Origin: Tubulanus polymorphus
Lineage: Eukaryota; Nemertea; Palaeonemertea; Tubulaniformes; Tubulanidae
Direction of reading: 5' to 3'
NCBI RefSeq assembly: GCF_964204645.1
Contig: NC_134035.1
Span: forward strand, 11,036,501-11,100,500
DNA: 64,000 nucleotides
Shown: positions 1-64,000 of the stretch, piece after piece
How the letters are laid out: each line of letters opens with the position of its first letter
Numbering within the stretch: position 1 is the stretch's first letter
Position numbers and translations under genes: made by a program
Notes under the pieces: model-generated
What the model was told of the DNA's origin: nothing
What the model saw: only the letters and a program-made list of their open reading frames with translations
Databases searched by the model: none

Positions 1-28289
<28,289 letters not shown>

Positions 28290-28487
28290 TTTATTCAGTT
28301 TCGATCGCAGCACAGATATCTTGTTCGGAAAAACCGCAGGACGCGCCGTTCATCAAATAGATTCTCGTTTTCCGGCGTCAATTCGAGGAGAAATTCACGA
28401 CGTTCCGCCGCCGTATTCCCATCGAGTAGAATCCGGATTTTCATATTTATTAAAAGACGACGTTATCAAACGAGGGCCGCGCGGTGC
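28290..28487 (-). terminator. RANBP3 3'UTR with candidate poly(A) signals
   Basis: Downstream of the stop codon, AATAAA occurs on the minus strand at about 28451-28446 and again at 28295-28290. Either could serve as the poly(A) signal; the second gives a ~200-nt 3'UTR. Confidence 0.4.
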
Positions 28488-30201
28488 TTACGACGACGTG
28501 GTTTCGGTTTTAGTCGGCGCCGGCGGCGTAGGTCGCGTCGTTCCGTCGTTAGAAACCTCCGGATCGATGCTGCTACTATCGTTCGAATCATCTTGCGCGA
28601 CTTCACGTCGTTCTTTCGGATCGAGAGCCGCCGCCGCTCCCTGCGTCGCCGACGACGAGACGTCGCTCTTCAGTTTTTTCGCTTCTCGTTTCGTATTCCC
28701 GTTCGATTCATCCTCGTCATCGTCATCATCTTCTTCGTTAATCGATCTCTTCGTAGACGACGGCGGCAGCTGGGGCGCCGTTTCAGCCGCCGACGCCGCG
28801 TGGTTCGACTCCTCGGTCATCTTAAGTTGCTGCACGCGCCAATCGACGGCGCCGAATAAATTATCGATGTCCTTCGAGCCGGCCATAACGAGGAACACGC
28901 GAATACCATCGTCGCATTGACCGGTGATATGAATACTTTTCGAACTGGCGCGCTCGACCATCATCCCCGACCAGACTTTCGTGTTGAGAATAACGGTCAA
29001 CGTGCCGTGCATGCGTATGATTATACGCGAATGAAACGGTTCGTCGTTGTCGGCCGACTTGTCGTTCAAACGCAGCAGTCCGCGACCGCGTTCCAGCCAG
29101 TTGTGCGTCGCCTTCTCGAACATGTACAGTTTGCAGTTGATCTGCAAGACGTTCGACTCGGCCTCCTCGCCGGTGAACGTCGGAACCTCGTTGAATTCTT
29201 GCACGGCGTGTTTCGCCTGGTACGCTGACGCCGATTCGGCCAACGTCGTCGTCTTGTCGGTCGACGGACTCGTCGCGACGTTGCCGTTTTTCATCGCGTC
29301 CGACGAATCCGCGTTCAGATCTTTCAACGACACGTTATTCGCGCCGATGAACTGTAAACTGGCGCCGCTCGATAAACTACCCGCGCCGCCGCCGCTCGTT
29401 TTACTACTCGTCGACGCTTCGTTTCCGGACGCCAAATCCGTCGGACTAGCCGGCGTTCCGGTTACCCTTTCGGCGATATTTCGTCCGAACACGAAACCGG
29501 ATCCGCGTAAATCCGACGACGACGTCGACGGCAGCGGTGGATTATCGGCTTCTTTCGGTCCGTCGCTGATTTTCGGGACGCCGCAAACCCGTTCGCCTAA
29601 ATTCTTACCGAAAATGAAACCGCTACTCGACGCTTGATTGTCCGCGGTTTTCTGGTCGGGCGACGTCGCCTCGGCGGTCGTCGTCTGAGCCGTCGCTTCG
29701 TCGACAGCTTCGTCGGATTTCGAATCGGACTTCGGCGGCGAAAGAACCGGCTCCGACGAAGTCGATATGGAATTGACGGGGGCCACGTTTTCGGATGCCG
29801 CTTTTTCAAAGCCCCTATCCGACGAGTTCAGTTTCGTCGCGGTAAAACCTTTACCGAAATTCACAGTTTTCGAACTCAATGCAGACGGACGTAAATAAAT
29901 GCTGTTTCGCGACGTCGTTGAATTGTCGTCCGCGTTCGCGGTTTTTTCTCCGCTCGCCGCCGAAATTTTATCCGAACCGCCGGCGCCGCCGAACATCGGC
30001 GTGAACGTAGCCGGCGCGATGATCGGTCGATCTTTCTTCTCGTCGTCGATGTCCGTCTTGTGGGCGGCCGATCGAGCGAATGGATTCGCCGCGAATCGGT
30101 TAGGAGCGAGGATTCCTCCGCCGCCGAACGCGGCCGTACCCGTCGCGCCTCCGGAACTGTGACCAGAATCACGTTTCAAATTATCAGCCATTCTCTCTAC
30201 T
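28488..30201 (-). CDS. RANBP3: RANBP3, Ran-binding protein 3 (single coding exon)
   Basis: Nuclear cofactor that binds RanGTP and CRM1/exportin-1 and helps leucine-rich-signal cargo leave the nucleus. Start ATG 30191-30189 (MADNLKRDSG), stop TAA at 28490-28488, 567 residues. An acceptor (tttttcag) lies just before 30201, so an untranslated 5' exon exists, and the frame upstream of it is intron. Two FG-type motifs, FIFGKNLGERV (about 192-202) and FVFGRNIAERV (about 233-243), match the paired FxFG(Q/K)N elements of vertebrate RANBP3. The Ran-binding domain is at about 339-456, with TGEEAESNVLQ and ERGRGLLRLND. A Lys-rich stretch KREAKKLK near 500 follows an acidic run and may be a nuclear signal. 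Vertebrate RANBP3 is split into many exons, so one uninterrupted coding exon is unusual. The exon is GC-rich and intact, so it is unlikely to be a dead copy. Confidence 0.95.
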
Positions 30202-30203
30202 CT

Positions 30204-31472
30204 GAAAAACAAAAACAACAACGCCCATGAAATGAATGAGAAAGTGATTTGAACTAGGCCTATCATTGGGTGGCCACTTTTATTTGACTCGCTTTGCCTT
30301 CCCCCCCCCCCCCCGACTATTCCCTGACATATACATTGTTTTCCCTGACTTGATCAATTATTCATACAGGCCATAAAACGTAGTCGGAAACTGTTTGATT
30401 TTATACCCGATTCAGCAATCAAAATTCCTGGACCATTCCCTGACGTTTTAATAAGGAAAATAAAATTCCCTGACTTTTCCCAGATATCCAGATAGGGAAA
30501 TTGTTGAATCAACTTTCGTAGTCTATTATGACATGTTTTTATTGCTGGTTGGTGTACTTTGGAATCATCCAGGCTAACCCAAAACATGATGATTTCTGAT
30601 TGGCTGCTGATGATGGAGGAGGTGGAGTTCTTGGCTAGGCTACGCTAGCAGCGTGCATGTCCTCCTCGGTATACTCGAGCGAGGAGTTCAATCACTGCCA
30701 AAGAGGGAAGATGGTGTCTCTGGCGATCCTGGACCGACCCATCGGCCTAACTAGGCCCAAGTTTCTTTTTTGAGAAGACAACACACCACACACACACACA
30801 CACAAGCAAGGCCCACACTGCACAGACGGTTTCTTTCCATTTTGAAAACAAAATTCTACCATGTACCAAAAACTTTAAAAGCAAACGCGCCAATCATTGA
30901 ATAAACAGGCTTACCAAATACTCGTATTGTACTTCTTCTTAGAAGACCATGAATTTTTTTTCAAAAACCACACTTACTCGCCAAATCTCGAACTTTACCG
31001 TAACAAAACGAGATCGGACGAGAATAAAAAGGTCGATGTGAAAACCGGCCCAAACAAAAGTCCTATTCCGTGTTTTTTTCTTAACCCGTATTTCAAATGT
31101 TTATGTAACGTTAAGTTTTAATTTCTCGATATGCAATTTTCATGAATTCTTTGCAAATTAATGCTTTATTTTGAAATGTTTGATCGGGTAATTTTATGGT
31201 GAATAATAAAAGGTCAATTAAGTTCAACCGGAGATATCTAGATATTTCGTTACACTACTGCATATGTACCAACAATTTATTCATTATTTAATTATATGCA
31301 ATAACTGATTAATCGGGAATTAGATAAATCTCAACAATCCATTCAATTTATCTGAAACAAACATTATTTTTAGCAGTGGTTTTGTTAAATTGTTACTTAA
31401 TAATCATACAAAAATTATATCAAACTTGTCTAAAGTTTTGTCGTTACACATACCCCTGCTTGAGATTGAGAA
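30204..31472. promoter_or_regulatory. Head-to-head intergenic region, RANBP3 and Pil1-like gene
   Basis: About 1.27 kb separates the RANBP3 acceptor from the Pil1-like start codon. It must hold the RANBP3 first exon and the starts of both transcripts. Positions 30268-30505 are a GTGGCCAC-ended repeat with a run of 14 C at 30301-30314, and a CA repeat sits at 30784-30803. No clear TATA box was seen. Confidence 0.5.
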
Positions 31473-31501
31473 ATGGAGAAAGCTGCCAAAACAATTCGCA
31501 G
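31473..31501 (+). CDS. Pil1-like gene exon 1 (start)
   Basis: ATG followed by eight codons (MEKAAKTIR) and two bases of the next Arg; donor gtttgt. An in-frame TGA sits two codons upstream. This exon is the least certain in the gene because it is so short. Confidence 0.7.
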
Positions 31502-34500
31502 GTTTGTCTTCATCTCTAATTCTCTATTCGTAGCTTTTTGTTCTAATTTCGTGCACATTTCTAAAGTACAAGGTCGCTATGAATGAATAATTCAGTTAAG
31601 CCTACCTTTCTTAAAACTGGTTGAAAATTCCAACCAGTCCAATTCGTATCGTAGTAGCTACGTTCGTTAGTTTAGTTACTGGCAACTGGTAAGCTTTTTA
31701 TAATCGGATGGGCTTATGTGGTTTGTGAAAATATTCAATCGTGAAAATAAACCACAGACCTGACAGGTTACTGACTACTACGTTACGGAACGTTTTACCG
31801 TTTTGTAGCAATTGTGGCAATGCCAAAAGTGCCAAGTAGTTAGACCTACCTTTTTCGGTGGTGAGCCCCATACTGATACTGGTGTTGAGCTTTAGATATT
31901 CTAATAATGCTTTAACCATCAGGAGTGTGAAAAAGCTAATCTGAAACTAAACCCGAGTCCAGTTTATTTGTGACTAAAAACCAAACTGCAATCCAATGCA
32001 GTCCAGTTGCTGAGACTAAACCGCATCATCAGTTCGGCCCCATCAGTTAGTTACTGACTTATTAAAGCACAGTCCAGTTACTGACTCAACCAGAGTCTGG
32101 TTATTGACTAAACTGAAGTCCAGTTATTGTCTATACCACAGTCCAGTAACTGACTAAACTACATCCATCCAGTTACTGACTAGACCAAATCAAGTTACTG
32201 CCTGAACTATAGTCCAGTTAGTGACTAAAAACAAAAGTCTGGAAACTGACTGAAACAGTCCAGCATTAGACCAACTTGTTAGATAATTGGTTAGCTACTG
32301 GTATTTCAAATACTGATGATTACCACTAAGTCCACTATGAGGCTAAGGCCAAACTGTGGAGAAAGAAAAATTAGCCCAGCTTTCAACAAATGATCGATGA
32401 CATTTTACAATTTTAAGGAGTAGCGTGCGCCTTCTGTCACTGACCGGTGGACATGGAAATCTCAATATGGTGATATCGGAAGAAAAAGACATTCGCAATA
32501 CTTCAAAAGCTTTCATGGCTGCTCAAAATTCGGGTATTTATACATTTATTAGTTTAAACATCTATTACAGCAGTACGCGATTAACAAGAGAAATCCCACA
32601 ATAGATACAGCCAAAAATGAAAAGTTCTATGGTAGAATGGTATATATTTCGAGCTATGTTGATAATATTATTAGCAAACATCGGGCGTACTAAGAACAGA
32701 ATGAAATCAACGTAATATTTATTCAAGAATCAGAGTACATCATCCCATGTCGACAACTTATCCAAATGAGAATTTAGAAATTTTAATCGGAATATGAATT
32801 GAGATGTAGAATAAGAGATACAGGTTAAAGTGGTGTAAAGATTATCGATGAACCCGCGTCTGAATATGACAGAGCTAACAATGACAACATTTACGAATCG
32901 AATGGTTATTTTTGAATTGATTTATCATTTATATTCAGCTGCTCAGTACATGATGAAATGGGCGTTGCAAGAAGATGACAGAGCAATTCAGGTATACTTA
33001 ATATTTTGTTACACAGAAAACCCTTGATATGGATGTATGCATTTAGTAGCTTTGATTTTGACTCCTTTTTTGCCGTTAACCTTAGGACGTCGTTTGTCAG
33101 ATGGGAGAATTGAATATACTGTGGACCGAAGTGCAGCGTGAATTTACCGGTAAGGAATATATTTCTGAGCAGTTTTATTATTATTTCGCGATGCTGATTT
33201 TTTTTTGAATTTAGAAAAAAGTCTTTTTGTTTTCATTTCTAGAGCAATTGAAAATGTTCAAACAAATGTTCGAGTTGATATTGGAAGGAGAAAAACACAT
33301 CGACCAAGCGCGAAATCATCTCGTACGTAATAATATCATTGTAGTACCGTCAAGTACAATCAAATTACGGATAGATTTTATTCGATTCTAAGAAGTCATC
33401 CGACATAGTTGTCCGGGAGAACACAAAATATTCCCTTTCTCGACAACTTAGATCTGGATCCCGATCAGAGAATTTGCTTGTACCAAACTATAGATTATAG
33501 ATCGTTGATCTTTTGCATTTCTTGATCCCACCCTTTGGAATGCTCTACCCAAAAAACATTTGTTATGAGCCCAATTTAGTAAAATTCTCCAAAAGCTGTT
33601 AACTGGATTACTTAAACGCGCCTTTGAAGACCTGGAATGCATTTGAATGGAACATTTGAATTTGGCACTACATGAATATTATTTCATCTTCATCATCAAT
33701 TGAGCATAGAATCCTCACTAAAATGCTGTCCAGTTATCCACTGCCCTCCTCTAAAAGACATCAATCCCAAGTGACGACTGCAAATCTGTTAATGTGAGGA
33801 TCAACTGTTGCCATTTGTTGATTTTCAGGCCTTATGCGAACAGAAAGAAGGCAAAATCAAGAAAGAATTGAAGAAAGCTGCAAAGGTGAATATCACTCAT
33901 TCATACTCGTTCAGGTTTAGGTACAAACACCCGGAGATAGTTGCTCAAAATTCAGTTTAAGTTAACTAGTGAACAGTTGACACGTCAGTAACAATTGAAA
34001 ATCAATTGTTTTTATCCAACAATTATCAATAACCGACTTAACTTCGAGCAACTGACACCTATAAAACATAGAGGCAGCTGTATGTCAATTTCCATGTTCA
34101 CAGAGTTTCTGTGTTACACATCTACAGCAAGCTGGTATAACCATTGCCGCATTGGCCAAGTAGACTAGTTCTATTGGTCTACTGGTTAGCTTTTGCTTTC
34201 TACTTACGCGACCCGGGTTCGATCCCCAGTCAGTGCATGTACTGGTAATTTCACTACGGTCATTTCTTATATCTGGTCGTTTTATCAATAATGAGGTGAA
34301 ATGGGTTTCTGATTTCAGTTCGCCACTAACGACGAGATCCGATCTTTAGAAACGAAGCTCTTACAAGCCGAAAGAGCTAAAGATATCGCTAAGTTAGAAT
34401 GTAAGTTGACTGCAAACAAACAATATCGAACTTCTATCTGTTGAATATCTTGTTTATCTATAGCATGGTTCCTACAGTACGGGGAAATTGGGAAAAAACT

Positions 34501-36413
34501 TACATCTTAAGATAATACTTTCCAGTTTCGAAATATAGCAGGGTGACCACTTACCAGGGAATTTTGTAAATTCACCTAGCTGTGGGGAATATAATGTGTA
34601 TTCTGATATTTCGTTCGGTTGTTTTCTCAGTTGAAGATCGAATTCGCGAAAACGAAGCGATCAAGCTGACTCGGTTTCGCGAAGGGTTGATCAACGTTTC
34701 TCAGGCGTACATCGAGATGGGTAAGAAATGCGCGATCATCCACGAAGCGCAGCAGGATATCGCGTATCAGTTACCGGACGTTCAGGAGAAAGATATCGAG
34801 GATATAAAATATACTGGTGAGTACAAATTCATTACACTGTTCCCTCCACAGAGCTGCCAACTGTCCCTGATTATCAGGGACAGTCCCTGAATATAATATG
34901 GGAATATAACTTGCTTCCTCCGGCCCTGGATTGCCTGAGGTTATCACATGCCTGTTTAGACATGCATGTATGTCGGAGAGAATTTATTGGTCCTACAAGA
35001 TTTTGAGATAAGCTGAAACTACAGAAAAAAAAAGAATTGTATCATGACTTTGCAAGACTTGGTGAATGGATGAACGGAGTGGCTTATTTCCGCAGAAAGT
35101 TTCCCATGATCTGACTTGACCCTTGGTGGTATGACCTGATTTGTATTGATTCTTGAATTTAGGTTCTGGTGCTACGAAACAGTACGTTTTAAAAGCTAAA
35201 GAGAAAATCAAGCAGTACAACAGACGTGCTCGCATACGAGCTTATAATACATCAGGTACGTGCGCGAATTCAGAGTCCTGTTTATACGAATACTGTACAG
35301 AGTGGCTACTTACTGTTGAGTAGACTCCAACAAACTCAGTAAAGTTTGAATCAGTTGCATGAAGTTGATAAACCCTCTCAGTGCTTCTACCGGTGCACCA
35401 CATTGTAGTTATAAATCTAAGCAGTGTATCGGTTTAATTAGTTATAATCTCTATGGGAAGATGGCAGCACCTATTACGCAGGTGTTCTCTATCGGCATGC
35501 CTATTGCACGATACACTGAGGTTTTCAAATTATCCCCAGCTCCTCAGGGTAAAATCTGGTCAGCTCTGAAAGGGTTAAGTTAACCATTCGATAAGTACTG
35601 TCGTAACAATGAAGTTTTAATTGTCACTTAGTCAACTATCTGATGGTTTACTTGAATCAACTTTTAAGCAATTGGCCCCAGAGGCTGGTTCCATAGTCAA
35701 GATTTACCGGTTAGTCCAAAAATTAGTCTTAGAATTCAATCAAATCTAGTCCTACTTCGAATCTCGACTATGGAACGGGCCAGTAGTATTACAGCATATG
35801 TTAGGCAGATTTTGTTGGAATAATGATATTCTAATCACATCCAATTTCAGCCAATCAAGAGCCGCCGCCTCCTTATACGCCGGGAGACTTCTTTCAAGAA
35901 CGCGTAAAACACACGGTTCAACTCGATCCTGAAATGTCGGGTATACAGTCACCGCTGACCACACAACAACAACAACAGCAGCAACAACAAGCTCGACTTC
36001 AACCAGATCCCGATAGTAACATGTTACTGCAATCACTGATCGAACATCCAGAAGTCGACGGGTCGAACATGCAATTACTGATCAATCCTCAACTGCAGTT
36101 AAACCTACAACCGGTGAACGATCGTTCTCGTATACCGGACGCGAAACCGCCGCCGCTGCTTCAACGCCATCGTCCTCCGCCGAAGATTCCCAAACAGCCT
36201 CAACAACATCAACAGCAGCAGAGAACGCCGGCTTCATCTTCCACGGGACGTCTGCCCGGGCACGCTCCGCCGCATCCCGCCGCTATTAAACAGTCATCGC
36301 AGCAGCCGCCTGCACCGGCAGTCGTAACGCCACCTTCTAGCTTCGATCGCGTCGAATGGGACTCGGATTACGAAGACGACATCGCCGACATGCTCGGCGC
36401 AGCGAAAATGTGA
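31473..36413 (+). CDS. Pil1/Lsp1-like (eisosome-type BAR) protein, spliced gene, 10 exons
   Basis: Ten exons (31473-31501, 32418-32533, 32939-32991, 33086-33149, 33243-33322, 33829-33885, 34319-34400, 34631-34816, 35163-35255, 35851-36413) join in phase to 440 residues. The start is secure: TGA lies in frame 6 nt upstream. Residues 30-250 are mostly helical and charged. Three blocks resemble yeast Pil1 as I remember it: AAQYMMKWALQEDDRA, LETKLLQAERAKDIAKLEF and YTGSGATKQYVLKAKEKI, in the same order and with similar spacing. Pil1 and Lsp1 are banana-shaped BAR-domain proteins that bind PI(4,5)P2 and shape plasma-membrane furrows. The tail differs from the fungal one: PPPY at 259-262 (WW-domain ligand type), nine Gln at 292-300, a Pro/Gln-rich stretch, and acidic VEWDSDYEDDIADML at the C terminus. 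There is no signal peptide or membrane segment. Function in animals is inferred from fold only. Confidence 0.85.
31684..31790. repeat. Dispersed repeat, inverted copy at 62412-62520
   Basis: The text GCTTTTTATAATCGGATGGG and TGTGGTTTGTGAAAATATTC recurs as its reverse complement at 62430-62520. The two copies lie 31 kb apart in opposite orientation. Confidence 0.65.
31930..32280. repeat. Degenerate minisatellite of CAGTCCAGTTACTGACTAAA units
   Basis: About a dozen imperfect 20- to 30-bp units in intron 1 of the Pil1-like gene. The same words occur in the tandem duplication at 25471-25712. Confidence 0.75.
32418..32533 (+). CDS. Pil1-like gene exon 2
   Basis: The exon is 116 nt, acceptor ttttaag, donor gtattt, phase 2 in and phase 1 out. 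It encodes residues 10-48, from SSVRLLSLTGG to AFMAAQNS. SEEKDIRNT aligns with the KIEKNVLRS stretch of Pil1. Confidence 0.78.
32939..32991 (+). CDS. Pil1-like gene exon 3
   Basis: The exon is 53 nt, acceptor tattcag, donor gtatac, phase 1 in and phase 0 out. It encodes AAQYMMKWALQEDDRAIQ, which matches the Pil1 stretch with AAK, a Trp and ENDDD. Confidence 0.85.
33086..33149 (+). CDS. Pil1-like gene exon 4
   Basis: The exon is 64 nt, acceptor ccttag, donor gtaagg, phase 0 in and phase 1 out. It encodes DVVCQMGELNILWTEVQREF, a predicted helix. Confidence 0.85.
33243..33322 (+). CDS. Pil1-like gene exon 5
   Basis: The exon is 80 nt, acceptor tttctag, donor gtacgt, phase 1 in and phase 0 out. 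It encodes residues 88-114, helical, ending GEKHIDQARNHL. Confidence 0.87.
33829..33885 (+). CDS. Pil1-like gene exon 6
   Basis: The exon is 57 nt, phase 0 on both sides, acceptor ttttcag, donor gtgaat. It encodes ALCEQKEGKIKKELKKAAK, strongly basic. In BAR proteins such Lys-rich stretches often face the membrane. Confidence 0.87.
34172..34245 (+). repeat. tRNA-derived SINE fragment
   Basis: A-box-like TGGTCTACTGGTTAGC at 34175-34190 and a perfect B box GGTTCGATCC at about 34216-34225 are spaced as in a tRNA. The flanks do not pair into an acceptor stem, so this is a tRNA-derived SINE head, not a tRNA gene. It sits in intron 6 of the Pil1-like gene. Confidence 0.6.
34319..34400 (+). CDS. Pil1-like gene exon 7
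   Basis: The exon is 82 nt, acceptor atttcag, donor gtaagt, phase 0 in and phase 1 out. It encodes residues 134-160 with LETKLLQAERAKDIAKLE, the block most like the LEQELVRAE region of Pil1. Confidence 0.9.
34631..34816 (+). CDS. Pil1-like gene exon 8
   Basis: The exon is 186 nt, acceptor ttctcag, donor gtgagt, phase 1 on both sides. It encodes residues 161-222, with KLTRFREGLINVSQAYIEMG and KKCAIIHEAQQDI. The hydrophobic spacing follows the Pil1 helix that ends in the IALIAGYGKALLE stretch. Confidence 0.9.
35163..35255 (+). CDS. Pil1-like gene exon 9
   Basis: The exon is 93 nt, acceptor aatttag, donor gtacgt, phase 1 on both sides. It encodes GSGATKQYVLKAKEKIKQYN and an Arg-rich end (RRARIRAY). 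This is the last helix of the BAR-like part. Confidence 0.88.
35369..35578. mobile_element. Decayed relative of the piggyBac-like MITE
   Basis: The ends AAACCCTCTCAGTGC and GCTCTGAAAGGGTTAA resemble those of the 280-bp MITEs. The element is shorter (210 bp) and the left TTAA is mutated. It lies in intron 9 of the Pil1-like gene. Confidence 0.6.
35851..36413 (+). CDS. Pil1-like gene exon 10 (tail and stop)
   Basis: Acceptor atttcag, phase 1 in, stop TGA at 36411-36413. It encodes residues 254-440: EPPPPYTPGDFF, polyglutamine from CAA/CAG codons, Pro/Gln/Ser-rich disorder, and an acidic end with a conserved-looking Trp. Confidence 0.92.
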
Positions 36414-38665
36414 ATACGCGCTTCAAATCGTTAGACGCTGTTTTCATCGGTTATTGTTTTATTGTTGGGATGAATACGGACAGTACCGAGGCCTGTTGAT
36501 CAGCGATAACCAGCGGATGAAAACCATCGTAGAAATACAATTTCAATCGGCACAATTGTAGTATTCTCCGCTGGTTTACTTTATACAACTACCGTATTTT
36601 AAACAACTGGCCCTTGATGTTATTGTGGGATCTCATTATAAGTTTTAATCGGCTAACATCATTCGGACTGAAATGGGAGTTGAATTTGAAAAATTACTAC
36701 GCGTTAAACCTTTCTTCTGTTGGGACTGCTCGGCCCTGTTTTTAAATTAAACCCGAGGGATAACACAATTGACTAACAATACAGTAGACTCCTCCTTACT
36801 CTGTTTTGGTTAATCGAACGCCTTAGATTTACCTGATTCTGAACTAGGCAAAATTTTGACGCTACATTGTAATGCCCAGTTAACTGCAGTTGAGCTAATC
36901 TTCCGTTTAAAGTCTGGGGTCAGTAACGTTGCTCAAAAGTTGGATGTTACTGGATAGCTGACAGTGACAATAATTACAACTGCATTCTTATCATGGTAGT
37001 TATGAGATGGTTAACTTAGACTTAACTTTTGAGCAACTGACCAGTGATGCCAACCCGCTGGTTTTGGCATGATTCTGAGTTTGTGACGGCATTCAGCATT
37101 ATAGACGTCATAAATGTTTTTAGTCTGTTGATTTCGAAGAGGTTTGAGATAAAGCCGTGTACGAGTTCAGTAACGTTTAGAGTATCTTCTCGATGAAATG
37201 GCGTCCGTTGTAGTAACTTTCGGATATTAACCCGACCGAAGTCTTAGTTTTATTTTCAATTCAATATTAAAGATTGTTCTCATCGAGGAGAATTATATCG
37301 AGCTTTGATTATCATTATCGCCGTATGTTATATGCTACGAAGGTGCTTATTATTGCTATACTGATGTGTACATGTACGTAATGACGAATTATGCCAAGTT
37401 GTGTACATCATTGAACTGTACACAAACCATAACTTCAGGGAATACAGTTACTACCTATATAATGTATTACATGTGTTATGAAGCTAGACATAATAGATAC
37501 ATATTAGATATATACATAGTAGACTACTCCGCTTAGATCGAGTTTTTTGGACCTTGATACTTCGTTCGACTTTTGCGACATCGTAGTTGGATAGTACATA
37601 CCCGTACATTTCATATCATAGACCTCTTGTGGCCGTGGGCTTTTTCCAAATTACAACGCCGTAATCACGGTCGAACGCAATAAGTTGTTTACATGACAGA
37701 CTTGTGGCAAGTCGCAATCGAACAAGTGTGAGGAATACCCGTATAGAAAAGCTTTTTCAGCAAATATCCGAGTTGGTTCGATCCGATTTGTTGAGCAGAG
37801 GTTACTGTATAATGCTATGGATACTTGTAATGATGTAGTTTCTGTGACCTATAAGTGTTGATCGATATTTATTTGAATGTTATGTACGTTTAATTGGGTT
37901 CTGGAACAGAACGGCCCCTGATTTCGGTAGGAATTTGAACTCGGTTGTTGTAGGACATTTAGCTTCCATTCGTACATCCATAACGTTACTTGATATTACG
38001 GTTCTATATGGCTGATAATACTGGGATCAACTGCTTGTGAATTGACTACCATCATCGTTTGCCAGGGTTTGATCGCCTCCCGCCAAAGCTCACACCAACA
38101 CAAAACCTCATCGCAGACCCTTCATAGGTCTATTACACCACCCAAGATTTCTTGGTAGAACAGGTTGCCTCCAGCTGCCACCAGTCTATGTATTAAGCCA
38201 ATCAGATGCATTTTTTTCACCGGCAGATTCACTCTATCAATACCATGAATCTGATTGGCTAGATATATAGACTGGCGGCTGCTGAGAGTGGCAGCCTGTG
38301 CTTCAAAGAAATCTCGGGCGGTGTAATAGACCAATGAAGGGTCTTCAGCCAGGGTTGTGTTGGCGTGAGCTTTGGCGGGAGGCAATGAAACCCTGGTAAG
38401 TGAGGATGATTGGATAAATGAAAGAATTGTTGTCATTCAACTCTCGTTATTCGTGATGCAATATTTGGCCGATGTTTCTCCCTCTGGTTCGATGTTGTTC
38501 TAGTTTATTCTCTTGCTGTGAATTCGTAACGATATTATAATGATGTATATTATAGATATATTACACTATAAAGTATATGATACAATATAAAACTGCGTTG
38601 TTTCATTATTTATCATGAATTTATGTTGAAAATGGTAACAAATAAATAAAATGTTTCTCGATTAC
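36414..38665 (+). other. Probable 3'UTR of the Pil1-like gene
   Basis: No further exon is needed after the stop. The first strong overlapping AATAAA signals are at 38641-38650. If they are used, the 3'UTR is about 2.2 kb and contains a hairpin repeat (36920-37050) and a large foldback (38062-38396). Confidence 0.45.
38062..38396. mobile_element. 335-bp foldback element with arms of about 150 bp
   Basis: The left arm starts CCAGGGTTTGATCGCCTCCC and the right arm ends GGGAGGCAATGAAACCCTGG. The arms stay complementary through CGCCAAAGCTCAC, GACCCTTCATAGGTCTATTA, AGATTTCTT and AGCCAATCAGAT. The small loop is near 38216-38240. Read as RNA it would form a long imperfect hairpin. Confidence 0.88.
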
Positions 38666-41600
38666 GTGACGTTAAACTTTTGCTTTTGTGAGGTGTCGCA
38701 CTCTAGTGGTCGTCGATGGCACTGAATCATTGGATGCATTAGTCAACATACCCCGGTATGAAGGATTGTAGTTTCCAGTTCATGTGTAAGCTGTATCTAA
38801 TCCCTTGCTACATAAGAATCGTATTTCTCTATCACCGCACTATGGTTACAACCTACCTTGTATTACATCAAGCAAGATCCCTACCAGGACTCATCGTCAT
38901 AACAGAAAATGCTATTAAAGGTCCTCGAAGTTGAACTCAATGCCCAAAACACCTTCAATTTTGAGAAATAGGCAAGTTGTAGCCTACCCCTAAATCGATC
39001 CAGTCGGGACCTGGATTAGACGTTTACCCAATTAGAAACCGTGTTTAAGTAGTGGATAGGATAAAAATGCCACTGAATTGATGGTTTACTGAGATAAATA
39101 CACTGTAGTACCAATAGAGCGATGCAGACGACTCATCGGTAGGGACCCTGTCAAGGGGTTAAGTCCCTCTTGCCAGGTATCATATATTATGCGTCTTGAC
39201 CAGCGCCAACAAACGATGGATGCTAGTAGAACTGGCATGATATCTTAGAATAATAGCTGGGCAGCACCTCTCTGGTATTATCCTGTCCTCCGATAACTCC
39301 GCTAGGTCCAATATATCTCTGGTATAATATCCTGGGCATGGCTCTGAAAGGGCCCCCACTCTTAGCAATAACCTGACCTTAAGGTCCCCAATGTCATCAT
39401 ATCCTAGCCCCTGCTCGTGTTGAATAATTAAGCCACTTCTGGCCATCTCTCCTGGAAAGTTTTACCCATAGATGGGCCAAGGATTTCTTGCTTCCCATTT
39501 TACAGCTTGAATACTGGACAGGACAATACTGGACAAAATATGTCAAACCAGTCGTCCAGCTACAAGTATCTTATCTGTATCAACGTTTTTCCGATAGCCC
39601 GGGCCCCAGTTTCATTGCATTCCTCATTTGTGTTACAATATGAATACTGAGGGACGTAAGGTTAGGTAGTCCAGCTGTCAACCATCTCCGCTGATTCACA
39701 AAATCCTCCGAACAAATAAATTACACAAAATTACAATCATATGTTATTCTAAAACTGTGATGTAACTGGTTTATTCGAACTATTTTAATCCTATTCAATC
39801 TGTATAAGGTATGATGATAATAATAATAATAATAATAAACATTTCAAGAAGAGACACAAATATTTCACAAAACGACGATAAAGAAGTGACGTTCACAAAA
39901 TCGGCGACGAGAATCTACAAAATCCCCACAAACGTTGTTTACCATCGATAAATAAATATTCAATTAAATAATATTACAATATTTCTTTAATAAATACGTT
40001 TATGTACACTCTACAAATATAGAACAATACCGCTGGCCAAACAATGCCTGAGTAACCTACACACGTGTCATGTGTACACAGCAACAGTAACATTTAATCT
40101 ATCTATTGTACCTAAGTTTCAACTAAATCAACATAGGTGTAATAAGTCACATATATGATCCTTGATCAACAGTGTGTTCTATGGTCTATGATAGGCTTTG
40201 TTTATCGTGTCAATGTTTTTTCAACAGTTAAAAGTTGGCTAATCTTTCATGGTGCCTTAAGCGAATACAGATATATTAAACTACAGGTGTTTAATGTTTT
40301 GATGTCAGCAAAATGTATTGAAACAATACTGAAGTAATTGCAGGTGTTATAGTTCACAATAATTTGAAGAGGGTCCTGTTACTTAGAATTAAAAAAATAG
40401 ATGCTTCATTTGAAACCGCGTTATGGGTGTACCTACAGCAAAATACCCAACGATAAATGCTAAATTCTTTAGAAATCTTGGATTATGAACCAGTGTTGGT
40501 ACCGAGCAATATCGGATTCATACTCGACACACGAACTGAAAACAAACTGAAGCAAAATTGAACTTTATAGGACGTGAACTTAATTTAATTTTGACCAGCG
40601 GTATACAAATCTATGAACTTGTTTCATGATCTTAAACTTAAAAAAAAAAAACCTGTTTTAAACGCACTCTACAGAATCTCAAGATGCAGGAATGAAATTA
40701 GTCTCAAATTACAGGATATCAAATACACTTAGTTACAAAACACAAAGACCATACACACAGGCATTTAATGGTTAATCACCTGAGGCCGGTATGAATATGC
40801 AATTAGCTATGTAGTCAATTGTTTGAAGAAGTTACAACTAAGTGAAACTTGATTTTATCGAGGAAATAGGACATTAGCGAGAAAGGTATATATTACCTTT
40901 CAGTTCATGAATAATCAGTTCGCTATGTCAACATTCTGTAGTATAGATACTATAGTTGGCTGCATATTTGCTCTAACATAAACTCCAATAAAGATACGGT
41001 TTATTGCCGCTCTTAAGCTTGAAATCAGAGTCAAGTTCAAACTATAAGTTCCCGCTATAAATATATTCATCGATCTAAACTCATTTTATCATAAATTAAA
41101 AAGACAAAACTAAGCATACTTTAAAAACAATATAAAATCTCGAGAAATTTTCCCAAAAAAAAAGAAAGAATCGAAAGAATTACGTTACGATTAAAATCTA
41201 CAAGCATATCTAAAACCCAGGCTGAGATGATTTCTCTCGTGTAAAATAAAGCTATTCGCTCTTGTTTTTCGATCTATAAAAACGATGAATTTTTATTCGT
41301 TAAGTAGAGGACAACGGAGAAACACTTTTTCCGTTAAAAGGGATTTTGTAGAAACCGGCTGCAAAAAAAACGAAAACGTGAACGTTTCTTTTTTTCTTCA
41401 AACAATTAATGACGAAGTAATGAATGAACATTTCAAGTATTATAAAGGAAAATGACACAATGCACAAGACGAACTTATTTTACAAATACAAATTACGTTT
41501 ACTTTTTTAAACCAAGGTAAAAACTTCAGTTAGGACAATCTCATTTCGCAACTGCACTTTCTATCAAGGCGAACTTCGGTTATCAGAGTTAGTCGACTGA

Positions 41601-43545
41601 AGTTGAACCAAATGAAACCGAATATCATTTAGTCGGAACTGTAGTCCAGAAATGATCGACTAGAGAATTAAGTACTACGGTCACTGGTAGTTTGTACCTA
41701 TTTTCAAGATGGCCGACACGGTGAAATACGTTACGACCGAACCATAGTGCCTTCGGTTATAAGTTCCGTCCTCTTGTCGACTAGTTACAAAAACCGAAGT
41801 TAGGTCGCCCGGGTCCAATGCATATATGCAAACAAAACTCTGATCCAAAGTATATTGAGTGGAGACAATAACTAGAGGTAAACTATTTTGTCAAGTGGAC
41901 ATTTTAGACTTTGAAATCAGAGAACTGCTTATCGGAGGTGTTATCAGTTCAACTTTCACCTGACCCGGTAATCAATGAATACCGAAAACAACCAGAACAA
42001 CTAAACCGGTTTTCAAAAATCATATCGCCCTTTGGACCCATTAAATCTTATCAGTTGGTCGGCAACGCCGAGAGAGAGCTTGTCGCAACAAGAAGAATTT
42101 ACTTGTGACAATCATCAATCACTTTTCATAAACCAGAACAGTACAATCAGTTGATACGCAAATCGTCCGATATATTCTAACTAAAACCAATCTAGATATT
42201 TCTAGCAATTATGAAATACAGCAGATTCTTAAAAAGAGAGGAAAATATCGTTAATTTCTCCCGATCGATACAGTACGATAACAACGATCACTAGCCACTA
42301 AATGATAATAAAACCACACGCGAAAAACTGTTCTGGTCAAATCTCTTTTACGCGACTTTTAAAAAAGACGACACAAATCACAACCATATGCATGCCACGA
42401 AAACAGCGCGGTACACATGCATTTTTAAAAATGTCACAAACGCAATATTATTATGAAGTGAAATAAAACAAAACGAGACATACATGAAGTAGTTTAAAAA
42501 ACGGCGAGAACGTACGCGCGAGAAAAAAAAAACCAAACTAACGCAGACCTCGTTTAAAACAAACTGCATACAAAGTCCTGAGTGTATGTATTTTGACAGA
42601 CATATGGACACGAACAAACCGGTGGGATATAATTATTAAGATACTTTGCCAATATTTTAGACGCATCGAAACATCGTCGCCTAATTCGTTTTTAAGGATG
42701 CCCTACCACACCTGCCAGTCGGGTAAAATAGCTTTTTTGTCATGGAACAAACATTTATACACTACATATTACACGTTATATGGGCCCTACACATTATGAA
42801 TGGTGTATGTGTGCTTATCAGGTGCTTAGCAACCGAAATCTGTGACCTAGGACACAGAAACGACAATGTGTGCTAAGCTCTTATCAGTGGAATGATATTG
42901 TCCCATAAAATGATAAACTGTTCAATATCAGGTGCATACACCCCCAGGAGATAAGCACTGGAGACACAGATACTACAACATAGAAGTCTTCGGTGGTGGT
43001 TGTTCTGCTTGAGATATGAGAAAATATTTGGCAATGGTAGCACAGTCATTAAAAAATGATTTCCATTAATAATTCCACAAGCCCAACACACACGATGAAG
43101 GGAAACAGAATACATAAATGGAAACATGTTTCTGTCTCCTGTTTCTGTGTTTCCCTGCGTCGCGTGTGTTCTGCGTTACGTAAGAAGTACCCCTGCCAGT
43201 TTTTTTTTTTAGTGTGAAAAAAACCACGTATCGTGGTTAACACACAAGTCCACAAATAATACGTTATAATTAAATAATGATAATAATAAACTTACAAATA
43301 AAAGAAAATAATCCTTATCTTTTTTTGAAAAGCGCACTGAATGAATAATACTGAACGCAGTGCGCTTCACATCGTGTTTGAGCATGAATTCTGGACGATG
43401 AAAATTCGCAAAAACGTCTCTCAAAATTGCGTCTATAAATATATATGTATGTATATATAGAGGTTTGTATAATAAAGAGTATAACTGTTTCCTGTTTTCT
43501 TCGACAGACACATATAATGCTTTAAAAAACCAAACACTGTTTTAG
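38666..43545. other. Non-coding region between convergent genes, low in known repeats
   Basis: No gene supported. It contains a CAGGGTCCC-type repeat near 38930-39148 and an AAT microsatellite near 39813-39837. From 39750 to 43500 it is AT-rich and poor in the MITE families common elsewhere. It could include a long 3'UTR of the A1CF-like gene. Confidence 0.4.
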
Positions 43546-43819
43546 TTGACTAGACTAACGAAAAGTCTTTATTTATTTATTACGATGTTTGATTAGTTTT
43601 CGAATCAAATTTTACGTCGATAATTTTTTCGGCTTTTGATTTTTTTGTTCGAAGCTAGCTATCACAGACCCGACTACCTCGGTATCTACCATTGTAGCAG
43701 TTTTTATCTAACGTCTAAAATAGTACTTTAACTGAAAATGAACTAGAAATTATTGTGATTCCGGGAGTATTATTATAATAATTTTGGTAGTAATTGAGCT
43801 CTTAAAATAGTAGCTACTC

Positions 43820-44099
43820 TTAACCCTTGCAGTGCGGTGTATAAATCAGTGATGGATTTTGCTAGTACACCGCACTGCGGTGTATTGATGTAATTAGTAA
43901 TTTGTTATTATTTCTATTGAAAAATGGCAGCAAGTGTCAAACATAGTGAAATACTAGTAACTAACGATACACCGCACTGCGGTGTAGACGCACTAAAGTG
44001 GTATTCCCATTGTTCAACACACTAGGGTGGAATTTTTTAGAATTTTCAAATTTTCTCCAGCACTATAGGGTATTAATTAGTCAGCACTGAAAGGGTTAA
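43820..44099 (-). mobile_element. 280-bp piggyBac-like MITE, copy 2
   Basis: Same length and ends as the copy at 16987-17266 but in reverse orientation. TTAA is at both borders, and the left end reads TTAACCCTTGCAGTGC. The internal GCACTGCGGTGTA palindromes are better kept than in copy 1. Confidence 0.85.
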
Positions 44100-44252
44100 A
44101 TAGTAGTGGTAGTCAAGTCTGCTATCATCATTATTGGTTCATGCGTAGCGTTAGATTCAACGTTTGATTTTTTTGCAATTGGTTTATTTTTGTTTCGTTT
44201 AGATTAGGGGGGAAGGAATTAGTTAGATATTTTTAAAAGGAATTATGAATTA

Positions 44253-44399
44253 CAGTAGAACTCTCTTAATTCGGGCGACTAGGGACTGCCCAGATTTTTT
44301 TCGAATTAAGCAAAATCCGAATTATGGCTAATATTTTACATAGTTCCAGATTAAATCGATTTTTTGAAAAATTTTTGAATTCTTAAGCGAGTTCTACTG
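44253..44399. mobile_element. 147-bp MITE with CAGTAGAACTC ends (pogo/mariner-like)
   Basis: CAGTAGAACTCTCTTAATTC at the left pairs with GAATTCTTAAGCGAGTTCTA at the right. TA precedes the left end. The CAG start next to TA suggests the Tc1/mariner-pogo group by inference. Confidence 0.7.
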
Positions 44400-46269
44400 A
44401 TCTGTGTATTGGCCACAAGAGGAATTTTCAAAAGCCACTGGTCTACAACACGCTCTCAGGAAAGAAAGATTTAAAGTCGTAACCTTTCACCTATACCAGT
44501 AACCACTCGGCAATTATCATAAGTTAGAGTTATCATTCGAAGATAAGTCGTAGGTAAGTGGCCAAGCGCAATAAAGCATCCTCGGAAAATGGGCCGCCCG
44601 CGTGATTTTATGATTAGTCTTACTCCACCTTTGAAGTTATTAATTCAGATATTTATCAGATTTTTATCGGCGGATGTCAAAACGATAACAAGCTCAAGCT
44701 GATTCCAGACCTTTGATATATAGACGACGGAGATGGTTTACACACGTGCGTAGATTCCAAAGTTCATCGCGTTTGACGTACATATCGCAATCACCGTGCA
44801 TAAACCATAACCCGAATATACATAATTATCGATCAATTTACTTCTATTAATTAATTGCAAATCTTGAAAATTAGTCTTATAAAAATCACTAGGATATAAA
44901 ATAATCAACAACAAAAAAAAATTAACTTATAAAATTAGTTTTTGAATTTGTTCCGGATAGAAATTAGGATCGTAATATCAATCGAACTTCTCAAATTAAT
45001 AGGCCAATTTAAGCGCTGCAAATTTCGGTACAATCAACATTTTCCTCCATCACGTTTTTAATCAATTTTAACCGATATCGTATATAAATATATCCGAAAT
45101 TTGCTAATAATAATAAAAAAAATGTTAATAATAATAATAATCTAGAGACTTTTATAAACGTTATATTTTTGTTCACAGCTTGGTATCGTTATCACAGTTA
45201 TCATAGCTGGGCGTGTACTGTAAAATATACTCGCCCTTGAATGATACATCCTTTAACTATTATCGTTATTATATGGAAGCACAATATTATTGCATAAACT
45301 CCAATGTAAAGGCATAAATGTTGAATCTATATTTACTGATCGTATCTTAAATGTTTCGAACACTTTACGACAGTCGATAATAACTCTATATTGGTTTCTG
45401 TCGACAAGCGACTGCCTAAAATTATCTAATTTGAAGAAAAAACCCGCGTTCAAAATGAAACACTATGCTAGTACGGACGCCTGAATTCTAGGACCAATTT
45501 TCAAGACTGTTTTACCAGTTTTTTTTAAATGGCTCACGGAATTCAGTTGAAACAAAGTTCTTCCTAATTCATGGGAATTTTTTCTCTCGATATACATTTC
45601 AATTTAATTCGATTTAATGAAAAGAGTAAAATAGTTTTTAGAAGAGTTTTTACGAAGCGGGACTGCTAATGATCGCTAATTCAATGGACGGACACCAGTG
45701 TTCGAAGAATATTCAAGAGAAGGTGGATTGATAAGACACTTTATCTCTGACAGGAAGGCGCGAACCTACCTGGTTTGTCTATCATAATACTAACGTACAT
45801 ATTACAAACAAAAACAATCAAAATCTATCTGAAAATATGGATCGAGAACTTTTCATTTTACTAATCTCATAAAATCAGTCCAGATTTTTTAAACAATCGG
45901 ATTTAAACGTATAGTAAAAGCCGCTTTGCTTGTGCTTATTTTCTTTTTAGATATTTTGAAATCTACGCTGGAATGTAAGGTATGTCTTCTTTCGAAACAC
46001 TGAAGTCTCAAAAAGCAGCAGCAGCGGCAACAGCAGCAAGCTACAGAATGTATTTACGTTAAAATTGGATAAAAATATCTATAATAAAACACGCGATAAT
46101 AACGATAAGAACGGGATTAAAAAAGATGCACAATAAATGGAATGATTTTTCGGATGAATAAAAAATTCGTTTAAAAATAATGGAATTAAGATCATCGGTA
46201 ATCTATACCGAATTGACACGAACCCAGTAGAATATGGAGTGGAATGTACAATACTGGCTCCTATAGGCT

Positions 46270-46291
46270 ATATATATATATATATATATAC
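46270..46291. repeat. (TA)n microsatellite
   Basis: About ten TA units, in non-coding DNA downstream of the A1CF-like gene. Confidence 0.9.
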
Positions 46292-46794
46292 TAGAAAAAC
46301 ACTAACCTTATCTTATTAAATAACATAATGATATGAATGGATAAAATGAGAAAATTACACTTTTTGACTAAACTAACTCACTTGGAACGCGTAAATAGGC
46401 CTTTATGTTTACGATATATATTGCATCTTCTAATAGATATAGATATGGATATATACCGAGGTTGATATCATAGAATATTCATACATCAATTTCGAGTATA
46501 AATAGTGAATTTGGAAATCGACAGTTCTTCCGACAAAATCAAGAGTTTCAGGTTGTTTTTTTTTTCTTTCATTAGTTGAATAAGTTTCCCACCACCGTTC
46601 ATTCGTGTAAACCACTATTAGTCTACATCAGCACCATTAACCACTGGCTTTTATACCCGACCTATCATTTACTAATCAAATATATATATAGATAGATATA
46701 CTACTACCGCATTCAATTCATTCCTTTCAACTAATACTCTTTTTTTCAATCCCATTCCGAAAACATTTCTAATGAACTTTTCTACGGTAATCAA

Positions 46795-47000
46795 GGGGAG
46801 CGGAGGCGGATCTAAGTCGCCCCGAAATGAAAAATTTTAAACCGATACCTAAAAAAAAGTTTGAATTCATACATGCTTGTCCCCTGTATTTCCAAAAATG
46901 AGTTAAAATGAGCTTTTCTTCAGGGTGTCCGGCGTTTTATCGTATGACATGCCCTATTTTGGGGGCGCACCCCTTCCTGAATCAGACACTAGATCCACCC
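46795..47000. repeat. Transposon remnant, GGGGGCGCACCCC end
   Basis: It contains GGCGGATCTAAG at one end and GGGGGCGCACCCCTTCCTGA at the other. Related text occurs at 62065-62265 (GGCGGATCAAAGGA and GGGCGCGCACCACCCC). There is no coding capacity. Confidence 0.5.
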
Positions 47001-47722
47001 CCCAAAATGCAGCAAAGCACAACTTATTAAACCTACTATATCATCGAAGTCTCAGCTATATCTAAGCAGCAAAAAGACAGGACTTCTAATCAGCAAACGA
47101 TATTTAGAGACATTTTAATTCGGAGACAATCGTGAAAGTGATGGATCATTAAAAAATCCACGATAATCGCTATTCCATCTCAGTCCCGACAAAATCGAAA
47201 TCTTTTTAAGACGCGCGCAAGTGCGTACGACTCAAAAACTACCACCGCACACTCGCACACAAACACCGCAAAAATATATCAATATATATATCAACAAATT
47301 CTTAATGAACAGTTTACATGAATACAAAAAATACGCAATGAAAAACAGCGAAGAAAACAGCGTTGAATATCGAACTATTACTAAAACCCAGCGATATAAA
47401 CCGTGTATATCTGGTTAACACTTTAAAAATGTTCTTACGGATCTTCACGTCACTAAATGTGACAGTGTCTAGGACCACCACACCACGCACCACGCACCAC
47501 GCAGCTGTGGTGGTGTCTGTAATAGATACGTAATACCGACGCTATGCTGGAATTACGATTTCAGTGGTACGGCCCTCGACGCGCCGGAACGCATTTTTTT
47601 CCGTCCCGAAAAATTTCAAACCCTTAATTCAGTCGACATTGGTCGATCTCACCGGTCAGCCGATTTATACTCTTACAATCTTTTCGTCGAGTAGAGACGT
47701 GTTGTTGTTTCGGCGATGCGGT

Positions 47723-47895
47723 CTAGTATAACTGTTGGGTATACATCTGAGGAACGATCGACAGTAAATCGGTACCGGGCATCGCGCCGACCGGCATCGT
47801 CGGTAGAGTATACGCCGTGGATAACGCCGATAGTTGATATTCAGCTGCAGCTGCCGCAGCGGCGGCCGTCGCGTACGACGACGCGTCTCCCGTCG
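47723..47895 (-). CDS. A1CF: A1CF-like exon 10 (C terminus and stop)
   Basis: Acceptor tttaacag, phase 1 in, stop TAG at 47725-47723. It encodes residues 564-620, with an Ala run, [15 protein letters not shown] and the end PQMYTQQLY. Confidence 0.92.
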
Positions 47896-49964
47896 CTGTT
47901 AAAACGAAACGAAAATAAAACAGCGTTAGAACAACTCGATCCTTGTTTAGCCCGATGATATTGGCGATTAATCGTTTGAAATAATTCAAAATTCAAACCT
48001 CCGTTTAGGTTTTAAGATTAAGTTTTATAGGCAACACGAATAGACCAAGTATTATACAATTCTCATGCAAAGCTTCTTTTTTTTTGTTGTAAAAAACCGA
48101 TAGAAAATGATAATTCATCGACAGAAATTTTCATATGAGATTTTGTTTGAGTATACTGGCAAACATTATTGATAGTAATTTCATAATAGTGTATTTCGTA
48201 TACAGTGGTGCTGGGTGTGCTCAGTTGAAATCAATTAAATGCGTTATCAATCATTAAGCAAACAAACTGAAATAGTTTATCAGCCGCGTAGTAATCAGCT
48301 ACCAGGCAAAGGTTCTACAATCGCGTGGAGACTTTTCAGATGATAAGACCAGGTCTATGTGTCTATGCAGGCAGCGCGTAATGCATAACATAGACAGGCT
48401 TATCACTAACCGCGATTACACGGATGATTTGGCCCGCACCAAACCAGGGTCAAATTTGGCCCATGCCTAATATAGAGATTTTAGAGAATTTAGTTCATAC
48501 ATAACTCGCTCTTGCATGGGGCAAAAACACGATGTAATCGCGGCATCATACTCAGCAGATCTAACTACACAGAACCCGGTCCTGCGTGGTATTTGATCAG
48601 TACTTGTTGCAATGCAATTTTTTCAGTGGATAAAATTAGTATAAATCACATTAATTACAAGTATAAATCTGCAGCCTGCAACCATTCCCCTTTACAGTAT
48701 AAAGAATTAACAATCGTGAAAATAGTTAAATATCTGGGTTGGTCCAAGCTGCAGATTACAGAGTCCAGTTCTAGAAAGAAGTTAAACTCGAATTTTTGGT
48801 AAAGTCGCTGCAGATGACTTCTCGATTTTAATGAGGACACGCAGGACAACAATTCAAATTTAACCGTTTTTCTCATGAAACTTAACTAGACCATGGACCG
48901 AATTCTGCAGTTCTGAGCTGATTTAAACACCAAGACCAATACCTGATAAATGGTATCTTTTTAATTGTCTCACCAAAATGAGAGTACATGTAATTAGATG
49001 TGAAAAATAGTAGTTTAATGAACCAGAGTTATTCTGATTTTGAGATCAGAACCTGACGACGATCTTTAGAGTCCGAAACGTTGTGTCTTTTGATTTTCAA
49101 CAAATAAAATTCGTTTTAATCTTTTAAATTTTGTATATAGTGGATTTTGAAATTATTATCTATTCTCCACATACAGAGTTGAGCGCTTTTAAAGAGCTCA
49201 ACCACTCAATATCAAAATACTATTGCAATCAAAAAGATTTCGCGTTCATTTTCTATGAAAGTCCTATTTCTTATTTCAAATTACTCTCATTTTTGGTGAA
49301 AACTACTACTTTTAAATTTTGTGTATAGCGGGTTTAAACGACTCTAAACTCCTAACTGCGGAATAGGCCAGGTCCAGTCCGGTCCAGGTCCGGCGCAATA
49401 TAGCATAATCATATTAGCAAAATTATTCATATTACCGTATGGTGACGACAGTATGGTAGGCGGGTAGGACGGCCCGATTATCGGACGACCTTGATGGTAG
49501 GCAGCAGTTGATGTACACGGTGTGGTAGTAATGGGAGGTGATGTCGATACCGATGATACAGCCAGATTGTTCGTCGAACCGTCACTGATCGTCGGGCTCG
49601 GAGCGGCTGTAGAAACGTGAACGCATATTCATATTATATATATATATATATATATATGTATTATATAGATATATATTTATACATCAGGACGGCCGCTTTC
49701 CGCCGATTTACGAGTCACCCCCCAGCTTTCCCGGATCTATCACACAAAATTTGCCGAGTGAATCAGAGAAATTTTTAGGTTTAAAATGTTACGATCATTC
49801 ATTTTTCATTGAATCATGTACTGATTACGAAACATGTGTTCAATATCATTATGATCCAAATTCCGAATTTTCCAGGTTTTTGGTAAAATTTGTTTAACTC
49901 CCAGTTTCCTAGATTTTTTCTCATTGCCTCAGTTTCTCTGGTTTTCCAGGTCAGTGGCCGTCCT

Positions 49965-50018
<54 letters not shown>

Positions 50019-53000
50019 TGATCATCATTATCGTATGTTCGCCAATTAATAAATACATACGCAATACATGGTCAGTTTCAGTTTCAAAACCAGTTTTAGC
50101 GAAATTTCTAAATTCGATATTTTTTAACCGATCTACAAAGCCGAAAACATCACGCCTTGAAATTTTTAAGCCCCATGTTTGGTCGACGCCAGGCTGAGCG
50201 TGATGAAGCCCGGGTTCGTTAAATTTCGTTCTTTCTGATTTATTTCGAATATAATCTAAATAAAGCCATGCTATCTTGAAGACTCAGTATGTATGTATTA
50301 ATTAGAAATAATCATTTAATAAAAATCAAACGGTGCTTTAATACACGACAGCACCGGCCGGCCACGTGGGGGGATCGGCTGGCTTTTTTAGTTGTGGATA
50401 TAGCTTAATTCACCCCCTATAAAAACATTTATCTCAATATAAATGCAGATCTGACTACCATTGCATCACCTTTTGAAATGATTTCCGCATATTTGACGTC
50501 AAAATTTCATCAATTGAAAATGAGCTAGAAATAATTCAGAATTTTGATATTTCTAGGGCTAGTCGAGTTCTTACAAAGGTAACCTCAAATAGTAGTATTA
50601 GTGGTAGTCAGAGATGATTTGAAAAACCTTCACAGCGCTTCTTGAGAATTAGGTTTCCGTTCTGGATAACAAAATCTTTTGAAACAATAGTCGAAAGCAT
50701 ACCATTTTATAGCCCACTGTACGCAATTCCCAACGCAGCTCAATTTAGAAATAATTCAAACGAAAGCTATATTTACCACAGCTAAAAAGACTCGAGTCCA
50801 GTTGCTCAAAAGTTAAAGATGACCAGCCGATAAATACCATACATACAGCGGAACCTCGTTACAACGAACTTCACGGGACCAGAAAATGTTCGTTATAACC
50901 GATAGTTCGTTTATATCCAGTAATGTCTTACTCGGGATGAAATTCTATATTTGTTATATCCGATGAATCAATGTATCGGAGTTCGTTATAACAAGGTTCC
51001 AATATTGAACTTTTAATTGTCACTATGTCAACTATCCACCGGTTTAGTCCGACCAACTTTTCAGCAACGGACCCCTGGTAGCCAAATCCCGATCCAAATA
51101 TTCACCCGCTTCTGAATATCTCGATTTCTAGGCATAGCAATAATCGAAGAGAAAGAAAGAGAGGCAGGCTGAATCGAAGCGTAGATCTCTCTTTCGCTGG
51201 CAATCGCGCGACCCACAGGTGTACAACATTTAGTTATATACGACCCATAGGTGTACAACGTTCAGTTATATACGACCCATAGGTGTACAACGTTCAGTTA
51301 TATACGACCCACAGGTGTACAACGTTCAGTTATATACGACCCATAGGTGTACAACGTTCAGTTATATACGACCCATAGGTGTACAACGTTCAGTTATATA
51401 CGACCCACAGGTGTACAACGTTCAGTTATATACGACGTGTAAGTCGTTAAAGCGTTAGAAATCAGCGACATCGCGGCTTACACGGATTATTGGTAGCAAA
51501 TAAAATAACGAGACACTTTTTTCGATATTACGAATAGTCTAAAAATTAACACACTATGAAATCATCAAAAACACGGGCCAGATTCGATAATAACAGTCAG
51601 CAGTTAAATGATATCGAGGTAGTAGTTCTACCACGGGGCAATGATAATAGTTCAAGCGAAATGAAGAATAAATTTCACGGCGACGACGACGTTTTGATCT
51701 CCGAGCCCGATTATAGGAGGTGCATTATTATAGTATGTCACATTGAAAATCATCATCTCAAATTCCCGTTTAAAATCGATTTAAAAATCATCATCCGGAT
51801 TTAGAAGAGATTGAAACAAAATAATCAAAAGTCATATATTCATTTCGATAATAATATTAATCTGAATAATAATAATAATAATAATAATAGTTATTAATAT
51901 TTCAGTTCATTCACCATTAATTGTATTCGCGTATGGGTGTACATATTACGCCTAAAACCTGTAGTTGTTGTTGTGACGTCCTGAATGTAGGGACAACCGT
52001 TGGAAATGCCTCTCCAAACCTTACAAAAATATTCAGAGAAATACATCACAGTTAATCGGCCTTATTAAAAAGATGGACAAATTCCCGAGAAAAATTGCGG
52101 TACCCCCGATAAAAGCAATTTCAAAGACAGTTTTGAAATATTATCAACTTAATTAAGTTAAATCCACAACTACAAAAACCAGAATTACCCCGGACCTGAA
52201 ATCTCATCAATACGCCCGCATCAAGGCTACTTTGTAGTTCTTTTTTACTCGGTAAAAGATGAACAATTTCATTATGATGTTTCATTCTCAGTAAACCAGA
52301 GAAAAAGGAAATATTTCAATCGCACAATGCTTGATATGCAATACATAATATGGTATACGCGCGGTATAGAAAAGGGTGTTGCTATTGTTCATCTTTGTTC
52401 AAATAGATATTCGGGGAGATGTCCTTTAACGTAACGAAGCCTGATAAAAAAATAGCTATATATCGATATACGAGCGCGGACATACGATAGAAAGATATTT
52501 ACCGTTTTCGACTGGAATTCCGAGATTTGTGAGGACGAATTCGGCGGCTAGACTTTTCGCTTCATCGACAGTTCTGCATAGTTTCGTGGGCGTGAATGGG
52601 TGCGACATTGCTGGAACGGTCACCTGCAACATTCAAGTACAATTGAAGAGAAATACCCACTATTAGGCTAAAAACAATTGATACCTTGTCTCTCATTTCT
52701 GCCGAGCTGACCCAGCCAGCCACCCTGTACATTACCATTTTTAAAATCATGGTCTACAGATCCAGCAGTTATGGAAACAACTGATTACAAATTTTATTAC
52801 AGTTTGCAAAATGACCCCACCAATTAGGAGAAACAAGGTACCATTTTTTTTAACCTTATCAAGAATAGCTAAGAGAGTTGTGATATTTTGACTACGAGCC
52901 ATTTTCAGAACTTCAATTGACTTATACACAGTCACTTGTCCATGGAAACCATTACAAATTGATGTTGTACTCAAACAAAATGATTTCTTCTATTTCTGAA

Positions 53001-56000
53001 GACCTAGTGTGTCAGTTTGAGTTGAATTAACCTCTAGAGCAAGAAGACTGCTCGAAAATGAACCATAATTTTATCATCTGAGTTTAAAAATCTAAATCAC
53101 TATTGGTTTTGGTTATCGATACGCGGATCCCGATTATCCCGAGTCGTTCTCATTGAACTATTACTCCAACTCCAAGATCCGAATTATATCTCAACACATC
53201 CCAGGTTAAAATAAATACCTTGAAAAGAAACATTTGCGAACCGTCTTGTCCGAGAGCGGAATTTAACTGGTAACTAGGGCTACCCCAACCGTTCTTGGTG
53301 CAAACTTCATCCAACACCTAGAATCAATCAAAAAATAACATATATCGTATTACACGGTATATATCAGAACACTGAATGCTTTCTGCATGATTTCCTATTT
53401 CTAATTTCCTGACAATCGCCATACGATACAGCTCTGAATCAAGTATCGATTTCAGAAGTTACTCGGCCAGTTTTTTTTCTCCAAAAGAGCTGCAGTTTTC
53501 AAAACAGTAACTTTTCCATATATTCTTAGTGGAATACTTTCCCTTTTTTGAAATGCTGAGAATTTTTCAAAACTGTAATGGAACTTGTTATTTCAGAAAT
53601 TTAGAACACATCGTTAAGTGGCAGCGCTTTGTAAATTAACGAAAGGCCGTTATGTAGATATCAATCTGTAGTCTGGAACCATTAACCCTTCATTTCCGGA
53701 AGAATCTCAACTTGATATCTTGATGATCACTATTTGAAAGTGTGGTGATAAAATGTCTAAGTTAAGAGTTTTATCGATTGCGGGGGCGAAATAATCCAGC
53801 TGGGAACATTTTGAAATTGTACCACGGTTTCTCGATTACAAGGTGGTCGTCACCCTCGTTAAGGATTTACCCTACGGGTTAAATTAGATACCCAGCCTAT
53901 AAAACCAGACCAGGACTGGGTTTCATAGATGTCGAAGTAAAATAGTCCCCGAGAACATTTTGAAATTTGCCATGGTTTCTCATCGTTACTACTGCGGTTG
54001 TTACCCAGATTTAGGAGTTGCTCCTAGGGATTACTTTGATGCCAGTCTATAAAACCAGACCAGCAGGTATTCGTACTTCTTTTTAAGTTTATTTCCAATC
54101 AAATATACCAGGTGAAGTCTTGAATACAGTCCGATGAATTGGTATAGTGGCGATAAGGCAATTGAATATTTGAAGGGGGGCGCAGGGTCCAAGGCTGCAG
54201 ATTGAAAACTAGATAGCATTAATCGAATGGTAATTGCATTGTATACCTGAAGATGAGTCTTCGATTGAGGTTTTAAAGTGACTGGATCAATAGGAGTTAA
54301 TTCCATGCCCGGCAATAAATCTACAACATGCTCCTAATAAAACACAACATGCAAATCAACATCTATATCGATACGAACGTACGTCATGCAACATGCAATA
54401 AGAGGATAGAAAGAATGAGACGAAAAGAAGATGAAATTGATAACATGCGACCCCTCTATCGTGTCCATATTTGGCAAAATAGTTGTTCTCGAAATTAGGA
54501 CGTGCGCAATAGAGGTTTGTTTTCGTTACTGAATATCAGAAACTGTATTAATTAAAACTAGCGGCATTCAAAAACTAACCATGCGAAGAAAAGCGACAGG
54601 TTTTCAGTTCCACAGTTATGGGCAATAATTACAGTGCACTCAGCTTGCCATAGGTTCCAAATGGACATGTGCCTGTTATGACCGACCAAAAATGTCTGAC
54701 CAAAGCCAAATTTTAGCAAGTGAATTGCAAATTGCAACTGGTCACATAAGTGACTGAATTCATTTTGAATGCACTCTCTTAATTATCTATGGGCCAAATT
54801 TGATTCATTCCTGATTCGTGCCAAATCGTCTACATGCGCTCGTAGCTATAATCTTCCGCAATATCAGTTTAGTTTAGTGAAGAGTAACAAAGTATAGAAA
54901 TTCCATCAATAAAAATCTGAAGTTGGCTTCTGTTTATTTGAACTTTCTTCCAGTGAAATACTATCCCAATACTGTGGAACCGAGTGTAGTATATTCGAGT
55001 ATCGACATGCACATAAAATCTCCGAAGAAAGAAAAAAGACGAGAAAGATCGAGAGAATTTGGACTTACATCTTGATGTTTGCGTCTGGGTGCGTTGACGT
55101 ATCCGGCGCGTCCGGCACCGCGCGATCCGGCGGCTCCTCGTCCGCGGCCACGCAGCGAGCCTCCTCGTAGAGCCATGTTACCTCTGGAAGTTAACAAATC
55201 ATTGCGCTCATACGGGTGTGGTCGCAGGGTGCATGCAAGCGACGATTGTTGTGGTTCCTCGACTGCAGTCGGGGCGACGCTGTAACGAACAAGTAATCAC
55301 CGGCTGATGATTATACAACCGTTTGTTCCTAACGTTTTCTCTCACAATTACTTTCCATGCACCCTGCTTCTTTTCTTATATCTAAACGAGCCTGAACTGA
55401 CACATTACGCGGCGCTCCACGCATCAGATTCGATACAAATTTCCAAACAGTAATTTCAAATCATTTCCGTAATCGCGCGGACGACTTAAGTAGCCATTGA
55501 TAAAACACTACATCGGTGTCGTCACGTTAATCTATAGAGAATCCAACAAGAAAAACGAAAAAATAATTGAAAGTCCGAAAATGTTTCTTGGAACGAGTAG
55601 TTTATTCGACGTTTTGACTATATTCAAATAGTTATCTTCTGAAATACTGAAGATAACTATTACAATGAAGTCGAAACGTCAAATAAACTATTCATTCAAG
55701 GAAACATTTTCGGACTTTCAATTATTTTTTCGTCATTTTCGCACAATTCTCAATAGAATATGATTTAAGTAATTCCATACGATAAGTGAATAGATCGGTA
55801 CTGAATTTTGTCGCATTTATTTCACGAATTAATAATGAATATTATTTTTAAGATGGGTTCTTCACGTTCATGATTCAATACTCATTTCAAACAACTCCAT
55901 GATTGGGAGCGATGATTCATATAGATAGTAACATTAAGTCAGTTCGCATAGACTAGTGACCGTTTGCATAGACTAGCGACCGTCTATGATTCAATTGAAG

Positions 56001-59000
56001 AAAATGCCCGCAATTATGAAGAAAGACTAAGAAAGCAGGGATATTTCGACTCAATTCTGTGAGCCATTTTCATCTTCATAAACAGTCTTTAAAATGGCTC
56101 TAAGAATCAAGTTAAAACCACTTTCAGATTGTTTTCCTTCATAATCATCGGTTTTGTCTACAATTAACTGGTCAATCAATACGAATGACCATTGAAGTTT
56201 AGGGTCTACCTTTTAGGTATAGCTGATTCTGCAAGATATTCATGCTGATGATATCTCGAGCATGCTTGTGGGTGTGCGCATGTGTCAGTTCATTCGAATC
56301 TGGGGTGTATTTGTTAGTTATAACGATTTCGATTAAATTTCAACTCGAACAAGCAAATAACTTATAAAAATTTGTTAATATCAAATGAATTAGAAAATAT
56401 CAATTTCAGAATTAGAGCTGAATGGTTAAATTATGATATCATTTCACAAATTATCAATAATTCAGTTATTCGGCGTTAAAAAATCTGCAAGGCTTTTTTC
56501 TTTTTTTTTCTGGATCAATTTTCCAGAAAATGTACCGAATTTCAATAACGGCCGATGAAAAAAAATTGTGAGCTTCTGAACATAATTTTCAGATCCAATC
56601 AGAGCTATATAGTCCACAACAGGCAATCAGAAATAAGAAATTAAGATAACTTCAAGCACCAAATCGCTCAATATTTAACTCAAAAGACAAGTGGTTAAGA
56701 TTCAGATTCATTCTGCTAATTTCTCTATAAGTTCTATTCCACATTCTATAAAATTCGAAAATTTTCGATAGAAATAATTTCTCTAAGATTTGAAGTAATG
56801 TCTCGATGCAATTGGAGACAGAATTTCGCAATGTCGCGGAAAAAGTCGGACAATTTCAGGAATATTTGTCGTAATTTTGTTTTGTACCTGGTCGCCAGGG
56901 CGGCGGCAGTTGTCGCGTTCATCGGGATAAACGGATTATAGGTGGCGGCGGCGGCAGCGGCGAGACTCGGGTCGCTGTACAGGTAATACGGGTATCCAGC
57001 GGCCAATCCAGCAGCGGCCTGAGTAAAATACACATACAACATACGAATTAATCAATAATCTATACATGGTCTACTAATATAGTCAAACCCACATCTTCAC
57101 CCGTCAAGGGATTCGAACCCACTACGCTAAAGCTGTTCCCCGAACCCCTTGACCTCACGAGTCGTTGGAGTCGTTACTAGCCGACCAGAATTACGAGTCG
57201 TACCAATCACAGCGCTTGTAACAAACCGTCAGTAGACTTCTGTTGGTTTTCCCGTTAAATTGACCAATCAGCGAACGTTTTATCGAACAAGGAAGTGTTT
57301 CGCAAATCGATATATGACGTCACGCGCAACAGCGCCAGTAATGAAATCACGCTTCGTGAGGCCAGGGGGCTGGTGGAAGCGAGTTCGGGAGTGATACCGG
57401 ACCCCTGGCAAGCGAGGATGTCAAACCCACTGAGGGTGGCTACTTTCCGCCCATTTACGAAGGTAATAATTGCGACTCTTACCTGAGTTGTCAGTAGACC
57501 TCCTCGACCTAAATTTCTGCTGTGACGCACGTATTCAGCCTTGTCGACGGGTTTCGCTAGCGACACCTCAACGGTCGAACCCTCAACACTCGTACCTGGT
57601 TTCAAAAACAAAAAATTGTTAAACCATAAATGAAGAAATGTTGAAGAATTATTCCTACGATTCAACCCCTACGTGTTGTTCATCTAGCATTCCAGACTAC
57701 CTGATCTTTTGTTTGAAACTAGTAGCTTTGGCCTTAAGTAATTAGACATCAAAAATCGTAGTTTTATTAATAAAACTAGAAATTATTCAGATTTTGTGGG
57801 GATTTCGATATCCTCATTGAGCAGTTGAGCTGTTCATTCTCAAATACTCTCAAATAGTAGTGGTAGTTAGGTCCGGACAGGTTTCGACTGATACCTTTTC
57901 CGGAATAGCAAAATCTGTAAACCGGATAGAAGTGGCCGGGCTCTAGTTTGTTATTCGCAATTTATATTCTTCAATCGGAATAAGTTCAATCAAAACCCTC
58001 CTTTAAGAACTGTTCATCAGCCGACAGAAACAGCGATGAACCCCGCTGCTGAACGCTGCTAAAACAATCTCAAAGAATCATTTGAAATTCGGTAACCAAC
58101 ACAAATAAAATTCAATGAAAAAAAAAAAACAAATCAAAATTGAAATATTCCAAATGAGTTTAAAAGGAACTACAAAAAAAATACAAACAGTTTAACTCAG
58201 AAACGAGATTCAACGATGGATAGGAAATACTCGAATCCATCGTTGCGCCGCAATTTTTCGCTTTTATATTCGGTTTCAGAAATTTCAAATTTATACATTT
58301 GGCAAGAAGCATGACTTCAGTGATAAAAATATTGTTGCGAAAGTATTGCAGAATTCTGGTCAAAAACGAAGAGAAAGAAAAATACGGAAAAGAATTCAAC
58401 GGCAAAAAAAAATTCAACTGCAACTTGAGAACCGTCGGCACTTGCATGAGTCATCTTCGAAATCTTTCAGCGGGTCGAACCTATCAACCGGTTTGGCTAG
58501 TGTAACCTCTACAACACTGTCTTCGACATAGTTTCCTACATTAAATCAATTATCGAGGGAGGAAAATAGAAAAGTTATTTTTAATTCTCATCAGGAAGAT
58601 ATCCGTTTCAAAAGATTTCGGTCAAGATTATGAGAAAATTTTGAGGTTCATGAAAACAATTTTGGGGTTGGTTTCACATTCGCCTAAAATTAAATCGACT
58701 TTGAATTAGCATTAATTACGAATTAGGCCTACTAAGCAGTGCAGCTACCCGTCAATTTCCTTTGGCAGCAGTTTTTCAGCACAAATGAGAGTAATTTATC
58801 AAAAAAATTCTTTTTTACTTCAAAAATTATTGGTATTTGAGCCCATGGCTATACAGCACCCAGTTCCACAGTTCTGAGTTAATTTTGACTCTAGAAAATT
58901 CAACTAACCTTGTCTCAGAGTTAACTATTTAACTCACATCTATGGAACCGGGCCCTGGTAGTCAAAGTTAGGTCTGAATTATTACTGCCACATGTTAGGC

Positions 59001-60758
59001 ACTAACACCTAATTTTCCCAGTGACCCCCTCTCACGGTTAAAAAAGAAGAATCATGATTCAATCAGAAATATCACATCTAAAACATCTCCCAAAACGTGG
59101 TTACAGTAATTTAGTCATTATCTTACCATTCAATTCTTCCATTACTCTCATGGCGTCATTACGTTCGCGGAAATGAATGAACGCGTAATCCCTGATTTTT
59201 TTCACACGTTCGACGGCGCCCTCTTTACGCAGGGCCTGATTACACGCTTGTTCTATCGTGTCCTCTGTTGTGCTGATCATTAGGTTTCTCATATATAATA
59301 TTTTAACCTGCGGAAAAGGTTTTTCGAATTAGGAACAAATTTCTCCATTTTTCTCAAAAATTTCAAATCATCACTTTTAAGTTTGCATTTCTTTCAACAG
59401 TTTTGTGTCAGAACTAAAATTTCAACAAGACCCAGTTCAACAAATGGATTTTCTCAAATTGACCTTGTTATATGTTGTCCAATTAAACCAAAAATTTAAT
59501 CTAACTCAAATTTTTGGTTAAATTGCCATTGATAAATTGATAATTTAATGTTTTCAATGAGGACGACAATTCAAACTTTTAAACTTTAGCATTAAAACAG
59601 AACCAAGGTTATAGGGGCCCAATTTAATAAAAGATTTTAAACTAATTTTGGATTTAGTTGGCAGTCGATTTTACCTCATGTTCTCCTTAAGTAAAACATT
59701 TTTAGCCAGAACCTTTCTTTTCAAAAACCAGATGCACGTGTTAATTTCTTAATAGGCCTAGTGTGTATAATAATCTTAATCAAAAATAATTATTTTCAAA
59801 ATTTTCTATTCCAAATTTCCAAGATTTTCGAATTTCAAAACATGTTCTCAATTTCCACCCATTTATTTAGGCTAATTTAATTCTTGGGCACTTCATATGA
59901 ATCATATAAAAAGCTTCCTTCATTATCAAGTTTTTCGAATCACACATGACTACATTTAGCCTACAATCAGGAGAGGCTGCGAATTTTTGCATAATTATTT
60001 GCTAGGGCCTACACAGTTTTGATAAGATACACCATTCTAAAGAAGATTTATTACATTTTTAATCGACGATCTAAAAACAACCTTACCTTCGACATGACTT
60101 CCTCGTCGACTTCTCGCTCCGGTTCGGCCCAATCGACGGCGATTTGATGCGCCCACAACTGTATTTTGCCGGGGATCAGTTTGCGTCGGGCCATGGCCGC
60201 GGCCCGGTGACTTTCATACTCGACGAACGCGAAGCCGCGGTTTTTCGTTTTGTCCATGGCGCTCGGGTAGACGATCACGTCGACGACTCCTTCGGTGACT
60301 TTTTTCATCTCGGCCAGGATTTCGTCGCGTTGCTTATTTTTTGGTATTCCCCCGACGAACAGGCGGCAGTTGTCGACGCTCAGACACACGCCCAAATAGC
60401 GGCCTTTTCGGATTTCGTAGTTGTTCAACTCGCGCACGGCTCTCAGAGCGTCCGAGCGACTGGTGTACATGACGAACGCGTAGCCGCGATTCGAACCGCT
60501 GAAATCCATCATCAGCCGCAATTCGTAAATCTGCCCGATCTTCTCGAACACGGGCACGAGCTCGTCTTCGAAACAATCGCGCGGAATTTTTCCGATGAAA
60601 ATCTCGCATCCCTTCGCCGGGACCGGCTGGCCTTCTCCCCAGTGCGGCGGCGGTCCGCCGTATTTTCTTTGCCCGTTTTCCTGGATCATGCTGTAGCCGG
60701 TCCTCTCCATCAGCACGAGTAGAGCCGCTTCGTTCGGTTTAGCGCCGGGGTTATCCAT
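47723..60758 (-). CDS. A1CF: A1CF/RBM46/RBM47-type RNA-binding protein (spliced gene, 10 coding exons)
   Basis: Ten exons (60087-60758, 59127-59307, 57483-57595, 56888-57018, 55069-55183, 54247-54333, 53219-53317, 52503-52623, 49436-49606, 47723-47895) join in phase to 620 residues. Order: RRM1 about 51-128 ([16 protein letters not shown]), RRM2 about 131-212 ([16 protein letters not shown]), RRM3 about 227-302 ([15 protein letters not shown]), the family tag [11 protein letters not shown], an Ala/Tyr-rich part, an RG-rich stretch (367-390), [16 protein letters not shown] (about 410-425), a DND1-type double-stranded-RNA-binding domain (about 434-502), and a Ser/Thr/Ala-rich tail. Vertebrate A1CF is about 594 residues. 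A1CF is the RNA-binding partner of APOBEC1, which is a vertebrate enzyme, so in an invertebrate the role is more likely general mRNA processing or stability. The dsRBD favours A1CF or RBM46 over RBM47. The start at 60758 was chosen over an in-frame ATG 48 nt upstream because [13 protein letters not shown] begins the conserved part. Confidence 0.95.
48412..48546. mobile_element. Hairpin MITE, CCGCGATTACA ends
   Basis: CCGCGATTACACGGATGATT at the left pairs with GATGTAATCGCGGCATC at the right. Related CGCGATCACACGGA-type text occurs near 7276, 18852 and 51469. It is in intron 9 of the A1CF-like gene. Confidence 0.65.
49436..49606 (-). CDS. A1CF: A1CF-like exon 9 (Ser/Thr/Pro-rich)
   Basis: The exon is 171 nt, acceptor ttctacag, donor gtaata, phase 1 on both sides. 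It encodes residues 507-563, low complexity ([17 protein letters not shown]). Its length is divisible by three, so it could be skipped in frame. Confidence 0.87.
49974..50012. repeat. (TA)n microsatellite
   Basis: About 19 TA units within intron 8 of the A1CF-like gene. A shorter TA run at 49636-49658 lies just upstream of exon 9's acceptor on the coding strand. Confidence 0.93.
50785..51075. repeat. TTGCTCAAAAGTT hairpin repeat, split by another MITE
   Basis: It starts CAGTTGCTCAAAAGTTAAAG and ends CAACTTTTCAGCAACGGACC, a palindromic pair. It is interrupted at about 50846-51003. Confidence 0.65.
50846..51003. mobile_element. MITE with GGAACCTCGTTACAACGAAC ends (nested)
   Basis: CAGCGGAACCTCGTTACAAC at the left is preceded by TA. 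The right end GTTCGTTATAACAAGGTTCC is its inverted partner. The ends resemble pogo/mariner-type elements; class by inference. Confidence 0.65.
51209..51437. repeat. Seven-copy 32-bp tandem repeat
   Basis: Units of 32 bp (AGGTGTACAACGTTCAGTTA then TATACGACCCAT), starting at 51217 and repeating every 32 bp to 51409. Units differ only at a C/T in CCCAYAGG and in the first copy. The near identity points to recent amplification. It is in intron 8 of the A1CF-like gene. Confidence 0.95.
52503..52623 (-). CDS. A1CF: A1CF-like exon 8 (dsRBD second part)
   Basis: The exon is 121 nt, acceptor ttgcag, donor gtaaat, phase 0 in and phase 1 out. It encodes residues 467-506, [20 protein letters not shown] then EFVLTNLGI, the terminal helix of a DND1-type dsRBD. 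Confidence 0.95.
53219..53317 (-). CDS. A1CF: A1CF-like exon 7 (dsRBD first part)
   Basis: The exon is 99 nt, phase 0 on both sides, acceptor ttctag, donor gtattt. It encodes residues 434-466, with [19 protein letters not shown], matching the KNNWGQPVYQLHSAIGQD stretch of A1CF. Confidence 0.95.
53790..54063. repeat. Two tandem copies of the GGTTTCATAGA-type MITE
   Basis: Each copy ends in CTATAAAACCAGACCAG (53897-53912 and 54048-54063), and each contains ACATTTTGAAATT followed by GGTTTCTC. They are reverse relatives of 23507-23664. Confidence 0.65.
54247..54333 (-). CDS. A1CF: A1CF-like exon 6 ([16 protein letters not shown])
   Basis: The exon is 87 nt, phase 0 on both sides, acceptor attag, donor gtatac. 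Its motif is nearly identical to [16 protein letters not shown] of vertebrate A1CF, which settles the family. Confidence 0.95.
55069..55183 (-). CDS. A1CF: A1CF-like exon 5 (RG-rich)
   Basis: The exon is 115 nt, acceptor cttccag, donor gtaagt, phase 2 in and phase 0 out. It encodes residues 366-404, with [18 protein letters not shown], an RGG-type RNA-binding stretch probably open to Arg methylation. Confidence 0.92.
55554..55733. mobile_element. 180-bp near-perfect palindrome (foldback element)
   Basis: The left arm AAAAAATAATTGAAAGTCCG and right arm CGGACTTTCAATTATTTTTT stay paired for about 85 bp through AAAATGTTTC and TAGTTATCTTC, with a loop of only a few bases near 55640. It is just upstream of exon 5 of the A1CF-like gene. 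Confidence 0.9.
56888..57018 (-). CDS. A1CF: A1CF-like exon 4 (Ala/Tyr-rich)
   Basis: The exon is 131 nt, acceptor ttactcag, donor gtacaa, phase 0 in and phase 2 out. It encodes residues 323-366, with [20 protein letters not shown], a low-complexity region. Confidence 0.9.
57095..57150 (-). repeat. tRNA-derived SINE fragment
   Basis: On the minus strand TTTAGCGTAGTGG runs straight into GGTTCGAATCC, i.e. A-box-like and perfect B-box words with the middle deleted, enclosed by GTCAAGGG and CCCTTGAC. It lies in intron 3 of the A1CF-like gene. Confidence 0.5.
57483..57595 (-). CDS. A1CF: A1CF-like exon 3 (end of RRM3, [11 protein letters not shown])
   Basis: The exon is 113 nt, acceptor aaaccag, donor gtaaga, phase 1 in and phase 0 out. 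It encodes residues 285-322, ending [17 protein letters not shown], which parallels the KDSYVRYTRG part of vertebrate A1CF. Confidence 0.95.
58420..58535 (-). CDS. Alternative-looking duplicate of A1CF-like exon 3
   Basis: After an acceptor (aatgtag) at the right phase, the frame reads [18 protein letters not shown], nearly the same as [18 protein letters not shown] in exon 3 at 57483-57595. It then diverges to [13 protein letters not shown] and meets TGA after 40 codons (about 58417). No strong donor is seen; weak ones (AA|GTGCCG, TAG|GTTCGA) would leave phase 2, which fits exon 5 but not exon 4. It may be an alternative end, a skipped-form exon or a decaying duplicate. Confidence 0.6.
58855..58957. 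mobile_element. Hairpin MITE, ACCCAGTTCCACAGT ends
   Basis: It runs from CACCCAGTTCCACAGTTCTG to TCTATGGAACCGGGCCCTGG. It is a sister of 15710-15817 and 16260-16375, located between exon 2 and the duplicate exon 3. Confidence 0.65.
59127..59307 (-). CDS. A1CF: A1CF-like exon 2 (RRM3)
   Basis: The exon is 181 nt, acceptor ttccgcag, donor gtaaga, phase 0 in and phase 1 out. It encodes residues 225-284, with [10 protein letters not shown] and [17 protein letters not shown], very close to vertebrate A1CF. Confidence 0.96.
60087..60758 (-). CDS. A1CF: A1CF-like exon 1 (RRM1 and RRM2)
   Basis: Residues 1-224 in one exon; donor gtaagg, phase 0. The signature [20 protein letters not shown] before RRM1 is typical of the A1CF/SYNCRIP group. 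[16 protein letters not shown] closes it. The exon is GC-rich. Confidence 0.96.
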
Positions 60759-60805
60759 AATTATTAATCGGTGATGGTTAAATAGACTTGCATAGACGAC
60801 AATCA

Positions 60806-60905
60806 CACGCTACACTGATTTCATTCAACTGGCTACTCGCGCGACGGGACGCTTATATTCAACAAGACGTGCACTTGCCGCGCAGGTGCACGCGCACCTG
60901 TATAT
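60806..60905 (-). promoter_or_regulatory. Candidate promoter of the A1CF-like gene with paired E-boxes
   Basis: On the minus strand ATATAAG lies about 95 nt upstream of the start codon (near 60858-60852). About 25-45 bp further upstream are CAGGTG and CACCTG six bases apart (60883-60888, 60895-60900), forming an inverted pair, plus a single CACTTG-type box near 60872. These suit a bHLH or Snail-type factor; binding is inference. Confidence 0.45.
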
Positions 60906-63900
60906 GTAAATAACGGCTTGTAATTGGTTGAAAGTTTTTACGTCAATCACGCGAAGGCTCGCGACTGCGATCGTGGGAACATTCGGCGCCAAGACGTCTC
61001 ACCGGCAACCGGAGGGATTTCCTGTTACTAAAAATACAAAGCGTGAGTTTTTTGCGGTGGCAATCCTCCGTCCAGAAATAACTCATGATCCAATAAACAG
61101 GGGCCTGACCGGGAACATGGGCGTATCCATGGTTTTTCAGGGTTAGAATTTCAGTTTAAAAGGGCCCGAATCCACTATTTTAAACAATTAAAATAACTAC
61201 TAAAAGTGTCCCTGTGTGCATTACCAGGGGCAGATTTTGACAGGAGCACAAAAAAAAACTCCAGAAAAGGGCAACTGAAAAGGGCAAGTTAAGCGTCCAC
61301 ACAGCTAAAACAAGGGTCTGAAAAATCTTGAAATTTCAGCGCCCCATTTTCAATTCATACATACGTACGTATCAATCTAACCTTCCGTGTTCTCCTCTGA
61401 ACAGGGAACCCATAACAACGACTGGTAGACTAATATATATTAGGCACTGGATGACATTTAGAATAAGCCTAAATTTTGCGCTCTGTTTCAAAATTACGGG
61501 TGGCCGAAGCCCTAAAAATTTTGACGGTGTTTCAAAAGGGCACGCGCGGACCAGCTCAGCACGTGGTCCTTGCGCCACGCGCTCAAGATTCAGTATTTTC
61601 GCTCCTTGTTGTCATAAGAAAAATTGCACCCGTAATTTATGAATTTCTTCGTCACTGCTTTCAGAAAGTGCACTTTTTGATCAAAGCATTTGCTTGCCCT
61701 TTTTGACTAGAAGGGCGCGGCTTTTTTACAACTCTGCCCTTAGGGTGATCTTCGGTCAAGCGTTGTTAGGCTACTGACATAATTTTCCCAATTTATTCGA
61801 CGAAATTATCTTTATAGTTACGTAACTTCAATGCGACGGTTTCGCACGGTAACGATGGCTGTTAAAAATGAAATTGCATTGTCTAGGATAGATTTTAATC
61901 TTGGAATGACTATATGATGTCCTGATGGATGCAGACACTATTAGAGGATCGAGTCCTGATTCTGGATGCCATGGCAACTCTATCAATGATTGGTTTATCC
62001 ATGGAGGTAGTTTGAATACGCCATTACCATTACGCAACGATTCAGCCGTAACGGGTTGAATTTCAAAGGCGGATCAAAGGATGACGGGGCGCGCACCACC
62101 CCTAGAAAAAGTCCTGCATTTTACGGGAAAATTACTTAAGGTTCTAGCATTCATAAGCTTGTATTTCTCTGTATATCAAAAAATGAGTTTATGTTTTCCG
62201 ATGAGCTTTAGAGCTGCCCTTGCTCTTTTCTGAGGGGCCCCTCCCTGATTCAATCACCCGCCCGCCTTGCCGATTTCGTCGGAAGTTTTCGCCTAGGATT
62301 CCCGGAGAGGAAAAAGTTGCCTTCATTCGAAAAACCCTTAATGAACATACGAATTTTCAACAATCGTTTGATCACATGCTATGTTCACCCTCTCATGAGT
62401 GAATGTTTATCAGTACAGGTAGTCAGTAACCTGTCTGTGGTTTAGTTTCACGATCGGATATTTTCACAAACCACATTGTTGGTATAAGCCCATCCGATTA
62501 TAAAAAGCTTACCACCAACGATTAGGTAACTAACTACAGTACAGGGTGAAAATGGAGTATAGATTCAAATATCCCAGCTGAAAATAGAAGGTGACCGAAA
62601 AGTGTGTGTCATTAAAGTCAGCGTCTATATGCATATAGATATGCATACATTTTATTGATAATCGTCTTATCTCATTTATAACTATAAAAACAATCTAGTT
62701 ATCGCGCCAGATTTGTCGACCATCTTGCGATCTCGACCTTTATCAGCCGCGTTATCTCGGGAATTATTTGTGCCGAGCGAAACTTGTTTAGACAGAAATT
62801 AAACGCGTGAATTGTTGACCCTTGTGAATTAACGACGGTGTATCTTTTTAACACCCCACCTGCAAACGGTAAATTACGGTATTCGAAATGCGCATAATGA
62901 AAAACGCCGAATCAGAATTGCAATACACAACTCCCTTCAGTTACAGCGCTATTGACCGACTCGCCTCTAATATCATCCTCAACCGTAATCATCGTACGTC
63001 TGAAGACGTCTTAAATCATGATTCTAGTTGTCTTAAGACGTACAAGAATATCCTTCCTTCGCCTTTATACCCCTCTGTCTCACAACAATTTCCTCATCTC
63101 CGCCCGCTCGAATCGTTTACCTTGCATAATGGGTTTACGTAAAATACAGCTCCTTATTTCATTATGATTTAAAAGAAATGAAGATAAAGACAATTTGTAG
63201 CATATTATTAGAATAATATATATATATGTATATTTATTTCTCCGATTTTAAAGATGGCGAAAGTTTTGAACATTTTCAACACTGACAACGGAAACATGAA
63301 AACAATTTAAAAAAAAAAAAATCTTATTTATCACAATAAATTAGCACCATGATGCGCGTATATCAGCTTCAACAGGACAGAATTTGAGAAAATCCATGAT
63401 TTCAAAGGTGAATTCTAATCTTTGTTCTAATATCCTCTCTCATTTATTGAGAGCGTTGTCTTTATATTTTACTGTGAAGTAACAATATATTTATCGTATA
63501 TACACTTTGTGTAACTGATCATACATGCCCTAACACCAAAACTGTAATACCGTACATGATTGGTCACTGGTAATCGCAGTTGTTGATTACCTCCGGTATT
63601 TACAAAGTATAAAGTTCATAAATCAACGATGAATGTCATGATTTCAAGCTCAAGAAGTTATGTACACGAACATTTAACGTTCCAACAATTCAAGGCCCGT
63701 TCTATTAGACTGGTGTTAATTTCGACCATTAGGGACGAACTCAATTCATTGGCAATTTAGTTTTAAACTGGTCTATAAAACTTGCCCTACATTTTGATGC
63801 AGAACTAAAGTTCCGATACAATTTATCATTCATGATTAAGCTAACCATAACAGACCTGGCAGTTATAGAAATGAACGGATTACAAATTTCATTACAGTTT

Positions 63901-64000
63901 ACAAAATGACCCGGCCGATTTGGAGAAACTAGGTATCATTTCTTTAGCCTTATACATGTAGTATGCTCTTTTACGTATCACATAGTAGAAAATACTAGAA
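60906..64000. other. Upstream region of the A1CF-like gene, no gene seen
   Basis: No open frame with recognisable content. It holds a transposon remnant at about 62065-62265, an inverted copy of the 31684-31790 repeat at 62412-62520, a TA-rich run near 63217-63230, and near the end a copy (about 63850-63960) of a sequence also found at about 52740-52860. Confidence 0.6.

Follow-up and report, generated by a model that had tools for sequence, protein, structure and literature searches.

The gene at 31473-36413 on the forward strand of the window (the whole 64,000-nucleotide stretch of Tubulanus polymorphus DNA that was analyzed) probably encodes a divergent animal relative of the yeast eisosome proteins Pil1 and Lsp1; judged by sequence, distant homology is likely rather than certain. 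The explanation that we favor, with good but incomplete confidence, is that of a bilaterian gene for a divergent Pil1/Lsp1-type protein that would form a membrane-binding BAR-type dimer and carry an adaptor tail. The original prediction of a Pil1/Lsp1-like identity is supported in part: the gene is a real animal gene, and its first ~250 residues most likely descend from a common ancestor with Pil1/Lsp1. Two of the three residues of the PI(4,5)P2 pocket of yeast Pil1 are not conserved, and neither is its N-terminal lattice segment.

The gene model consists of ten exons with GT-AG borders throughout, and all phases close to give a single open frame of 440 codons plus a stop, as expected from the ten-exon spliced gene that had been proposed. 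The joined frame contains no stop except the final one, and the remaining two forward frames contain 21 and 15. Codon usage was scored using a model trained on three neighboring open frames, and the LLR per codon was 0.115 in the coding frame versus -0.169 and -0.322 in the other forward frames. The length of ~250 residues given originally covers only the Pil1-like part, which is the first ~250 of 440 residues and is followed by a 187-residue tail. Exon 1 (31473..31501) starts with ATG, encodes MEKAAKTIRR (basic, and a possible amphipathic helix) and ends at a GT donor in a phase that fits exon 2. This 29-base exon is the least certain of the model; an in-frame stop lies just upstream of it, and exon 2 has no methionine ahead of GHGNLNM. 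Exon 2 (32418..32533) encodes residues ~10-48, which align where the Pil1 helices begin (EEK33 opposite IEK66). The Trp block AAQYMMKWALQEDD, in which W56 is aligned with Pil1 W89, is encoded by exon 3 (32939..32991), and exon 4 (33086..33149) encodes MGELNILWTEVQREF, whose Pil1 counterpart in the alignment is KLGVLIYEVSELDDQF. Exon 5 (33243..33322) corresponds to the helix aligned with the PI(4,5)P2 pocket of Pil1, and exon 6 (33829..33885) encodes the lysine-rich KKELKKAAK ahead of the presumed BAR hairpin tip. Exon 7 (34319..34400) carries the block LETKLLQAERAKDIA, aligned with Pil1 LEQELVRAEAESLVA; exon 8 (34631..34816) encodes the presumed third long helix, with a seven-residue insertion relative to Pil1; and exon 9 (35163..35255) carries the block GATKQYVLKAKEKI, aligned with Pil1 EASKQIIIDAESAL. 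Exon 10 (35851..36413) encodes the tail and the stop, and has no counterpart within the aligned Pil1 region. The tail is rich in Pro, Gln and Ser (75 of 187 residues), with PPPY at 259, RPPPKIP at 361 and an acidic end.

Pairwise alignments were made with Pil1 of S. cerevisiae (PDB 8qb7, 8qbf), the core BAR protein of the eisosome, using Pil1 letters checked against PDB chain 8qbf, and with S. cerevisiae Lsp1 (PDB 3plt, 8qb8). Identities were found at 49 of 221 aligned residues for Pil1 and at 49 of 220 for Lsp1. Three blocks align in the Pil1 order, pairwise and with MAFFT alike, in agreement with the original prediction: AAQYMMKWALQEDD with Pil1 AAKQLSIWGLENDD, IRSLETKLLQAERAKDIA with IEVLEQELVRAEAESLVA, and ATKQYVLKAKEKI with ASKQIIIDAESAL. 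Features kept relative to Pil1 are W56/W89, EDD/NDD, F86/F118, K33/K66, R9/R43, the LE..L..AE block and the final KQ helix. Note that the R9/R43 pairing is less firm because alignment of the N-terminal stretch to Pil1 requires gaps of 6 and 5. Lsp1 has the same blocks and differs from the animal protein as Pil1 does, with the six-residue gap ~20 residues earlier than in the Pil1 alignment. From W to the last KQ there are 172 residues, compared to 159 in Pil1 (13 extra), and the gaps relative to Pil1 are +1, +6 (close to where the hairpin tip is presumed), +7 (a full heptad, in the helix that follows) and -1. Residues 1-208 are free of proline, the first being P209 within the stretch aligned to Pil1 LLDDSPVTPGETRP, and Pil1 has three prolines inside the matching span (P141, P161 and P164). 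The proline-free span and the pattern of gaps would suit a helical BAR module whose arms slightly exceed those of Pil1 in length.

When residues 1-253 were compared with Pfam, the Pil1 family PF13805 was the sole credible match (E = 5e-6), extending over profile positions 58-263 of 265, that is, 206 of the 265 positions with the blocks in order. The family thus ranks first, as expected for the proposed PIL1/LSP1 profile match, but its 26.7 bits fall narrowly short of the curated cut-off of 27 bits. The whole 440-residue protein also scored under the cut-off, at 24.7 bits (E = 2.1e-5). A better match to another coiled-coil or BAR family had been named in the original prediction as refuting; none was found in Pfam, where the families next after PF13805 had E values of 0.062 and 0.63. 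No credible match was obtained in NCBIfam (best E = 0.71). This case shows that a distant relative lying just below a curated profile cut-off may remain unnamed.

Sites of known function in Pil1 were compared individually. According to the available excerpt of PMC11324527, the PI(4,5)P2 pocket of Pil1 is formed by R126, K130 and R133 and the PS site by K66 and R70; the amphipathic helix (39-48) and the lattice contact (1-8) are both N-terminal. The pocket is not conserved: in an ungapped stretch, R126 is replaced by K94, K130 by E98 and R133 by L101, leaving one of the three basic. At the PS site, K66 is kept as K33 and R70 is replaced by N37, with R36 adjacent. In the putative N-terminal helix, IRRS pairs with FRRS of Pil1 where the alignment is gapped; the helix's hydrophobic moment of 0.41 was matched by 384 of 5000 shuffles and is therefore not unusual. 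The lattice contact has no counterpart in the pairwise alignment, which begins at approximately Pil1 residue 35, so that ~34 N-terminal residues of Pil1 are missing from the animal protein. MAFFT placed the first four residues on Pil1 1-4, followed by a 34-residue gap. Note that both placements of the N-terminus depend on exon 1 being right.

These sites bear on whether the protein is a true animal eisosome organizer, polymerizing on furrows of the plasma membrane to form a lattice like that of yeast. This reading shares the homology part with the explanation favored here and differs in mechanism, and the likelihoods that we assign to the various readings therefore do not sum to one. It draws on the ~220 residues that align with Pil1 and on the lipid-pocket residues R43 and K66, kept as R9 and K33, but the lattice contact without a counterpart in the pairwise alignment and the replacement of two of the three PI(4,5)P2 residues weigh against it, and we consider it unlikely. 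Profiles for Sur7 and Eis1 matched nothing in the genome, but the controls were equally silent, and this result should be considered to count for little.

For the divergent Pil1/Lsp1-type protein that we favor, residues ~24-250 would fold as long antiparallel helices and dimerize to give a BAR module of shallow curvature. The dimer may be anchored on the cytoplasmic side of the plasma membrane by lysine-rich hairpin tips and by a short, basic helix at the N-terminus, and the long tail could bring in partners via its PPxY motif. PPxY is a ligand of WW-domain proteins such as the NEDD4-type ubiquitin ligases. Such a protein would be expected to associate, as dimers or short assemblies, with membrane that is curved or furrowed, and to serve as an adaptor; a full fungal eisosome coat is not expected, given that the lattice contact at the N-terminus is missing along with two of the three PI(4,5)P2 residues. 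It most likely functions as a BAR-type scaffold at membranes, with the tail as adaptor, where membrane binding, curvature and partners are those that the family and the motifs suggest. A complete eisosome coat appears less likely from the same residues.

It is also conceivable that the gene encodes a coiled-coil protein belonging to some other, unnamed animal family, and that the likeness to Pil1 arises from shared helical composition and chance. Alignment scores were compared with those of randomized sequences. The semi-global score was 90 against Pil1 and 85 against Lsp1, and the reversed sequence scored just 23 against Pil1. Shuffles that preserve the heptads reached the observed score in 0 of 1000 trials for Pil1 and in 0 of 1000 for Lsp1. 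Block shuffles reached it once in 1000 for Pil1 (0 of 1000 for Lsp1) in the first run, which favors the chance reading, but in a second run with Pil1 they did so in 0 of 20000 trials for the semi-global score and likewise in 0 of 20000 for the local score. Some of the profile results count against the favored explanation, and those for residues 75-253 alone, for hhalign and for the three-sequence profile can be read as favoring a coiled coil. Residues 75-253 alone gave no Pil1 match in Pfam; residues 1-119 alone matched PF13805 with E = 6e-4, a value that one shuffled control equaled with another family. The Trp/EDD block and its surroundings thus supply much of the Pil1 signal, which is convincing only for the Pil1-like part as a whole. 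A search of PDB sequences returned Pil1 first but weakly (E = 0.027), with two NSE1 sequences next (0.05 and 0.064), and hhalign against a two-sequence Pil1/Lsp1 profile was also weak (probability 3.6, E = 0.012). A three-sequence profile built from the animal protein, Pil1 and Lsp1 retrieved Pil1, Lsp1 and then, behind them, an SMC4 coiled coil (E = 3e-4) from the PDB. Against these results stand the ordered match over most of PF13805 and the controls for it: among the exact reverse and nine shuffles, none of the ten matched PF13805, and chance matches to other families reached down to E = 6e-4. On balance, a coiled-coil protein resembling Pil1 by composition and chance is distinctly unlikely.

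BAR domains resemble one another in composition and in being helical bundles, which could allow a member of another animal BAR family (FAM92/CIBAR, classical N-BAR or F-BAR) to score better with Pil1 by chance. However, no other BAR family was matched in Pfam at E values up to 1, and no other BAR chain was present among the 4 PDB sequences matched by the protein, or among the 12 matched by the three-sequence profile, at E values up to 10. Membership in another BAR family is accordingly very unlikely.

The window corresponds to 11.04-11.10 Mb of contig 11 in a 268-Mb assembly. To the left of the Pil1-like gene, on the reverse strand, is a HIPK-type kinase exon (23776-24882). In the PDB it matches HIPK3 and HIPK2 best (E = 2e-112), and DYRK comes next among the families (E = 8e-38); HIPK is an animal family. 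A long exon on the same strand (28488-30353), encoding a Ran-binding domain closest to RanBP3 among PDB sequences (E = 6e-38), lies ~1 kb left of the Pil1-like gene and opposite to it in orientation. To the right, also on the reverse strand, 60051-60809 encodes a two-RRM protein for which a Dnd1 chain is the nearest match (E = 1e-52), ahead of hnRNP R and SYNCRIP chains. Elsewhere the genome encodes a Prospero domain (three matches, contig 1), Prospero being bilaterian. A search with COX1 detected no mitochondrial record. No second copy of the Pil1-like gene was found when the genome was searched with the protein (11 candidates scored; 7 matches, all inside the gene) or with the tail (2 matches, both in exon 10). 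A search of the same genome with the PF13805 profile missed even the Pil1-like gene, its controls were silent, and it was unusable for copy counting. Contamination by a fungus, or recent transfer from one, would suit the excerpts in which Pil1 (PMC5618247) and eisosomes (PMC11371571) are called fungal-specific, but was rejected as scarcely credible, as the original prediction had already done for contamination, given an identity to Pil1 of just 49 of 221 residues, ten exons, animal-type genes flanking it to left and right in the window, and a contig of at least 11.1 Mb.

Within fungi, the Pil1 family includes Ssp1 and Meu14, which act in ascomycete sporulation. They are specialized members with a membrane role outside the eisosome, as is proposed for the animal protein; unlike it, they are fungal and guide the prospore or forespore membrane (excerpt of PMC12470953). 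Relatives of the animal protein were sought in general genome contigs (0 of 40 pattern stretches confirmed), in viral contigs (0 of 9 confirmed) and in phage records (no match). Note that these collections hold few or no animals, and the counts therefore say nothing on distribution among animals. Among the open-literature records listed for Pil1 and eisosomes (25 of 105 for the broadest query), none is a study of an animal Pil1 protein, as judged by titles and the openings of abstracts. Searches with animal group names were uninformative, since the animal terms dominated them and none of the records listed (20 of 1,257, 20 of 22,460 and 3 of 1,868) contained Pil1 or the eisosome term. Database entries for animal Pil1 proteins, named or unnamed, may exist.

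If the assignment is confirmed, the Pil1 family, known mainly from fungi, is wider than thought. The excerpt of one review links eisosome-type furrows to cell-walled organisms (PMC5753163), and eisosome-like furrows are reported in algae too, according to the excerpt of PMC13353863. The occurrence of a Pil1-type protein in an animal, which has no cell wall, would uncouple the protein from the wall, and would offer a second system for asking what eisosome-type BAR proteins do. It is possible, though doubtful, that the Pil1 family is older than the divergence of animals from fungi and persists in certain invertebrates as a scaffold, independent of any wall, for membrane furrows or tension sensing. 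In that case it would have dispensed with the PI(4,5)P2 pocket of fungi and acquired an adaptor tail whose PPxY motif would link a stable membrane microdomain to ubiquitin-dependent traffic.

Repeats were observed at several sites in the window. Intron 1 of the Pil1-like gene contains degenerate 23-base repeats (32063-32229), and the motif TTACTGACTAAAC is common to these and to a 123-base repeat at 25470-25714, ~6 kb to the left; the repeats that share it are perhaps a dispersed element. A long minisatellite at 12484-13881, with 43 copies of a 33-base unit, accounts for long open frames of repetitive sequence on either strand. At 51209-51436 there is a near-perfect 32-base minisatellite of 7 copies with 96% matches.
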